Shown here one piece after another: positions 1-64,000 of a stretch of DNA of 64,000 nt (position 1 is its first letter; each line of letters begins with the position of its first letter). The position numbers and the translations under genes are program-made. The notes under the pieces were generated by a model that was not told the DNA's origin, ran no database searches, and saw nothing but the letters and a program-made list of their open reading frames with translations. The DNA is from an uncultured Hoeflea sp. (GTDB lineage: Bacteria > Pseudomonadota > Alphaproteobacteria > Rhizobiales > Rhizobiaceae), in NCBI RefSeq assembly GCF_947501405.1, contig NZ_CANMVK010000006.1, positions 1 to 64,000 on the forward strand, given 5' to 3'.

Positions 1-573
1 CTGCATGCTTTCCAGCAGCTGGATGTATTTTGATTCCGCGTAATTGGCGCGAAGCAGGGCGTAGTAGGCTTGTACCCGCTTATTGTCCCTGATCCTTGGC
101 GGCGTGGTGATCGTCGGATACTCATCGAGCAGGCCCGCAGCATCGAGGACTTTCTTTTCCTTCAGAAGTTCAGCCTCACCGGCCTTCAATCTCTTTTGGG
201 CAGCGCTCAGGAGCCCGTCAATGATCTCCTTTCGCTCCGCATCATTCCGTGCATTCTCGATCCGTTCGATCAGCCGGCCCGTCGGACCGGGTTTGAGACG
301 CAGCGCAGTGAGCAGAATGAAGTTGCTGTAACGTCCCATCACACCTTTCACTTCAATCCGATACGGGCCGTCATATTGCAGATCGAGCAGCGCATCGCCG
401 CTCATCCGTCGAAGCTCGTAGGTGGACAGTGACCGGAGCTGCGGTCTTTCACCCCGTCCGGTGTCCGAGAATTCGGCCAGAGCCGAAGTGCTGGCGGTCA
501 GGCTGGTGAGGCCAGCGACGAGCGCGGCCATGATGAGGGGTTTTGCCCGTTCGAGACGGTTCTCAATTGCCAT
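1..573 (-). CDS. Exported protein of unknown function, paralog A (partial)
   Basis: The gene starts with ATG at 573 behind an AAAGGCAGAG stretch and runs off the left edge, so its C-terminus is missing (about 190 residues visible). The first ~33 residues form a signal peptide with a basic start, a hydrophobic core and an A-L-A-E cleavage-like site, so the product is probably periplasmic or secreted. The mature part begins with a TGRGE motif and contains a charged block with AERKEII followed by a Lys/Glu-rich helix. The same motifs occur in the neighbouring gene at 733-1338, so the two are tandem paralogs. A perfect 20-bp palindrome lies about 105 bp upstream. No family is recognised and no function is proposed. 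Confidence 0.75.
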   Translation of the reverse strand, partial: MAIENRLERAKPLIMAALVAGLTSLTASTSALAEFSDTGRGERPQLRSLSTYELRRMSGDALLDLQYDGPYRIEVKGVMGRYSNFILLTALRLKPGPTGRLIERIENARNDAERKEIIDGLLSAAQKRLKAGEAELLKEKKVLDAAGLLDEYPTITTPPRIRDNKRVQAYYALLRANYAESKYIQLLESMQ

Positions 574-678
574 GATGTTCTCTGCCTTTCATCTTTCGAT
601 TGGCTGACTGGACGATGGCTTGACTGCCGCCGCTGCGTCGTTCGGATGGTCAATGGTTGATGAGTTGCATCACGATGT

Positions 679-698
679 AATCATCACATGTGATGATT
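679..698. promoter_or_regulatory. Perfect 20-bp palindrome, candidate operator 1
   Basis: AATCATCACATGTGATGATT is a perfect inverted repeat, about 105 bp upstream of the start of paralog A. A near-identical copy at 1399-1416 precedes paralog B. The size and dyad symmetry suit a dimeric HTH regulator. The LuxR-type protein at 1513-1965 is the obvious nearby candidate, by inference only. Confidence 0.6.
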
Positions 699-732
699 GG
701 CGCGGTCGCGTGGAGATCGCATTTTCGCGAGC

Positions 733-1338
733 TCAGTATCCCAGCGTCATATGACCAAGCAGACTGACGTAACTCTGGTCATCGACGATCATCTTGCGCA
801 ATGTGTGAAAGGCCGCGACATCCGGATCCTCATGGTCCACATCGAAGGAGTACGGATTGATGTTGGCGTCAAGGCGGCCCTCGGCCCGCAGTTTCTTGCG
901 CATTTTGGCAAGCCGTTCGCGTTCTTGTTCAAGCCTTTCGCGATGAACCTTGAGCAAACCGAAAATGATCTCTTTCCGTTCGTCTTCCGAACTTGCCTCC
1001 TCCAGCCTTCCGATCAACCGGACGGTTCGCGCTCTGTTATCGCGCAGCGCATGGACGAGAATGCCGATGTCATAGCGTCCGGCAATACCGTCCGCACGTG
1101 TGGTGAAGTGGGCATTGGGTTGCTGAACCAGGCTGCGCAGCGCGGAATTGTTCATGCGGCTGAGCGTGTAAAACGGAATCCGGATCGAGTGACGCGCCGG
1201 CGCTTCTCCCCGGCCGGTACCGTCGGAGGCACCGAGATCTGCAAAGACCTGCGGCGGAAAAACGACGGTTGCGCCGAAGGCGACAACCAGAGGCAGGATT
1301 CTGGAGTATTTCCCTACGGTACGAAACAGCTTGAGCAT
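733..1338 (-). CDS. Exported protein of unknown function, paralog B
   Basis: The frame is open further upstream, but the start is placed at ATG 1338 because AGGAGG lies six bases before it and the protein then begins with a signal peptide (basic N-terminus, hydrophobic stretch, V-F-A-D cleavage-like region). The product is 201 residues. The mature part shares with paralog A the TGRGE start, a Y-x-x-I-L-x-x-ALR segment, the DERKEII block and a Lys/Arg/Glu-rich helix that is probably coiled coil. It has no recognised domain. Gene B lies directly upstream of gene A on the same strand, and each has its own palindrome, so the two are probably separately promoted members of one regulon. Confidence 0.75.
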   Translation of the reverse strand: MLKLFRTVGKYSRILPLVVAFGATVVFPPQVFADLGASDGTGRGEAPARHSIRIPFYTLSRMNNSALRSLVQQPNAHFTTRADGIAGRYDIGILVHALRDNRARTVRLIGRLEEASSEDERKEIIFGLLKVHRERLEQERERLAKMRKKLRAEGRLDANINPYSFDVDHEDPDVAAFHTLRKMIVDDQSYVSLLGHMTLGY

Positions 1339-1398
1339 CTGAACCTCCTGGCGTTGGGTGGCGACGCCGGGATAATGGGTTCGCTGTCGGGTGGAGTA

Positions 1399-1416
1399 AT
1401 CATCAGATGTGATGAT
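1399..1416. promoter_or_regulatory. 18-bp near-palindrome, candidate operator 2
   Basis: ATCATCAGATGTGATGAT repeats the palindrome at 679-698 with one base changed in the centre. It lies about 60 bp upstream of paralog B. The same dyad before both paralogs and nowhere else noticed nearby points to a shared regulator. Confidence 0.6.
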
Positions 1417-1512
1417 GCCCAAAGCGGGCCATCGCACGGAAAAAAGCGTGCAACGATGCGCTGAGCGCGCCGGAGCCGAACAGCCGCGGGGTCTGAGATC
1501 AGGCTCGGGCTT

Positions 1513-1965
1513 TCACCTGTCGCCGCGAGTTTTCTTGACGAGATCGAGCTGACCGGAACTGCCGGTCTTTTCCAGAAGACGCCGCATATGGGTGCGCGCG
1601 GTGTTGACCGAGATGCCGGTCCGGCCGGCATGGGCGACGACGGTCAATCCCTCGACGAGGCTTTCAAGCAGCTTCCGTTCCGCAGCGGAGATGCCGAACT
1701 CGTCCACAAATGGCGTCAGATCAGGCGTTCGTACGCTGTTGAGAGACTTGAGCTTTTCGGACACGTTGACCACAGCGCGATCCGGTAAATATTCAAAAAT
1801 CTCTCTCAGCCGGTCGATCTGTGCGGGTTCGTAGTCAACGTCGAACAGACCGCTTTGCTCGATCTGTCGCGGCAGGTCGGCGCGAAGCTCATCGGCGTCA
1901 ACCGAAGCCGGCGCCTTGGCGCGCGAGCGCGCTTTTTGCGAAGTGTCAGGCGGTTTATCCGGCAT
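1513..1965 (-). CDS. LuxR-type HTH transcriptional regulator
   Basis: This 150-residue protein has a Lys/Ala-rich start, an uncharacterised middle and a C-terminal LuxR-type helix-turn-helix (roughly residues 90-148) with the recognition-helix pattern S-V-N-T-A-R-T-H-M-R-R-L-L-E-K-T-G. There is no receiver domain, and the protein is too short for a usual autoinducer-binding domain. It is divergent from the hydrolase gene at 2065 and upstream, on the same strand, of the two paralogous exported proteins. It may bind the palindromes at 679-698 and 1399-1416; this is inferred from position and symmetry. Confidence 0.8.
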   Translation of the reverse strand: MPDKPPDTSQKARSRAKAPASVDADELRADLPRQIEQSGLFDVDYEPAQIDRLREIFEYLPDRAVVNVSEKLKSLNSVRTPDLTPFVDEFGISAAERKLLESLVEGLTVVAHAGRTGISVNTARTHMRRLLEKTGSSGQLDLVKKTRGDR

Positions 1966-2064
1966 GGGCCCTTCCGATCCGATTGCTGCGTTTTACAACA
2001 ATCCAGCTCTTGGCTACGATGCGGGCGCCGGTCCACTCCTGGGTGATTACGCCCCCGCAGCCTG

Positions 2065-3159
2065 ATGAGCAGCATGCCACACGCATCGATGACAGCCAAT
2101 TCCGGGATTTTGCGGACCTACACCAAGCAGCGGCTTGCGGTCCTGGAAGCCGCTGATATCGCGCGCCGCTATTCCGTCAAGGCAAACTTGCTCAAGCGCA
2201 GCGTCGACCATCTGCTGGCGCGCATCGAAAACGGCGTCATCGAGCGGATTCTCATTTCGCGATTGAAGACCGCGTTTCGCCACGCCGACAGCACGACGGC
2301 TGCTGAGCTTCATATCGCGCAGATGCGCGGCGGCTATGAGAGCGGAGCGCTCGAAACCCTGCCCAGTTTCACACCGCGCGGCATCGGCGCATTCTCGCGG
2401 CCGCAACCGCCCAGACACGGAAACGCCCCGGACCGGTCCGGACATCCTTCGGGCAACCGGCCAGTGGTTTTGTATGTGGCGGGCGGCGGGTTCATCATGC
2501 CGCCCTCGCGCAAGCAGAAGACCATGATCCAGCGCCTTGCGGAGGCGATTGACTGCGAGATCATGCTGGTAACCCACAGGCTGGCGCCGGAAAACCCGTT
2601 TCCCTCAGCACCTGAGGATTTCGTCGCGCGCTATACCGGCCTTCTGGAGGATGGCTACGACGCCCGCGACATCTTCTTTGCCGCCGACACGGCCGGTGCC
2701 TCGATTGTTCTGGGCGCGGTGCAGATGCTGCAACACGATGATGTGGAGCTGCCTGCGGGCATGGTGCTGTTTGCACCCTGGTGCGATCTCAGTCTCAGCG
2801 GCTGGTCCTACATCACCCGGTCGATGACCTCGCAGAGCCCGTTCCGGATGGAGACCGCGGCCTTTTGCGCCCGGCTTTATCTGCAGGATGAGCCGGTGAC
2901 CACGCCGCTGGCCTCTCCGATCTTCGCCGACCAGAGCGGCTGGCCGCCGATTCTGATCCACACCAGCGAGAACGACATTCATTTCGACGACGCCATCCGG
3001 ATGGCCGAAAATGGCCGCAAACAAGGTTGCGACGTGCGGCTCAACTACTGGGACTCGCCGCGCCATCATCTGGAGCGACTATCGGCCGAGGTCCACGCGC
3101 AGTCGGCGGGCGAAGTCAACGCTTTCATCAATCGCTGCTGGAAGCCGCGCCGCGACTGA
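2065..3159 (+). CDS. Alpha/beta hydrolase-fold protein, degenerate active site
   Basis: This 364-residue protein resembles the hormone-sensitive-lipase/esterase family: an oxyanion-hole region at residues 139-143, L-A-P-E-N-P-F-P-S-A downstream, an END acid region, and a C-terminal HH pair. Two key positions are changed. The usual HGGG is AGGG, and the nucleophile elbow reads A-D-T-A-G, with Thr209 (codon at 2689) where the family has Ser. Catalysis by the normal mechanism is doubtful. A ~110-residue N-terminal extension lacks a known domain. The gene is divergent from the LuxR regulator with a 99-bp intergenic region. It may be a pseudoenzyme or a binding protein. Confidence 0.75.
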   Translation: MSSMPHASMTANSGILRTYTKQRLAVLEAADIARRYSVKANLLKRSVDHLLARIENGVIERILISRLKTAFRHADSTTAAELHIAQMRGGYESGALETLPSFTPRGIGAFSRPQPPRHGNAPDRSGHPSGNRPVVLYVAGGGFIMPPSRKQKTMIQRLAEAIDCEIMLVTHRLAPENPFPSAPEDFVARYTGLLEDGYDARDIFFAADTAGASIVLGAVQMLQHDDVELPAGMVLFAPWCDLSLSGWSYITRSMTSQSPFRMETAAFCARLYLQDEPVTTPLASPIFADQSGWPPILIHTSENDIHFDDAIRMAENGRKQGCDVRLNYWDSPRHHLERLSAEVHAQSAGEVNAFINRCWKPRRD

Positions 3160-3351
3160 AGCCTGATTTCGCGACTGGCCATGCCTTCCGGATCATATCT
3201 CCCCCTTGCTCCCACCGGAGAAAGGGCGGCAGCCGTGAACGGACAGACGCTTGCGATGATGTCAATTGCCGTGACCGGGCCTGGGCAAAACCCGGCTTGG
3301 TGTCGCCGGCGGCGCGGGCGTCGGCTTTGTCTTCCGGAGATCTTAGGAGCT

Positions 3352-4050
3352 TTAGCTGCCAGCGCCAGTGGCCGGACCGGAAATAGGGCCCTTCAGATGG
3401 CCGGTCTTGAGATACAGCGTGGCCGCACCCGGTGCTGACAGCGTGACCGCCTCGCCCGCCGGAAACCGTGCCCAGCCCGATTGCGGTACGGGTGCACCAT
3501 TGGCCTCGGTTTCACCCGACATCACATAGAGTTCAGTGCCCCCGGCTTCACCCGGTATCTGGTGGCTGCCGCCTTCTGTCAGGCGCAGCATGCTCACCTC
3601 TTCCTCGCCGAACCGGTGGAGCGGCAGACACTCGACGCCCTGCCCTGAGCTTTGCCAGTCGGCAGACATCGTGTCGATCGTCACCGGCGCGGTATCACCC
3701 CCCTGGAACTGCCAGAGCTTGACCAGGATCACGCAGCCGTCCTTGCTGCTGGGTGCATGGCTGGTGCCGACCGGGTTGCGGACATAGGTCCCGGGACTAA
3801 AATCGCCGTGCTCGTCGGAGAAAATGCCTTCGACCACCAGGAATTCCTCGCCGCCCGAATGCACATGCGTGGGAAAATCCGAACCCGGCGCATAGCGCAC
3901 CAGGCTGGTGGCACGGGCGACTTCGCCACCTATCCGGTCCAGCGGCTTGCGATCAACCCCGCCCGCCGGCGAGGCGATCCAGTCGATCCGGTCGGTATCG
4001 ACGATCTCGACTGTGTCAAAATCGGCTCTGATTTCGGTGGGCATGGACAT
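3352..4050 (-). CDS. ChrR-like bicupin protein
   Basis: The start is set at ATG 4050, with GGGAG six bases upstream; the frame stays open to 4383, but that extension has no protein-like features. The product is 232 residues. It has a first cupin with the metal-binding pattern T-H-V-H-S-G-G-E-E-F and a second, weaker cupin half in the C-terminal third. The family includes the C-terminal domain of ChrR-type anti-sigma factors, but the N-terminal sigma-binding zinc motif is absent and no sigma factor gene is adjacent. A metal-dependent small-molecule or sensory role is possible; no substrate can be named. Confidence 0.75.
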   Translation of the reverse strand: MSMPTEIRADFDTVEIVDTDRIDWIASPAGGVDRKPLDRIGGEVARATSLVRYAPGSDFPTHVHSGGEEFLVVEGIFSDEHGDFSPGTYVRNPVGTSHAPSSKDGCVILVKLWQFQGGDTAPVTIDTMSADWQSSGQGVECLPLHRFGEEEVSMLRLTEGGSHQIPGEAGGTELYVMSGETEANGAPVPQSGWARFPAGEAVTLSAPGAATLYLKTGHLKGPISGPATGAGS

Positions 4051-4441
4051 GAGGCTCTCCCGGGTTTGGAGCGGCGTGCGGCCGGTATGGGCGAACATGT
4101 GGCCATCGCCGGCGGTTTCGTCAACCGTTGCAGGATGGGCGTTTCCGGGACCTAAACCGCTGCGCATCTTCATGGGTACACGGCTGGTCGGCAAAGAGTA
4201 GCGGAACGCAGGTTTTCCATGCGGCATCGGTTTGTACTGGTTCCGCCCGGGATTCAAGGTTGCCGCCTGTCCGGAAGTCGCGGCCACCGTCGCTAGCGTG
4301 ACCAGCGGATAGCGCGGCATACACCGGAGTTTGCCGAGGGTGGGCAGGCAAACCATCCGAAATCGCGCCGGGTCTGCCAGCACGCCGCTATGTTGGCGTC
4401 ATCAGTTTCACCTTTAGAAACAGAAGTTTACGGCGAAACGT
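4051..4441. other. Intergenic region, no gene supported
   Basis: About 390 bp between two minus-strand genes. Open frames exist on both strands, but none has a ribosome binding site with protein-like sequence. It presumably holds the promoter of the cupin gene. No clear repeat was seen. Confidence 0.5.
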
Positions 4442-5347
4442 TCACTGCCGTTGTGTAGCAGCGGTGCGGCGACCGCCGGGTCTGGACGTCACCAGATAGA
4501 TCGCCGCCATGATCACGCACAGCGCCAGGGCTTTGGATGGCGCGATGGTTTCGCCCAAAAGCGCCACGCCCAGGAGCGCGCCGCCGACCGGAACAGCGAA
4601 ATTGATCTGGGACATGCGGGTGGCGCCGATGCGCGGCACCAGGTGGAAGTAGATCAATGTCGCCAGTGCGGTCGAAAACACTCCGAGATAGACGACCGCC
4701 GCTGCGGAACTGAAGCTCGGAGCGGAGAAAGCGGCGCGATCTCCCAGAGCGAAACTTGCCGCAGTAGCCGCGCAAATGCAGAGCGTGCCGACCAGCATCG
4801 ATCCGGTCGCCATTTCGAGCGGCGGCCGGACGGCGTAGTTTTTGACAAATATCGTGGTGACCGCATAGCACAGCGCCGCGCAGACAATGGCGATCTGACC
4901 GACAAGATGGCTTCCGAGCCCTGACAGTGCGCCGGGCCCCACAAGCATGACCAGGCCTATAAAGCCGGTGACAATGCCGGCGGCCGAGCGCCGGGTCAGC
5001 CCCTCGCCCGGCACGGCAATATGGGCGATCAAGACAGTGGCGACCGGCGCTATGCCCATCAGAAGCGCGGCAAGCGCGCTGTCGACATGCTGTTCGCCAT
5101 AGCTGATCAGGACAAACGGCACAGTGTTGCCCATGAGCCCGCTGAACGCATAGGCGAACCAGTCCCTGCCATTGCGCGACAGCGTCATGTTGCGCAGCTT
5201 GAGGACTACGAACATGATCGCCAGGCCGATGATCATCCGTCCACTGACCAGCGGAAGCGGCGCGATTGTCTCCACGCCAAGCTTGATCGCTGTAAAGGAC
5301 GAACTCCACATCAGCGCCAGCGCAAGCCACAGAACGATATTGAGCAT
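4442..5347 (-). CDS. EamA/DMT-family transporter
   Basis: This 301-residue protein has ten predicted hydrophobic segments in two EamA halves, as in drug/metabolite exporters, starting right at the N-terminus with W-L-A-L-A-L-M-W-S-S-S-F. The start is ATG 5347 with AAAGGAAA upstream. It is an inner-membrane exporter, likely for a small metabolite or toxic compound; the substrate is not determinable. It is divergent from an HxlR-type regulator at 5439, and the shared 91-bp intergenic region carries two matching inverted repeats, so the exporter is probably controlled by that regulator. Confidence 0.88.
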   Translation of the reverse strand: MLNIVLWLALALMWSSSFTAIKLGVETIAPLPLVSGRMIIGLAIMFVVLKLRNMTLSRNGRDWFAYAFSGLMGNTVPFVLISYGEQHVDSALAALLMGIAPVATVLIAHIAVPGEGLTRRSAAGIVTGFIGLVMLVGPGALSGLGSHLVGQIAIVCAALCYAVTTIFVKNYAVRPPLEMATGSMLVGTLCICAATAASFALGDRAAFSAPSFSSAAAVVYLGVFSTALATLIYFHLVPRIGATRMSQINFAVPVGGALLGVALLGETIAPSKALALCVIMAAIYLVTSRPGGRRTAATQRQ

Positions 5348-5380
5348 GCCGGATTTCCTTTGACGCGCGCCGTGCAGCTG

Positions 5381-5425
5381 CTATGCTACTATTTGTGTAG
5401 CATAGATCGCTACTCTTTTCGTAGC
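5381..5425. promoter_or_regulatory. Tandem HxlR-type operators in divergent promoter region
   Basis: The first site has perfect 9-bp arms, CTATGCTAC and GTAGCATAG, separated by 7 bases (5381-5405). The second has the same core, GCTAC-N7-GTAGC (5409-5425). Their centres are 24 bp apart, about two helical turns. Both lie between the divergent exporter and HxlR regulator genes, a classic position for autoregulation and repression. Confidence 0.75.
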
Positions 5426-5438
5426 AAGCGGATTCTTC

Positions 5439-5783
5439 ATGGCTGATGGCTCCAGTCGCATAAAGATCCCCCGACCCGGCGAACCGGTTCAGGGCTCGCA
5501 GACGGGGCAGCCGATCATGGTGCTGTTCGATCTGATCGGGCGGCGGTGGGCGATGGGAATTCTTTGGAATCTGGCGGACCAGAACCGCACCTTTCGTGAC
5601 CTGCAGGCAAGATGCGGTTCGGCGTCTCCCACCGTGCTCAACACCCGGCTCAAGGAATTGCGCGCGGCTGGACTGGTGGAAAAAACCGCCACCGGCTACG
5701 GCCTGACCAATGACGGCCGCAAATTGTTTAAAGTGCTGGAGCCCTTGGGCAACTGGGCGATGGACTGGGCCAAACGCCTTTAG
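5439..5783 (+). CDS. HxlR-family winged-helix regulator
   Basis: This 114-residue protein has the HxlR winged helix: IGRRWAMGILWNL in the first helix, the T-F-R-D-L-Q turn, the N-T-R-L-K-E-L recognition helix and the G-L-V-E wing. The family binds DNA as dimers and usually responds to small toxic compounds. The gene is divergent from the DMT exporter at 4442-5347, and the two inverted repeats between them are the likely binding sites. An exporter gene controlled by its adjacent regulator is the simplest reading. Confidence 0.9.
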   Translation: MADGSSRIKIPRPGEPVQGSQTGQPIMVLFDLIGRRWAMGILWNLADQNRTFRDLQARCGSASPTVLNTRLKELRAAGLVEKTATGYGLTNDGRKLFKVLEPLGNWAMDWAKRL

Positions 5784-5827
5784 ATCCCGCGTGTGCGGCG
5801 CGCGCCGAGCCTTTGCCTGCCTTCGCA

Positions 5828-5856
5828 CTTGCAAAAGCGCCAAAACCGTGTAGAAG
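5828..5856 (+). promoter_or_regulatory. Possible promoter of the rpsF operon
   Basis: CTTGCA and TAGAAG are separated by 17 bases, resembling the alphaproteobacterial housekeeping pattern. It lies about 220 bp upstream of rpsF, leaving a leader that could host autoregulation by S6/S18. No defined leader structure was identified. Confidence 0.35.
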
Positions 5857-6075
5857 CACGCCTGTTCGAACACCCGGTCACTCTGGCTGGTGGCTGAACG
5901 GAGGGTGCGATCCTGAAAAGGGTCCTAGGGGCAACAGCGCTCCGGCCTCCCGTGTCTCCGCTCACGACCGTCTCGATCCTCGTCTTTCTTGCCCGGCTTT
6001 ATGCCGCCAGGACAAGTCGCTGGGGCTTAGCGCCGGATCCGGGTGATATGAAAATGCAAGAAAGGCAAGTCAATC

Positions 6076-6468
6076 ATGGCTCTTTATGAACATGTATTCC
6101 TTGCCCGGCAGGATGTCTCCAGCCAGCAGGTCGAAGCCCTTGTGGAACAATACAAGGGTGTGATCGAGGCAAACGGCGGCAAAGTCGGGCGTGTTGAACA
6201 CTGGGGGCTGAAGTCCCTTACCTACCGCATCAACAAGAACCGCAAGGCGCATTACGCGCTGATGGACATTGATGCGCCGTCGGATGCACTGAAGGAAATG
6301 GAGCGCCAGATGCGCTTCAACGAAGACATTCTGCGCTTCATGACGGTTTCCGTGGAAGCCCACGAAGAAGGCCCGTCGGCCATGCTTCAGAAGCGCGAAC
6401 GCGACGACCGTCCGCGTGGCGGCGACCGTGACCGTGGCCCGCGCCGTCCGCGCGAAGACCGCGAATAG
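6076..6468 (+). CDS. rpsF: 30S ribosomal protein S6
   Basis: 130 residues. The N-terminus [13 protein letters not shown], the [12 protein letters not shown] segment and the M-R-F-N-E-D-I-L-R motif identify S6, which pairs with S18 on the 30S platform. The last ~30 residues are an Arg/Asp/Gly-rich disordered tail, common in alphaproteobacterial S6. rpsR follows after 10 bp, and DUF2232 and rplI complete the usual operon. Confidence 0.97.
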
Positions 6469-6478
6469 GAGTTGAACC

Positions 6479-6727
6479 ATGGTTGACATCAATCAGATCC
6501 CGACGCGCCGTCCGTTTCACCGCCGCCGCAAGACCTGCCCGTTCTCGGGCGCCAATGCACCGCGGATCGACTACAAGGACGTGCGCCTGCTGCAGCGCTA
6601 CATTTCCGAGCGCGGCAAAATCGTACCTTCGCGCATCACCGCCGTGAGCCAGAAGAAGCAGCGTGAACTCGCCAAGGCGATCAAGCGCGCTCGTTTTCTG
6701 GGCCTGCTGCCCTACGTGCTGAAGTAA
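6479..6727 (+). CDS. rpsR: 30S ribosomal protein S18
   Basis: 82 residues. It has the R-R-K-T-C-P-F-S-G basic/Cys segment, [11 protein letters not shown] and the C-terminal [13 protein letters not shown] motif, diagnostic for S18. It binds the 30S platform with S6, encoded 10 bp upstream with a GGAG-type site in between. Confidence 0.98.
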
Positions 6728-6737
6728 GATCAACACC

Positions 6738-6763
6738 GGATCCGGCGCTTTTGCGCCGGGTCC
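6738..6763 (+). terminator. Hairpin after rpsR (attenuator or processing site)
   Basis: An 11-bp stem (GGATCCGGCGC with GCGCCGGGTCC, one T-G pair) closes a TTTT loop 11 bp after the rpsR stop codon. No T-run follows, so complete termination is unlikely. Partial attenuation or RNA processing between the ribosomal genes and the membrane protein gene is more plausible. Confidence 0.45.
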
Positions 6764-6857
6764 ATCTCCCATCCCGCGACGGGCGCGGGGTCTGGGCCGC
6801 CAAAATCCCGGGTTGGGGCGCACCGCTCCTAACTGCTTGAAGCAGGACAGCGAACCG

Positions 6858-7817
6858 ATGACACAGCAAACGACCTCGCTCCTTGTGGGCCTGCTTGCCG
6901 GCGTTTCCGCCGCGTTTTTGCTTGTCAGCGCCGGATCGCCCTCCAGCCTCTCCTTCTTTCTGTTTGCTGCCGCTGCCCTGCCGGTGCTGATCGCCGGGCT
7001 CGGCTGGTCCAATCTGGCCTCCGCCGTCGCGGTGCTGTCGGCGATGCTGGTGGTCGGGTTTGCGACAACGCCGCAGGCGGCACTTGTCTCGGCGATCACC
7101 ACGCTGGCGCCCGCCGCCTGGATCGCGCATCTGTCCAATCTCGCCCGTCCGGCCGAAGAGATCGGCGGGCCCGAGGGCGCCACCGCCTGGTATCCGCTGT
7201 CCGACATCATGCTGAGCATCTGCACGGTGGTCTGCATCGGCCTGTTCGCCGTCGGTCTGGCGATGAGCTACGGACCGGAATTCGTTGCGGAACTGGTGGA
7301 GATGTTTGTCGCTGCCATTCAGCAAGGCAATGCCGCCTATCAGCCCTCGCCCGAGGGACTGGCCGAGATGAAGCAGTTCTTCCTTTACGCGCTTCCGGCC
7401 GTGCAGGCGGCGATCTGGGTGCTGATCCTGCTTGCCGGCTGGTATATCGCCTCGGCAATCGTGCGCGCCTCGGGCCGGTCCAGGCGCCCCAAGGATGATC
7501 TGCCGTCGCAATTGCGGTTGCCGCGTATGGGTGCTGCCGGCATCGCCGTCGGCGTGGTGTTGAGCTTTGCGCCCGGCGCCGTCGGACTTGTCGGCTGGAC
7601 GCTGATCGGCGCATTTGGCGCGGGCTTTGTCGCCGCTGGCTTTGCCGTCGCCCATCACCGCACACGCGGCAAACCGGCGCGCGGGCTGATCCTGTGGGCA
7701 GCCTATGCGGCCACCGTCATGTTTACCCTGCCGCTTGGATTTTTCTTCTTTCTGGGCCTGTTCGAGACAGCCCGTAAACCGACGGTGACCGGCTCCGGTC
7801 CCACCTCAAACACCTGA
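6858..7817 (+). CDS. DUF2232 integral membrane protein
   Basis: The start is placed at ATG 6858, since upstream codons of the frame lack a ribosome binding site. The 319-residue product has eight or so hydrophobic segments and almost no soluble part. Its position between rpsR and rplI is typical of the alphaproteobacterial DUF2232 family, whose function is unknown. The gene probably shares the ribosomal protein transcript. Confidence 0.85.
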
Positions 7818-7849
7818 ACATCACGACATCCCTACGAAAGGACACCACA

Positions 7850-8479
7850 ATGGACGTCATTCTTCTTGAACGCATCGCCAAGCTTGGCCAGATGGGCGAC
7901 ACCGTCAAGGTTCGCGACGGCTACGCCCGCAATTTCCTGCTGCCGCAGGGCAAGGCGCTGCGCGCCAACAATGCCAACAAAACCCGTTTCGAAGCCGAGC
8001 GCGCTGTGCTCGAAGCCCGCAACCTGGAGCGCAAATCCGAAGCCGAACAGGTTGGCGACAAGCTCGGCGGCAAGACCTTTGTGGTGGTTCGTTCGGCCGG
8101 CGAAACCGGCCAGCTCTACGGTTCGGTCGCAGCGCGCGACGTGATTTCGGTGCTGTCGGACAACGGCTTTATCATCGGCCGCAGCCAGGTTGATCTCAAC
8201 AATCCGATCAAGACCATCGGCATGCACACCGTGCCGCTGGCACTGCACCCCGACGTCAATGTCGAAGTGATCTTCAACGTCGCCCGTTCGGCCGATGAGG
8301 CGGAACGCCAGTCCAAGGGCGAGGATCTTACCTCGGCCGACGCAATCTATGGCGTCGACGAGGAAGAAGTGGCTGCTGCCGCGGAAGCCGCCGCCAATGA
8401 TCCCGACTATCTCGACGACGAGGAAGCCGCTGAAGCGCGCGCGCTCGAAGCCGGCGACGAAGATCAGGAAAGCGCCTGA
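7850..8479 (+). CDS. rplI: 50S ribosomal protein L9
   Basis: 209 residues. The N-terminal [17 protein letters not shown], the [14 protein letters not shown] motif and the C-terminal RNA-binding lobe around G-Q-L-Y-G-S-V identify L9. A ~55-residue Glu/Asp/Ala-rich tail extends beyond the E. coli length (149), as is usual in Rhizobiales. Last gene of the operon; an intrinsic terminator follows at 8525. Confidence 0.97.
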
Positions 8480-8524
8480 GCGTCTGGCCTTATGGGCCCG
8501 AACTCCAGAATTCTGCACGACGGC

Positions 8525-8551
8525 GCCCGGGAGCAATCCCGGGCGTTTTTT
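8525..8551 (+). terminator. Rho-independent terminator of rpsF-rplI operon
   Basis: A perfect 8-bp stem, GCCCGGGA with TCCCGGGC, closes a GCAA tetraloop and is followed by G and six T. It lies 46 bp after the rplI stop codon. Confidence 0.92.
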
Positions 8552-8623
8552 GCATCGCACTTCCGCCGCGCCGAAACGGCTTGGCCACTTCCCTCCCCCG
8601 GTGCTTTGGGCTAGAGATTGGCG

Positions 8624-9553
8624 ATGTCCGAAACCGCATCTGAAATGACGCCGCAAGCGCTTGCCGCGCTTTTGCATTTCTATGCGGAAGCCGGTGTCGA
8701 CGCGCTGTGCGAAGAGGCTGCGATCGACCGCTTTGAACAAAGCGCGGAACAGGCACAAAGCCGTAAACAGCGCACCCGGGAGAGCGGCGCCCAGCCGAGC
8801 AGCGGCGGCGGCGCCGCGCCGAGCGTGCCGGATAGGCAGGGCGCGAGCCCGGCTCCCCGTTTGGCTCAGGCTGAGAAGCCGTCCGCGCCGCAACCGGCCC
8901 GTTCGCCCGCACCGAAGGCGTCGCATCTCACAGTGCCTGGTGAAGCGGCGTTCGAGGATGCGCGGGCGCTGGCGGCCAGCGCGAAGACGATAGCTGAACT
9001 GCGCCAGGCGCTTGAGGGCTACAACGGCTGCAATTTGCGCCACAGCGCCAAATCTCTGGTGTTCGCCGACGGCAATCCGGAGGCCGATGTGATGTTCATC
9101 GGCGAAGCTCCGGGTCGTGACGAGGACCTGCAGGGGCTTCCCTTTGTCGGCCGCGCCGGGCAACTGCTCGACCGCATGCTGGCGGCCATCGGTCTTGACC
9201 GCGAAAGCGCCTACATCACCAATATGATTTTCTGGCGGCCGCCGGGCAACCGAACGCCGGCGCCGCACGAGATCGAGTTGTGCCGCCCGTTCATCGAGCG
9301 TCATGTGACGCTGGCCGCGCCGAAGGTTGTGGTGCTGCTCGGCAATGTCGCAGCCAAATCGCTGCTGGGAACCGAAAAGGGCATCCTTTCGCTGCGCGGC
9401 GGCTGGATGGAGTACACAGCCGGCGACGTATCGATCCCCGCAATGCCGACGCTGCATCCGGCTTATCTGTTACGAAATCCCGCGCAAAAGCGGCTGGCCT
9501 GGGCCGATCTTTTGTCATTGCGGGCGCGGCTGGACACGCTCGAAAGCAACTAG
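8624..9553 (+). CDS. Family-4-like uracil-DNA glycosylase
   Basis: 309 residues: a poorly conserved Ala/Pro-rich N-terminal ~120 residues, then a UDG fold with [29 protein letters not shown] and the C-terminal HPAYLLRNP motif. These match family 4 enzymes, which excise uracil from DNA. The [4Fe-4S] ligands of that family are only half present: Cys136 and Cys220 remain, but the partner of the first CxxC is Arg139 and the Cys before RPPGNR is Trp204. Cluster binding is therefore doubtful. The gene is monocistronic, after the rplI terminator. Confidence 0.85.
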
Positions 9554-9749
9554 GACGGTTGTTCGTTCCGGGCTCTGCCCGCCGCGCCCATGTCAAACCA
9601 AAAAATTTTTGCGAAGTCGCATTCCGGCCTTGGCGACATCGATCCGCGTGGCATTGTCGCCCATAGAATCGATCTTGCAATCTGGTCTGCGCACCCGGAG
9701 AGAAATCCGGTAACCGGCAGGCCGCGCTCCGTTGGCAGGGAGAGCCGCC

Positions 9750-11039
9750 ATGTTCCAGTCCGTCCGGCCGGTGGCTGCACTGCTGCTTTCAACCCTGTTC
9801 ATGCTGACAGCCGGCGGGATGGCGAGCTACCTGCTGCCGCTGCGCGCGGTGGCCGAGGGCTGGACCACCTTCATGGTGTCGATGATCGCCACCGGATACG
9901 CCATCGCCTTCACCTCCGCCTGCATCATCACTCCGCGGCTGGTCAAGCGCGTCGGTCATGTGCGGGTGTTTGGCGTGCTGACCACGCTGATGGCGATGTC
10001 GCTGATCCTGCATGCGCTGGTGGTTCATCCGGTCGCCTGGGTGCTGATCCGGGCGATGGCGGGATTTTCGATCGCTGGCGGTTACATGATCATCGAAAGC
10101 TGGCTTAACGAGCGCGCCGCCAATGAAAACCGCGGCATGCTGTTTTCGATCTACATGATCATCTGCATGGCGGGCGCTACTGCCGGGCAGTATGTGGTGC
10201 CACTGGGCGATCCGATGGGCCCCGCAATCTTCATGGTCTGCGCGCTGATCTATTCGATGGCGCTGCTGCCCACCGCATTGTCGGCGGCGCAGGCGCCGCA
10301 GCCGCTAACCGAAGCCAAGTTCGACATTGCCGCGCTCTACCGCCGCTCGCCGGCTGCGGTGATCGGCACACTGTTGTCCGGCATGGTTACCGGCGCCTGG
10401 TTCGGCCTCGCCCCGGTCTATGCGTCCCTTCAAAAACTCAGCACGACCGAGGGCGCGACGATGCTCGCGGCGGCAACGCTGGGCGGGGCACTTTTGCAGT
10501 ACCCGCTCGGGCGAATGTCGGACCGGATGGACCGCCGCCGGGTGATGGCGCTGGCCGGCGTGATCGGTGTCAGCGCCTGCGCCATCGCACTGGTGTTCGG
10601 CACCTTCAGCCTGATCCTGTTTTATGTGGCGATTTTCGCCTTGGGCGGGGCGATCTTTCCGGTCTATGCGCTCAACGTCGCCCACGCCAACGACCACGCC
10701 CGGCCCGATGAATTCGTCGAAGTGTCGAGCGGTATCATGATCACCTTCGGGGTGGGCACGATGGGCGGTCCGTTGCTGGCTGGCCTGATCATGGACTGGG
10801 CCGGAGCGGGCGGGTTCTTCGCCATCATCGGCATAGCCTTCGCTGCCTATTCCGGCTATATGGTCTGGCGGATCAACCGCAGGGAGATGCCCGATGAGGC
10901 CGATCGCTGGGACTTCCAGGCGATGACGCCCTATCGCGACCAGACCCCGCAGACCGCTGAACTGGATCCGCGCTCCGACCCGGCCTATGGCGAGGAGAGC
11001 GAGGACCCCGCGCCCGGAACCACATCAGGCATTGTCTGA
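9750..11039 (+). CDS. MFS transporter, YcaD-like
   Basis: The ATG at 9750 follows AGGGAG. The 429-residue product has 12 predicted hydrophobic segments and the MFS loop G-R-M-S-D-R-M-D-R-R-R between segments 8 and 9. The E-S-W-L-N-E-R segment in helix 5 is typical of the YcaD-like branch. The last ~50 residues are acidic and cytoplasmic. It is convergent with the radical SAM gene at 11075, separated by 35 bp. The substrate is unknown; export of a radical-SAM product is possible but not supported by operon structure. Confidence 0.85.
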   Translation: MFQSVRPVAALLLSTLFMLTAGGMASYLLPLRAVAEGWTTFMVSMIATGYAIAFTSACIITPRLVKRVGHVRVFGVLTTLMAMSLILHALVVHPVAWVLIRAMAGFSIAGGYMIIESWLNERAANENRGMLFSIYMIICMAGATAGQYVVPLGDPMGPAIFMVCALIYSMALLPTALSAAQAPQPLTEAKFDIAALYRRSPAAVIGTLLSGMVTGAWFGLAPVYASLQKLSTTEGATMLAAATLGGALLQYPLGRMSDRMDRRRVMALAGVIGVSACAIALVFGTFSLILFYVAIFALGGAIFPVYALNVAHANDHARPDEFVEVSSGIMITFGVGTMGGPLLAGLIMDWAGAGGFFAIIGIAFAAYSGYMVWRINRREMPDEADRWDFQAMTPYRDQTPQTAELDPRSDPAYGEESEDPAPGTTSGIV

Positions 11040-11074
11040 ACCCGGCCGACCGGTGCACTAACCGGGGCGCGCGC

Positions 11075-13105
11075 TCAGATCACCTTGTCGGACTGGTGCA
11101 TGGCCACCCGCACGGCGGTTGCCGAACTGAGCCCCTCGGCGATCCACGGTGCCAGTTGATACAGCTCTTCGGGCGGCGCATCGTTTTCGGCGAAAATCTT
11201 CACCAGCTCCGCCGAGGCGCCATCAAGATCGACCACGGAGGCGTTGAGCCGGTTGATCACCCGCAGCCGCGCCGCGCCCTCGTGGGTATGAACCCGCCAG
11301 GACATCTCGTCGGCAAAGCGCGGAAAGATGCGAACGTCGCGCGTCTGTGAGAGACCGGTGCAGTGTTCGGCCAGCTCCGCGCTGTCAAACAGCGCCAGCA
11401 GGATCAGCAAATGCTCTCGCGGGATCCAGTTGGTGGACATGTATTTGGGCACATCGAAGGCTTTGGATTTCAACTCTTCGAGATGCCGGTGGGCGTCCTG
11501 CCGGGTGTTGCCCTGCCCGACATTGTACTCGTAGTAGACGTCGATTTCGTCGCTTTCACCCTCTACCAGTTCGAGACCGAAGCGTTCGAGCTTTTTCATG
11601 ATCGGGGCATTGTGCTCGAGCGCGAAGGTGCCCGCGCCGAAGGAGCCGATGTCATCGGCATGCGACAGGATGAAGTCGATTGTCTCCTGCGCTTCTGCCT
11701 CTGTTTCGCCGGGGAAGCCGAAAAACAGGAAGCAGTGCATCCAGATGCCCGCCAAGGCGGCGTCGCGCAGATTGCCGGTCATGACCGGCCGCGGCGTGTT
11801 CTTGCGCATCAGTTCGAGCACCCGTTCGGACGCGGATTCAAGGCCCACATAAAGCGAACGGAAACCGATGGCATGTCCGTGGCGGAAATCCTCGGCGGTG
11901 TAGTATTTCTCGAACTTCATCAACCCGGTGAAGAACTGGGTGTCGCCGGGGTCTATCTCCTGTCCCAATTGCCGGAAAATCTTCGGCGGGATCGCCTCGT
12001 CGTTGAAGGCGAAAAAGACGGCGTCATGCTTTTGCTTTTGCAGATTGATGGTGTCGATCACGCTGGAAGACGAGTAGCCCGCGTATTTTTCACCATAGAC
12101 CATGCCGTGGTGGCAGAACTCGCAATGGCCCCAATAGCAACCACGCGACGACAGCAGCGGGAATGTGAGCTGTGGAGAGAAATAGGGATTGCCCACCAGA
12201 TCGTCGAACACCGGCGACGGGATTTCCTGCGGGGTGAGCGGTTTTTCGGGAGCGGTGGCCCGGATTTCGCCCTGGTCGGCGTAAACCAGACCGGAAATGC
12301 CCGCCAGATCGGCCTTGTTGAAATGAGCAAGCGACAACAGGTTTTCGAGCGGTTTTTCGCCCTCGTTGCGCACCACCACATCAATGTAGCGGCTCATCCA
12401 GTCGAGAGGCAGCGCGCCGCGCTCGAAGATCCGGGAAAAAACCGTGCCGCCAACAATCACCGGCACATCGGCGCGAGCCTTGATGGCCTTGCCGAACAGC
12501 AGCGTGAACAGCAATTGCTCCTGGCCAATGCAGGACAGGCCGACCATGCGCGGCCGGTTTTCAAGCAGCCGGTCGACCGCCGATTCGACAAAAGCTGCGA
12601 GGACCGGCGGACAATTGTCGATGAAGCGGTCGACCGTTTCGCGGTTGAGCGTGCCGCCGGCAATTTCAAAATCATGGGAGGTGATCTTGAAATCCGGCGA
12701 CAAGTCGCTGACAAAATTCAAGTAACCGTCGAGCGAGTTGACGGCGCGATAGGTGTCGCGCAACAGCCCGGCGCGGTTTTTCACCAGCGCCTCGAACGGC
12801 TGATCGTGCCAGGCCAGCAGCGCCTCGAGATCGGCGCGGTAATCGCGCCAGCACCGGACGCCATCGCGGGCGGCCTCTAGCTCCGGATCTTGCTGATCCG
12901 AGGGCGAGGCCGATTGCTGACTGCCTGAAAGCAGGATGCCGGCCGCCTCCCGGGAGAGCAGGAAATCGTAAAGCCGGATGTTCTCATCATGCACTGAGCA
13001 GGAAAAGCCGGCGCGGCGCAGCCAGGCCGCCAGCGAAGGCAGTGACAAGGGCGGTTGAAACGGGCTCCATTGCGGAACGGCGGCCAGTGCGATGTCGACA
13101 GCCAT
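11075..13105 (-). CDS. Cobalamin-binding radical SAM enzyme, candidate peptide maturase
   Basis: The ATG at 13105 is chosen because GGGGAGGT lies six bases upstream. The product is 676 residues. An N-terminal B12-binding Rossmann-type domain (about 1-290) is followed by a radical SAM core. The cluster motif is Cys323-x4-Cys328-x2-Cys331 (CYWGHCEFC), one residue longer than the usual Cx3Cx2C. Downstream segments L-Y-V-G-L-E-S-A-S and F-F-G-F-P-G-E-T fit the core. The last ~75 residues, with an N-A-S-V-V-D-L-D-G-A-S-A-E-L-V pattern, loosely resemble a PqqD/RRE peptide-binding domain. A 54-residue peptide gene lies 97 bp upstream on the same strand. Family membership is clear; the substrate is inferred. 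Confidence 0.85.
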   Translation of the reverse strand: MAVDIALAAVPQWSPFQPPLSLPSLAAWLRRAGFSCSVHDENIRLYDFLLSREAAGILLSGSQQSASPSDQQDPELEAARDGVRCWRDYRADLEALLAWHDQPFEALVKNRAGLLRDTYRAVNSLDGYLNFVSDLSPDFKITSHDFEIAGGTLNRETVDRFIDNCPPVLAAFVESAVDRLLENRPRMVGLSCIGQEQLLFTLLFGKAIKARADVPVIVGGTVFSRIFERGALPLDWMSRYIDVVVRNEGEKPLENLLSLAHFNKADLAGISGLVYADQGEIRATAPEKPLTPQEIPSPVFDDLVGNPYFSPQLTFPLLSSRGCYWGHCEFCHHGMVYGEKYAGYSSSSVIDTINLQKQKHDAVFFAFNDEAIPPKIFRQLGQEIDPGDTQFFTGLMKFEKYYTAEDFRHGHAIGFRSLYVGLESASERVLELMRKNTPRPVMTGNLRDAALAGIWMHCFLFFGFPGETEAEAQETIDFILSHADDIGSFGAGTFALEHNAPIMKKLERFGLELVEGESDEIDVYYEYNVGQGNTRQDAHRHLEELKSKAFDVPKYMSTNWIPREHLLILLALFDSAELAEHCTGLSQTRDVRIFPRFADEMSWRVHTHEGAARLRVINRLNASVVDLDGASAELVKIFAENDAPPEELYQLAPWIAEGLSSATAVRVAMHQSDKVI

Positions 13106-13174
13106 GACAGACCTCCCCGCAGTTGAAAAAGGCCGGCGCCGCACCGCGGTTTTGCGGGGGCGACGGTGTGAGCC

Positions 13175-13195
13175 GGGGCCGGAATTACCGGCCCC
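13175..13195 (-). terminator. Intergenic hairpin between peptide gene and radical SAM gene
   Basis: A perfect 8-bp stem (GGGGCCGG / CCGGCCCC) with a 5-base loop starts eight bases after the peptide stop codon. There is no T-run, so it would act as a stability or partial-termination element, favouring the short upstream message over the enzyme message. Such hairpins are common between RiPP precursor and enzyme genes. Confidence 0.6.
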
Positions 13196-13202
13196 AATGC
13201 GA

Positions 13203-13367
13203 CTACTTGGATTTTCCGTTGTTGATGTTCTGCTGGTGACCGGCAGCCAGGGATCTCTCATTCTTGAGAATGTGAACCAGGTCTTCGGGGCTGGCAGACT
13301 TGATCAGTTCAGCCACCTTGGTGTTGAACTTCATCAGGGACTGCGGCATCTCAATTGACTTGGCCAT
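13203..13367 (-). CDS. 54-residue peptide, candidate radical SAM substrate
   Basis: The ATG at 13367 has AGGAG eight bases upstream; an in-frame ATG at 13373 is too close to that site. The peptide starts MAKSIEMPQSLMKF, has a leader-like amphipathic middle with S-A-S-P-E-D-L-V-H-I-L-K, and ends in a short Gly/Asn/Gln-rich tail (G-H-Q-Q-N-I-N-N-G-K-S-K). There is no signal peptide, membrane segment or cysteine. A strong promoter lies directly upstream, and a hairpin separates it from the radical SAM gene. This layout is what RiPP precursors show: an acidic/hydrophobic leader and a small polar core. The family is not recognised, and modification is inferred only. Confidence 0.7.
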   Translation of the reverse strand: MAKSIEMPQSLMKFNTKVAELIKSASPEDLVHILKNERSLAAGHQQNINNGKSK

Positions 13368-13403
13368 AAGCATCTCTCCTCAATAAGTTGCATTAACAAT
13401 AAG

Positions 13404-13432
13404 ATGCTACTTTAGATTTTATTTGATGTCAA
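13404..13432 (-). promoter_or_regulatory. Promoter of the peptide / radical SAM cassette
   Basis: On the minus strand, a perfect TTGACA and a TAGCAT (four of six consensus bases) are separated by 17 bases. They lie in an AT-rich patch about 37-65 bp upstream of the peptide start codon. This is one of the best housekeeping-type promoters in the window. Confidence 0.7.
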
Positions 13433-13623
13433 AACCACGGTCGGGTGTCGTATCTCTCGAACACCCATAATCCATTGCTGTCGGTCTATTGCGATGTCCG
13501 CACTTGCAGCGGGTCCGCGCAACGCCCGATGGAACTCCGCGCGCCACAGCACCGCGGAGAAATCCGCACGTTTGCCGTTTCGCGCCGCAGTTCGGCAGCA
13601 AAAGAGACACGGCCGTAGCGGCT

Positions 13624-13641
13624 GCCGGCCTTTTGGCCGGC
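13624..13641 (-). terminator. Hairpin downstream of the universal stress protein gene
   Basis: A perfect 7-bp stem, GCCGGCC / GGCCGGC, with a 4-base loop lies 30 bp beyond the UspA stop codon. No T-run follows, so the call as terminator is tentative. The rest of 13433-13671 holds no supported gene. Confidence 0.4.
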
Positions 13642-13671
13642 GCTCAAATCCTGTGAGGTGAGTGCCGCCTT

Positions 13672-14085
13672 CTAGCGGACGATGAACACTGATATGTTCA
13701 CATGGGTGGCGAGATAGCCGGCATTGGAGGAAAAGAAGTGATCCCGGAATGTCGGCACGTGCGACGCCATCACCACCAGATCCGCGCCGAGTTCTTCAGC
13801 CGCGCTTTTCAGCCGGTCGTCGAGATCGACTGCGGGATCATGTGAGGTCACCGATACGGCCTCGAAGGCCACGCCATGGCGGTCGGATTGTTCGGTGCAG
13901 AAGGCTTCGAGTTTGCGGGTGTATTCGGCCGGATCGTGGGCCACAGGTCCCGGCGCCGTGGAGACCACGCCGACAGCATGCAGTTTGGCACTGTAGAGCC
14001 GTGTAAGATCGGCGGCCGTGGCGAGCGCCTTTTCCAGACGATCTGCGTGGCTCAGGTCCACCGGCACCATGATTGTCTTGTACAT
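13672..14085 (-). CDS. Universal stress protein (UspA family)
   Basis: The ATG at 14085 has GGGAGGGAG upstream. The 137-residue product has the USP fold: an N-terminal Y-K-T-I-M-V-P-V-D strand and A-A-E-E-L-G-A-D-L-V-V-M-A-S-H. The usual ATP-binding G-x2-G-x9-G-S/T near the C-terminus is degenerate (S-S-N-A-G-Y-L-A-T-H-V). It is a cytoplasmic protein of stress survival, possibly of the non-ATP-binding type. It appears monocistronic. Confidence 0.88.
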   Translation of the reverse strand: MYKTIMVPVDLSHADRLEKALATAADLTRLYSAKLHAVGVVSTAPGPVAHDPAEYTRKLEAFCTEQSDRHGVAFEAVSVTSHDPAVDLDDRLKSAAEELGADLVVMASHVPTFRDHFFSSNAGYLATHVNISVFIVR

Positions 14086-14280
14086 ATCGCACTCCCTCCC
14101 CTTTGCAGGCCGCTGATCGGACCCGGATTCGGACGCCAGCACCGCTGGCCCCTGTGCAAATCATCTAACCTGCCTGGACGCATCGCGCATTGATGAGGGT
14201 CAAGGAGCAAGGGGCCGGCTGCGGCTGCGGCCGCTATGACACTTGCGGATGGACGAGGCTTTGCCTGCGGCGTCGGCAGA

Positions 14281-15279
14281 TCACCCCTGCGGCGTCACCA
14301 GCTTGCGCTGGGCGCGGCGCTCAAGCCCCAACGCATGTTCGCGCAGGATCACGAACAGACCGGCGCCAACCACGATCGTGGTGCCAAGCAGCATGGTCCA
14401 GCTCGGGACATCGGAAAAAATGAAATAGCCGATCAGAATGCCCAGAACGATCGAGGTGTATTCAAACGGCGCGATGGTCGAGACATCGGCATGGCGATAG
14501 CTCTGGGTGAGCAGGATCTGGCCGAGACCGCCGCAAAAGCCGGCCAGTGCCATCAGCATCAGGGTCTGCGCATCGGGCATGATCCAGCCTAACGGCAGTG
14601 ATCCCAGCGACAGCACCGTGGCGGTGAGCGAGAAGTAAAGCACGATGGTCGGCGTCTTTTCGGTCAGCACCAGCTTGCGCACCAGGATCATCGCGGTGGC
14701 GCCCAGCGTGGCCGACGCAAGAACCGCCAACGCGCCCAGCGCTTCGCTTGAGCCGAAGCCGTCACCAAACAGGCTCAGCCGCGGCCAGGTGATGATCAGC
14801 ACACCACCCAGCCCGACCGCCACAGCCGACCAGCGGAAAATGCGCACCGTTTCGCCAAGAAACAACGCCGCGAACACCACGGTCAGCAGCGGCATGGCGT
14901 AGCCGATGGCGATCGCATCGGGCAGCGGCAACTGCATGATCCCGTAAAAGCCGAAGCCCATGGCCATGACGCCGACCAGGCCCCGGCGCACATGCGACAG
15001 CGGATTGGCGGTATGCCAGGCGCTCACAAGCTGCCCGCGCACCGCCAGAAAGGCCAGGATCGGCACCATGGCGAAGGCCGAGCGAAAGAACACGATCTGT
15101 CCGGGCGGCATGCCCTCGCCGCTGGCCTTGATCAGGGTCGACATGGTGACAAATACGGTCACCGAAGCCACCTTGAGAGCGATGCCGATCATCGGCGAGC
15201 CTGATTGCCCCGGGCTTTGCTGCGGGGCCCCGGCCGGCTGCGGGACGGCGGGGATTGGCGGCGCGGCGGGATTGGTCAC
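14281..15279 (-). CDS. EamA/DMT-family transporter
   Basis: A GTG start with GGAAGAG upstream gives 332 residues. A Pro/Ala-rich cytoplasmic N-terminus of ~28 residues precedes ten hydrophobic segments forming two EamA repeats. It is an inner-membrane permease of unknown substrate, only distantly similar to the one at 4442. No regulator gene is adjacent. Confidence 0.87.
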   Translation of the reverse strand: MTNPAAPPIPAVPQPAGAPQQSPGQSGSPMIGIALKVASVTVFVTMSTLIKASGEGMPPGQIVFFRSAFAMVPILAFLAVRGQLVSAWHTANPLSHVRRGLVGVMAMGFGFYGIMQLPLPDAIAIGYAMPLLTVVFAALFLGETVRIFRWSAVAVGLGGVLIITWPRLSLFGDGFGSSEALGALAVLASATLGATAMILVRKLVLTEKTPTIVLYFSLTATVLSLGSLPLGWIMPDAQTLMLMALAGFCGGLGQILLTQSYRHADVSTIAPFEYTSIVLGILIGYFIFSDVPSWTMLLGTTIVVGAGLFVILREHALGLERRAQRKLVTPQG

Positions 15280-15607
15280 TGTGTCTCTTCCATCGGGCGT
15301 TGCGGGTCATCGTCGGGCATGTTTCAGCGGCCGCCATCAACCGGGTCCCAGGCTCGCAAAACCCGGACCCGGGATGAGTGGCGCACGGGGCCGTCAAGCG
15401 AGAGCGTGCAGCGATACTCTAAGAATGCAGCGAACCGGGTCGGGCGCAGCTGATACGGTTAGGTCTTCCGACGCTCAACACGAAGACGCCAGCATAACGC
15501 CTCACACCCGCCCCGTCCGATCAATAATGGTGATGCGAAGTACCACTCAAGCTGATGAGCGGCGTAGTGGCCATCGGCGGAAGTCGCGGACCAGGCCAGC
15601 GTCTCGG
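15280..15607. other. Intergenic region, no gene supported
   Basis: About 330 bp between the EamA gene and the end of the molybdoenzyme gene, both on the minus strand. No convincing open frame, RNA gene or terminator with a T-run was seen. Confidence 0.5.
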
Positions 15608-17905
15608 TCAGTCCTGCAACGCCTCCCACACCCGTTGCGGCGTCACCGGCATATCGATGTGGTCGATGCCGCGTGCGCGGTGCAGCGCATCGATCACCGC
15701 ATTGACCACCGCCGGGCAAGCGCCGATCGTGCCGGCCTCGCCTGCGCCCTTGATGCCCAGCGCATTGGTGGTCGAGGGCACGTTGCGGGTTTCGAAGTCG
15801 AAAAACGGCGCGTTGTCGGCGCGCGGCATGGCATAGTCCATGAAGCTCGCCGTGAGCAGCTGCCCGTCCTCGGAATAGACCGCGCCTTCGCTCAGGCACT
15901 GGCCGATGCCCTGCATGACGCCGCCGTGGACCTGACCGACGAGCAGCACCGGATTCACGGTGACGCCGAAATCATCGACGATGGTGTAGCGGGCAATCGC
16001 CACGCTGCCGGTGTCGCAATCGATCTCGACCTCGCATATATGGGTGCCGTTGGGATAGGTGGCCTCGTCCTGGACGACATCGGCAAGGCCGGTGCGATCC
16101 TCCTCATCGGGCGCCGCGCGTGCAATGTCGGCGTAGCTCATGACCCGGTCGGTGCCGACAATGCGGGCGGCGCCATCGACAAGCTCGATATCGGCGGGGG
16201 CTGCCTCCAACTCGTCGGCGGCAAGCTTTTTCATTTTCTCGGCAAGCACTTCCGAGGCGCGTCCCACCGACACCCCGCCCAGCGGAATCGAGCGCGAGCC
16301 GCCGGTGCCGCCGCCTTTGGCGAGCTCATCGGTGTCGCCCTGGCGCACGGTAATGTTTTGGAAGTCGATGCCGATCTGGTCGGCCACGAACTGGCTGTAG
16401 GCGGTTTCGTGGCCCTGGCCGTTGGACTGGGTGCCGATGTAGAGCGTCACCCCGCCATCGGCGTCGAGTGTCACTTTTGCGGGCTCGGAGCCGGCGAAGG
16501 CGCAGGCCTCGATATAGACCGCCGACCCGAAGCCGCGCAGCTTGCCGCCGGCTTTCGCCTGCTGCGCGCGCGCCTCAAAGCCTGCGGCGTCGGCTTTTTC
16601 CAGCGCGCGGCTCATGTGGCCGTCGAACTCGCCGACATCATAAAGACGGCCGCCCGGGGTCTTGTAGGGCATCTGTTCGGGCCGGATGAAATTCCTGCGC
16701 CGGAACTCGGCCACCGGAAGACCGATGTCGCGCGCCGCGGCATCGATCAGCCGCTCGATCAGGAAAGCGGCTTCGGGCCGGCCCGCGCCGCGATAGGCAT
16801 CGACCGGTGTGGTGTGGGTGTAGACGCCGCGCAGTTCGAAATCGAGATTTTGGATGTCATAGACGCCGGTCGACATGGTGGCGCCGAGCGCCGGGATAAA
16901 GGGGCCGAACTGGCTCAGATAGCCGCCCATATTGGCGCGCAGATCAATCTTCAAGCCAAGAATGCGCCGGTCCTTGTCCATGGCCAGCGAGGCGGTGACC
17001 AGATTGTCGCGGCCATGGGCATCGGCGAGGAAGTGTTCCGTGCGATCGCTCACCCATTTGACCGGCCGGACCAGGCGGCGGGCAGCCTCTAGCGCCAGCG
17101 GATATTCGCGGTAATTGAAGGCCTTGGTGCCGAAACCGCCGCCGACATCGCGGGTGACAACGCGGAAGGCGTCGATATTCATGCCGAACACGTCCCTGGC
17201 AAGCGTCTTGCGGATGCCGTGAACGCCTTGCGAGCCGAGCGTCAGGGTAAATTTCTCAACCTCGGCGTCCCACTCGGCCAGGCAGGCGCGGGGCTCCATG
17301 TAATTGCAGACCAGCCGGTTGTTGACGAAATTGATGGTGGTGACATGGTCGGCCGCGGCGAAGGCCTTGTCCGTCTCCTCGCGGTTGCCCATGCGGTACA
17401 AAAAGGCCTGATTGCTCTCAAGATCCGGCCACACCAGCGGGCTGTCCGGCTCAAGCGCGGTGGCGAGATCGGCCTGTGTGTCATTGGTCTGCCAGTCGAT
17501 TTCAATAAGTTCGGCCGCCTCCTGCGCCTGGGCCAGGGTGTCGGCAACGATGAAGGCCACCGCATCCCCGACATGACGCACCTCGCCGTCGCACAACAGC
17601 GGGGTGTGCTTGAGCGCATGCTGGGAGCCGTCAGGCTGCGTGAGCGTCACCTGGCAGACAACCGGCCCGAGATGAGTCACATCCGCTGCAGCCATAACCA
17701 GATGCACCCCGTCGGCGGCGCGGGCAGCCTCGAGATCGGTGATGGTGAAGCGCGCAGCGGCATAGGGCGAGCGCAGCACATAGGCGCGCAATTCGCCCTC
17801 AAGCCTGATATCGTCAGTGAAGGCGCCCTCGCCGCGGATCAAACGAGGGTCTTCCTTGCGCAACGCGGATGCGCCGACGCCAAATTTGGGTGTCGCGATG
17901 GTCAT
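15608..17905 (-). CDS. Xanthine dehydrogenase-family molybdopterin subunit (form II CoxL-like)
   Basis: 765 residues, the usual length of the large subunit. Both domains are present: the a/b hammerhead (about 20-130) and the molybdopterin-binding part. The active-site loop near residue 370 reads A-Y-R-G-A-G-R, the form II signature rather than the A-Y-x-C-S-F-R of true CO dehydrogenase. The catalytic Glu is in G-I-K-G-A-G-E-A-G near residue 720. It is a hydroxylase of an unknown aldehyde, purine or heterocycle. The partner FAD (CoxM) and 2Fe-2S (CoxS) subunits are not encoded on either side, which is unusual. Confidence 0.9.
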   Translation of the reverse strand: MTIATPKFGVGASALRKEDPRLIRGEGAFTDDIRLEGELRAYVLRSPYAAARFTITDLEAARAADGVHLVMAAADVTHLGPVVCQVTLTQPDGSQHALKHTPLLCDGEVRHVGDAVAFIVADTLAQAQEAAELIEIDWQTNDTQADLATALEPDSPLVWPDLESNQAFLYRMGNREETDKAFAAADHVTTINFVNNRLVCNYMEPRACLAEWDAEVEKFTLTLGSQGVHGIRKTLARDVFGMNIDAFRVVTRDVGGGFGTKAFNYREYPLALEAARRLVRPVKWVSDRTEHFLADAHGRDNLVTASLAMDKDRRILGLKIDLRANMGGYLSQFGPFIPALGATMSTGVYDIQNLDFELRGVYTHTTPVDAYRGAGRPEAAFLIERLIDAAARDIGLPVAEFRRRNFIRPEQMPYKTPGGRLYDVGEFDGHMSRALEKADAAGFEARAQQAKAGGKLRGFGSAVYIEACAFAGSEPAKVTLDADGGVTLYIGTQSNGQGHETAYSQFVADQIGIDFQNITVRQGDTDELAKGGGTGGSRSIPLGGVSVGRASEVLAEKMKKLAADELEAAPADIELVDGAARIVGTDRVMSYADIARAAPDEEDRTGLADVVQDEATYPNGTHICEVEIDCDTGSVAIARYTIVDDFGVTVNPVLLVGQVHGGVMQGIGQCLSEGAVYSEDGQLLTASFMDYAMPRADNAPFFDFETRNVPSTTNALGIKGAGEAGTIGACPAVVNAVIDALHRARGIDHIDMPVTPQRVWEALQD

Positions 17906-18188
17906 GGCAGGTCCCGGAATGTGTATTGATCAACAGCCGCGTTGGCAGCTTCTTCTCCATACTTATCCCCCGATCCCGATTTGTCGAGTGGCCCCGAGAC
18001 GGATCGGCGCTCGCAGCAGGTCGCGCCGGGCCGGTTTGCAAGCTCGGGAGCGGGCTTCTATTTTGAGATCCAGGGCCATTGGACCGGGCGCAAACCGATG
18101 CCGGTTACCGGTTTGAGCATTAACTCCATGGCAGCATCCATTGTGATAGCGTCGCCTCCACTTTGGGACATTGCGGGACACAAGCCAT

Positions 18189-20831
18189 ATGCGGACTGAC
18201 ACGGGACACGTTTTCAAACTCGCTGATTACAAGCCGACCGATTTCGTGGTTGAACGAATCGACCTGACTTTCGAACTCGATCCCGGCGCTACCACGGTGG
18301 TATCGCGGGTGATCCTGCATCGGCGCGAGGGCGTCGCCACAGATGCCGCGCTGGTGCTCGATGGCGATGAATTGACCCTCGACGGTCTGCAGCTTGATGG
18401 CAATGATGTCGACCCGTCCCTGTATGAGGCGACGCCCGACAGCCTGACCATTCGCGGCCTGCCTCAAAGCGGTCCGTTTGAAATCACCGTGACGACGACG
18501 CTTGCGCCGGAAACCAACACCAAGCTGATGGGGCTCTACCGCACCGGTGGGGTCTACTGCACCCAGTGCGAGGCCGAAGGCTTTCGCCGGATTACCTATT
18601 TCTACGACCGGCCGGATGTGCTGACGGTCTATACCGTGACCATCATCGCCCGAAAAGACGATGCCAAGCTGTTGCTGTCGAACGGCAATTTCCTGGGCGG
18701 CGGCAATTATGACGAAGGACGGCATTTCGCCGCCTGGTTCGACCCTCACCCCAAGCCCTCCTATCTGTTTGCGCTGGTCGGCGGCGATCTTGGGTTGGTC
18801 GAGGACGTCTTTACGACAATGAGCGGCCGCGACGTGGCGCTGAAGATCTATGTCGAGCACGGCAAGGAGGCCCGCGCCGCTTATGCCATGGATGCGCTCA
18901 AGCGCTCCATGAAGTGGGACGAGGAGGTCTATGGACGGGAGTATGACCTCGACATCTTCCAGATCGTCGCAGTGTCGGATTTCAACATGGGCGCGATGGA
19001 AAACAAGGGTCTGAATGTCTTCAACGACAAATTCGTACTCGCTGATCCGGAGACGGCCACCGACCAGGACTACGCCAATATCGAGGCGATCATCGCGCAT
19101 GAGTATTTTCACAACTGGACCGGCAACCGCATCACCTGCCGCGACTGGTTCCAGCTCTGCCTCAAGGAAGGCCTGACAGTTTATCGCGACCACGCGTTTT
19201 CCGCCGATCAGCGCTCTGCACCGGTCAAGCGCATCGCTGAAATCCGGCTGTTGAAAGCCCATCAGTTTCCTGAGGATGCGGGGCCGCTGGCGCACCCGGT
19301 TCGGCCTGAAACCTATCGCGAAATCAACAATTTCTACACAGCGACCGTCTATGAGAAGGGCTCGGAAGTCGTGGGCATGATCCGCACCATTTTGGGTGCG
19401 GAAGACTTCCGCAAGGGCATGGATCTCTATTTCGAACGACATGATGGCGATGCCTCGACGATCGAGGATTTTCTTGCCTGTTTCTCGGAAATCAGCGGCC
19501 GCGACCTCAAGCAATTCGCCCTGTGGTACAGCCAGGCGGGCACGCCGTCGATCCAAGTGTCGACCAAGTGGGACGAAAGCGCCAAAAGCTTTGCCGTCAC
19601 GCTGGAGCAATCACTGGCGCCGACGCCGGGACAAAGCCGCAAGGCATTGATGCACATTCCGCTGGCCTATGGGCTGATCCTGCCCGACGGCCAGGAATTC
19701 GAGGGCGTGCCGGAGGGCGGCGAAGCCTCGAACGGCGTGTTTCACCTGACCAAACGCAAGCAGACTTTCCGGTTTGCCGATGTTCCCGCCCGGCCGGTGC
19801 TGTCGATCAATCGCGGCTTCTCCGCGCCGGTCAACATCGCCATGGAGCAAAGCCCCGACGACCTCGCCCATATCGCCCGTCATGACAGCGACGGTGTGGC
19901 GCGTTGGCAGGCGCTCAACGATTATGCCACGCGGCATCTGGTCAAGGCATCGCAACTGGCGCGCGACGGGCGCAACCTGCCTTCCGCCAAGGGACTGGCC
20001 GATGTCTTGATTGCCGTGGCCGCCGATGAGGCGCTGGAACCTGCTTTCCGCGCCCAGGCGCTGGCGCTGCCGGTGGAAAGCGACATTGCCCGCGAGATCG
20101 GCTCAAACATCGATCCCGACGCTATCCACACCGCCCGCGAGGCGGTGATGGCGGAAGTCGCGCGGGCCGGCCTCGACACATTCACGGAATTGGCCGGCAG
20201 CGCACCTAAGGGCGCCTACAGCCCCGATGCGGCGGCGGCGGGCCAACGCGCGCTCGCCAACGCAGCAATGGCTTACGCCAGCATTGCCGAAGCCGCGCCG
20301 CAACGGGCCAGAGCCTGTTTCGACACGGCTGACAACATGACCCAGCGTGCCCAGGCGCTGCAGGTGATGACCCATCAGTTTCCTCAAGCCAGTGAGACAG
20401 GTGACGCCCTGGAGGCGTTCCGGGCCCGGTTTGCCGACAATCCGCTGACTTTGGACAAATGGTACTCGATCCAGGCGATGGCGCCGGGCGCCGAAACCGT
20501 CGACCGGGTGGAGGAGATGCTCGCCAGCCCGGATTTCGACCGCGGCAATCCCAACCGCATGCGTGCGCTGGTCGGCGCCTTTTCGGCCGGAAACCCGACC
20601 GGCTTCAACCGCGCCGATGGTGCCGGTTACCGGCTGCTGGCGCGTGAGGTGATCGCCATCGACAAGCGCAATCCGCAACTGGCCGCACGGTTGCTCACGG
20701 CCATGCGCTCATGGCAGTCGCTGGAGCCCGGCCGTCAGGAGCAAGCACGCCTCGCGCTGGTTTCGATCCACGAGGCAGGCGATCTGTCAGCCGATGTGAG
20801 CGACATTGTCGACCGGATGCTCGCCGGATAA
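18189..20831 (+). CDS. pepN: Aminopeptidase N
   Basis: 880 residues, the normal length of bacterial PepN. The N-terminal beta domain is followed by the M1 catalytic domain with the GAMEN exopeptidase motif at 268-272 and the zinc site HEYFH (304-308) with Glu327, i.e. HExxH-x18-E. The long C-terminal helical domain begins near residue 540. It releases N-terminal residues from peptides in the cytoplasm. The start is at ATG 18189; the ribosome binding site is weak. The gene lies upstream of a PAS histidine kinase on the same strand, with a 317-bp gap. Confidence 0.96.
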   Translation: MRTDTGHVFKLADYKPTDFVVERIDLTFELDPGATTVVSRVILHRREGVATDAALVLDGDELTLDGLQLDGNDVDPSLYEATPDSLTIRGLPQSGPFEITVTTTLAPETNTKLMGLYRTGGVYCTQCEAEGFRRITYFYDRPDVLTVYTVTIIARKDDAKLLLSNGNFLGGGNYDEGRHFAAWFDPHPKPSYLFALVGGDLGLVEDVFTTMSGRDVALKIYVEHGKEARAAYAMDALKRSMKWDEEVYGREYDLDIFQIVAVSDFNMGAMENKGLNVFNDKFVLADPETATDQDYANIEAIIAHEYFHNWTGNRITCRDWFQLCLKEGLTVYRDHAFSADQRSAPVKRIAEIRLLKAHQFPEDAGPLAHPVRPETYREINNFYTATVYEKGSEVVGMIRTILGAEDFRKGMDLYFERHDGDASTIEDFLACFSEISGRDLKQFALWYSQAGTPSIQVSTKWDESAKSFAVTLEQSLAPTPGQSRKALMHIPLAYGLILPDGQEFEGVPEGGEASNGVFHLTKRKQTFRFADVPARPVLSINRGFSAPVNIAMEQSPDDLAHIARHDSDGVARWQALNDYATRHLVKASQLARDGRNLPSAKGLADVLIAVAADEALEPAFRAQALALPVESDIAREIGSNIDPDAIHTAREAVMAEVARAGLDTFTELAGSAPKGAYSPDAAAAGQRALANAAMAYASIAEAAPQRARACFDTADNMTQRAQALQVMTHQFPQASETGDALEAFRARFADNPLTLDKWYSIQAMAPGAETVDRVEEMLASPDFDRGNPNRMRALVGAFSAGNPTGFNRADGAGYRLLAREVIAIDKRNPQLAARLLTAMRSWQSLEPGRQEQARLALVSIHEAGDLSADVSDIVDRMLAG

Positions 20832-21148
20832 ATCGCCGGGACTGAAGCTCAAGGCAGGATTGCGAGACGACAGCGCCTCAGCGGGTTGATCGCCGCTGCG
20901 GCCCTGCCCCGCCGCACGGCCCGGTTTCGGGCCGCGCGCGACGGCGAACTGCGGATTTGACGCGCAATGTCAAAAGAATTTGCGGCGCAGCATCTTGGGG
21001 CCGCGACTCGAATCCAGCAAAAAACACGAAAAATCAATTTCTTAACAGAAGCTTTCATTTTGGACTGGACAAGCCGAATCACCTTTGATTCATTAGGCTA
21101 GATTCGGAGATGCGGTAGTCCGGATCCCAACGGGGACATACAGAAAAT
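20832..21148. other. Intergenic region with hairpin after pepN
   Basis: About 320 bp. A 7-bp perfect hairpin, CGGCCCG-GTTT-CGGGCCG (20917-20934), may end the pepN transcript although no T-run follows. The AT-rich part from about 21010 to 21110 probably holds the promoter of the histidine kinase. No gene seen. Confidence 0.5.
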
Positions 21149-23536
21149 ATGGCGGATGCGCAGCGTATACCTGCGGCCGAGGGGTCGATCCATGCTCTCA
21201 AGCCGGGCGCGAAACAGGCGTCACGGCGCGAGCTTTCCGGACACGCAAAGCTGTTTGCACAGCCCGCCTATGAGCGCCTGATCGGCGCCGAACCGTTTCT
21301 CAAGCGTCTCATACCCATTCTCATTGTTGCCTTCCTGGTGGTCGTGGGTGCTGCCCGCTACATGAACATCAATGAGGGCCGCGAGCGGCTGATGTCGGTG
21401 GCCGAGCAGATGACGGCGCTGTCGCTGGTGGCGGCGAGTGCTGCGTTTTCAAACGATTCCACGCCGGTGCGCGATGCCCAGCGCTGGCAGACCGAGGCAA
21501 GGCTCAACCATGCGCTGGGTTCGGTGCCGGAAAACATGGGGCGCTACCTTTTGGTGGTGGATCCCGCCAACCGGGTGTTTGCCGCCACGGCCGGCGGCCA
21601 TCATCTGGTGGGCAGGCAGGTCACCAGCCTGATCTCGGAATCCTCACCACTATGGCTGTTTGACCGGCGTGCCGGCGTTCAGCCCATTACATTTGACGGG
21701 GAAGCAACGCTGGCGGCGCTGGCGCGCCTGCCCGATGGCGCCGGCATGCTGATTTCGCTCACCCCGGTCTCTGTGATGAACGAGGCCTGGCGGCAGTCGA
21801 TTTCGGTCAATGTCACGCTGTTCATCGCCACCTCTTCAATCCTGCTGGTCATTCTCTACGCCTATTTCAGCCAGGCTGGCCGCGCGCAGGAGGCCGACGG
21901 GATCTATCACGAAAGCCACCGGCGGATTGACATGGCGCTGTCGCGCGGCCGCTGCGGGCTGTGGGACTGGGACATGGCGCGGGGCCGTCTTTACTGGTCC
22001 CGCTCGATGTACGAGATCCTGGGACTTGAACCGCGCGACAGCGTGATCTCCTTCGGCGAGGCATCCCAACTGGTTCACCCTGATGACGGCGACCTCTACG
22101 ACATCGCCCAGAAGGTGGCGAGCGGTGACATCAAACAGGTCGATCATCTGTTTCGCATGCGCCATGCGAAGGGGCACTATGTCTGGATGCGAGCCCGGGC
22201 TCAGGTGGTGGATCCGACTTCGGCGCAGACCCATCTGATCGGTATCGCCATGGATGTGACCGAGCAGCACAGGTTGCAGCAGCGCACGGTGGAGGCCGAC
22301 CAGCGGCTGTTCGACGCCATCGAAAGCACGTCGGAAGCCTTCGTTTTGTGGGACCGCGACGACCGGCTGGTGCTATGGAACAAGCACTACCAGGAAATCC
22401 ACGGACTGTCGGCGGACAGCCTGGCGCCGGGCACGCCCCGCGCGGTGGTTGAAAACGCCTCCACCCGTCCTGTGGTGCAACGACGGCTGGCCGTGCCCTG
22501 TGCGCGCGGTTCGGCGCAGAGCTACGAAGTGCAACTGGGCGACGGGCGCTGGCTGCAGATCAACGAACGCCAGACGCGGGACGGCGGCCAGGTGTCGGTG
22601 GGCACCGACATCACCCCGCTCAAGCGCAATCAGGAGCGGCTGCGCGACAGTGAAAAGCGGCTGATGGCGACGATTGGCGATCTCACGGCCTCGCAATCCG
22701 AACTCAAGCGCAAGGCGGCGGAGCTGTCGGCCCTCAACCGCGACTATCAGATCGAAACCGAGCGCGCCGAGGCCGCCAGCCGGGCGAAATCGGAATTTCT
22801 GGCGAATATGAGCCATGAGCTGCGCACGCCGCTCAATGCCATTATCGGTTTTTCCGAAGTGCTACAGGCGCGTATGTTCGGCCCGCTGGGATCGGAAAAA
22901 TACGTTGAATATGCCGATGACATTCACAATTCCGGCATTCATCTGCTGACCGTCATCAACGACATTCTCGACATGGCCAAGATCGAGGCCGGGCAGATCG
23001 AGATGGATTGCGAGAATGTTGATCTGGCGCCGCTGCTCGAAGAAACCCTGCGGCTGGTGGCAATCCAGGCGGAAAAGAAGGGCATCGAGGTTCAACCGCG
23101 GATATCGTCAAAGCTGTCGCTGAATGCCGACCGCCGGGCAATGAAGCAGATCCTGCTCAATCTCCTGTCCAACGCGGTCAAATTCACCGAGCCGGGCGGA
23201 CGCATTCTGGTGCGGGCGCGCAAGACCTCCTGCGCGGTGACGCTGACCATCGAAGACACCGGCATCGGCATTCCAAAGACCATGCTCAGCCGCATCGGCC
23301 AGCCTTTCGAACAGGTGCAGAACCAGTTCTCGAAATCGACCGGCGGCTCTGGTCTGGGTCTGGCGATTTCGCGCAGCCTGGCCGAGCTTCACGGCGGTGC
23401 GATGAAGGTGCGCTCCACCGAGGGCGTGGGCACCATCGTAAGCGTCCGGGTTCCGATCGCCCGTGCGGAAACAGCCGACCATGACCCGAAACCGCAGGCG
23501 AAACTCACAGCCGACGAGGCTCCGCAGCCAGCGTGA
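21149..23536 (+). CDS. Membrane-bound PAS sensor histidine kinase
   Basis: 795 residues. Two hydrophobic segments (about 50-70 and 225-248) flank a periplasmic sensing region. PAS domains follow: G-L-W-D-W-D to T-E-Q-H-R-L (about 270-375) and A-F-V-L-W-D-R-D-D-R onward (about 395-495), then a coiled coil. The DHp domain has S-H-E-L-R-T-P-L-N-A-I-I-G-F and the ATPase has N-L-L-S-N-A-V-K-F, D-T-G-I-G-I and G-G-S-G-L-G-L. There is no receiver domain, so it signals to a separate protein. The architecture resembles the CbrA-type cell-cycle kinase of rhizobia, but that link is only suggestive. Confidence 0.9.
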   Translation: MADAQRIPAAEGSIHALKPGAKQASRRELSGHAKLFAQPAYERLIGAEPFLKRLIPILIVAFLVVVGAARYMNINEGRERLMSVAEQMTALSLVAASAAFSNDSTPVRDAQRWQTEARLNHALGSVPENMGRYLLVVDPANRVFAATAGGHHLVGRQVTSLISESSPLWLFDRRAGVQPITFDGEATLAALARLPDGAGMLISLTPVSVMNEAWRQSISVNVTLFIATSSILLVILYAYFSQAGRAQEADGIYHESHRRIDMALSRGRCGLWDWDMARGRLYWSRSMYEILGLEPRDSVISFGEASQLVHPDDGDLYDIAQKVASGDIKQVDHLFRMRHAKGHYVWMRARAQVVDPTSAQTHLIGIAMDVTEQHRLQQRTVEADQRLFDAIESTSEAFVLWDRDDRLVLWNKHYQEIHGLSADSLAPGTPRAVVENASTRPVVQRRLAVPCARGSAQSYEVQLGDGRWLQINERQTRDGGQVSVGTDITPLKRNQERLRDSEKRLMATIGDLTASQSELKRKAAELSALNRDYQIETERAEAASRAKSEFLANMSHELRTPLNAIIGFSEVLQARMFGPLGSEKYVEYADDIHNSGIHLLTVINDILDMAKIEAGQIEMDCENVDLAPLLEETLRLVAIQAEKKGIEVQPRISSKLSLNADRRAMKQILLNLLSNAVKFTEPGGRILVRARKTSCAVTLTIEDTGIGIPKTMLSRIGQPFEQVQNQFSKSTGGSGLGLAISRSLAELHGGAMKVRSTEGVGTIVSVRVPIARAETADHDPKPQAKLTADEAPQPA

Positions 23537-23546
23537 AGCCCTAGGC

Positions 23547-23807
23547 TCAGCCGCGCCCGTGAACCAGGCCATGGATGAATTCGGGCTTGGCGGAGATCGT
23601 ATCCGGCAGTACACGGGAATAGAAATCCCCAAGACCGATGCAGCGGATCATTGGATTCATGCCCACCGTCAGGGGCATCCCGGCCTGCATTGATGGCCGA
23701 GACTTCGGCGCGCGATGGTCGTGGCGCTGCCTGAAAGCCTCGCCACGGCCTTCCCGCTCGTCTCGAAAGATCACGCGATAGGGGTTGAGCCTCGCCGGGC
23801 CGTGCAT
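23547..23807 (-). CDS. Short ORF of unknown status between kinase and MarR genes
   Basis: 86 codons. The third positions are GC-rich, like coding sequence, and the C-terminal half (M-N-P-M-I-R-C-I-G-L-G-D-F-Y) looks protein-like. No ribosome binding site is visible before the ATG, and no family is recognised. It follows the MarR gene by 59 bp on the same strand. It may be a gene remnant or a chance frame. Confidence 0.25.
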   Translation of the reverse strand: MHGPARLNPYRVIFRDEREGRGEAFRQRHDHRAPKSRPSMQAGMPLTVGMNPMIRCIGLGDFYSRVLPDTISAKPEFIHGLVHGRG

Positions 23808-23866
23808 CGGGTTACAGTCTTGGTCGAGGCCCGACCAGGCACAGCCTGTTCAACATCCCGGCTCGC

Positions 23867-24316
23867 CTATGCCTCCGGCCTCGCCCGGGCGTTGGCCTCG
23901 ACCCGTTCCAAAAGACCAAACAGCAGTTCCGCCTCCTCGTCGCTCAGACCCTCAAGCAGCCGCTGGTTGACGGTTTCATAGAAGTTGGCGAGGTGGTCCA
24001 GGCTCTGTCCCTGTTTCGTCAGACACACCAGAACCACACGCTTGTCCTCCTTCGAGGGCACGCGCTTGACCAGCCCGCCCTCTTCCATGCGGTCGACAAT
24101 GCGCGAAGCCGCGGGGGCATTGTTGCCGCTGTAATCGGCAATTTCGCTGACGAGCATGCCGTCCTGACGCCACAGCGCTGACAGGATAACCCATTGCGCC
24201 AGCGTCAGCCCGTGCTCTGACAGCAAGTCCTGACACATCGTGGTTGAGGCGCCGGCGGCGAAATTGAGCATGCGCCCCAATGCTTTAGGCCTGGTCAACG
24301 GATTTTTAGTTGCCAT
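23867..24316 (-). CDS. MarR-family transcriptional regulator
   Basis: 149 residues from ATG 24316. It has the MarR winged helix: L-T-L-A-Q-W-V-I-L-S-A-L, then the N-A-P-A-A-S-R-I-V-D-R-M-E recognition helix and the R-V-P-S-K-E-D-K-R wing with the conserved D-x-R-type turn. The C-terminal helix gives dimerisation. A perfect 6-bp-arm dyad just upstream of the start suggests autoregulation. The gene diverges from the EF-hand protein gene at 24417, which may be its target. Confidence 0.9.
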   Translation of the reverse strand: MATKNPLTRPKALGRMLNFAAGASTTMCQDLLSEHGLTLAQWVILSALWRQDGMLVSEIADYSGNNAPAASRIVDRMEEGGLVKRVPSKEDKRVVLVCLTKQGQSLDHLANFYETVNQRLLEGLSDEEAELLFGLLERVEANARARPEA

Positions 24317-24328
24317 GTAAATATTTCC

Positions 24329-24341
24329 GTGTAAATTACAC
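24329..24341. promoter_or_regulatory. Inverted repeat, candidate MarR operator
   Basis: GTGTAAATTACAC: perfect 6-bp arms around a single base, 13 bp upstream of the MarR start codon and within the divergent region shared with the EF-hand gene. A half-site-like TGTAAAT also lies at 24316. Size and position fit a MarR dimer site. Confidence 0.55.
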
Positions 24342-24416
24342 TTGATCCGCGCTGATCGCAAGCAGGGAGCAGCCCAATCCAGCGATTCGCGCGATTGTCA
24401 GACCATGAGGTACAAG

Positions 24417-24923
24417 ATGAAACCGTTTAACGCATTAACATTGACCGCATATGCTCTCGGCGCCGTCGCTTTTGCTGCCACCCTGCCAGCCTCGATGGCG
24501 ACTGAAAAGACCGAGGGGCGGCTGACCGCCGAACTGACCTTCAGCTCCATCGACGCCCAGGGAAAGGGCTATATTCACCAGGGCGATCTGGAGCGCTTTC
24601 GTGACGAGGTGTTCGTCTCCATGGATCACGATGACAACGGCAAGATCAGTTACACCGAATTCAGTGACTGGGATCCCGGGTTTTCGACGATTGCGGCGGA
24701 GGCCGGCAAGCGGGATGCCTATGTGACCGCGACCAAGATTGTTCATGCGGTGTGGGACCGGGACGGTGACGGGGTGCTGACGGTGCCCGAGATGCGCTTT
24801 GCCATGACAACAGATTTCCGCCGCGCCGATTTGAACGATGACGCGATGCTGAGCGAAGAGGAGTTTCTGTCGAACTTCACCATCATCGTCGCCATGCGCG
24901 CCGCCATCCGGCCCGATCTCTAG
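24417..24923 (+). CDS. Exported EF-hand calcium-binding protein
   Basis: ATG 24417 is preferred over ATG 24405, because GAGGT lies five bases before it. The 168-residue product has a signal peptide (about 1-28, ending ASMA). Four EF-hand-like loops follow: S-I-D-A-Q-G-K-G-Y (degenerate), D-H-D-D-N-G-K-I-S-Y-T-E (canonical), D-R-D-G-D-G-V-L-T-V-P-E (canonical) and D-L-N-D-D-A-M-L-S-E-E-E (near canonical). It is likely a periplasmic calcium-binding protein of unknown role. It is divergent from MarR and upstream of cytochrome b561. Confidence 0.85.
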   Translation: MKPFNALTLTAYALGAVAFAATLPASMATEKTEGRLTAELTFSSIDAQGKGYIHQGDLERFRDEVFVSMDHDDNGKISYTEFSDWDPGFSTIAAEAGKRDAYVTATKIVHAVWDRDGDGVLTVPEMRFAMTTDFRRADLNDDAMLSEEEFLSNFTIIVAMRAAIRPDL

Positions 24924-25035
24924 AGCATTTCCTGCGTTTGTCGGGTTACAAATCGCTGCCTTTCAAACAGCAAATAGCTGTTTTCAAACGCGTCTTGTGA
25001 CGCAGATGTGATTCAAGGTTTGCAGGAATTGCTCT
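24922..25035. repeat. Palindromic intergenic element with 14-bp terminal inverted repeats
   Basis: The ends AGAGCATTTCCTGC (24922-24935) and GCAGGAATTGCTCT (25022-25035) are inverted repeats with one mismatch. Inside are two smaller hairpins, AACAGC-N5-GCTGTT and GCGTC-TTGT-GACGC. The size (114 bp) and AGAGCATTTCC end resemble the short repetitive intergenic elements common in Rhizobiales genomes. The left arm overlaps the stop codon of the EF-hand gene. Confidence 0.6.
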
Positions 25036-25078
25036 TGCCGGGACTGACTGCACCAAAAATACCAAAGGAGAAATGACG

Positions 25079-25618
25079 ATGACGACACGAAGCAGCCGCA
25101 GCGCTTACGGCAGCGTGGCCGTGGGCATCCACTGGCTAAGCGCGCTCTTGATCGTCGGCCTGTTCGCGTCCGGCACGTTGGCCGAAAACACCGTTGATCC
25201 GGCCACCAAGGCCATGATCCTGACCGCGCACGCGCCCATGGGCATCGGCGTGCTGCTCTTGACGCTGTTTCGACTGGTGTGGTGGTGGCGGTTTGACACC
25301 AAACCCGCGCCGCTGGGTGAAGGACCGGCCTGGCAGGAGAGCCTGGCCAAGGTGGTGCATGTGCTGCTTTATGTGGTGACGCTGGGCATGGCGGCGAGCG
25401 GCATCGGCCTGTTCGTGCTCTCGGGCGCGGGCCAGATCATTTTCGGCGGAGCGCCCGGCCCGCTTCCCGATTTCGAGCTGTTCCCCCCGCGCGTGCCCCA
25501 CGGTATCGGCGCCAAACTGCTGCTCGGGCTGTTTATCGTACATGCCGGCGCCGGGCTCTATCACCATTTCATCAAGCGGGACACGACGCTCAAGCGGATG
25601 TGGTTCACCCGCGCCTGA
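25079..25618 (+). CDS. Cytochrome b561
   Basis: ATG 25079 is preferred (AGGAG eight bases upstream; the ATG at 25073 is too close). The 179-residue product has four membrane helices and the heme-ligating histidines of the bacterial b561 family: G-I-H-W in helix 1, T-A-H in helix 2, V-V-H-V in helix 3 and I-V-H-A-G in helix 4. It carries electrons from quinol in the inner membrane, to or from an unidentified partner. A terminator shared with the convergent chemotaxis gene follows. Confidence 0.92.
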   Translation: MTTRSSRSAYGSVAVGIHWLSALLIVGLFASGTLAENTVDPATKAMILTAHAPMGIGVLLLTLFRLVWWWRFDTKPAPLGEGPAWQESLAKVVHVLLYVVTLGMAASGIGLFVLSGAGQIIFGGAPGPLPDFELFPPRVPHGIGAKLLLGLFIVHAGAGLYHHFIKRDTTLKRMWFTRA

Positions 25619-25624
25619 ACGAAA

Positions 25625-25660
25625 ACCGGCGCCCGCGATGACTGCGGACGCCGGTCTTTG
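25625..25660. terminator. Hairpin terminator between convergent genes
   Basis: The 12-bp stem ACCGGCGCCCGC / GCGGACGCCGGT (one C-A mismatch) has a 7-base loop and a short CTTTG on the plus side. It lies six bases after the cytochrome b561 stop codon and 30 bp from the end of the convergent chemotaxis receptor gene. Confidence 0.65.
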
Positions 25661-25684
25661 TCAGATAAACCCTGAACTTGAAGC

Positions 25685-27544
25685 TCAGGCGGCGCGCGCC
25701 CTCTCCGGCCCGCCTGAGTCTGCGGCCGAGCCGTCAGCCGCCGCGGCGCGAAGCTGGAATTTGCGCAGCATTGCGCTGAGCTGCGTGCTTTCCTGGTTCA
25801 GGGTTTGGCTCGCCGCACTGGTCTCCTCCACCATCGCCGCGTTTTGCTGGGTCATCTGGTCCATGTGGTTGATCGCCGTGTTGACCTCGGCCAGTGCGCT
25901 CGCCTGTTCCTGGGCGGCGGTGGCGATGGAATTGACCTGATCATTGACGCGGATGACCAGCCCCTCGATTTCGGCAAGCGCGTCGCCGGTCGATTGCACC
26001 AGCGCCACGCCGGATTCGACCTCGCTGGCGGAACTGCTGATCAGTTGCTTGATCTCCTGGGCCGCGGTTGCCGAGCGCTGCGCAAGTTCGCGCACCTCCT
26101 GCGCCACCACAGCAAATCCGCGACCGGCTTCGCCGGCGCGCGCGGCCTCAACCCCGGCGTTGAGCGCCAGAAGGTTGGTCTGGAAGGCAATCTCGTCGAT
26201 CACCACGATGATCTTTGAGATACGATCCGACTCCTCCTTGATCCGGGTCATGGCAGCAATGGCGCTGTTGACGATCTTGCCGGATTTGTCGGTGCTCGTG
26301 CGGGTATCGCCCACCATCTGGTTGGCCTCGTTGGCCCGTTCTGAAGAACTGCGCACGGTGGAGGTGATTTCATCGAGCGCCGCGGCGGTTTCCTCCAGCG
26401 ACGCTGCCTGCTGTTCGGTGCGGCGCGAGAGATTGTTGGCGGCTTCGGAAATTCCGTCGGCGCTGACATGGACCACTTCTGTGGACTGCGCAATCGTCGC
26501 AATCACATCGCCAAGGGCTACGACCGCGACGTTGAAATCATCCCGCAGCTTGGCGTATTCGGCCGGTATCTCACCGATCTGAACCGTCAAGTCGCCGGCC
26601 GCCAGCCGCTCAAGCGCCGCCTCAAGCGTGCTCATCACATCGGCCTGGCTTTGATTGATCTGGCGCTGACGGCGCTCGCCCTCGCCCCGTTCGGCGTCGA
26701 GACGCTCTTGCTGTTCGGCCTCACGCACCCGCATTTCGGCACGTTCCTTGACCGAGTCACGCAGCACCAGCACAGCGGCGGCCATATCGCCGACCTCATC
26801 CTTGCGGTCGGTTTCGGGCACCTCTTCATCGGTCTCCTCACGCGCAATGGCGTGCATGGTGGCGTTGAGCCGGTTGACCGGGGTTACAACGCTGCGGACG
26901 ATGGCAAAGGCGAACAACATGATCGCCAGGGCGCCAAGACCCTGGGTGATCGCGGTTTTTTGGGCGTTTTTGGCAAACAGCGCCGCGAGATCATCCGCAT
27001 AGACGCCAGTGCCGACAATCCAGCCCCAGGGCGCGAAGCCCTCGACATGGGAGTACTTCAAAACCGGCTCCTCGGCGCCGGGTTTGGGCCAGTAATAATC
27101 GACATAGCCCTCACCATTGGCCGTGACGACCTTGATGAATTCCTGGAAGAAGAATTTCCCGGTCGGATCCTTCAGCCCCGAAAGGTCCGATCCTTCAAGA
27201 TCGGGCTTGATCGGATGCATGACCATGATGTTGGACATGTCATTGATCCAGAAATAGCCGCTTTGTTCATAGCGCATCGGCCGAACCGCCTCGATGGCGC
27301 GCGCCTGGGCCTGTTCGCGGGTCAACTCACCGGCCTTTTCCAGTTCATGGAAATGCCCAATCATCGAGATGACGTTTTCATCGAGCGCGTTAAGTTTGGC
27401 TTTGCGCTCGATGACCATGGAATTGTGTGAGTCATAAAGCTTGTAGACAGCCGCCGAGGTAAACACCGCCAGCACAAGGCCGACAAAAATGTAAAGGCGC
27501 GTCGAAATCTTGAAATTCCGCATCATTCGTCCGGTCCAACCCAT
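25685..27544 (-). CDS. Methyl-accepting chemotaxis protein with Cache-type sensor
   Basis: 619 residues. Segments at about 17-37 and 190-212 bound a single-Cache-type periplasmic domain containing G-Y-F-W-I-N-D and H-P-I-K-P-D. A HAMP region, a Glu/Arg-rich coiled coil and a second HAMP-like region follow, then the signalling domain with the hairpin tip [15 protein letters not shown]. The C-terminus lacks a CheR-docking pentapeptide. The ligand is likely a small carboxylate, by Cache analogy only. ATG 27523 is an alternative start. Confidence 0.93.
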
Positions 27545-27741
27545 ATGTTCCGTGTTTCGTTTGGACGGACTATCGGACAGTGCTTGCTACGGAATGGAAA
27601 GATTCGACCCCAAAAAGTGACGGACAATTCATCATGTCCAATTGACGCCGGCGCAAAGCCAGACTGCGTGACAATCGCTGAAGATCAGGCAGGGCCCGGT
27701 ACGCTCAAGGGATTGCGGACCGGCCAATGCCCAATCGGGGT

Positions 27742-28155
27742 TCACAAATCCTCGTCGAGATCCTTGGGCGCGCCGCGGCTTGAGTATTCGTCGAGCAAAA
27801 ACTGGATCGATCTCTGATCGAGTTCGTCCTTGGACATGCGGAAATCGGCGCCATAATCTTCGAAGCGGTCAAAATGCGCGCCGGCGAGATCGGAAGAGAT
27901 CACCCCGATGGGTCCGACATATCCGGTCTTGCGCAGCCGCGGCACATTGTGGCGAAAATCCTCGCCCCGCGCCAGACGGTTGTCGACCAGCAACAGATCG
28001 AAGCCGCCCTCGCCCAACAGTTCCACAGCGCGGTTGATGTCGGCGGCATAGACCAGGTCGATGGCGCTATGGGCAAGTTTGCTGAAGCGCTTGGTGAGCA
28101 GCTTGTACTCGATCTCTTCGTCGTCGACGAGAAGAACACGAAATGTCTTTGTCAT
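27742..28155 (-). CDS. Stand-alone receiver-domain response regulator
   Basis: 137 residues: one receiver domain with Asp11-Asp12, phospho-acceptor Asp58 (L-L-L-V-D-N-R-L), a Ser switch residue in V-I-S-S-D and a Lys in R-M-S-K-D. No output domain is present, so it probably acts by protein contact or as a phosphate relay. It starts five bases after the LuxR-type gene at 28161, so the two form an operon. Confidence 0.88.
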   Translation of the reverse strand: MTKTFRVLLVDDEEIEYKLLTKRFSKLAHSAIDLVYAADINRAVELLGEGGFDLLLVDNRLARGEDFRHNVPRLRKTGYVGPIGVISSDLAGAHFDRFEDYGADFRMSKDELDQRSIQFLLDEYSSRGAPKDLDEDL

Positions 28156-28160
28156 GCAGG

Positions 28161-28853
28161 TTACCCAATCAGTTTGGTGCGGATCGCCTTGGCCGTCATC
28201 TGCGCGCGGTTGGTGACCTGCAGACGTTTGAGCAATGCGGCGATATTGGCGTTGATGGTGTGTTCGGAAACTTCCAGCTCGCAGGCTATTTCCACCGAGG
28301 TCCGGCCGTCGGCGGTCATGCGCAGGATCGCGAGCTCCCGGTCGGAAAACTCGGAAGCCGCGCGCGGAGCGAGCAACGCGTCGTGATAGGTCTGAAAGAC
28401 CACCAGCGCGTCGAGATAGAGCGCTGCCAGCCGGGTGACATCGGGCGGCGACAATGCCTCGCGCGAGAACATCACCAGCCCGTAGCGCTGGCCGTCCGGG
28501 GTTGCGAGCGGCGCCGCGGCGAGCGCAGCAAAGCCAAGCACGCTGAGCAACGGGGTCGCTTCACCGTCCTCATCTGCAGCCAGCATGAAGGGCGCCATCG
28601 ACGAGGCCAGGCCTGCAATCAACGGATCATCTTCGCCGCCGTTTGCCTGCGCATCGACCATGTCGAGTTCGACCTCGGCCAGCGCATGCAGCACGACCGC
28701 CTGCTTGTAGCGAAACTCGGATCCGATGCTGCGCAGATCCACCACTGCATAGCTGTCGAACCCGTAATGAAGCCCCAAACCGCGAAACAGCCGGTAGGCG
28801 TCGATGGTGTTCTGGATCGAGGTCTCGTCCATCGTGTCAGAAAACAATTGCAT
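28161..28853 (-). CDS. LuxR-family regulator with N-terminal sensor-like domain
   Basis: 230 residues. The first ~155 residues resemble the autoinducer-binding fold in length and pattern, without confident ligand residues. The C-terminal ~65 residues form a LuxR HTH: F-S-D-R-E-L-A-I-L-R-M-T-A-D-G-R-T-S-V-E-I-A, then the S-E-H-T-I-N-A-N-I recognition helix. There is no luxI-like synthase in the window, so if it senses a signal it is a solo. It is co-transcribed with the receiver protein downstream. Confidence 0.85.
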   Translation of the reverse strand: MQLFSDTMDETSIQNTIDAYRLFRGLGLHYGFDSYAVVDLRSIGSEFRYKQAVVLHALAEVELDMVDAQANGGEDDPLIAGLASSMAPFMLAADEDGEATPLLSVLGFAALAAAPLATPDGQRYGLVMFSREALSPPDVTRLAALYLDALVVFQTYHDALLAPRAASEFSDRELAILRMTADGRTSVEIACELEVSEHTINANIAALLKRLQVTNRAQMTAKAIRTKLIG

Positions 28854-29281
28854 TCCGGCTAGGTCTTTCCAAGGTTACATATTCTTGATGACTGCAGACC
28901 GCGGCATCGGCGGAAGGGGCGGCCAAAACCATCAACCAGGCCAAAATGATGGCCCGGTTTCCATGAAAAGCGCTGCCTGATTGGCATAGCGCATTGTCCG
29001 GTTTGTTTCGTCCGCTTTCGCCCGCTCTGCCCGGCCATGGGCAATCTACGCTTCAATACTCAGTTTCGTCTGCGCCTGGCCTTTTAACGGACCGGCAAAT
29101 GTGCATTCTGACCCGCAAAACCAGCGTGATCGCATTCCTGTTTTTCTAATATACTAATTTTAGTAGGAATGGCAAAAGGAAATTCTCCCGGCCGCTTGTC
29201 TTCTGTATTGGCTGGCGCAAAACCGGGCTTGAACGGATCGCCAAGCTCCCCCACATTGTGCCCCCAGCGAAAGGCCCGACG
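28854..29281. other. Divergent intergenic region with AT-rich palindrome
   Basis: About 430 bp between the LuxR-type gene (minus) and the PAS kinase (plus). The one visible signal is the perfect dyad TACTAATTTTAGTA at 29152-29165 in a short AT-rich patch about 120 bp before the kinase start. It could be an operator or promoter part. No gene seen. Confidence 0.45.
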
Positions 29282-30364
29282 ATGAGCGACATCATGACGA
29301 CGTTCGAAGCCATCATGGACCAGCTTCATGTGCCGGTTTTCCTTGTCGATGTGGATGCGGATGGCGGCTTCGTCTATCGCGGACTGAACGCCTGTCACTC
29401 AGCGACTTCCGGGCTTGAAAACAGCGCGCTCAAGGGACGCAACGTCTACGACGTGCTCCCCAAACGCTTTGCCGACACGGTCAGCGCCAATTACGCCAAA
29501 TGCGTCGATGGCCGCGCCGCCTATAGATATGAGGAAGTGCTGAGCTTCGAGATCGGCGAGACCTGGTGGCTCACCACGCTCTCCCCTGTCTTTGAGGGTG
29601 AAAAGGTGGTGGGCATCATAGGATTTGCGGAGAACATCACCGAATACAAGAAAAAGCAGTTCGAATCGCTCGAATCAGCGGTCGAGATGAAACGGCTGAG
29701 CGAGGACATCAGCCTGTTCACGGCTCTGGCCGCCCATGATCTGCGTGGCCCGCTGCGCCAGATCCGCCTGATCACAGAGCTGACCGAGGACGGATTTGTC
29801 GACTATGGCGACGGCAAGGTCGAGATGTTGTCGATGATTCGCAGTGTGGCAGCCCGGGCGCTCACCAAGGTCGACGAGGTGTTGCAGCACGCCAGGGCCT
29901 ACACCGGAGAGCCGGACCATCACTCCCAAATCGATCTGGGCCATCTCTGTGCTGATCTGACCGCCATTCTCGATCCGTTGTCGCGTTTCGAGGTGAGCTA
30001 TCCGCAAAAACTCATCAAGGCGGAAGCCGTGACGTTGCAGGTGGTGTTGCGCAACATTTTGGAAAATGCGCTCAAACACGCAAATACGAAGGTCTCCATC
30101 GATCTTGAAGCGGTGCCGGGCAACAGCGATCTGTTGGAGATCAGCGTGAGCGACGACGGCCCGGGTTTTGCCGATCCGAAGACGGCGATGATCACCATTG
30201 TCGATCAAAAATCAGAGGAAAAGAGCGGCTTCGGACTGGCGACGGTGGCGCGGCTGGTGGCTTCCCGCGGCGGGGAATTGCGCATTGCCGATCCGAAGTT
30301 CAGCCCCGGCGCCACCATTTGCTGGACGCTGCAGGCGCAGCAGATCGAACCGCAAGAGACCTGA
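29282..30364 (+). CDS. Soluble PAS sensor histidine kinase
   Basis: ATG 29282 follows AAAGG. The 360-residue product has an N-terminal PAS/PAC region (about 10-125, ending I-I-G-F-A-E-N-I-T-E-Y), a DHp domain with A-A-H-D-L-R-G-P-L-R-Q and an HATPase with N-I-L-E-N-A-L-K-H, D-D-G-P-G-F and G-F-G-L-A-T-V. There is no membrane segment, so it is cytoplasmic. No receiver is fused; the two single-domain receivers on either side (27742 and 30779) are plausible partners. Confidence 0.9.
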   Translation: MSDIMTTFEAIMDQLHVPVFLVDVDADGGFVYRGLNACHSATSGLENSALKGRNVYDVLPKRFADTVSANYAKCVDGRAAYRYEEVLSFEIGETWWLTTLSPVFEGEKVVGIIGFAENITEYKKKQFESLESAVEMKRLSEDISLFTALAAHDLRGPLRQIRLITELTEDGFVDYGDGKVEMLSMIRSVAARALTKVDEVLQHARAYTGEPDHHSQIDLGHLCADLTAILDPLSRFEVSYPQKLIKAEAVTLQVVLRNILENALKHANTKVSIDLEAVPGNSDLLEISVSDDGPGFADPKTAMITIVDQKSEEKSGFGLATVARLVASRGGELRIADPKFSPGATICWTLQAQQIEPQET

Positions 30365-30626
30365 GCGCGCTGCGGCCGCATCGCTTTTTCCCACGGCCGG
30401 TTTGCAGGTCAGGCATGCACCGGTCAGCACAGCACTGATCTGGCGGCGGATTAGAGCAATGCACGAGCATCGGTCGAGGATTTCGACGCGGCAGAAGCGG
30501 AAAAGACATCCAAGCGCGCTTGAGCAACATTTTTGAGTATAAACGGAAACCTCAATCATTTGACCTTGGTTCTTTGCGCGCTGGCTCTCGTTGCGCACGG
30601 GTTTGTGGCGCTCGCGCCACGGCACC

Positions 30627-30782
30627 GCACGCGCCTATCCATCATCTGACAACAGAAAATCGCACCTGCCAGCCTGGACCCATATGTACAATTGGCATCG
30701 TCCACACGGCAGTCTAAACTCAAAACCACCCATCAGTCGCCCAAGCCTGAACGAGGACAACCTGTTGAGGCTCCACATCTAG
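30627..30782 (+). pseudogene. IS481-type transposase remnant (C-terminal end only)
   Basis: About 50 codons match the conserved end of IS481-family transposases, including L-P-A-W-T-H-M-Y-N-W-H-R-P-H-G-S-L, then K-P-P-I-S-R and the terminal N-E-D-N-L-L-R-L-H. The catalytic DDE core and the rest of the element are missing, and no terminal inverted repeats were found. Its TAG stop overlaps the stop codon of the convergent receiver gene at 30779, so the element's right end is also lost. The rest of 30365-30626 has no supported gene. Confidence 0.8.
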
Positions 30783-31162
30783 TCCTTGGTGAATTCGGAG
30801 AGCTCCTCACCCAACTGGCGATAGCCATCGAGCGATTCAGGCTTGACCCGGTACCAGTTGACGCCCAGCGCTTCCGCTTTTTGCCTGTCGGAGGCGCTTG
30901 TCGAACCAGACAGCATCAGCACCTTGAGATCGGCCACGCTGTCGTCCGAGCGCAGCTCCGCCAGAACGCCGAAGCCGTCGGGCGCCGGCATTTTCAGATC
31001 AAGCACTGCGAGATCGGGATTTTCCTCGCGCAGCACCCGGATTGCCTGGCTGCTGTTGTTGACGGCGACCACGTCAATCGCCGCACCCGCCGCCTTGATG
31101 CCCCGGCGCAGCATCGAGATGTCGAAGAGATCATCGTCCACAACAACAATTTTTCTGTTCAT
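30779..31162 (-). CDS. Stand-alone receiver-domain response regulator
   Basis: 127 residues with all receiver residues: Asp9-Asp10-Asp11, phospho-acceptor Asp55 (L-A-V-L-D-L-K-M-P), Ser85 and Lys107. No output domain. It is convergent with the PAS kinase at 29282 and separated from it by the IS481 remnant. Similar to the Rcp-type receivers that pair with PAS or phytochrome-like kinases; the partner is inferred. Confidence 0.88.
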   Translation of the reverse strand: MNRKIVVVDDDLFDISMLRRGIKAAGAAIDVVAVNNSSQAIRVLREENPDLAVLDLKMPAPDGFGVLAELRSDDSVADLKVLMLSGSTSASDRQKAEALGVNWYRVKPESLDGYRQLGEELSEFTKD

Positions 31163-31670
31163 CGAAGCTCCGTAAGGCCCTTGGCCCCGTTCAACACGAT
31201 CCGCTGCACAACGGTTCGCGCCAGTTTTTGGTTCCGCGGCGCTCTACCCGATTCGAGTGGCCGTCGTCCTTCAACAAACGGCCGCCCTTGCCGCTTCTGG
31301 TCACATTCACACCTTTTTCCGCCGGCGCCGGCGGTCCGGAATGTTGTCGCGACCTTCTGTATGGCTTGACACATCCGGTACCCCACCAGTTGAAGCCCGG
31401 ATGAGACCATCAGACTGGGCCGAATGACTGCTTTTGATGTCCAGACCATCCGCGACCTTTAAATCTCGCACATTAAATATAGTATAGCGCTTGCAAATCC
31501 GAAAACAATCACAGGGTCGGTTGTTTTGCACGGCGGACCGGCAGAGTTGTGCAAAGTGCCACGCCTCAGGCATGCTTTCGGGCAACAGCCGTCAACCCGT
31601 TTCCGCGCAGCGGTCTTGGACAGGCCTTTGGGCGGTCGCCGTTGTTCACGCAGGGATGACTGGCCTGGCG
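31163..31670. other. Intergenic region, possible minus-strand promoter
   Basis: About 510 bp. TTGTTT and TATACT, 16 bases apart on the minus strand (31481-31508), form a possible promoter about 320 bp upstream of the receiver gene. An open frame (31159-31449, minus) ends overlapping the receiver start, but its sequence is not protein-like. No gene is called. Confidence 0.4.
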
Positions 31671-34600
31671 TTAGCGGGTTGCCTCTTCAAACAGGGTGCG
31701 GATGCGCTTTGAGGTGGATTTGAAGTCGGCTTCCAGGCTCTTGATATCCGGGGCTTCACCGGTGCGGGTGACCAGTTCGATCAGGCCCGCGGGCGCGTCA
31801 CCGGGGTCGAAGGCGCCTTCTGTGCACAGGCGCACGATCTGGGCATGGCCGCTCCACAGCGCCAATGCTCCGCGCAATTGCTCGGTCGCTTCCAAGCCGA
31901 GAGCGCCCGGACCGAGCGTCGCCAGTGTCACATCGGTTCCGGTGCATTCGCCCAGATCCGGGCGCTGGGAAGCCGGGCCGGTGGCGTTGATCCCGGCGGG
32001 ATCAATTGCGGGATCGGGCATCATCGCGGAGCCTTCATGCGGCGATTCTGGAGATCCCCCGTCACGGTCGGGCAACCAGCCACCCGCGCGCGCTTCCAGC
32101 GACAGCAATTGCGCGATGAATTCGATATCGATCAAGCCGCCGGGGATCAGCTTGACGTCCCAGATGTCGTGCGGCGGCTTCTCGGTTTCGATGAGTTCGC
32201 GCATTTCCACCAGATCGGCGCGCAGCTTCGCGCTCTCCCGGGGCCGGGCCAGCACCTCGTCGATCAGCGTGCGGGCATGGGCACACAATGCCGCGTCGCC
32301 TGCCACGCTGCGCGCCCTTGTGAGCGCCATATGCTCCCAGGTCCAGGCCTCCTCGGCCTGGTATTTGGCAAAGGCGCGCACCGAGGTCGCCACCGGCCCC
32401 TTGTTGCCCGAAGGCCTAAGCCGCAGATCGACCTCGTAGAGAATGCCCTCGGCGGTGGGCGCCGAAAGGGCAGCGACCAGGCGCTGGGTCATCCGCGCAT
32501 AGTAGCGCGCCGGGTCGAGCGGTTTGGGACCATCGGATTCATCCGCCTCGGGATCGTGATCATAAAGCAAGATGATGTCGATGTCCGACCCGGCGGTCAG
32601 CTCGCGGCTGCCGAGCTTGCCCATGCCGATCACCGCAACGCGGCCGCCGGGAACTTGGCCGTGGGCTTCCTCCATGCCCGCGCGCACCGCGTCGAGCGCC
32701 GCCCCGATAATAAGATCGGCCAGATGAGAAAATGCGCGGGCTGCCCGGTCAGCAGCGATCGATCCTGTGAGCAACCGCACGCCGATGAGAAACTTTTGCT
32801 CCTGGGCGACGATTCTGAGCCGGTCGAGCACTTCCTCATAGACGCTGGCGCCCTCCAAAAACGCCTCCAGCCTTTCGGCTAGGTAATCCCGGGTCGGCAA
32901 TTCGGCCATCAGACCGGGATCGAGCATCCCGTCAAAGACATGCGGCTTGCGGGCGATCACTTCGGCAAGACGCGGTGCCGCAGTCATGATGGTCACCATC
33001 AGCGACATCAGGCCGGGATTGCTGCCGATCAATGAAAACAACTGGATGCCGGCCGGCAGACCGGCGATGAAGGCATCAAACCTCAACAGCGCTTCGTCGG
33101 CGCGGCGGGTGGCGCCGAACACCCGGAGCAGTTCGGGCGTGAGCTCAGTCAGCCGTTCGCGCGCTTCCACCGACTGGGTGGCGCGGTAGCGGCCATAGTG
33201 CCAGGTGCGAATGACACGGGAGATGTCGGCCGGCCGTTCGAAGCCAAGCTGGGACAGGGTCTTGAGGGTCTCCGGGTCATCATCCTCACCAGTGAACACC
33301 AGATTTCCGACGTCGCCGGATAATCCTGTCTCGTTTTCAAACAGCGCCGCATAGCATTCCTCGACCCGCCTGAGCACAGACACATAGGCCTCTCCGAAAG
33401 GTCCGGTGCCGGTTTCGCCCATCATCAACGCGATGCGCACCAGTTCAGCCTCGGCTTCAGGCAGGACGTGGCTCTGTTCGTCGCGCACCATCTGAATGCG
33501 GTGCTCGACATCACGCAGATACCAGTAACTTGCAGTCAGCGTGCGCGCGGTGGCGGGGTCGATCCAGCGGGCGCGAGCCAGCGCCACCAGCATCTCATCG
33601 GTGCGCCGGAGCCGGAGTTTGGGCATGCGCCCGCCGGCGATCAATTGCTGGGTCTGGACAAAGAACTCGATCTCGCGAATGCCGCCGCGGCCCAGTTTGA
33701 CATTGTGTCCCTTGACCGCAATGTCGCCAAAACCGCGATGAGCGTGGATCTGCCGCTTGATCGAATGGATATCGGAGATCGCCGCGAAATCGAGATATTT
33801 GCGGAACACGAAGGGCACAAGCTCAGCAACGAAACGCTCACCGGCGGCGAGATCGCCAGCCACCGGCCGGGCCTTGATATAGGCGGCGCGCTCCCAGTTC
33901 TGGCCCCGGCTTTCGTAATAATTGAGCGCGGCGTCGAGCGGAAACGCCAACGGCGTCGAGCCGGGATCAGGTCTCAGACGCAAATCGGTGCGGAACACAT
34001 AGCCGTCGCCGGTGCGCTCCTGCATGATCCGCACCAGCCGCCGCACAAGCCGCGCGAAAATGTCGGTGGCCTCGTCGCGGTCGCCGACAATGCCTGCGTC
34101 AGGATCGAAGAACACGACGATGTCGATGTCGGAGGAATAGTTGAGTTCACCCGCACCGTGCTTGCCCATGCCGAGCACGATCAGGCCGGATTTCTCGCCC
34201 GGACGGTCCGAATCAGGCAAGGTCAGCTTGCCCGCGTCATGGGCGCCGCGCAGCAGGTGGTCGAAGGCCGCGGACAGGCTGGCATCGGCGAATGTGCTCA
34301 GGCACAGCGTGGTGTCGCGGCAGGAAATCAGCCGCGCAAGATCGTGCAGCGCCAGCGCCATGGCGACACGGCGTTTGGCACGGCGCAGATCGCGCATCAC
34401 TTCGGTTTCGCTGGCGGGAGCACCATCGACGCCGCGCCAGCAGCTCCGCGCGTCGGCCATCACTTCGGCAACCAGTTCCAGGGCCGGGCGGGTCAGGCTG
34501 AGGCTCAACGCACCGGGATCGGCCAGTGCCAGATCGCGCAGATGGGGCGACAGGGCAAGTGCCGCAAGCAGGAACTCCCGGGCCGGGCCGGATGATGCCA

Positions 34601-34739
34601 GAACCTCGCCGATCACCGGATAGTCAGTGGCGAGTGGTTCCAGATCATCGGCCACGGATTTGGCTGCGTCGGCGGATGGCGCCCGGATCGGGCAATCGGC
34701 CAGATCGATCAATCGGGCGCGGGCGTCGGTGTCGGTCAT
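31671..34739 (-). CDS. glnE: Bifunctional glutamine synthetase adenylyltransferase/deadenylylase
   Basis: 1022 residues. Two nucleotidyltransferase domains are seen: N-terminal G-M-G-K-H-G-A-G-E-L-N-Y-S-S-D-I-D (deadenylylation) and C-terminal G-M-G-K-L-G-S-R-E-L-T-A-G-S-D-I-D (adenylylation), each followed by helical regions. The enzyme switches glutamine synthetase activity in nitrogen control. A Pro/Gly-rich stretch of ~50 residues (after R-A-G-G-W-L-P-D) lies in the C-terminal domain, where the family is usually compact. The ATG overlaps the stop of the upstream histidine kinase gene, so the three genes from 36824 form an operon. Confidence 0.96.
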   Translation of the reverse strand: MTDTDARARLIDLADCPIRAPSADAAKSVADDLEPLATDYPVIGEVLASSGPAREFLLAALALSPHLRDLALADPGALSLSLTRPALELVAEVMADARSCWRGVDGAPASETEVMRDLRRAKRRVAMALALHDLARLISCRDTTLCLSTFADASLSAAFDHLLRGAHDAGKLTLPDSDRPGEKSGLIVLGMGKHGAGELNYSSDIDIVVFFDPDAGIVGDRDEATDIFARLVRRLVRIMQERTGDGYVFRTDLRLRPDPGSTPLAFPLDAALNYYESRGQNWERAAYIKARPVAGDLAAGERFVAELVPFVFRKYLDFAAISDIHSIKRQIHAHRGFGDIAVKGHNVKLGRGGIREIEFFVQTQQLIAGGRMPKLRLRRTDEMLVALARARWIDPATARTLTASYWYLRDVEHRIQMVRDEQSHVLPEAEAELVRIALMMGETGTGPFGEAYVSVLRRVEECYAALFENETGLSGDVGNLVFTGEDDDPETLKTLSQLGFERPADISRVIRTWHYGRYRATQSVEARERLTELTPELLRVFGATRRADEALLRFDAFIAGLPAGIQLFSLIGSNPGLMSLMVTIMTAAPRLAEVIARKPHVFDGMLDPGLMAELPTRDYLAERLEAFLEGASVYEEVLDRLRIVAQEQKFLIGVRLLTGSIAADRAARAFSHLADLIIGAALDAVRAGMEEAHGQVPGGRVAVIGMGKLGSRELTAGSDIDIILLYDHDPEADESDGPKPLDPARYYARMTQRLVAALSAPTAEGILYEVDLRLRPSGNKGPVATSVRAFAKYQAEEAWTWEHMALTRARSVAGDAALCAHARTLIDEVLARPRESAKLRADLVEMRELIETEKPPHDIWDVKLIPGGLIDIEFIAQLLSLEARAGGWLPDRDGGSPESPHEGSAMMPDPAIDPAGINATGPASQRPDLGECTGTDVTLATLGPGALGLEATEQLRGALALWSGHAQIVRLCTEGAFDPGDAPAGLIELVTRTGEAPDIKSLEADFKSTSKRIRTLFEEATR

Positions 34740-36139
34740 GTTTCCCCTGGCAGCACCATGGTCGCGGCGAGGCCGGGATTGACCGTTTCGCCGGGCGAGC
34801 CGTCCTTGAGCTCCAAGCGTCCACCATGCAGCGCGGTGACCGCCTGAACAAGGCTCAATCCAAGCCCGGTGCCCGGTTTTGAACGGCTTTCATCGAGCCG
34901 GACAAAACGTTTGACCACATCCTCGCGGCGGTCGGCTGGAACGCCCGGCCCGTTGTCGGTCACCGACAGCCGGACCTGGCCGCCAGGACGCGTAAGCGTG
35001 ACCTTGATCGCCGGTGACGGGGTTTCACCGGCATATTTGATGGCGTTGTCGATCAGGTTCGACAGTGCCTGAGCCAGCAGCTCCCGGTTGCCCGGAATGG
35101 CAATGTCGGGCGCGACCGAGGCGGTCAGGCTGACGCCGCCATCCTCGGCCACAGGCTCGTAAAGCTCGACCGCATCGCGCGCCAGGCCTGACAGGTCGAC
35201 TTCGCTCATCTGTGCGGTGGACGACCCTGCCTCCACCCGGCTGATCATCAACAGCGCATTGAAGGTGCGGATCAGCTGGTCGCTGTCGGCAATCATCTGT
35301 TCGAGCGCCTGGCGCTGAGCCTCGGCACCGCTGTCGCCGGTCAGCGCCGCCTCGGCGCGGTTGCGCAACCGGGTGAGCGGGGTCTTGAGGTCATGGGCGA
35401 TGTTGTCGGAGACCTGACGCAGGCCCTCATTGAGCCGTTCGATGCGCCCCAGCATGGCGTTGAGCGACAGGCTCAGGCGATCGAACTCGTCACCCGATCC
35501 GCTGACCGGCAGGCGCTGCGACAGATCGCCGGCCATGATCTTCTTGCTCGCCTCCGACATGTGATCGATGCGCTTGAGCGCCCGGCGGCCGACAAAGAAC
35601 CAGATCGCCAGCGCGCCGGCGAACATGATGGCCAGCGCAGTCACCAGCGCTTCCCGCACCAGGCCGCGCACCTGTTCGCGTTCACCGATGTCGCGGCCGA
35701 CCATCAGCCGCATACCATTGGGCAACGCCACCACCTGAGCCAGCGCCCGGTGCTCCTCATCGTCGGCGCTGCCAAGGCGCTCATAGCGGAACGGTATGGC
35801 GGTAAAGCCTTCGGTGTCGAGAACGCCGGGGGCGATGGAGGCGATGTTGCCGGCAATCAGTTCCCCGGTGGGCGTGGCGATGGCGTAGAGATTGGCGCCG
35901 GGCTGGCGCGAGCGCCGTTCAATGGCGCGGACCAGGCCGGTGACGCCATTGCGGCGGTAGGCGCCGGCGACACTGCGCAGTTCGCCACTGATCACCCGCT
36001 GGATGCGGTCGTGCTGCATGCCGACCGAAATCGATGTGACGTAGAACACCAGCGCCACAGCGCACAGCGCAAACAGCCCCAGATAGAGCGCCGACAGACG
36101 CACGGCCGTGGTCGACAACATGGCGCGCAGACGGGTCAT
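34736..36139 (-). CDS. Two-component sensor histidine kinase (HAMP type)
   Basis: 467 residues. Membrane segments at about 15-38 and 165-184 bound a ~125-residue periplasmic domain. HAMP (about 185-238) is followed by DHp with His249 in D-N-I-A-H-D-L-K-T-P-L-T-R and HATPase with N-L-I-D-N-A-I-K-Y, D-N-G-P-G-V and G-T-G-L-G-L-S. It is encoded seven bases after its likely partner regulator and overlaps glnE by four bases. The degP-RR-HK-glnE order is conserved in rhizobia. The signal is unknown; an envelope signal is plausible from the degP neighbour. Confidence 0.93.
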   Translation of the reverse strand: MTRLRAMLSTTAVRLSALYLGLFALCAVALVFYVTSISVGMQHDRIQRVISGELRSVAGAYRRNGVTGLVRAIERRSRQPGANLYAIATPTGELIAGNIASIAPGVLDTEGFTAIPFRYERLGSADDEEHRALAQVVALPNGMRLMVGRDIGEREQVRGLVREALVTALAIMFAGALAIWFFVGRRALKRIDHMSEASKKIMAGDLSQRLPVSGSGDEFDRLSLSLNAMLGRIERLNEGLRQVSDNIAHDLKTPLTRLRNRAEAALTGDSGAEAQRQALEQMIADSDQLIRTFNALLMISRVEAGSSTAQMSEVDLSGLARDAVELYEPVAEDGGVSLTASVAPDIAIPGNRELLAQALSNLIDNAIKYAGETPSPAIKVTLTRPGGQVRLSVTDNGPGVPADRREDVVKRFVRLDESRSKPGTGLGLSLVQAVTALHGGRLELKDGSPGETVNPGLAATMVLPGET

Positions 36140-36146
36140 GACCGGC

Positions 36147-36824
36147 TTAATCCCCGGCTTTCATCATGTAGCCCGCGCCACGCACGGTTCTAAGCAGGGA
36201 TTCGCCGAAATCCTTTTCGATCTTGGAACGCAAGCGCGAAATATGCACATCGATAACATTGGTCTGCGGATCGAAATGATAGTCCCATACATGCTCGAGC
36301 AGCATGGTACGGGTCACCACCTGACCGGCATTTTTCATCAGATATTCGAGAAGGCGGTACTCGCGCGGTTGCAGCGGGATCGGCTGCCCGGCGCGGCGCA
36401 CCTCATGGCTTAAACGATCGAGCTCGAGATCGCCCACCCGGTAGGTGGTTTCCTGATCGCGGCCGCCCTTGCGCCGGCCAAGAATCTCGACACGGGCAAG
36501 CAGTTCGGAAAATGCATAGGGCTTGGTCAGATAATCGTCGCCGCCGGCGCGCAAGCCAGTTACCCGGTCATCGACCTGTCCGAGCGCCGAGAGAATCAGC
36601 GCCGGGGTCTCATCGCCCTTGGCGCGCAATTCCGAGATAATCGAAAGCCCGTCGCGCTTGGGCAGCATCCGGTCGACAACCAGTACGTCATAGCTGTTCT
36701 CCGAAGCCAGGAAGTAGCCCGAATCGCCGTCGCTGGCATGGTCGACCGTCACGCCGGCTTCGCGGAACGCCTTGGACAGATAGGCGGCGGTTTCCAGATC
36801 GTCTTCAATGATGAGCAGCTTCAC
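36147..36824 (-). CDS. OmpR-family response regulator
   Basis: A GTG start at 36824 follows GGGAGGA; the open frame extends to 37148 but has no better start. The 225-residue product has a receiver with Asp8-Asp9, phospho-acceptor Asp51 (V-L-V-V-D-R-M-L-P) and the T-K-P-Y-A-F-S-E-L switch, then a winged-helix output ending V-R-G-A-G-Y-M-M. It is upstream of its cognate kinase and downstream of degP on the same strand. Confidence 0.94.
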   Translation of the reverse strand: MKLLIIEDDLETAAYLSKAFREAGVTVDHASDGDSGYFLASENSYDVLVVDRMLPKRDGLSIISELRAKGDETPALILSALGQVDDRVTGLRAGGDDYLTKPYAFSELLARVEILGRRKGGRDQETTYRVGDLELDRLSHEVRRAGQPIPLQPREYRLLEYLMKNAGQVVTRTMLLEHVWDYHFDPQTNVIDVHISRLRSKIEKDFGESLLRTVRGAGYMMKAGD

Positions 36825-37017
36825 GGCGCAAATCCTCCCGGGTGTGAGGTCCCCAGTCTCCCGCTGGAGCCCTCCGGGCATGCCCGGAGGCGGCGGCCAA
36901 GTCAAGAATGCGGTGCGCGGGCAACAAAAATCGCGACGGGCCCGTTCAAGGGGCCGGACCCGCCGCGCGGGGGCATCCGGCTGGCGCAAGGCGCTGCCGG
37001 AAGGCCCCCGGGGGCTG

Positions 37018-38598
37018 TTAGCCCTGGTCGATGGGCAGCGCGATGAAGCGCGAGCGGTTTTCGTTCTCCACCTGGAACAGGGCGGCCTTGCGGCCATCCT
37101 TGGCAGCTTCATCGATGATGGCGACCACATCGGCGGCATCAGCGACATTCTGATTGTTGACGGCGCGGATCACGTCGCCGGCCCGCAGGCCGCGCTCCTC
37201 GGCAGCGCTATCGGGCGCCACCGCGGTGATCAGCAGGCCGTCGCCATCATCGGCGGGGATCACAGTAAGGCCAAAGCTGTCGAGCGTGTCTTCAGCTTGC
37301 GGCGCGGAAGGCGTCTCGTCGTCATCGGTGCTGCGCGATGCAGTCTCGGTGGGCAATTCGCCAAGTTCGACTTCAATGGTCTCGCTCTTGCCGTTGCGCC
37401 ACACGGTGATCTCGACGCTCTTGCCGGGATCCATGGCGGCGATCTTCTTGGCGAGGTCGCGCGGGTCCTCGACGGCATCGCCATCGACAGCGGTGACCAC
37501 ATCTCCGGCTTCAATACCAGCCTTGGCCGCCGGAGCATCATCCTGCGGGTCGGTCACCAGCGCGCCCTGCGCTTCGGCCAGACCAAGCGATTCGGCGATG
37601 TCGGCGGTCACCGGCTGGATCTGCACGCCGAGCCAACCACGTTCGACCGAGCCGCTCTTGATCAGATCATCAATCACCGTGCGGGCGGTGGAAGCGGGGA
37701 TTGCGAAGGCGATGCCGACATTGCCGCCCGAGGGCGAGAAGATGGCGGTGTTGATGCCGATCACCTCACCGGTGAGATTGAAGGTCGGGCCGCCGGAATT
37801 GCCGCGGTTGACGGCTGCGTCCACCTGGATGAAATCATCATAGGGACCGGCGCCAATGTCGCGGCCGCGAGCCGAAACGATGCCGGCAGTCACGGTGCCG
37901 CCAAGACCGAAGGGATTGCCCACGGCCACCACCCAGTCGCCGACGCGGATCTTGGAATCATCGGCGAAATCGACATAGGTGAATTCGCGGTCTTCCTCGA
38001 CCTTGAGCACGGCGAGATCGGTGCGGCTGTCGCGGCCGATCAGCTTGGCGTCAAGCTCGGAGCCGTCATCCATGATCACGGTGAAGCTGGCGCCATTCTC
38101 GATGACATGATTGTTGGTAACCAGAAGACCGTCTTCGGAAATGAAGAAGCCCGAACCCTGGCTCACCGGCCGCACGCGGCCGGGGCGGCGCTTGCCGTCA
38201 TGGCCGCGGCGATCACGTTCGGCGCGACGGTCGCGGTCGCCGGGCTCGCCGCCGAAACCACGGCGAAACTCGTCAAAGAAGCGCTTCATCGGATGGTCGT
38301 CGGGAAGATCATCGAAGCCGCGACCATTGAAGTTGAAGCCGAAATTGCCATCGTTGGACACCGGCTTGACTTCCGCCTGCACCCGCACCGACACCACGGC
38401 CGGGGACACGGCCTCCACCACATCGGCAAAACTCGGCGCCTGCGGCGCTTCCACGCGCACGGCATCGGCAAACGCGCCGTTAACGGGCGCGGGCAGACCG
38501 GTGGCGAGCATCGCGGCTGCGACGCCGGCGATCGCCGTGGTGGTCAGGAAGCCTTTTGCAAGTTTGCGGGGGGATTTGGCCTTGGGGGATTGCGACAT
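37018..38598 (-). CDS. degP: Do-family periplasmic serine protease
   Basis: 526 residues. It has an N-terminal signal sequence (about 1-45), a chymotrypsin-like domain with catalytic His164 (T-N-N-H-V-I), Asp194 (S-R-T-D-L-A-V-L-K) and Ser268 (R-G-N-S-G-G-P), then two PDZ domains (about 310-395 and 440-520). A Gly/Asp/Arg-rich insertion at about 110-145 sits in the LA-loop region. It is a periplasmic protease/chaperone for misfolded envelope proteins. AGAGGTTGAG precedes the ATG. The regulator-kinase pair follows 194 bp downstream. Confidence 0.95.
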   Translation of the reverse strand: MSQSPKAKSPRKLAKGFLTTTAIAGVAAAMLATGLPAPVNGAFADAVRVEAPQAPSFADVVEAVSPAVVSVRVQAEVKPVSNDGNFGFNFNGRGFDDLPDDHPMKRFFDEFRRGFGGEPGDRDRRAERDRRGHDGKRRPGRVRPVSQGSGFFISEDGLLVTNNHVIENGASFTVIMDDGSELDAKLIGRDSRTDLAVLKVEEDREFTYVDFADDSKIRVGDWVVAVGNPFGLGGTVTAGIVSARGRDIGAGPYDDFIQVDAAVNRGNSGGPTFNLTGEVIGINTAIFSPSGGNVGIAFAIPASTARTVIDDLIKSGSVERGWLGVQIQPVTADIAESLGLAEAQGALVTDPQDDAPAAKAGIEAGDVVTAVDGDAVEDPRDLAKKIAAMDPGKSVEITVWRNGKSETIEVELGELPTETASRSTDDDETPSAPQAEDTLDSFGLTVIPADDGDGLLITAVAPDSAAEERGLRAGDVIRAVNNQNVADAADVVAIIDEAAKDGRKAALFQVENENRSRFIALPIDQG

Positions 38599-39080
38599 GT
38601 CTCAACCTCTTTGTTATCGGATTGAACCGGTCCTCCGGCTCTTGAGGATTACAGATAGGTCGCGTTCGGTTACGGCAAGCTTTCCGGATCATTAAACCTT
38701 TGTAATGTTGGCCGCCATGGTCCCGCCACATTGGCGGCGACCGGCCTCGGCGGAAGCCGGACGGGACAGCAAACTCCGAGCAAAAAAGTCCAGCTCTGAG
38801 CGGTGATGGCGGCGATCCGCCCGCTTCTTAGTCGGAATAACCATTCGTTTGAAAACAGTAATTTCTGGCCGGCTTTGCAGCCGTCCCGCCACGTCCAGCG
38901 GATTGCAGATCACGATGTCGTGCTTGATTTCCAATGGCAGCTTTGTCGCGCCACTCTGGTTGATCGCTGCGCGACGGCCGGCAATCTCAGCAGCCTACGG
39001 GCCGGCTTCAACTGGCGGAAGCCGGCCATTCCGATCGGCTTCTCTGCCGCAATCGGGAGTGAAAGTCTTTGGCCAATCGA
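38599..39080. other. Intergenic region upstream of degP
   Basis: About 480 bp between the OsmC-fusion stop and the degP start, both minus strand. An inverted repeat CATTA-N8-TAATG (38690-38707) about 95 bp before degP is the only regulatory-looking signal. Open frames here are short and not protein-like. Confidence 0.45.
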
Positions 39081-40319
39081 TCAGGCGGTTTGCTCGACCC
39101 TTGTCGCCACCTTTGCATTGTGCTCGAGGGTCCGGTGGACCGGGCATTTGTCGGCGATTTCGATGATCTTGTCCTCAAGCCCCTCGGGCACGCCGCCATC
39201 CACCGAAATCACCCGCTCGAAACGGTCAATCTTGCCGCCATTTGCGCGTTCTTCCTCGGTGCATTCGAGGCAGTCCTTCATATGCACCTTGTTGTGACGC
39301 ACGGTCACCGTCACCAGGCCGATATCGATCTTCTTGAGCCGCGCATACATGCGCAGGGTCATGGCGGTGCAGGCACCAAGGCCCGCCGACAGCAAATCAT
39401 AGGGTGTGGGTCCGGTGTCCGCCCCTCCCACATCGGCCGGTTCATCGGCCAGGAACCGGTGCGGCCCGGCCTGAACGGAGACCTGGAACTTGCCCTGCCC
39501 GGTTTCGCCGACCACCACATCTTCGACGGGGTCGTCCTCATGGCGCGGCTCCTCGGCGGACAGATAGCGCGCAGCCCATGACGCGACGATCCCGGCCACA
39601 TAGTTGGCATCCGCCGCCCGCGTAAGCAGATGGTCGGCACCATCGAGCGAGACGAAACTCTTGGGATGTTTGGCAGCGGTGAAGATCGCACCGGCATTTT
39701 CGATGCCAACCACCTGGTCGAGCGGCGCATGCAGCACCAGAAGCGCCTTTTTCATCCGGGAGATGCGCTCCGCCAGGCTGGTGGCGTTGAGGTCTTCGAC
39801 AAACTGCCGCTGTATGGTGAAGGTGCGGCCGCCGAGATTGACTTCGGCCGCGCCTTTTTCCGCAATCTCATCGATATGGCCGCCGAAATTGTGGATCACG
39901 TGGTTGGCTTCGGCAGGCGCGCCCAGCGTCACCACGGCCTTGACCGAGGCAAGTTCGCCGGCAATCGCCAGCACCGCGGCGCCGCCGAGCGAATGGCCGA
40001 CGAGGACCTCGGGCGCATCGTAGTGCTTGCCCAGCCATTCGGCCGCAGCGCGCAAATCCGCGACATTGGAGGAGAAATTGGTCGAGGCGAAATCGCCGTC
40101 GCTGGAGCCGAGCCCGGTGAAGTCAAACCGCATCACCGCAATGCCGGCGCGGGCCAGCTCACCCGAGATGCGCTTGGCTGCAAGTGTATCCTTGGAACAG
40201 GTAAAGCAGTGGGCAAACAGTGCCCAGGCACGAATTGAGCCCGCCGGAAGATCGAGTCTCGCCGCCAGTTTCGCCCCGGAGTGTCCCTGGAATTCCGCCC
40301 GGATGGTGTGTGCCGTCAT
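39081..40319 (-). CDS. Alpha/beta hydrolase-OsmC fusion protein
   Basis: 412 residues in two parts. Residues ~1-255 are an alpha/beta hydrolase with the nucleophile elbow G-H-S110-L-G-G and an acid and His near D-Q-V-V-G-I and D-G-A-D-H-L-L. Residues ~275-412 are an OsmC-like domain with the redox Cys pair in L-G-A-C-T-A-M and D-C-L-E-C-T. OsmC proteins reduce organic hydroperoxides with lipoyl or thiol donors. The same fusion is known as a family in several Gram-negatives; the hydrolase substrate is unknown. It lies between cycL and degP. Confidence 0.92.
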   Translation of the reverse strand: MTAHTIRAEFQGHSGAKLAARLDLPAGSIRAWALFAHCFTCSKDTLAAKRISGELARAGIAVMRFDFTGLGSSDGDFASTNFSSNVADLRAAAEWLGKHYDAPEVLVGHSLGGAAVLAIAGELASVKAVVTLGAPAEANHVIHNFGGHIDEIAEKGAAEVNLGGRTFTIQRQFVEDLNATSLAERISRMKKALLVLHAPLDQVVGIENAGAIFTAAKHPKSFVSLDGADHLLTRAADANYVAGIVASWAARYLSAEEPRHEDDPVEDVVVGETGQGKFQVSVQAGPHRFLADEPADVGGADTGPTPYDLLSAGLGACTAMTLRMYARLKKIDIGLVTVTVRHNKVHMKDCLECTEEERANGGKIDRFERVISVDGGVPEGLEDKIIEIADKCPVHRTLEHNAKVATRVEQTA

Positions 40320-40354
40320 GTCATGCCCCTTGTTCGCATCAGGGGCGTTACATA

Positions 40355-40855
40355 TCAGGCTTGGCGATCACGGTCTTTCAACACTTTCGCGAGTTCGGCT
40401 TGTTCGTCTTGTGACAGGGCAGCCCCACCTTCGGTGGCGGCCGTCGTGTTGCGGCCCCTGGCATTGACGATCATCACCGCCGCACCGGCCAGAAAGATCA
40501 GCAAGGGAGCGCCCCACAGAAGCACGGTCTGTACCGAAAAACGCGGCGTCAGCAGCACGAATTCACCGTAGCGGGAGACGACATAGTTGATCACCTCGTC
40601 GTCGCTGTCGCCTTCCACCAGCCGCTCGCGCACCAGAAGCCGCAGGTCGCGGGCGAGTTCGGCGTTGGAATCGTCGATCGACTGGTTCTGACAAACCAGG
40701 CACCTGAGATTGAGCGACAATGCCCGGGCGCGTTCTTCAAGTGCCGGATCGTCGAGCACTTCATCGGGATTGACCGCAGCCGCCGGTGCAGCCAGCAACA
40801 CGGCCAGCAGCATCGCACCCAACAGCCGCGTGAACCCGGCGATCACGGCACTCAT
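40355..40855 (-). CDS. cycL: Cytochrome c maturation protein CcmH/CycL
   Basis: 166 residues from ATG 40855, which overlaps the cycK stop codon (ATGA). A signal sequence, a periplasmic domain with the thioredoxin-like motif [11 protein letters not shown] and one C-terminal membrane helix are visible. The CxxC reduces apocytochrome c for heme attachment and works with CycK and CycH. It is the last gene of cycHJKL. Confidence 0.95.
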
Positions 40856-42846
40856 GCCTGCGCTCCCGCCGGCTTGCCGCCGGTTTTGGCCGTGCGGGCG
40901 CGGTTGGGCGCGCCGACCCGGAGCCGCCGGTCGGACAGGGACAAAACACCGCCAATCATCATCAGCACCGTGCCGTACCAGATGAAGGTAACCCAGGATT
41001 TCCACCAGACCCGCACCACCAGACCGCCATTCGATTCAGGATCGCCGAGCGCGATGTAGAGCTGGCTTGCGCCAAAGGTGACGATACCGGCTTCAGTTGT
41101 GGGCATGCCGCGTGCGGCGTAAAACCGCTTGGCCGAGGCGGTGCTCGCCACCTCCTCACCGTTGCGCGAGATGGTGAACTCGCCCGATTGCGAGGTGTAA
41201 TTTGGCCCGGCGTAGTCGCGGATGCCGTCAAATCGAACCTCGTAGCCGCCAGCGCTCACGGTGTCGCCGGGTTTCATGCCAATTACGGTTTCAGTTGAAA
41301 ACACACTGGTTGCGACGATGCCGATCACGGTCACGCCCAAACCCATATGCGCGAAAGCTGAACCGAATGCCGACCGCGGCAGGCCGGCAAGCCGCTTCCA
41401 GGCAATGCCGAGGCTGACCCGGCCAAGGCCTGCGCGTAACGCCAGATCGGTAACTGCGCCGAGGATCAGGAACATGCCGAGCGCTATGCCAAGCCCGGCG
41501 AGCACCGGTGCGCCGGTCTGCAGGAAGACAACCGCGAGCCCGACCAGCAGCGACACGCCGATGGCGAAATAGAGCCGATGGGCCGCCCCCGCCAGATCGG
41601 CGCGTTTCCAGGCCAGAAGCGGTCCGAAGGGCACCGCCATTAACAGCGGGATCATCAGCGGTCCGAATGTCAGGTTGAAAAACGGCGGACCGACGGAGAT
41701 CTTCTCGCCGGTGACGGACTCCAGCAGCAGCGGATAGAGGGTGCCGATCAGCACGGTGGCAGCCGCGGTGGTCAAAAACAGATTGTTGAGCACCAGAGAG
41801 CCTTCGCGGCTGATCGGCGCGAACATGCCGCCGGTCTTGAGCGAGCCCGCGCGCAGGCCGAACAGCGCCAGAGCGCCGCCGATGAACACCACCAGGATGC
41901 CCAGAATGAACACGCCGCGGGTCGGATCGGTGGCAAAGGCGTGCACCGAAGTGAGCACGCCCGAACGCACCAGAAAGGTGCCCAGCAGCGAAAACGAAAA
42001 GGTCAGGATGGCCAGAAGCACGGTCCAGATTTTCAGTGCTTCGCGCTTTTCCATCACCAGCGCGGAATGCAGCAGCGCTGTGCCCACGAGCCAGGGCATG
42101 AAGGAGGCGTTTTCGACCGGATCCCAGAACCACCAGCCGCCCCAGCCGAGCTCGTAATAGGCCCAGTAGCTGCCCATCGAGATGCCAGCGGTGAGAAACG
42201 TCCAGGCGGCAAGGGTCCAGGGCCGCACCCAGCGCGCCCAGGCCGCATCGATGCGGCCTTCAATTAGCGCCGCGATGGCGAAGGCAAAGGAGATCGAGAA
42301 CCCGACATAGCCGAGATAGAGCAGCGGCGGATGGATCGCGAGCCCGATGTCCTGAAGGATTGGATTGAGATCATTGCCTTCCGCAGGCGCAGGATCAAGC
42401 CGCAGAAACGGGTTCGACGTCAAGAGCACAAACAGCAGGAACGCCACTGTGACCCAGGCCTGCACCGCCAGCACATTGGCTTTGAGCGTATCGGGCAGAT
42501 TGCGGCCAAACAGCGCCACCAGCCCCGAAAACAGCACCAAGATCAGGATCCACAGCAGCATCGAGCCTTCGTGATTGCCCCACACACCGGTGATTTTGTA
42601 CAGCATCGGTTTGAGCGAATGCGAGTTCTCGACCACGTTCTGGACCGAGAAATCCGAGGTCACATAGGCGTGGGTGAGCGCAAAGAACGACAGCGCCACC
42701 AGCATCAGCGAGGTTACCGCCGCCATCGGTCCGATGGCCATCAGCCCGGCGTCGCGGCGCTGTGCGCCAATCAGCGGAACGACTGATTGCACAATGGCTG
42801 TCGCCAACGCCAGTATAAGAGCAAAATGGCCGATTTCGGTGATCAT
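40852..42846 (-). CDS. cycK: Heme lyase CcmF/CycK
   Basis: 664 residues with about 15 membrane segments. It has the tryptophan-rich WWD motif, [12 protein letters not shown], which handles heme, and conserved flanking histidines in periplasmic loops. It transfers heme from CycJ to apocytochrome c. GAGGAAA precedes ATG 42846. cycJ lies 42 bp upstream and cycL overlaps downstream. Confidence 0.97.
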
Positions 42847-42888
42847 GGCGTTGTTTCCTCTTTCCCGTCATGCGGCGGGGGACCCGCA

Positions 42889-43368
42889 TCAGTAGCTCTG
42901 CGTTTCCTCAACCGTTACACCCGGCGGCGGATCGCCGTGCTGCCAGACGCCTTGCGCCTTGAGCGCATCGGCCACTTCCTTGGGCATGTAGTTCTCGTCA
43001 TGCTTTGCGAGCACAGTGTCAGCCATAAAGGTGCCTTCCTCCGGCGAAAACACGCCTTCGGTCACCACCCCCTGCCCTTCGCGGAACAGGTCAGGCAGAA
43101 TGCCGACATAGCGCACCTTGACCGAAGCGCTGGTGTCGGTCACCAGAAACGTCACCGCCGAATTCTCGCCGCGCTTGATCGAACCTTCTTCCACCAGACC
43201 GCCCAGCCGCACCCGTGTGCCGGGCTCGAGCGGTTGCGCCAGCACATCCGTGGGCGAGTTGAAAAACACGATCTGCTCGCGCAGCGCGGTGGTCACCAGT
43301 GCGGCGGCGCCGGCCAGAAACAGCCCGCCCGCGGCAATGATCGTCAGTCTTTTCTGCTTGCGGTTCAT
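42889..43368 (-). CDS. cycJ: Heme chaperone CcmE/CycJ
   Basis: 159 residues from ATG 43368, overlapping the cycH stop. An N-terminal membrane anchor (about 8-26) is followed by an OB-fold with K-V-R-Y[12 protein letters not shown] and the covalent heme site L-A-K-H123-D-E-N-Y127. It carries heme in the periplasm to CycK. Confidence 0.96.
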
Positions 43369-44993
43369 GGCATGTCCGTCGTTTGTGTCAGCCCCAGTTG
43401 CGCAGCAAGTTCGGCCAGCGCACGGCCGCCGTCGCTGCCGTCGGGAAAGGCCTGACCGGCGCGGCTGAGCGCCGATGCGGCCGCATCTCTTTCGCCCAGC
43501 ACCGCATAGGAGCGGACCAGCCTGAGCCACCCTTCGATGTTGTCGGGGTCGTCGGTGAGTTTTGAATCGAGCGAGGCCACCATGTTGCGGATCATCGCCA
43601 TGCGATCCTCGGCGGGCATTTCCGCAGCGGCGGCGATGTCTGCCTGGCTCGGCCCGGCCAGCGCTGTCTGACCAGAGGCAGCCGGATCCGGAACCGCCGA
43701 TTGCGGGCTTGCGCCTTCCAAAATGAAGGGCGTCTGGACCGAGGCCGGCGGCGTGGTGGCGGTGTCTGCGGACGGTTCGGTGGGTGCCACCGGAACTCCG
43801 CCCAGCGAGGCGCTTGCCGCAAGCCCGAGATCGGCCGCAAGGCCAATGAGCGCCTGGTTTTTGGCGCCCCCCGCCGGAAATGCTGCGAAGGCGCGGTCAA
43901 GCGCCGCCTGCGCCTTGATGCGGTCGCCGGTCACCGCATGGGAGCGGACCAGCCGCACCCAGCCTTCAATGTTGTCGGGATTGTCCGCAAGGCGCGATTC
44001 CAGGCCATCGATCATCGACTGGATCATTGCCTGACGGTCTTCGGGGCTCATCTCGCGGGCGGCGGCAATGTCGGCTGCGGACGGATCGCGCGGCGGCGCA
44101 GCGCCTGCGCCATCGAGCGGGGTCGCGCCGGCCAGCGGCGCCGTTCCCAAACCGGCAGCGCCGAGGGCGGCAATCTGGCTCCGGACCGCGCTCAGCCAGG
44201 GTGCGCCTTCAGGCGCATTGTCAATCATGGTGTTAAAGGCGGCGCGGGCCTCATCGCGGTTGCCCGATTGGGCAAGAGCTACCGCAAGGAAGAACTGTGG
44301 CCGAGGGTCCTGAGGGTCCAGTTCGCGCGCCGTCTGAAACGCCAGCCCTGCCTCCTCGGTGACGATGCCGCCGGCTGCGGAGTACAGCGCCTCGCCAAGA
44401 TTGGCCAACCGTTCGGGTGAAGGCCCCAACAGGGCGATCGACTTGCGGAACGCCCCGGCGGCGTCCTCGAACCGTCCGGTTCGCAGATAGATCGGACCAA
44501 GCACCGACCAGCCCCGCCCGTCCTCCGGGTTTTCCGCGAGATGACGCTCGGCGCGGGCGATCAGCATGGCGATGTCGGTGTTTTCAGGTTCAGCCTGCAG
44601 CCGCGCCGACAATGGCAGTTGCGGCAGGTCCGGCCGCCCCAATTCGAGATAGGCCACAATCGCGGTCAACGGCATGAAAACGGCCACGGCGATCATCGCC
44701 GCCCGGCGCAGCCTGCCTCCGGCCGCGTCTTTCTTTGCGGCTTCTGCGGTTTCGCTCTTGCGCGCGGCGGCCAGCAGACGGCGGGAAATCTCGGCGCGCG
44801 CCACCTCCGCCTGGGCCGGTTCGATCAAACCGCCGGCGAGATCACGGTCAAGCTCGGCCAGTTGATCGCGATAGACTTCGATATCGTGGCGCTCGGGCGT
44901 GGCGGCCTCGGCGCTCCGCACGCGCGCAACCGGCCTCAGCAACGCCAAGGTCACAATGGCGGTCAGAACCGCTGCAATTCCCCAAAATAACAT
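43365..44993 (-). CDS. cycH: Cytochrome c maturation protein CcmI/CycH with duplicated C-terminal module
   Basis: 542 residues, longer than the roughly 370-410 usual in rhizobia. It has two N-terminal membrane helices (about 3-20 and 98-116) around a cytoplasmic loop, then periplasmic TPR repeats. An 88-residue module at 304-391 is repeated at 448-535, each starting P-S-x-A-D-I-A-A-A and containing D-N-I-E-G-W-x-R-L-V-R-S. A Pro/Thr/Ala-rich linker joins them. CycH delivers apocytochrome c to the heme lyase. GAGG precedes the ATG. First gene of cycHJKL. Confidence 0.93.
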
Positions 44994-45129
44994 GTCGCCT
45001 CAATATCCGAGCATGGCGCGTTTTCCAACTGCAATCGCCGCGCCTGTTAACAATGGGGCGATTGGTCGCGTCATTATTGCGCGTTGTTAAAACCGGGCGC
45101 CATGATACCGATCAATCGGCGCGCCGGAC

Positions 45130-45591
45130 TTAGCCCAGGGGGGTCCAACTGCCGTCCGGATTGCGGCAGGCCGCACCCTGGCCGGTCACAGGTGAGCCGC
45201 CGACTACGGCGACATGGGTGTATTGGCGGCAGTTCTGCTGGCCGACCTGATAGGGCGTTCCGGCAGTCACCTCGCCCGATGCGCCGCCAACCGGGCTGGA
45301 CCAGGCAACTTTCTGACCCAACGGGGTTTTTTCAAGCGCCTGATATTCGGCTTCCAGCGCCCTTAGCTGTTCGGTGCGGGAGAGCTTGCCGGCAGCATCC
45401 CGTGGCAGGATGCCGCCATTGAGCGCATCGAGGATCGCGTCGCTTTCCGCTGGCGCGGTCTCGGTCTGGGGCGTGACACCTGGCGCGAAGGCCAGCGGCC
45501 GCGCTCCATTGGCCACGGCACAGCCGGCAAGCGCCAGCGAGATCGCAGCCACCGCAGCCAGTCTGACATTGTTCATTACCCGATGTGCCAT
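45130..45591 (-). CDS. Putative outer-membrane lipoprotein
   Basis: 153 residues. The N-terminus has a lipoprotein signal with the lipobox L-A-G-C at residues 21-24. The C-terminal ~50 residues, with W-S-S-P-V-G-G-A-S-G, R-Q-Y-T and C-R-N-P-D-G-S-W, resemble the small surface-antigen/17-kDa lipoprotein family of alphaproteobacteria. Function unknown. It lies between feuQ and cycH on the same strand. Confidence 0.82.
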   Translation of the reverse strand: MAHRVMNNVRLAAVAAISLALAGCAVANGARPLAFAPGVTPQTETAPAESDAILDALNGGILPRDAAGKLSRTEQLRALEAEYQALEKTPLGQKVAWSSPVGGASGEVTAGTPYQVGQQNCRQYTHVAVVGGSPVTGQGAACRNPDGSWTPLG

Positions 45592-45765
45592 GCCGCCTCA
45601 GTCCTTGCCGCCTCGCGGCCGTTGGTGCCAGTTCTCATCAACATGGCTTTATTGCCGCGCCGCTGTGGCAGTATTGTGGCCCGCGGCGGCGGTCACCTGC
45701 AACCCTGCCATTGTTGCTTGGCGCGAACACCAAGCGCTGATCGATGTCCGCGCTGCCAGCCTTGC

Positions 45766-47148
45766 TCAGTGTTCCACCGCCAGCCCCGGCAGGCTCAGCC
45801 GCGCCGACAGCCCGCCCGAAGGGGCGCGCGCCAGTTCGAAATCACCCTTATATTCGGATGCGATCTCCTTGACGATTGAAAGTCCGAGGCCCGTGCCCGG
45901 CTTGCTTTCATCCAGCCTGCGCCCGCGCTTGACCGCCTCGGCCATGCCCGCATCGTCCAGTCCCGGCCCGTCATCATCAATGTCGATCCGGAACATCGGC
46001 CGTCCGTCGCTGGCTGCCGGCGCGGGTTTGAGCGTGACGGCCACCTCGTTCCGGGCGAATTTGGCGGCATTTTCGATCAGGTTGCCCAGCGCCTCTTCCA
46101 GATCCTGGGTTTCCATGGCCAGAACCACCTCACGCGGGGCAATTTCCGCGGAAAAAGCGAGATCGCGGTTGAGTTTGCCCATCACCCGCACCAGCCGATC
46201 GATCACCGGCGCAGCTTCCGTGCGCGCCAGCACGCTGCCGCGCTGGGCGGCGATGCGGGCACGGTCGAGATAGGTCTGAACCTGAGCCTGCATGGTTTCG
46301 GCCTGGGCACGCACCAGACCGGCATGGGCAGGCGTCATGTCGCGGGATTCGTTGATCAGCACTGCAATCGGGGTTTTGAGCGAATGCGCCAGATTGCCCA
46401 CTTGCATGCGCGCCCGTTCGACCACCCGGTGATTGGCGCCGATCAGCGCGTTGATCTCACCAGCCAGAGGCGCGATTTCGCGCGGGAAATCACCGTCGAG
46501 CCGGTCGGCCTCACCGGCGCGAATACGGCCCAGCGCCTGGCGGGCCTGGTCGAGCGGGCGCAGGCCATAAAGGATCGCCACGGCGTTGACCACCAGACTG
46601 CCGATGCCGAAAATCACCAGCGCCAGATAGAGGTTTCCTGAAAAATCGGCGATCTCGGCGTCAAGCACCTGACGATTGCCGGCCACGCGAAATCTGGCAG
46701 CACGGCCGTCGGCATCGAGGTCCACTTCGGTTTCGGCCACCACCAGCAGGTTGCCGGCTGGATCCATCGCCGGATAATAGCGCAGATAGCGGGCGTCAAA
46801 AGGTACGGCCTGCTGCGATGGGGCCGGCAGCGCCGCGTCGCCGATCGAGACTGAACCCAGCCGCGGCCCCTCGGTTCCGGCCAGCGGTTCGACCAGCCAG
46901 ATCCAGCCACTTCCGGGTTGATCAAATACCAGGTCACCCAGTTGCGGCGCGCCGGTCAGGCGGCCGGAGGCGTCGATCGACACCGCATTGATGACGCTGT
47001 TGAGCTGGGCGCGCAATAGATCGGCGAACGCGCGTTCGCTGTTGGCGCGGTAAAGTTGGGAAATCACGATGGCGATGGCAACAAGCGCGATCACCGCCCA
47101 GATGGAAGCCAGCATCAGCACCCGGGCTGTCAGCGACGCCCGTTTCAT
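45766..47148 (-). CDS. feuQ: Sensor histidine kinase, FeuQ-like
   Basis: 460 residues. Membrane segments at about 11-31 and 174-194 bound a periplasmic sensor domain. The HAMP-like region is followed by His255 in V-G-N-L-A-H-S-L-K-T-P and HATPase motifs N-L-I-E-N-A-A-K-F, D-D-D-G-P-G-L and G-T-G-L-G-L-S. It overlaps the upstream regulator gene by four bases. In rhizobia FeuQ senses osmotic/envelope conditions and controls cyclic glucan export through FeuP. The symbol rests on family features and the cyc neighbourhood. Confidence 0.82.
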   Translation of the reverse strand: MKRASLTARVLMLASIWAVIALVAIAIVISQLYRANSERAFADLLRAQLNSVINAVSIDASGRLTGAPQLGDLVFDQPGSGWIWLVEPLAGTEGPRLGSVSIGDAALPAPSQQAVPFDARYLRYYPAMDPAGNLLVVAETEVDLDADGRAARFRVAGNRQVLDAEIADFSGNLYLALVIFGIGSLVVNAVAILYGLRPLDQARQALGRIRAGEADRLDGDFPREIAPLAGEINALIGANHRVVERARMQVGNLAHSLKTPIAVLINESRDMTPAHAGLVRAQAETMQAQVQTYLDRARIAAQRGSVLARTEAAPVIDRLVRVMGKLNRDLAFSAEIAPREVVLAMETQDLEEALGNLIENAAKFARNEVAVTLKPAPAASDGRPMFRIDIDDDGPGLDDAGMAEAVKRGRRLDESKPGTGLGLSIVKEIASEYKGDFELARAPSGGLSARLSLPGLAVEH

Positions 47149-47831
47149 CCGGCTTTATCCGCTCCGCCGCCGCCGGGCGCCGTCAACCGGTAGCCGAGGC
47201 CCCGCACGGTCTCGATCAGATCAGCGCCGATCTTCTTGCGCAGACGGCCGACAAAGACTTCGATGGTGTTGGAATCGCGATCGAAATCCTGATCATACAT
47301 GTGCTCGACCAGTTCGGTGCGCGACACCACCTGGTCGACGTGATGCATCAGATAGGACAAAAGCCGGAATTCGTGGCTGGTCAATTTCAGCGTCACGCCG
47401 TCGACGCTCGCCTTGGAGGATTTGGTATCGAGCCGCACCGGCCCGCAGACGATTTCGGATGACGCATGACCGGAAGCGCGGCGGATCAACGCCCGGATGC
47501 GCGCCAGCACTTCCTCGACATGGAATGGCTTGGTGACGTAATCATCGGCGCCCGCATCGATGCCCGCCACCTTGTCGCTCCAGCGGTCGCGCGCCGTCAG
47601 AATGAGCACCGGCATGATGCGGCTCTCGGCGCGCCATTTTTCGAGCACCGTCACGCCGTCCATCTCCGGCAGGCCGATATCGAGGATCACCGCATCATAA
47701 GGCTCGGTGTCGCCCAGAAAATGCCCCTCCTCGCCATCATAGGCGCGATCAACCACATAGGCCTGTTCCTCCAGCGCCTCGGCAAGCTGACGATTGAGAT
47801 CCTTGTCATCTTCGACGATAAGTATTCGCAC
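47145..47831 (-). CDS. feuP: OmpR-family response regulator, FeuP-like
   Basis: A GTG start follows GGAG. The 228-residue product has a receiver with Asp8-Asp9, phospho-acceptor Asp51 (A-V-I-L-D-I-G-L-P-E-M-D-G) and T-K-P-F-H-V-E-E, then an OmpR winged helix with R-D-S-N-T-I-E-V-F-V-G-R-L-R-K-K-I and V-R-G-L-G-Y-R-L. A small exported protein gene lies 177 bp upstream. FeuP activates ndvA in Sinorhizobium meliloti. The order feuN-P-Q supports the name. Confidence 0.85.
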   Translation of the reverse strand: MRILIVEDDKDLNRQLAEALEEQAYVVDRAYDGEEGHFLGDTEPYDAVILDIGLPEMDGVTVLEKWRAESRIMPVLILTARDRWSDKVAGIDAGADDYVTKPFHVEEVLARIRALIRRASGHASSEIVCGPVRLDTKSSKASVDGVTLKLTSHEFRLLSYLMHHVDQVVSRTELVEHMYDQDFDRDSNTIEVFVGRLRKKIGADLIETVRGLGYRLTAPGGGGADKAG

Positions 47832-48008
47832 CTGATCCGCTCCCGCTGTCTGACGCCCGGCGCCTCGAAGATACCGCGCCGATTCGTGCGCGCTTTCCTT
47901 ATATCGTGTTCCCGGCGTCCTGCGTTACCGTCTGCGCGCAGCCATCACCTGATTTGGCTGCCAACCGGGCGCGGCCTGCGATCCGGCAACGATCTGGCGG
48001 CGCGGTCC

Positions 48009-48287
48009 TCATTGGGGAACGGAGATGGTCACTTTCTTTGGCCGCTCGGAACCAGTTCCCGGAACCAGCACGGTGATAACGCACACCGCCTGGCCACCCT
48101 GGCTCTGGGCGGAAGCGGACAGCAATTGCCCGCCGGTCTGGCTGACCACCTGCGCCGCAGCACCTGAACAATCGACAGCGACACGGCGGATTTCCGCTTC
48201 ACCGGCGCCCGGCACCTGAAGGGCCGGCATCGGTGTCATCGCGGTTTGAACGGCGATCAGTCCGGCTGTGAGGATGGTGGCAGTCAT
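48009..48287 (-). CDS. feuN: Small periplasmic protein, candidate FeuN
   Basis: 92 residues. The first ~20 residues are a weak signal peptide (hydrophobic, few charges); the mature part is a compact domain with two Cys (V-D-C-S and A-V-C-V-I-T-V-L-V) and ends V-T-I-S-V-P-Q. In S. meliloti feuN, just upstream of feuP, encodes a small periplasmic protein that restrains FeuQ. Size, export and position all match. Identity is inferred from these, not from alignment. A direct repeat and palindrome lie just upstream. Confidence 0.65.
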   Translation of the reverse strand: MTATILTAGLIAVQTAMTPMPALQVPGAGEAEIRRVAVDCSGAAAQVVSQTGGQLLSASAQSQGGQAVCVITVLVPGTGSERPKKVTISVPQ

Positions 48288-48320
48288 GAGGAACCCTGAA
48301 GCGGTTTGTATTTCATTGTG

Positions 48321-48343
48321 ACAGGATTGATACAGGATCCTGT
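48321..48343. promoter_or_regulatory. Direct repeat and palindrome upstream of feuN
   Basis: ACAGGAT occurs twice with an 11-bp period (48321, 48332), the spacing typical of OmpR-family binding sites. The second copy is also half of the perfect palindrome ACAGGATCCTGT (48332-48343). It lies 34-56 bp before the feuN start codon, a fitting place for FeuP autoregulation. Confidence 0.5.
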
Positions 48344-48402
48344 CTGAACCGCAAATGAATGGGAAGCCCCGAAAAGCACCCTCCCCGCATCCTGGCAGAG
48401 CG

Positions 48403-48609
48403 TCACCTGATCCGGGCCCTGGCCGTGATCCGGCCGTAGAGCGCCATCAGGCCGCCCAGTGCCGCGCCCAGCGATGTCAGCAGTTCGGTGAGCGATGCGC
48501 GGTCGCCATCGGCCAGTTCAAGGCCTGTCAGCCCCAATACGGCCGAAAACAGCGTGACCGCTGCGCCCCAAAGGGTCTTGGATTGCCACCAGGGCTTTTC
48601 GATGTTCAT
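48403..48609 (-). CDS. Holin-like small membrane protein downstream of the GTA cluster
   Basis: 68 residues, AAAGGA before the ATG. The start has a basic/aromatic P-W-W-Q-S-K-T-L-W segment, then two hydrophobic helices (about 13-30 and 44-60) separated by a short acidic turn, and a basic tail R-I-T-A-R-A-R-I-R. This resembles phage pinholin-type proteins and similar ORFs next to Rhizobiales GTA clusters. It follows the g15 gene by 30 bp on the same strand. A role in particle release is inferred. Confidence 0.65.
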   Translation of the reverse strand: MNIEKPWWQSKTLWGAAVTLFSAVLGLTGLELADGDRASLTELLTSLGAALGGLMALYGRITARARIR

Positions 48610-48639
48610 GAACTTGGTCCTTTCATCACAGGTGAGAAA

Positions 48640-51600
48640 TCAGGGCATCAGTGTTGCGGTGCGCGCCACGCCCCAGGGCACGCGCTTGCCGGCTTGCGCC
48701 ACCCGCAGGGTCAGTGCCGATTGCGGCGCGCCGAAATCTGCGAGCTCGTAGGCGTCCGGGTAGAGCCATTCAGGGGCATCGACCTCGATGCTGCGGATGG
48801 CGGTGCCGGCATTGAGGATCTCGGCGCGGTAACGCTCGAACCCCTCATCATTGGCGATCTCTGCCGCAGTCCAGCTGTCGGCCGGCAGCCGCCCGCGGCG
48901 GGTCCAGCCAAACATCACGCCGCCGGCCTGGCGGCGGGCGCGCAGATGCACCGGCGACAGCGGAGTGAGTGCGCGTTCGCCACCAGCGAAGATCTGAGGT
49001 TGCGTACCGCCAGAGGGCAGGCCTGCAGCCTCGGCGATCCAGTTGAGAGCGCGTCCGGCCTCGTCCAGCGACAGGCCGAGCGGCCGCACCCCGTTGTCGA
49101 GCGCAACAAATGAAGCCCCCGCGCTGGCGCCCGCGCGCATCGCGTCATCGGTGCCCGCCTGTCCACGCAACAGCCCGGAAAGCCGCCAGCGTCGGCTGGC
49201 GATCTCTTCGGCCGTTTCGAACTGCAAGACTTCCCAGACGCCAATGTCGGAGCGGACCACCGCCACATTGGCTCCGTTCAACAGCGCCAGCCGGCTCACC
49301 GACGCCATCTCGCCAAAGCCCAAATCGACTTCGACGCCCGGACCCCGGTCGACGCGAGCCTCCCAGCCTCCAGGCGGCAGCGGCGTGACCAGCGATCCGA
49401 TCCGCGCCGGCGCTTCCAGGGTCACGCGCGGCGCATAGCCCTCGGCCTCGACCGAACTCGACAGCACAATCTGCCGCCAGGGGACCGCCAGACCGGCGGC
49501 TCGCGCCCAGGCGGTCTCGTCACCGCCCCGGATCACCGGCAGGTCGGCATAGAGGATTGCCGGTGCGAACGCCGCGCTGGCGTCGCCGCCACTTGGCGGA
49601 ATCAGCGTTTCGCGGGTGGATCCGGCCGCGGCGCCTGAATGGGACACCGCCTCGATGCGGCGCATGTCGCCATCCTCAATGCGGTTGATCCGGAACACGT
49701 CCGACGGCGCGTCTTCAAGATCAAGCCTCACCGTATCACCGGGCTGCAACGATGCGGCCTGCGGCGGCATCGAGAAGGTCAACCGCCGGCGCTGCAGCCG
49801 GTGATCGCGCAGCCAGCGGTCGGCGGCGGCGCGGGCTTGTCCAGGCTCCAGCGCCAGGCTGAGCGGCATGTCGTGCTGGCGCAACGCCTCGCCTTCCAGC
49901 CGTCGCGAGCGGGCGGAAGCCGCGGCGTGATCATTGAGCGGATCGGCGAACAGAATGACCGCCTCGTTGGAAAACTCGCCGATTTCGCCGCGAACCTCTT
50001 CATGACGCGCGGCGTTTTCGGGCTCGGCGATGACATCGACAATGGCGGGTGCCGCGGCCGCCGTCAGCCGCGAGACGAACTCCAGGCCGCGCGACCCTTC
50101 GCGCACATCGATGGCGAAGGCCTCGAGAAGCGGTTCGAGCACCGCGCGGGGCGACAACGGGCTGGTGATCACATGACCTCCGGCGGTGCCATCGACCCGG
50201 CTGACGTCGAAATCAAAGAACTCCGCGTCTGTGAGCACAGCAGCAATCAGCTCGGCCAGCGTCAGCCCGCCCAGGCGGCCATTGAGCCAGTGGCCGGTGC
50301 GCCAGTTGTCGCCATCCGACCAGACATCGCTCGACAAAGGAAACGCCGGAAACGGCCGTGCATCCCAGCTCCACAGGTGAATGTGGTCGGTCACCACCAT
50401 GCCATCGGCGTTGGCCGGTCCGCTCCAGTGCTGGAGATGGGCGGCGAGAAAGGCGCGCTGGGCGAAATCGTCACGATTGCCGTTCGAGTACCAGGGCAGC
50501 GCGCTTTCAGATGATTTCGGATCGGGAAACAGATTGGGTTGATTGGCGCCCTTGTCCACCGCCGGGCATCCGAGTTCTGTAAACCAGAACGGTTTCGAGC
50601 CGGGAACCCACGCACTCGGCGTTAAAGCCTCGACGCCGCCGACGCGGTCGAAATGCTGGTTTTGCCACCAGCCGCGCAGGTCCTTGATGCGGTAGATCCA
50701 GTGCTTTCCCGCCAACCCGTCGGTGATCGGCAGTCGTGCGCGCGCATCCCGCCCGGCTTTGTCGGCGTAATACCAGTCAAAGCCTTCGCCACCCTCAATC
50801 GCGGCGGTCAGCGCGGTCACATCATTGGCGTAGCGGGCGCCGTCGGGGTTGCCCTCGCGCAGATCTTCGTCGCGCCAGTCCGACAGCGGCATGTAATTGT
50901 CGATGCCGATGGCGCCAATGGCCGGATGCGCCCACAGACTGTCGAGGTGAAACAGCACATCGCCCGAACCATCGTCGGGTCGGTAGCTTGCATATTCGCT
51001 CCAGTCGGCGGCGTAGGTCAGCGTCGTGCCCGGCCCCAGCATGGTTTTGACGTCGGCGGCGATTGCCGCAAGTTCATCGACAAAGGGAAAGCTGCCGGTG
51101 TGGTCGCGAAGCCGCGTCAGGCCAATCATCTCTGAGCCGATGACGAAGGCGTCGACCCCGCCTGCCGCAACCGCCAGTGCGGCATGATGCAATACGAAAC
51201 GGCGATAGCCGTCATCGCCACCCAGCCAGGTAACGCCGCCGCCGGCAACGATGACGTCGGACACGGCTGTGGTTCCGCACAATGCCGAGATTTCGCTTCG
51301 CATTGCGGCGGTCTTGTCGGGCGTGCCCGGCAGACCGGGGGCCGGCGCTGCCGTCACCCGGCCGCGCCAGGGATAGACCGGTTGGCTGGCGGCCCCATCG
51401 GGCGCGGGCAAGCTGTTTCCGGGCGCGATGTCCATCAGCACAAACGGATAGAGCACCACCTTGAGCCCGCGCGCCTTGAGATCGATGATCGCCTCGATCA
51501 ACGCGCTGTCATCGGGAGTCCCGCCATAGGCCGGGCCGCCATCCTTCCGGCTGATCTGGTGGGCGGTGCTGCGGGAATAACCGCCGACCTTCCAGGGCCG

Positions 51601-52488
51601 GGTCTCGCCCTCACGGAACGGCACCTCGACGCCCGGACGGAACCGGCAATGGCTGGTGCGCAGATCGTCGCCGAACCAGGACGAGACCAGGGCCACCGAT
51701 TTCAGGTTCGGGCACACGGCCTGCAATTCATTGATGGATTGGGTCCAGTCGGTGGATGCCAGACGCATGTTTCGGTTGATCAGCCGCTCCGATCCGATGC
51801 CCAGCGCTTCGCGCACCTGGGTGGTGGCATAGCCGTGCTCGGTCGCCCCCGGGATCAGCGCCACCGCCTTGATCGCAGTCTCAAGCCCGCCGACGGGCCG
51901 GACCACCTCGAACTGCAGGGTGGGAATGCGGTTGCCGAATTCATCGAGCGGCAGCCGCTCGAACACCACATAGGCAAGTCCGCGCCAGGCCGGCGCACGG
52001 CCAACGCCCTGCTTGGCCTCAATCAGCGGGTCGGGCAATTGCGTCGCCGTGCCGTGGTAGATCCGCATGTCCAGCGTTTGAAGGTCGAGTTCGCGGCCAT
52101 CGGCCCAGACCCTGCGCACCGACGCGATCGGGCCTTCACAAAGCCCAAGCGCGAAATTGGCGTGGTTGGAATAGCTCACGGTGGTCTGGCTGCGCCCCTT
52201 GCCGCCCTGGCGCTGCTGGGTCACGGTTTCCTCGAACCGTGTCGCCCAGATCAGCGCGCCGGCGATGCGCATGGTGCCGTGAACCCTGAGAATCGGCGAT
52301 CCCTCGTCGGCGGAGGGGATCCGGGCACCGCTGAGGCCGCGGCCATGAACGGTCTTGGAGGGATTGAGCAGGCTGGAGTCGAGCATGCCGCCCACGGTGG
52401 CGCCGATCGCCGATCCGATCGCGGTGCCGACGGGCCCGAACAACCCGCCCACGGCGGCGCCGGCCACTTGCAGCAAAAGTGTCGCCAT
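48640..52488 (-). CDS. GTA host-specificity/tail tip protein (g15-like)
   Basis: 1282 residues. The N-terminus is a hydrophobic Gly/Ala-rich segment (about 1-40). The middle has the GTA TIM-barrel-like domain (about 390-720, with W-Y-Y-A-D-K and F-W-F-T-E-L-G-C-P) and the C-terminal half has the beta-rich phage tail-tip regions. RcGTA g15 forms the central fibre/megatron of the baseplate and contacts the recipient cell. The length matches RcGTA (about 1300). It is 13 bp after the g14 gene. Confidence 0.93.
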   Translation of the reverse strand: MATLLLQVAGAAVGGLFGPVGTAIGSAIGATVGGMLDSSLLNPSKTVHGRGLSGARIPSADEGSPILRVHGTMRIAGALIWATRFEETVTQQRQGGKGRSQTTVSYSNHANFALGLCEGPIASVRRVWADGRELDLQTLDMRIYHGTATQLPDPLIEAKQGVGRAPAWRGLAYVVFERLPLDEFGNRIPTLQFEVVRPVGGLETAIKAVALIPGATEHGYATTQVREALGIGSERLINRNMRLASTDWTQSINELQAVCPNLKSVALVSSWFGDDLRTSHCRFRPGVEVPFREGETRPWKVGGYSRSTAHQISRKDGGPAYGGTPDDSALIEAIIDLKARGLKVVLYPFVLMDIAPGNSLPAPDGAASQPVYPWRGRVTAAPAPGLPGTPDKTAAMRSEISALCGTTAVSDVIVAGGGVTWLGGDDGYRRFVLHHAALAVAAGGVDAFVIGSEMIGLTRLRDHTGSFPFVDELAAIAADVKTMLGPGTTLTYAADWSEYASYRPDDGSGDVLFHLDSLWAHPAIGAIGIDNYMPLSDWRDEDLREGNPDGARYANDVTALTAAIEGGEGFDWYYADKAGRDARARLPITDGLAGKHWIYRIKDLRGWWQNQHFDRVGGVEALTPSAWVPGSKPFWFTELGCPAVDKGANQPNLFPDPKSSESALPWYSNGNRDDFAQRAFLAAHLQHWSGPANADGMVVTDHIHLWSWDARPFPAFPLSSDVWSDGDNWRTGHWLNGRLGGLTLAELIAAVLTDAEFFDFDVSRVDGTAGGHVITSPLSPRAVLEPLLEAFAIDVREGSRGLEFVSRLTAAAAPAIVDVIAEPENAARHEEVRGEIGEFSNEAVILFADPLNDHAAASARSRRLEGEALRQHDMPLSLALEPGQARAAADRWLRDHRLQRRRLTFSMPPQAASLQPGDTVRLDLEDAPSDVFRINRIEDGDMRRIEAVSHSGAAAGSTRETLIPPSGGDASAAFAPAILYADLPVIRGGDETAWARAAGLAVPWRQIVLSSSVEAEGYAPRVTLEAPARIGSLVTPLPPGGWEARVDRGPGVEVDLGFGEMASVSRLALLNGANVAVVRSDIGVWEVLQFETAEEIASRRWRLSGLLRGQAGTDDAMRAGASAGASFVALDNGVRPLGLSLDEAGRALNWIAEAAGLPSGGTQPQIFAGGERALTPLSPVHLRARRQAGGVMFGWTRRGRLPADSWTAAEIANDEGFERYRAEILNAGTAIRSIEVDAPEWLYPDAYELADFGAPQSALTLRVAQAGKRVPWGVARTATLMP

Positions 52489-52501
52489 CTCTAAATCTCA
52501 C

Positions 52502-52972
52502 TCATTTCGAGGTTTTGCGGCCGACGGAAATCCGGTGCACAGCCGCAATCCGCCGCCGCCAGGAGGGCACCAGCGCGCTTTCGATCACACCCGCTTGCTC
52601 ATAGGCGTGGATAAAGTGCTGCGGCCCGGAAAGAATGCCCGCATGTTTGGCGGCCACGCCGTCGCGCCAGCGAAACAGCACGATGTCGCCGGGCCGGGCT
52701 GCGGCCAGGGAGATGGCAGCGCCGCAATGACGGCGGGCGGCAAGAATAAGCCGGTCGGCGCCTGCCCGCTCCGCCCAGTCGGGCTGGTAGGGTCCGGGCT
52801 CTTCGGTCACCAGTCCGGTGATTTCAGCATAGACCCCACGCACCAGGCCCAGGCAGTCACACCCTACGCCCTTCAGCGATGCCTGATGCCGGTAGGGCGT
52901 GCCGACCCAGGCGCGCGCGGCTTCTACAATGCGTGCGCCAAGGTCTTCGTCGTCGATCATCCCGCCGCTCAT
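52502..52972 (-). CDS. GTA peptidoglycan hydrolase, NlpC/P60 (g14-like)
   Basis: 156 residues. NlpC/P60 fold with Cys in V-G-C-D-C-L-G-L, His in A-A-K-H-A-G-I and a further His in F-I-H-A-Y. It would cut the recipient's peptidoglycan during DNA delivery. The ATG overlaps the g13 stop codon. Confidence 0.92.
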   Translation of the reverse strand: MSGGMIDDEDLGARIVEAARAWVGTPYRHQASLKGVGCDCLGLVRGVYAEITGLVTEEPGPYQPDWAERAGADRLILAARRHCGAAISLAAARPGDIVLFRWRDGVAAKHAGILSGPQHFIHAYEQAGVIESALVPSWRRRIAAVHRISVGRKTSK

Positions 52973-53859
52973 GGCACCACCGGCCTGCCATCATGCACGG
53001 TATCAGTGTCGGCGTAGCCATAGGCGAAGTCGCTGCCCGGCAAATGCGGAAAGCCCTGAAAATTGAGTGCATTGGCAAATTTTTGTGAACAGGTTTCAAA
53101 AGACTTGTCACAGCCGGCTGTTATCTCGAACTGATCACCGGGCGCCGGCAACCGCGCCATCGGCGACCACAGGGTCAGCCGCGCGCTGCCGCCCGCCAGC
53201 CCATGTTCGGACACGTCGGTGGTCAAGCCTGAAAGCGGACCGGTGGAAAACGCCACCCGGCCGCCCGAAAACCATCCGGCCGGGCGGTCGTCGACGCCGC
53301 TGACGATCAGCGTCGTCTCATCGGGCGCATCGATCACCGCACCGCTGAGCCTGAACGGGTGCGCCGTAACATTGGCGGTGCATCGCCCGTCGCCCAGATC
53401 GGCGTCGCAGCGGCGGCTGTAGAGCCGCCCGCTTGGCTGGTCGAGCCGAGCTGCGAGCGACCTGAGTTCCACGCTGAAGGCGGGGCCGCTACTTCGCACC
53501 TCTCCCAGCACCCGGGTGGACAACAGCACATGGTCGTGAGGCGCCTGCCAATTGACCAGGAACGTCTCAACCCTTGCGCCGTCATAGCGGCCAAGCGCCA
53601 GATCGTCTGCGCTGATCGCCTCGTCGGAAAAGGCCCCCGCCACATCTGCGGCATCGGCCTCAAGCCCCAGTCCGGTCTCCACTTCGGACGCGCGAAATCC
53701 GGTGGCTGCGGAAAACACGGTGCCGTCAAATTCGAGATCGCCGTCATGCTCGGTAAAGCCTAGCACCAGCCCGTCGGTGCGGGTGAGCCGCCAGGCATGG
53801 CAGGTGGTGGTCGAGGTCTGGTCCAGATGGGCCGCAAGGCCCGCGGGGATATCTCTCAT
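52969..53859 (-). CDS. GTA baseplate hub protein (g13-like, DUF2163)
   Basis: 296 residues. An N-terminal DUF2163 domain with L-V-L-G-F-T-E-H-D and a C-terminal part ending F-A-N-A-L-N-F-Q-G-F-P-H-L-P-G. Cysteines in R-R-C-D-A-D-L-G-D-G-R-C-T and A-G-C-D-K-S-F-E-T-C fit the iron-sulfur cluster reported for the RcGTA hub protein. Between g12 and g14. Confidence 0.92.
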   Translation of the reverse strand: MRDIPAGLAAHLDQTSTTTCHAWRLTRTDGLVLGFTEHDGDLEFDGTVFSAATGFRASEVETGLGLEADAADVAGAFSDEAISADDLALGRYDGARVETFLVNWQAPHDHVLLSTRVLGEVRSSGPAFSVELRSLAARLDQPSGRLYSRRCDADLGDGRCTANVTAHPFRLSGAVIDAPDETTLIVSGVDDRPAGWFSGGRVAFSTGPLSGLTTDVSEHGLAGGSARLTLWSPMARLPAPGDQFEITAGCDKSFETCSQKFANALNFQGFPHLPGSDFAYGYADTDTVHDGRPVVP

Positions 53860-53869
53860 GGCATCGCTC

Positions 53870-54511
53870 TCATGGTTTGATCTCCGTCAGCGGCACAGTG
53901 GGAACCGACCCGGCCTTGAAGGCGGCGAGCGAGATCTCGATGCGGTCGATGTCGAAGCGTACGGGAATGTCGAACTCGTAACCGGCGGTCACCAACGCGC
54001 CTGGCGCGGGCGTCGCTCCCGGTGCGATCACCACCTGCCCGGTGGCTGCGTCGACACTGTAATTGCCGGGATCGACCGGAACGCTGTTGATGGCCACCAA
54101 TACGCTGCCATCGACCGGTTTTTCAATCCGGCGCGCGGTGGCGCCGCCGGTGTCGGCATAGGTCTTTGTCAGCGCAAACAGTGTGGTCACCCCGTCGCCC
54201 ACGCCGATGGATTGATCGATCGCTGTGGGCGGCTGGCCATAGGCCGCCGAAACGTGATCGACCGGATCACGGAACCGGAAACCGTAGAGCTGACCGCGTC
54301 GCGCCTCGAAGAACTCGATGAGCTCATAAAGATCTTCCAATCCGCGCAGGCCGGTGCCGACATCGTAGCGCCGGCGCGCATCGGCCCAGCGTGCGTTGCG
54401 GGTTTCCCCGCCATTGGAGAGCGCCACGATATCGGTGCGGCGCCCCGGTCCTCCGCTGGCGCCCAGCGACAGCCGCAAAGGCAGGCGGACCTCGTGAAAT
54501 CCCTGGGTCAT
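53870..54511 (-). CDS. GTA distal tail protein (g12-like, DUF2460)
   Basis: 213 residues, AAGGAAA before the ATG. It starts F-H-E-V-R-L-P-L-R-L-S-L-G-A-S-G-G-P and contains Y-G-F-R-F-R-D-P-V-D, both diagnostic for DUF2460. It forms the distal tail ring that joins tube and baseplate in RcGTA. Confidence 0.93.
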   Translation of the reverse strand: MTQGFHEVRLPLRLSLGASGGPGRRTDIVALSNGGETRNARWADARRRYDVGTGLRGLEDLYELIEFFEARRGQLYGFRFRDPVDHVSAAYGQPPTAIDQSIGVGDGVTTLFALTKTYADTGGATARRIEKPVDGSVLVAINSVPVDPGNYSVDAATGQVVIAPGATPAPGALVTAGYEFDIPVRFDIDRIEISLAAFKAGSVPTVPLTEIKP

Positions 54512-54532
54512 GTTCGAGTTTCCTTAAGTGGA

Positions 54533-55117
54533 TTAGAGACCACGCCGGCCACGGCCGACGGCGCGCGCCAGCATGGCCGTGACCTGGGCCTCGGATTTGG
54601 TGAAGCTGGCCGCGTCCTGGGTGGAGACGTTGAAGGTCACCTGCATCGGCTGGCCGCCGCCTGCGGAGGCCACGCCCAACCGCCCGTCAGACCCGCGCTT
54701 GAGTGGCATGATCGCCTCGGCGCCGGCCTCTCCCATCAGCCCGACATCGCCGCCGGGCATCGCAAAATAGGAAGGTCCGCCGACCACGCCGCCGTCGGCA
54801 AAGGCCGTCACACGTCCGGGAACGCCGCCTTTGGCAAAGGGCAGGATGTTTCTCAAACCACCGGTGAGGCCGGCAATGGTGTTGCCCATCAGACCTTCGA
54901 GCGGCGCCATTCCGGCATCAAGCGTGATGGCGATCATGCGGTTGCCGAGCTGGCGCAGAACATCTTCAAGACCCCGGCCTTCCACTGTGGCCTGTTTCAT
55001 GGCCGTCGACAGCGCACTGCCGAAGGAGTTGGCCTTACGGGTCAATTCATCGAGCGCGCGATCCGCACCATTGAGTTCGAGATCCACATCCACGTCCAGA
55101 TTGTCGTCTTCGATCAT
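54533..55117 (-). CDS. GTA tail tape measure protein (g11-like)
   Basis: 194 residues, AAGGAG before the ATG. Residues ~15-70 form a helix; the centre is Gly/Pro-rich with F-A-K-G-G-V-P and F-A-D-G-G-V-V-G-G-P, and G-L-M-G-E-A-G-A-E-A-I-M-P-L follows, as in phage tape measure C-termini. The short length agrees with the short GTA tail. Confidence 0.88.
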   Translation of the reverse strand: MIEDDNLDVDVDLELNGADRALDELTRKANSFGSALSTAMKQATVEGRGLEDVLRQLGNRMIAITLDAGMAPLEGLMGNTIAGLTGGLRNILPFAKGGVPGRVTAFADGGVVGGPSYFAMPGGDVGLMGEAGAEAIMPLKRGSDGRLGVASAGGGQPMQVTFNVSTQDAASFTKSEAQVTAMLARAVGRGRRGL

Positions 55118-55223
55118 TGCGGCGTCTCCTTGCAGGTTTGATTGCCTGTCCGATTGCCCTGTTCACCGGTTCGGACTGGCGGGCCGACCCACGAGCCCGA
55201 CGAGCAGCGCACCGCCAACGGTG

Positions 55224-55469
55224 CTACTGGTGTTTTCGATCATCGGGACCTGGCTGCGCGGGCTGTTGGTTCAGATCGTCGGGAAACCGCGCCATCAACG
55301 CCTCGATTCCCTGCCGGGTGGTGGTGTCGAGCGCGGCCTGGTTGTCCAGCAGCACCATCAGTTCACGCAGGCTCAAAGCCCAGAAGGCTTCGGGGGGAAG
55401 CCGCAGGCGACCGAGGCCGAAGCGGATCACGGACGCCCAGGGGAAAAACGCCCGCTCCGGCTTTGTCAC
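55224..55469 (-). CDS. GTA tail assembly chaperone (g10.1-like)
   Basis: 81 residues; the ATG overlaps the g10 stop codon. The pattern F-P-W-A-S-V-I-R-F-G-L-G-R-L-R-L-P-P-E-A-F-W is the conserved start of the small DUF2376/rcc01693-type proteins between g10 and g11. It probably assists tape measure folding or tail assembly. Confidence 0.85.
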   Translation of the reverse strand: MTKPERAFFPWASVIRFGLGRLRLPPEAFWALSLRELMVLLDNQAALDTTTRQGIEALMARFPDDLNQQPAQPGPDDRKHQ

Positions 55470-55870
55470 CGCGTTGCCGCCTGCGGCGCGGAAGGGCGGC
55501 TTTCACCCTCCCGGTCTGAAACCTGTTCACCCGCCTGGCCCGGCGGTGTCTGTGCGAAGGTCGCCCACAACAATTGCGCGGCGATGCTTGCGAAGCCGGC
55601 GATGCCGCCCTCGGTCGACATGGCCGCCACATCCTCATCATCCACCCGGTTGCCGGCGCCGCGCAGGCCCGCCCCGATGATCCGGACAATATCCTGCGCC
55701 GACAGCCGCCCGCTCTGGAAGCGATCAGCCAGTTCTGACAGATCGGAAACACCGAAGGCGCTTTCCAGCTCAGCCAATGCGCCCAACGTCAGGCACAACA
55801 GCCGCGTCTCGCCGTCCAGACAGGCGGCGATCTCGCCGCGATGGCGATTGGGGTGAACCCGCGGCGTCAT
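55466..55870 (-). CDS. GTA tail assembly protein (g10-like)
   Basis: 134 residues. The segment G-E-I-x-A-C-L-D-G-E-T-R-L-L-C-L-T-L-G-A-L is typical of GTA g10 / tail chaperone proteins; the C-terminal ~30 residues are Glu/Pro/Ala-rich. It sits between the major tail protein and g10.1. Confidence 0.87.
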   Translation of the reverse strand: MTPRVHPNRHRGEIAACLDGETRLLCLTLGALAELESAFGVSDLSELADRFQSGRLSAQDIVRIIGAGLRGAGNRVDDEDVAAMSTEGGIAGFASIAAQLLWATFAQTPPGQAGEQVSDREGESRPSAPQAATR

Positions 55871-55872
55871 GC

Positions 55873-56280
55873 TCAGATCCCCGCGAAACTGAGCGCACCG
55901 GCCGATTCCAGCGCGATCTCGAAGGTCATCTCGCCGTCATGGCGTCCGGCATATTCCAGCGCCACGATCTGGAACGGCCCGGTCACGGTGCCGAAATCCG
56001 GGATCACCACCTGCCAGTTGCGGATTTCGCCGGCGAAGAACAGGCTGCGTGCCAGAGCGTCGCTGGCCTGATCCTTGAACAGACCGCCGCCTGAAAGCGC
56101 CGCGCGCTGAATGCCTGCACCGCCCAGCAATTCGCGCCAGCGCCCGGCGGACTCGGCGTCGGTTATGTCGACGGCTTCCGCATTGAAGGCCAGCCTACGG
56201 GCGCGCAGCCCCGCGATGGTGACGAAACCACCGGTGTCCTCCACCTTGATGAGCAGGTCCCTGCCCTTTTGAGCACTCAT
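55873..56280 (-). CDS. GTA major tail protein (g9-like)
   Basis: ATG 56280 is preferred over 56286 from the AAAGGA spacing; 135 residues. It resembles the TP901-1 major tail family: M-S-A-Q-K-G-R-D-L-L-I-K, then V-D-I-T-D-A-E-S-A-G-R-W-R-E-L-L. It forms the tail tube. Confidence 0.92.
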   Translation of the reverse strand: MSAQKGRDLLIKVEDTGGFVTIAGLRARRLAFNAEAVDITDAESAGRWRELLGGAGIQRAALSGGGLFKDQASDALARSLFFAGEIRNWQVVIPDFGTVTGPFQIVALEYAGRHDGEMTFEIALESAGALSFAGI

Positions 56281-56328
56281 GTCCATGTCCTTTCGCTATG
56301 CGTGAATGATTGCCGGCACCCGGACCGG

Positions 56329-56727
56329 TCAGGGCTCGGTGACCGCGCGAAACCTCAATCGCACCACATGCAGCCCGCTCTTGGGCGCACGGCGGCTCAG
56401 CGTACGTTCGTGGCGAAGATTGATGAGCGCCGCCCCATTGAGCACAAGATCAGCTTCATGCAGCGCGCCGCGCACCGCGTCGGCCAGTTCGACCGCCTGC
56501 TTGCGGCCGTTCTGCTTTGTCCAGGCTTCGATCTCGAAGCGGTGTTCGGTGCCGGGCCCGTCCGCAGTCGACCAATCGCTCTGAGCGGCCTCGCCAAACA
56601 CCAGATAGGGTGGCTCGATCCGGGTGATGCGCCGGTCGAATATCCGCCCGGACCCGGTGATGTCGGTGATCGCCTGGGTCGCGGCCAGCCTTTCGGCCAC
56701 GGCTTTTTGCAGTGCGTTGGCGCTCAT
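56329..56727 (-). CDS. GTA tail terminator (g8-like, DUF3168)
   Basis: 132 residues; ATG 56727 overlaps the g7 stop codon. DUF3168 features: L-Q-K-A-V-A-E-R-L start, P-P-Y-L-V-F-G-E, and H-R-F-E-I-E-A-W-T. It caps the tail at the head-tail joint. Confidence 0.9.
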   Translation of the reverse strand: MSANALQKAVAERLAATQAITDITGSGRIFDRRITRIEPPYLVFGEAAQSDWSTADGPGTEHRFEIEAWTKQNGRKQAVELADAVRGALHEADLVLNGAALINLRHERTLSRRAPKSGLHVVRLRFRAVTEP

Positions 56728-57059
56728 GGCCGTGCCTCCTCGCAATCGCAGATGAGATAGCGTCGCCGCTCGTCGGGGTCGTAGAGACTACGCACCTCAA
56801 GCGGCCTGCCGTGCAGCACGAAGCGCATGCCATGGCGCAGGTCCTCGCGATAACGGATTGTCACCCGGTGGCTCACCGGTGCCTTGTCCGCCCCCGCTTC
56901 TTCGCGTGATCTGGCGCGCAACGGCTCCACCCGGCCCCAGAGATCGGCCACCGGCGTCCAGCCATCACCGACCCCGCCCTGGCCATCGGGCGCCTCGGCT
57001 GGCGCCTCAAGCTTGAGCCGCGCATCGAGCCGGCCCGGATCGAGAAACACTCTGGCCAT
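56724..57059 (-). CDS. GTA head-tail adaptor (g7-like)
   Basis: 111 residues. The ATG at 57059 overlaps the g6 stop; a GTG one codon earlier is an alternative. The sequence G-R-L-D-A-R-L-K-L-E-A-P and W-G-R-V-E-P-L-R-A-R fit the phage head-closure (SPP1 gp16/HK97 gp7-like) family. Confidence 0.9.
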   Translation of the reverse strand: MARVFLDPGRLDARLKLEAPAEAPDGQGGVGDGWTPVADLWGRVEPLRARSREEAGADKAPVSHRVTIRYREDLRHGMRFVLHGRPLEVRSLYDPDERRRYLICDCEEARP

Positions 57060-57625
57060 CACAATCTCCGCGGCGCCCAGGGCGCGATCAACCGGTCATA
57101 GCCAACCGGCACCGCGGCGGGCTGCATGTCGAGCGAGACCGCGCCGCGAAACTCGTAGAGATGGGCGGCATGGATCAGGATGGCCCGGACCAGCTCCGAC
57201 GGGATCTCGGTGACCGCGCCAAAGCCCGCAGTGAAGTCGATCTCGATGCCGTTGATCGGCTGGCTGGCGGGTGGGCGCTGTTTGAGGACAAGCCGCGCAG
57301 GCCTTGCGGCGGCGTCAAGCAGCAGCCCTGGGAGCGGCACCGCTTGCGGTGTCCCGTCATGATCATAAACATTCACCGCATCAATGCTTTGCACCGGCGT
57401 TTTCATGAGTTGAATCACTTCACCAGTCGGCCAGTCATCAAGCAGCAACCGGAAACCCTGCGGCATCAGCGCCACACCGGTGACGCCTTCCAGATGGGCG
57501 CGGGCGACACGGATCAGGCCCTCGAGCAACGCATCCTCGTCGTTCAGATCGATGCGCAGATGGGCTTTGAGATCGGCAAGCGTCACCGGTTCCGCCAGCG
57601 GCGGATCGGTCTGTATCAGGGTCAT
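57059..57625 (-). CDS. GTA head-tail connector (g6-like)
   Basis: 188 residues, GGAG before the ATG. P-V-T-L-A-D-L-K-A-H-L-R-I-D-x-x-D-E-D is the standard start of the gp6-like connector family, and A-I-L-I-H-A-A-H-L-Y-E-F-R lies near the end. It forms the adaptor ring below the portal. An imperfect palindrome separates it from the capsid gene. Confidence 0.92.
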   Translation of the reverse strand: MTLIQTDPPLAEPVTLADLKAHLRIDLNDEDALLEGLIRVARAHLEGVTGVALMPQGFRLLLDDWPTGEVIQLMKTPVQSIDAVNVYDHDGTPQAVPLPGLLLDAAARPARLVLKQRPPASQPINGIEIDFTAGFGAVTEIPSELVRAILIHAAHLYEFRGAVSLDMQPAAVPVGYDRLIAPWAPRRL

Positions 57626-57674
57626 GGCTGGCTCCGGTGATGGGGTGTGGCGCTGGGATGTCGGGGGTACAGAT

Positions 57675-57701
57675 CCCTCCCCCGGCCAGGCCGGGAGAGG
57701 G
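57675..57701 (-). terminator. Strong hairpin between capsid and connector genes
   Basis: 13-base arms (CCCTCCCCCGGCC / GGCCGGGAGAGGG, one mismatch) flank a single base. There is no T-run. A second stem, CGGCAGG / CCTGCCG, lies closer to the capsid stop. The pair would protect the capsid message 3' end or reduce read-through into g6. Confidence 0.5.
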
Positions 57702-57739
57702 GTGCGCGGCAGGTCTTTTCAGGAGGTCGGGCCTGCCGG

Positions 57740-58984
57740 TCAGGCGGCGAATTTCAACAGCTTGATCGCCTCGAAATTCTGCACGCCGCCGCCCACGCGC
57801 TTGGTGGTGTAAAACAGCACATAGGGCTTGGCCGAATAGGGATCGCGCAGGATGCGGACACCGGTGCGGTCGACCACCAGATAGCCGCGGCGGAAATCGC
57901 CGAAGGCAATCGAGGCGGAATCGGCTGCGATGTCGGGCATGTCCTCGGCCTCGACCACCGGGAATCCCATCAGCGAGGCCGCCTGACCGGCACCCGCCGG
58001 CGGCATCCACAGATAGTTGCCGTCCGCATCCTTGAACTTGCGGATCTGGGCCTGGGTCTTGCGGTTCATCACAAAGCGCGCATTCTGCCGGTGCCCGGCC
58101 TTGAGCGCGTAGATCAGATCCACCAGCCGGTCGGAGGGATCGGCACCGAAAGCGCCCGCGGACCCCGTTGCGATATGGCCGAGATTGCCCCAACTCCAGG
58201 CAGCATCGTCGACGCTGGGATAATCGAGAAAGCCGCGCGGCTTGTTGACGCCGTCGCCAGCAACGAAGGCCGCACCCTCCTGTTCGGCGAAGGCCGCCTC
58301 CACCTCGGCCGCGATCCATGTTTCGATGTCGAGCGCGCCATCCTCGATCAACGAGGCGGTGGCCGCCGGCATGGCGTAAAGCTCCATGGTCGGAAACTGC
58401 AGCTCTGCGAGTTGCGGCGTCGCCGTCTGGGCGCGGGCATCGGTTTCGCCGACCCAGCCGGTGGCCATGCCGTCGAGCGCGAAGGGTTTCTTCAGCACTG
58501 CGCCCGAAACCTGGCGCACCGTGGCGATCGAGCGGATCGGCGACAGATCCGACAGCCGGCGTCCGATTTCGGTGTCGAGTTCGTCGGGCACCAGGTAACC
58601 GCCATCGGGGTCACTGCCCGACGACATCGCCTTGAGTTCGCCGTGGCGCAAGCCGGCCTCCTCTCCGCGCCGCACATAGGCGTCGAAGGCCTGGCGTGCG
58701 GCGCTGGGTTCGCGTCCGCCGCCACCGCCCAACTCTGGACGTCCGCGCTTGACGAGCAAGCGATCGAGCGCGCGTTTTTGCTCATCGAGCGTCTGGTCGA
58801 TGCGCGCCACCTTTTCTTCGGTGATCACATCGGCGCCGCCCCGGCGCTCAATTTCGGCCAGCCGCTGGTCGTTGGTGAGCTTGTAGGCCTCAAAGGCGGA
58901 AATGAAGTCGTCGAAGGCCTGGGCAACATCGGCGTCCACGGCCTTGGTTTCCGGCGCGACCGCCTGTTTTGCATGGGGGTTCAT
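57740..58984 (-). CDS. GTA major capsid protein (g5-like, HK97 fold)
   Basis: 414 residues, GAGAGGAAC before the ATG. The N-terminal ~110 residues are a charged helical scaffold/delta region (coiled-coil-like), removed in HK97-type maturation. The capsid domain starts near G-S-D-P-D-G-G-Y-L-V-P-D and contains F-V-A-G-D-G-V-N-K-P-R-G-F and R-D-P-Y-S-A-K-P-Y-V. It forms the small GTA head. Confidence 0.95.
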   Translation of the reverse strand: MNPHAKQAVAPETKAVDADVAQAFDDFISAFEAYKLTNDQRLAEIERRGGADVITEEKVARIDQTLDEQKRALDRLLVKRGRPELGGGGGREPSAARQAFDAYVRRGEEAGLRHGELKAMSSGSDPDGGYLVPDELDTEIGRRLSDLSPIRSIATVRQVSGAVLKKPFALDGMATGWVGETDARAQTATPQLAELQFPTMELYAMPAATASLIEDGALDIETWIAAEVEAAFAEQEGAAFVAGDGVNKPRGFLDYPSVDDAAWSWGNLGHIATGSAGAFGADPSDRLVDLIYALKAGHRQNARFVMNRKTQAQIRKFKDADGNYLWMPPAGAGQAASLMGFPVVEAEDMPDIAADSASIAFGDFRRGYLVVDRTGVRILRDPYSAKPYVLFYTTKRVGGGVQNFEAIKLLKFAA

Positions 58985-59044
58985 GATTGGGTTCCTCTCG
59001 AAAATTCCGGTTGATACTGAACAGGGCCTCGACCCCGGTGAGGG

Positions 59045-59719
59045 CTAGGGATGCAACAACCCGTGCGTGAGCCGGCGCAGTCGCACCTCCAGCCGTTTGA
59101 GATGTTCCGGCGCAGCGTCCTGCCTGTCCGAAAGCGCTGTGTGGCCGCGGGCGATCAGCCCGCGCGCCTGGGTCCGCGTCAGCCCAGCGTCCCGCGTGAG
59201 CCTGCGTTCGAGTTCGCGGCGGGTCAGCGCCGCGGCGGATTTGACTGCGGTGACCCGGGCGCCGGGCTGCATGGGAAAGGTCACCACCGAGATTTCCCAC
59301 AGATCGGCGCTCAAGATCCTGCGCACGCCGCTCTTGGCCTCGTTGCGGGCGCGCAAGGTCTGAAAGCCGATCGACAACCCGTCGAGCGCGCCTGATTTCA
59401 TCAGTTCGTGCACCTCGCGGGCACGGGCCACGCCAAGCGACAGCTTGCCCTCCACATGCAGGCCGTGGCTGTCCTCGCGGATCGATGTCCAGCGGCCGAT
59501 CGGCTGCTCGGGGTCATGCTGGTAGAGCATGCGTATGTCGCCCGGTCCGCGGCGCTTGAGCGAGGCGGCGAAGGCCCCGGGCTCAATCACGTCGTGACCC
59601 AGATCAACTGCGCCGAACAGGCTGGCATAGCCTGAAAAGCTGCCGTCGCCGCTTACATCTTCCAGTGCCAGATCGACGCGTTTGTGCTGCCGTCCGGATC
59701 CGCTCCAGTCCGCTTTCAT
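59045..59719 (-). CDS. GTA prohead protease (g4-like)
   Basis: 224 residues, AAGGA before the ATG. The U35 protease features are F-S-G-Y-A-S-L-F-G, the His in Y-Q-H-D-P-E-Q-P-I-G-R-W and the Ser in L-D-G-L-S-I-G-F. It cleaves the capsid delta region. The basic C-terminal ~60 residues (R-R-E-L-E-R-R-L) are probably a scaffold-binding tail. Confidence 0.93.
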   Translation of the reverse strand: MKADWSGSGRQHKRVDLALEDVSGDGSFSGYASLFGAVDLGHDVIEPGAFAASLKRRGPGDIRMLYQHDPEQPIGRWTSIREDSHGLHVEGKLSLGVARAREVHELMKSGALDGLSIGFQTLRARNEAKSGVRRILSADLWEISVVTFPMQPGARVTAVKSAAALTRRELERRLTRDAGLTRTQARGLIARGHTALSDRQDAAPEHLKRLEVRLRRLTHGLLHP

Positions 59720-59785
59720 GGATTTATCCTTGTGGTTGTCGAAAGTGTCCGCCGGCCGGCCGGAATGCGGCCAGGCGCGGGCCGC

Positions 59786-60112
59786 TCAGGGTTTGCGGCC
59801 CGTGCCGCGCCCGGTTCTGTCGGCGATCCGGGTGAGCACACCCAGCACCCACCAGGCTGCGAGGCTGGCCGCTGCCGATCCCATCAACAGCGTCTCATCG
59901 GGTGACAGCAGCGCCGTCACCCCCATCTTTTGAGAAAGCGCGATGCCTGCAGGTCCGCCAAACACCAGTCCGGATGCGATCCCGACGACCGCCCGTGCAG
60001 CGGCTTCGCGCGCGCCGCGCGGCATCATATAGGCGAACGACACCAGCGCGCCGCAAACCGCGCCGGCGATACGCGCCGCCATGATTGAGGGGTCCGGGCC
60101 CATATCCTGCAT
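59786..60112 (-). CDS. GTA-associated small membrane protein (g3.5 position, DUF6107-like)
   Basis: The ATG at 60112 follows GGAG; the open frame starts at 60337 but that part antisense-overlaps nothing useful and has no start signal. 108 residues with three hydrophobic segments (about 12-30, 42-60, 75-95) and the F-A-Y-M-M-P-R-G-A-R-E-A-A pattern. It lies between portal and protease, where RcGTA has g3.5. Function unknown. Confidence 0.8.
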   Translation of the reverse strand: MQDMGPDPSIMAARIAGAVCGALVSFAYMMPRGAREAAARAVVGIASGLVFGGPAGIALSQKMGVTALLSPDETLLMGSAAASLAAWWVLGVLTRIADRTGRGTGRKP

Positions 60113-60185
60113 TGGCTTGGCTCCGTTTTGTTGGGGTTGGCGCTGCTCACAGACTGATTCAGAGCCTTGCGGATCTGAGTCCGGT

Positions 60186-61364
60186 TCACTCGACAACACG
60201 TTGATATCCAACGGCTTCCCGCTTTTCCTCGTCGCTGAGGAAACCGGCCGCACCCACCCGCGCCCAGAGCGCATCACGCTCGGCAGAAAGCCCCGGCAGG
60301 CGGTCGGCGTCATAGTCGATGCGCAGCCCCGAACCATGGACCGGCTGCAGCCAGGCGGTGAGCGCGGCAGCGGTACGGTTGACCAGCGGCAGCACGGTGA
60401 GGCGGCAGAAGGCGCGATTGGCCTCCTGGTAGTTGGCGTAGGTCAGATCGCCGGGAATGCCGAGCAGCATCGGCGGCACGCCAAGCGCCAGCGCGATCTC
60501 CCGGGCCGCGCCATTGCGCGCCTCCATGAAATCCATGTCGCGCGGCGTCAGCCCCATCGCCTTCCAGTCGAGCCCGCCTTCAAGCAGCATCGGCCGCCCG
60601 GCGCGGCGGGCGCCCTGATAGCCCTCCTCGAGTTCGGACTTGAGCCGGTCATACTGCTCGGGCGTCAGGTTGCCGCCCTCCTTGGGCTGGTAGACCAGTG
60701 CGCCCGAGGGCCGGGCGGAATTGTCGATGAGCGCCTTGTTCCAGCCCGTTGACGCATTGTGCAGATCGAGCGCCATCAGAGCGGCTTCGAGCGGCGCAAA
60801 GCCCAAATGATCATTGAGCGGATGAAACAGTTTGAGGTGCAGCAATCCCGGACCCTCTTCAGGGTTGACCGCAAAGCGCCGGCGTTTGCCGCCGGCCTGG
60901 TGCTCATAGGCGCTGGGCCAGCCGTCCGGCCCTTCGATCACCCGCATCCGGTCGGGCCTGAGCAGCTGCAGCCCCGATATCCGATCACCGGCCGCCACCG
61001 GATTGACCCAGGCATTGCCTGAAAGCAGCAGGTGACCGTAGAGCGTTTCAAAAAAACCGTCGCTGACGCCACCCGGATCGGGCCGCCTGAGCAGATCCGC
61101 CACCGGGTGCCGGTCCTGCTCGCGTCCCTCGTCAAACACCAGCCATGGCACCGAAGCCGCGGCCTCGGCGATCATCCGGATGGCGCGATGGGCGACCGGA
61201 TTGCGCATGAAGCCCTCTCGGGCGATGGCCTGATAGCTGCGGCCGCTCCAGCGGGCCCCGCCCTCGTCCGAAAGTGCGGCAATCGCGCCAGGCAGCCAGC
61301 CTTTGGCGGCGGGCGGGCGAACCTGTTTCGCGCGGGTCCAGGGAAGCCTCAATCCGAATGCCAT
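60186..61364 (-). CDS. GTA portal protein (g3-like)
   Basis: 392 residues, GAAAGGG before the ATG. HK97-type portal features: N-P-V-A-H-R-A-I-R-M-I-A, L-L-S-G-N-A-W-V, and L-G-I-P-G-D-L-T-Y-A-N-Y-Q-E-A-N-R-A-F. It forms the DNA channel at the head vertex. An intrinsic terminator lies between it and the upstream terminase gene. Confidence 0.95.
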   Translation of the reverse strand: MAFGLRLPWTRAKQVRPPAAKGWLPGAIAALSDEGGARWSGRSYQAIAREGFMRNPVAHRAIRMIAEAAASVPWLVFDEGREQDRHPVADLLRRPDPGGVSDGFFETLYGHLLLSGNAWVNPVAAGDRISGLQLLRPDRMRVIEGPDGWPSAYEHQAGGKRRRFAVNPEEGPGLLHLKLFHPLNDHLGFAPLEAALMALDLHNASTGWNKALIDNSARPSGALVYQPKEGGNLTPEQYDRLKSELEEGYQGARRAGRPMLLEGGLDWKAMGLTPRDMDFMEARNGAAREIALALGVPPMLLGIPGDLTYANYQEANRAFCRLTVLPLVNRTAAALTAWLQPVHGSGLRIDYDADRLPGLSAERDALWARVGAAGFLSDEEKREAVGYQRVVE

Positions 61365-61391
61365 TGTTGTGCCCTTTCAAGTATCGGAATC

Positions 61392-61422
61392 AAAAACCCC
61401 GCCGAAGCGACCCGGCGGGGTT
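61392..61422 (-). terminator. Intrinsic terminator between large terminase and portal genes
   Basis: On the minus strand a perfect 10-bp stem (AACCCCGCCG / CGGCGGGGTT) with an 8-base loop is followed by a run of five T. It lies in the 142-bp gap between g2 and g3 equivalents, in the direction of GTA transcription. Confidence 0.8.
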
Positions 61423-61506
61423 GAACTTTTCTCTGTTGCGACAGTCATCAGCCCGCGGCGCGGCGCCCGGCGCCTTGGCGGTGTGAAACCATTTCCAAGC
61501 CACCCG

Positions 61507-63099
61507 TCACATGTGTCTCACCAGCGGCTCGCTTTTCCGGTTGAGCACCAGTTCGGTCAGCGCCCAGACCAGTGCATCGAGCCGGTCGGGAGAACGTCCC
61601 GAGGAGAGCCCGTCGGGGCCGAAATCGCACATCTGGTCTTCAAGTGCTGCGAAATGGCCGGCATGAACCACCCGTCCCTGCTCATAAAGTGCGGCCACCG
61701 GTTCGGCGCGCAGCCATTTTCCGCGGCTTGCCCGCACGGTCCTGACCGGCAGATCCGGCTCCACGGTGCGAAGCACGCTTGTCACCATATCGCCGCCCTG
61801 ATTGATCTCGGCGACCACGCAATCGGCGTCAAACCGGCCGTAAAGCTGTGCCGCGGCCTGCGCCCAGCGGGACGGGCTGGCGCCCTCCACCGATCCGTCA
61901 GCCAGCACCACCGCGCGGCCACCTTCCTCAAGTCCCGCAGCGACGATGCCGCAGCATGAATGTCTGGCTTCGCCCGACGCGGGCGGGTCCACCGCCACCA
62001 CGATGCGCCGAAGCGGGCCGTGCTGACGCACCACCAGCGCCTCGATCTGGTCGCGCCGCCACAGCCCGTCCTCGCGGTCGGCGATCAGTTCGCCGTCGAG
62101 CTCCTGCCGCCCCAGCCGGGTGCCGCCATAGCGGGCGCGGATCGTCTCGAGAAATCCCGCCGCCAGATTGGCGGCATTGTCGAGCGTGCGGATCCGGGTC
62201 AGCCGGGTGGCCGGATCCTTGACCAGCGCCAGCATCAACGGCGTTGCCCGCGGCGTCGTGGTCACCAATTGCCGCGGCAGACGCCCGAGACGGAGGCCGA
62301 ATTGCAGCATGTCCCAGGTGTCGCGGGCATGGCGCCATTTGCCTAGCTCGTCGCACCAGGCGAGATCGAATTGCGGCCCGCGCAGGCTTTCGGGATCTTC
62401 TGACGAAAACATCTGCGCCACCGCGCCCGAGGGCCACACCAGCCTGCGCCGGGTTGCCTCGAATACCGGGCGGTGTTCCCGCGCGACGCCCAGGACGCCC
62501 GAGATGCCGTCGATCATCACCTCGCGCGCATCGGCAAAGCTTTCGGCCACCAGGGCGATGCGCCCGTCGCCGTCCAGCCCCGGCATCAGTTGCGACGCCA
62601 GCCCGTGTACCCACTCGGCGCCGGCCCGGGTCTTGCCCGAGCCTCGGCCGCCCAGCATCAGCCAGGTGCGCCAATCGCCCTTGGGCGGCAGTTGTTCGGG
62701 CCGGGCAAGCAGCGTCCAGTCCCGGGCATTGGCGATCAGCGCCTGATCGTCGAGCTGCCGCAGATGCGCTGATACCAGCGCCTCGACAGGCTCGGGCCGC
62801 GCCGGGTCATCCACCGGAGAAGCTGATTCCGGAAAATCCTCTACCCTTTTGTTTTCGCGCGCCTTGTGGTGATCGCCGGCGCCATCACCCCGCTGCCGCG
62901 CAACGGCCTTTCGCCAAACCGGATCGGGGCGGACGCCCGCCTGGAGCAGATTGCGCAGCGGCACCGGATTGCCCGGAACGGGTGGCTCCCAGACGCTGTC
63001 TGCCGCCACCCGCGCCCGGGACCGGAGCCCCTCAATTGTTCCGGCACCACGGGAGGGCTCAGCGAGCCGGAACCAGTCCGGGTCAATACCCTTCTTCAT
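61507..63099 (-). CDS. GTA large terminase (g2-like)
   Basis: About 530 residues. The ATPase has Walker A G-G-R-G-S-G-K-T-R-A-G and Walker B L-A-W-C-D-E-L; the RNase H-like nuclease has V-V-A-V-D-P-P, C-V-V-A-E-I-N-Q and R-S-P-D-R-L-D-A-L. It packages host DNA into the head. The first ~125 residues are an extension with no known domain before the family-typical N-D/A-R-D-W start. The start (ATG 63099, or GTG 63102) overlaps the end of the upstream gene by 17-20 bases. Confidence 0.94.
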   Translation of the reverse strand: MKKGIDPDWFRLAEPSRGAGTIEGLRSRARVAADSVWEPPVPGNPVPLRNLLQAGVRPDPVWRKAVARQRGDGAGDHHKARENKRVEDFPESASPVDDPARPEPVEALVSAHLRQLDDQALIANARDWTLLARPEQLPPKGDWRTWLMLGGRGSGKTRAGAEWVHGLASQLMPGLDGDGRIALVAESFADAREVMIDGISGVLGVAREHRPVFEATRRRLVWPSGAVAQMFSSEDPESLRGPQFDLAWCDELGKWRHARDTWDMLQFGLRLGRLPRQLVTTTPRATPLMLALVKDPATRLTRIRTLDNAANLAAGFLETIRARYGGTRLGRQELDGELIADREDGLWRRDQIEALVVRQHGPLRRIVVAVDPPASGEARHSCCGIVAAGLEEGGRAVVLADGSVEGASPSRWAQAAAQLYGRFDADCVVAEINQGGDMVTSVLRTVEPDLPVRTVRASRGKWLRAEPVAALYEQGRVVHAGHFAALEDQMCDFGPDGLSSGRSPDRLDALVWALTELVLNRKSEPLVRHM

Positions 63100-63721
63100 C
63101 ACCGGCGCTTTCGGTGTCCATCACGGAAGCTCGATCCGTGGGCTCAGTCTCATCCTGCTGCCGTTCCGCAGCCAGTCGCTCGGCGGCGGCGATGATGAGT
63201 TGCCGCACGGTTTGCCTGAGTTCAGCGCGCTCCTCGGGGCTCAGCGTCTGACTTGCGGCACGCGCCTGATCCTCAAGCGCCAACCGCTCCATCTGATCGA
63301 TCTTTTCAAGGGTGCGGACAATCAGCGCCACCTGGTCCACCGCCGCCTTGCCTTCAAGCCCGTCCTCCCCAAGCCGCGCCGCCTCCCGGTCAAGCACGGC
63401 GCGCATGGACACCAGCATCGCACCGGTGCGCCGCGATGATGCGACCGGCCCAGACCCTTCGCCTTTCCCGTCGCGTGAGGCATGTTTTCGCTCGGGCGCG
63501 GGCGTGCCGGTCAGTGCGGGAAGATCGAGGCGAACGGCCAGCCCGGCGACAACATCGAGCGCCAGCAACCCGCACACCAGATCGAGGGTTTTCGAGATCC
63601 CGGCACGACCGGCGGAGAGCTCTTCCCCAGCCAACACTTGCGCCTTGATTGCCTGCGCGAAGGCGTCTGCCCCGGCCGCCAAGGTCCGGCGAGCCACATC
63701 CATACTGGTGCTTTCGGGCAT
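63083..63721 (-). CDS. Putative GTA small terminase / g1 equivalent
   Basis: 212 residues, GGAGG before the ATG. The N-terminus (about 1-70) is Ala-rich helical; residues ~130-190 form a charged coiled-coil-like helix pair with L-S-P-E-E-R-A-E-L-R-Q-T-V-R-Q-L. It is about twice the length of RcGTA g1 (TerS). Identification rests on position just before the large terminase and helical make-up, not on clear motifs. Confidence 0.6.
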   Translation of the reverse strand: MPESTSMDVARRTLAAGADAFAQAIKAQVLAGEELSAGRAGISKTLDLVCGLLALDVVAGLAVRLDLPALTGTPAPERKHASRDGKGEGSGPVASSRRTGAMLVSMRAVLDREAARLGEDGLEGKAAVDQVALIVRTLEKIDQMERLALEDQARAASQTLSPEERAELRQTVRQLIIAAAERLAAERQQDETEPTDRASVMDTESAGDEEGY

Positions 63722-63737
63722 TCAACCTCCAGATACG

Positions 63738-63764
63738 AAAAACGCCCCGGAGATGTCCGAGGCG
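63738..63764 (-). terminator. Intrinsic terminator in the GTA leader, just before g1
   Basis: On the minus strand CGCCTCGGA / TCCGGGGCG (9-base arms, one mismatch) closes a 4-base loop and is followed by five T. It ends only 17 bp before the start codon at 63721, downstream of the promoter at 63903-63931. Confidence 0.7.
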
Positions 63765-63897
63765 ATGCGTGCTTGCTTTGCTCATGGAACGGGGTCTGTA
63801 TCAACATCCGGACAATGAGCCGGCGGCAGAGGTGATTACAAGACGATGTCCCCGAAACCCTCCGCGGCTCTCTTGCCGGCGCATTTGTGTGACGATG
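63738..63897 (-). ncRNA. Possible short leader RNA upstream of the GTA cluster
   Basis: The promoter at 63903-63931 and the terminator at 63738-63764 define a transcript of roughly 160 nt with no convincing ORF (a 15-codon frame exists near its 5' end). It could be a free small RNA or an attenuated leader of the GTA message. Boundaries are estimates. Confidence 0.35.
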
Positions 63898-63902
63898 ACA
63901 TA

Positions 63903-63931
63903 AATCTACCAAAGCACCGTAACACTGTCAA
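63903..63931 (-). promoter_or_regulatory. Near-consensus promoter upstream of the GTA cluster
   Basis: On the minus strand TTGACA and TAGATT (four of six) are 17 bases apart in an AT-rich stretch. It points toward g1, about 180 bp away. The sequence beyond 63931 to the window edge holds no supported gene. Confidence 0.65.
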
Positions 63932-64000
63932 GGATTATTTTCCTATCTAGGTATTTTTTCTTATGCTCGCACACCCTGAACCCGGAACACGCCGGTCAGC

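What the first reader, a model, noticed from the sequence alone, without database searches (positions are those of the whole stretch)
11075..13432. Candidate RiPP-like cassette: 54-residue peptide plus cobalamin-dependent radical SAM enzyme
A small gene with a good ribosome binding site and a near-consensus promoter sits 97 bp upstream of a B12-binding radical SAM enzyme on the same strand. A perfect hairpin lies between them, which would bias expression to the peptide. The peptide has a hydrophobic/acidic leader-like part and a short Gly/Asn/Gln/Lys-rich tail with no cysteine, so C-methylation of core residues is a sensible guess. No exporter, peptidase or immunity gene is in the same operon, so the cassette would be minimal. 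I recognise no family for the peptide.
Basis: partly seen in the sequence, partly recalled or inferred. Interest (0 to 1): 0.85.

Follow-up and report, generated by a model that had tools for sequence, protein, structure and literature searches.

The report
Mobile asparagine-rich peptide with radical enzyme
A tiny gene for a 54-residue peptide and the gene next to it, for a vitamin-B12-dependent radical enzyme, occur together in very distant bacteria, so the enzyme most likely modifies the peptide's asparagine-rich end to make a small product that is not yet known.

Summary
On the minus strand, a 54-codon gene (13203-13367) with a ribosome-binding site lies 97 bp upstream of a 676-residue B12-binding radical SAM enzyme (11075-13105). 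The pairing is real: one scan of species genomes with six exact 8-residue probes found two full-length relatives of the enzyme (45-46% identity), in Parafrankia and Nonomuraea (Actinomycetota; the window looks rhizobial). Both have a homologous peptide gene 92 and 81 bp upstream. A profile of those two peptides picks the window peptide out of 1,566 window ORFs at E = 5e-10 (next 5.5). They share a leader and an Asn-rich tail (8 Asn in each actinobacterial copy, 3 in the window). 12 of 12 congeneric loci compared lack both genes, so the pair sits in an inserted segment of about 2.6 kb.

Best reading: a minimal RiPP cassette. The leader guides the enzyme, which probably C-methylates Asn/Gln-rich core residues. 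No chemistry is shown. The enzyme is far below the cut-off of TIGR03975 and has CX4CX2C, not the CX7CX2C of three members examined; the precursor reaches no Pfam or NCBIfam cut-off. A C-terminal recognition element is hinted at by a low-confidence model only. Exporter, protease, product and function are unknown.

The parts
13203..13367 (-). 54-residue precursor peptide gene (stop codon included); conserved leader residues ~7-42, variable N/Q-rich tail 44-54
13206..13238 (-). putative core: HQQNINNGKSK (residues 44-54); counterparts NNNNHNNNNTKPK and NNNNNNNNQPSPPIEV in the relatives
   Evidence: alignment; counts; core boundary is inference
11075..13105 (-). 676-residue B12-binding radical SAM enzyme (stop codon included)
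12338..12586 (-). B12-binding domain, residues 174-256 (PF02310, 38.4 bits, cut-off 32.1)
11669..12148 (-). radical SAM domain, residues 320-479 (PF04055, 31.3 bits, cut-off 29.5)
12113..12139 (-). CX4CX2C iron-sulfur motif CYWGHCEFC, residues 323-331, one residue longer than the usual CX3CX2C
11129..11323 (-). C-terminal region, residues 595-659, modelled as three strands then helices; possible RRE, low confidence
   Evidence: suggestive; no sequence support
13404..13432 (-). promoter-like TTGACA-17-TAGCAT
   Evidence: not above chance by itself
13376..13381 (-). ribosome-binding site GAGGAG, 8 nt before the ATG
   Evidence: sequence printed
13175..13195 (-). perfect 8-bp hairpin in the gap between peptide and enzyme, no T-run
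11040..13671 (.). segment between the MFS gene and the uspA-like gene; neither of its two genes is at this place in 12 of 12 congeneric loci

Best explanation
A two-gene, horizontally mobile RiPP cassette. The peptide is the precursor: its conserved first ~42 residues are a leader that the enzyme recognises (perhaps through a C-terminal RRE), and its Asn/Gln-rich tail is the core. The enzyme uses methylcobalamin, SAM and a [4Fe-4S] cluster held by CX4CX2C to abstract hydrogen atoms from core residues; the commonest outcome for this enzyme group is transfer of a methyl group to an unactivated carbon, here probably iteratively on Asn/Gln. A hairpin between the genes may favour the peptide transcript in this organism. 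Leader removal and export, if they occur, must be done by genes elsewhere in the genome. Shown: both genes, their homology and pairing across phyla, their joint absence at this place in congeners. Inferred: substrate relation, core position, C-methylation, the role of the tail.
For: Peptide upstream of the enzyme in 3 of 3 members of the clade, gaps 97, 92 and 81 bp for the start codons chosen. Leave-one-out profile match E = 5e-10, leader alone 1.9e-8; best of 20,000 shuffles 17.0 bits against 30.7. Enzyme clade 100/100 in an 18-row tree. One peptide match per genome where the enzyme is; neither gene in 211 other actinomycete genomes searched for both. Enzyme absent from 17 of 17 other congeneric genomes at 1e-20; enzyme and peptide absent from the locus in 12 of 12 congeners, so the two arrived together or were lost together. 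The enzyme's best curated match is peptide-directed: TIGR03975 RiPP C-methyltransferase in all three members (102.7, 121.6, 116.6 bits), with ApyD also matched (48.9, 70.0, 68.9). ApyD is a B12 radical SAM enzyme described as RRE-containing that makes beta-methyltyrosine (PMC10635010, passages). Leader conserved, tail variable but Asn-rich, the usual precursor pattern.
Against: No modification has been observed. All scores to TIGR03975 are far below its cut-off (281.85) and the Fe-S motif differs from three members examined. RRE not found by Pfam nor by profile comparison with PqqD-like domains: C-terminal slices 0.15-0.23% probability, while two N-terminal slices scored higher, 18 and 20%, also not significant. 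No exporter, peptidase or immunity gene in the unit. Only three members are known. B12 radical SAM enzymes also do non-methylating chemistry (PMC13331322, start of abstract in the listings).
Confidence: 0.75

Rival explanations
1. Same precursor-enzyme pair, but the enzyme does other B12 radical chemistry (ring closure, cross-link, epimerisation, oxidation), or the product is a small peptide-derived cofactor or metallophore instead of a C-methylated peptide.
For: Sequence cannot separate these; BchE and other B12 radical SAM models lie among the weaker hits. In Parafrankia a creatininase-family gene, best like the mycofactocin peptidase MftE (132.5 bits, cut-off 172), lies about 200 bp beyond the enzyme, on the other strand.
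Against: The top model in all three members is a C-methyltransferase. No creatininase in the window segment; Nonomuraea has an aldo/keto reductase there.
Confidence: 0.2
2. The short ORF is an attenuation leader: ribosomes stalling at the Asn run would control a hairpin and so the enzyme gene, as in amino-acid operons.
For: Run of 8 Asn codons in Nonomuraea (4+4 around a His in Parafrankia), then a stable hairpin in the gap in Nonomuraea (z -2.25) and the window (z -2.0 for 53 nt).
Against: The part before the tail is conserved as protein across phyla, alone at E = 1.9e-8, which attenuators do not need; the window's run is broken (QQNINN); no T-run follows the window hairpin; the whole window gap is only z -1.43 and the Parafrankia gap z -0.09.
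Confidence: 0.05
3. The peptide is not a substrate but a small partner of the enzyme (activator, adaptor or stand-alone recognition piece), and the true substrate is something else.
For: Pairing alone does not tell substrate from partner; the leader-like part could be a binding helix.
Against: The tail is variable and Asn-rich, more like a core than an adaptor (inference); no other biosynthetic gene comes with the pair.
Confidence: 0.1

Closest known systems
TIGR03975 RiPP maturation radical SAM C-methyltransferases
   Same: B12-binding plus radical SAM architecture, best curated model match for all three members; a precursor gene lies directly upstream in the Streptomyces globosus example. 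PoyC, which shares the CX7CX2C motif (its membership of TIGR03975 is recalled, not tested), methylates valine C-beta in a peptide (PMC5682303, PMC11285071, passages).
   Different: Score 102.7 against a cut-off of 281.85; CX4CX2C, not the CX7CX2C of 3 of 3 annotated members examined; separate clade in an 18-row tree; different precursor.
ApyD (NF050148), B12 radical SAM enzyme that makes beta-methyltyrosine on ApyA
   Same: Peptide-directed B12 radical SAM enzyme, described as RRE-containing (PMC10635010, passages); weak profile similarity (48.9-70.0 bits).
   Different: Far below the cut-off of 750; ApyD works in a cluster with an MNIO, its partner, a methyltransferase and a P450; the tails here have no Tyr.
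GenD1-type B12 radical SAM C-methyltransferases of aminoglycoside pathways
   Same: CX4CX2C is reported for GenD1 (PMC4340712, passage).
   Different: Substrates are aminoglycosides, not peptides; no sequence comparison was made here.
Proteusins (polytheonamide, aeronamide)
   Same: Several modified Asn residues in the core and B12 radical SAM C-methyltransferases (PMC11285071, passages).
   Different: Long leaders (recalled) and many tailoring genes; the present peptides reach no family cut-off.

Membership tests
B12-dependent (class B) radical SAM enzymes | B12-binding and radical SAM domains in one chain | tested here: met
   PF02310 and PF04055 over cut-off in the window enzyme; in the two relatives PF04055 over, PF02310 below cut-off (27.5 and 19.8 against 32.1)
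B12-dependent (class B) radical SAM enzymes | three-cysteine Fe-S motif | tested here: met
   CX4CX2C in 3 of 3 clade members and in 12 of 13 distant loci (the pattern found none in L025); spacing differs from the usual CX3CX2C
TIGR03975 RiPP C-methyltransferase | score over the curated cut-off 281.85 | tested here: not met
   102.7, 121.6, 116.6 bits
TIGR03975 RiPP C-methyltransferase | CX7CX2C motif | tested here: not met
   CX4CX2C here; CX7CX2C in 3 of 3 annotated members examined
ApyD (NF050148) | score over the curated cut-off 750 | tested here: not met
   48.9, 70.0, 68.9 bits
RiPP biosynthetic cassette | precursor gene conserved next to a modifying enzyme | tested here: met
   3 of 3
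RiPP biosynthetic cassette | conserved leader, variable core | tested here: met
   alignment; three sequences only
RiPP biosynthetic cassette | enzyme-dependent change of the peptide | not testable with these tools
   needs co-expression and mass spectrometry
RiPP biosynthetic cassette | RRE in the modifying enzyme (many but not all classes) | tested here: inconclusive
   model of residues 536-676 has strands then helices but pLDDT 52.9; VIA-align lists the RRE TbiB1 (5v1u, 5v1v) at Z 3.4/3.3, rmsd 3.6, 60 aligned, tied with unrelated chains; Foldseek 0 matches at E<=0.001; Pfam, PqqD profile and hhalign negative
RiPP biosynthetic cassette | dedicated protease, exporter or immunity gene (common, not universal) | tested here: not met
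   none in the inserted segment
known RiPP precursor families in Pfam or NCBIfam | match of the peptide to a curated precursor model | tested here: not met
   no match at a curated cut-off for any of three peptides; weak below-cut-off matches only, to DnrN (14.6 bits, window) and Skp1 and Gp_dh_C (17.5 and 12.8, Nonomuraea)
amino-acid attenuator leader peptide | unbroken run of regulatory codons followed by a terminator-type hairpin | tested here: not met
   run broken in the window, no T-run after the hairpin, no hairpin signal in Parafrankia

The most novel reading that the evidence does not exclude
A new RiPP class: poly-asparagine core peptides tailored, probably by repeated C-methylation of Asn/Gln, by one self-sufficient B12 radical SAM enzyme carrying its own leader-binding domain, spread as a two-gene mobile unit between Actinomycetota and rhizobial Alphaproteobacteria.
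Probability: 0.4. Interest if true: 0.78.

Novelty: new variant of a known kind. Interest (0 to 1): 0.6.

Why it matters
If the enzyme modifies the peptide, this is close to the smallest possible RiPP system (one precursor, one enzyme), with a core made largely of asparagine, a residue for which no radical C-methylation was mentioned in the passages I read. The pair is small enough to test in one co-expression experiment, and the three members with different tails (3 or 8 Asn, one interrupted by His) form a ready-made substrate series for asking how one B12 enzyme works along a repetitive peptide. It is also an example of a pair that the Pfam and NCBIfam cut-offs do not name.

Tried and rejected
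Searches with little or no yield: peptide in 397 genomes of the order, only the own one; peptide in plasmids, none; enzyme in 385 genomes of the class at 1e-60, only the own one; the Nonomuraea enzyme in phages, none and in plasmids, only distant hits below 60% identity, best-ranked 29%; viral contigs three times, no relative. The plasmid hits (23 records, 22-36% over part of the enzyme) and the ten other places (26-36%) are distant. I examined 7 of the 23 plasmid records and 10 of the 10 genome places for the peptide, with a three-member profile on all stop-to-stop ORFs of at least 20 residues: none, best unrelated E 14; one place, L012, lies at a contig end and was searched with short flanks only.

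RRE by eye: I first read residues ~595-676 as PqqD-like. Pfam at E up to 10, the PqqD profile on whole genomes, hhalign against ten PqqD-like domains and a PDB sequence search (best hit an unrelated endonuclease, E 0.084) did not confirm it; as a control, slices of the N-terminal part scored higher against PqqD (18 and 20%) than the C-terminal ones. The structure models are poor (pLDDT 47.9 and 52.9), with three sequences in each alignment, so the weak TbiB1 match is a hint, not a result. Foldseek's top 50 rows were mostly integrases with E above 0.1 and were disregarded.

Hairpin as conserved regulator: rejected as general. No convincing flanking repeat at the segment's edges, no tRNA in the window, no Rfam family in the window or in L017 and L018. 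Literature: eight searches; among the titles, abstract starts and counts listed (at most 20 papers per search, of up to 205 found) I saw no Asn-rich precursor with a B12 radical SAM enzyme; 'asparagine-rich' and 'Asn-rich' had 0 occurrences in the papers listed. The library lacks most subscription journals.
Full report
WHAT IS THERE. The minus strand holds a 54-codon gene at 13203-13367 and, 97 bp downstream, a 676-codon gene at 11075-13105. The enzyme has a B12-binding domain (residues 174-256) and a radical SAM domain (320-479), both over Pfam's cut-offs. Its Fe-S motif is CYWGHCEFC, CX4CX2C. Its best curated model is TIGR03975, RiPP maturation radical SAM C-methyltransferase, at 102.7 bits against a cut-off of 281.85. 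The peptide, MAKSIEMPQSLMKFNTKVAELIKSASPEDLVHILKNERSLAAGHQQNINNGKSK, matches no Pfam family at E up to 1 and in NCBIfam only DnrN at 14.6 bits, cut-off 300.

IS THE PAIR REAL. The enzyme is in none of 17 other genomes of the genus at 1e-20 and in none of the other 384 of 385 genomes of the class at 1e-60. One scan of the genome-contig collection with six exact 8-residue stretches of the enzyme matched 18 places, of which two encode relatives: Parafrankia sp. EUN1f (L017, 45%, residues 3-668) and Nonomuraea candida (L018, 46%, residues 2-659), both Actinomycetota. Directly upstream of both lies a small ORF: MTSPTGNINLRIAELVKDARPEEIVEVLTDSSERSLLSAAGGNNNNHNNNNTKPK and MTDAAARINRQIAEMMKAASPEEIVEILGAREDTLLSDDNNNNNNNNQPSPPIEV. 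To avoid circularity, a profile was built from these two alone and run against all 1,566 stop-to-stop ORFs of the window: the window peptide came first at E = 5e-10, the next at 5.5; with the Asn-rich tails cut off, 1.9e-8 and 1.7. In the reverse direction the window peptide finds the two among 731 ORFs of L017 and L018 at 5.2e-7 and 2.5e-6, next 11. Codon-position differences are 22/11/28, 24/10/28 and 17/13/24 for the three pairs, a coding pattern. Gaps to the enzyme are 97, 92 and 81 bp for the start codons chosen.

ARE THEY EVER APART. The own genome and each of the two actinobacterial genomes have one match to the peptide. Among 212 actinomycete genomes searched for both, the enzyme (1e-60) and the peptide (1e-3) were each found in one, the same genome. 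296 other genomes of Nonomuraea's family and 34 other genomes of Parafrankia's family lack the enzyme at 1e-80; the peptide was not sought in those. Distant B12 radical SAM enzymes (13 loci, 25-32% identity) have no ORF like the peptide nearby. In an 18-row tree the three paired enzymes form one clade at 100/100, apart from three TIGR03975 rows, also 100/100; L025 was not in that tree, some rows have long branches and the root is only drawn. A limit: the 8-residue probes would miss a relative that has none of the six stretches; one of them, WMHCFLFF, is shared by all three members.

HOW IT CAME HERE. In 12 congeneric genomes I looked at the locus: UDG - MFS - (uspA-like) - DMT - xanthine-dehydrogenase-like - pepN is kept. 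None of 12 has the enzyme or the peptide there (tblastn at 1e-3 and the peptide profile at E 0.01). The uspA-like gene follows MFS in 4 of 12, DMT follows in 7, and one (L060) has other genes in between. The MFS gene is in 17 of 18 genomes of the genus, so it belongs to the genus backbone and not to the cassette. The window segment 11040-13671 is therefore best read as an insertion of both genes together. Its GC (enzyme 0.605, peptide 0.509) is below that of MFS and DMT-XDH (0.644, 0.646), though the neighbouring uspA-like gene has 0.604, so composition is weak evidence. The Parafrankia copy lies about 2.5 kb from a RepSA replication initiator, pSAM2 type (546.5 bits), which fits a mobile setting.

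HOW IT MOST LIKELY WORKS. Two adjacent genes that stay together across phyla, one a 54-55-residue peptide with a conserved front and a variable, Asn-rich, cysteine-free end, the other a B12 radical SAM enzyme nearest to peptide C-methyltransferases, are best read as precursor and modifying enzyme (inference, 0.75). The conserved leader would be recognised by the enzyme; the tail would be modified. Residues methylated or proposed to be methylated by peptide-directed B12 enzymes include Val, Ile, Thr, Gln and Met in polytheonamide (PMC5682303, passage) and Tyr by ApyD (PMC10635010, passages). The present tails are rich in Asn with some Gln, so Asn/Gln C-methylation is my specific prediction; no call tests it. 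ApyD is described as RRE-containing, and the RRE order is given as three strands then three helices (PMC12710340, passage; a passage of PMC7470986, words it the other way round). Residues 601-672 are modelled as three strands then helices, with pLDDT 60-72 per block for 596-655 and lower after; VIA-align ranks the RRE TbiB1 second and fourth at Z 3.4 and 3.3, level with unrelated proteins. Sequence methods do not support it. I leave it open.

COMPARISON. It is not a member of TIGR03975 by score or motif: three annotated members (Streptomyces globosus, Methylomagnum, Sinorhizobium) have CX7CX2C, a motif reported as unconventional for the polytheonamide and bottromycin enzymes (PMC5682303). CX4CX2C is reported for GenD1 (PMC4340712, passage) and is found in 12 of 13 distant loci here. 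It works like a small RiPP system and is a new variant: new precursor family, separate enzyme clade, no other genes.

VERDICT. Observation confirmed, interpretation supported in its central point, chemistry untested. Three members are few; interest 0.6.

Noticed in passing
L018:5637-7374 (-): In Nonomuraea candida a second radical SAM system lies divergently upstream of the pair: a SPASM maturase just under the cut-off of TIGR03913 (587.6 against 591.75, GDL-motif peptide maturase) and a DUF1843 protein (43.3 bits).
   Followed up: partly
L017:10218-10922 (-): Creatininase-family gene about 200 bp beyond the Parafrankia enzyme, opposite strand, nearest to the mycofactocin peptidase MftE (132.5 bits, cut-off 172).
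   Followed up: partly
L017:12482-13864 (-): RepSA (pSAM2-type) replication initiator near the Parafrankia pair: possible integrative element.
   Followed up: no
window 11037-14283 and L050-L061: The interval between the MFS and DMT genes varies within the genus (nothing, uspA-like, other genes in L060, the present pair), as if it were a small insertion spot.
   Followed up: partly
L003:900-6734: Rhizobium phaseoli plasmid: ATP-binding protein, S8 peptidase and a B12 radical SAM enzyme (29% identical) with a C-terminal region that looks PqqD-like by eye (not confirmed by hhalign); no precursor recognised.
   Followed up: partly
L027, L028, L029, L030, L031: Long (858-931 aa) B12 radical SAM proteins whose N-terminal parts look like TPR repeats by eye, in four genomes of the window's phylum, two copies in one genome (G878).
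   Followed up: no
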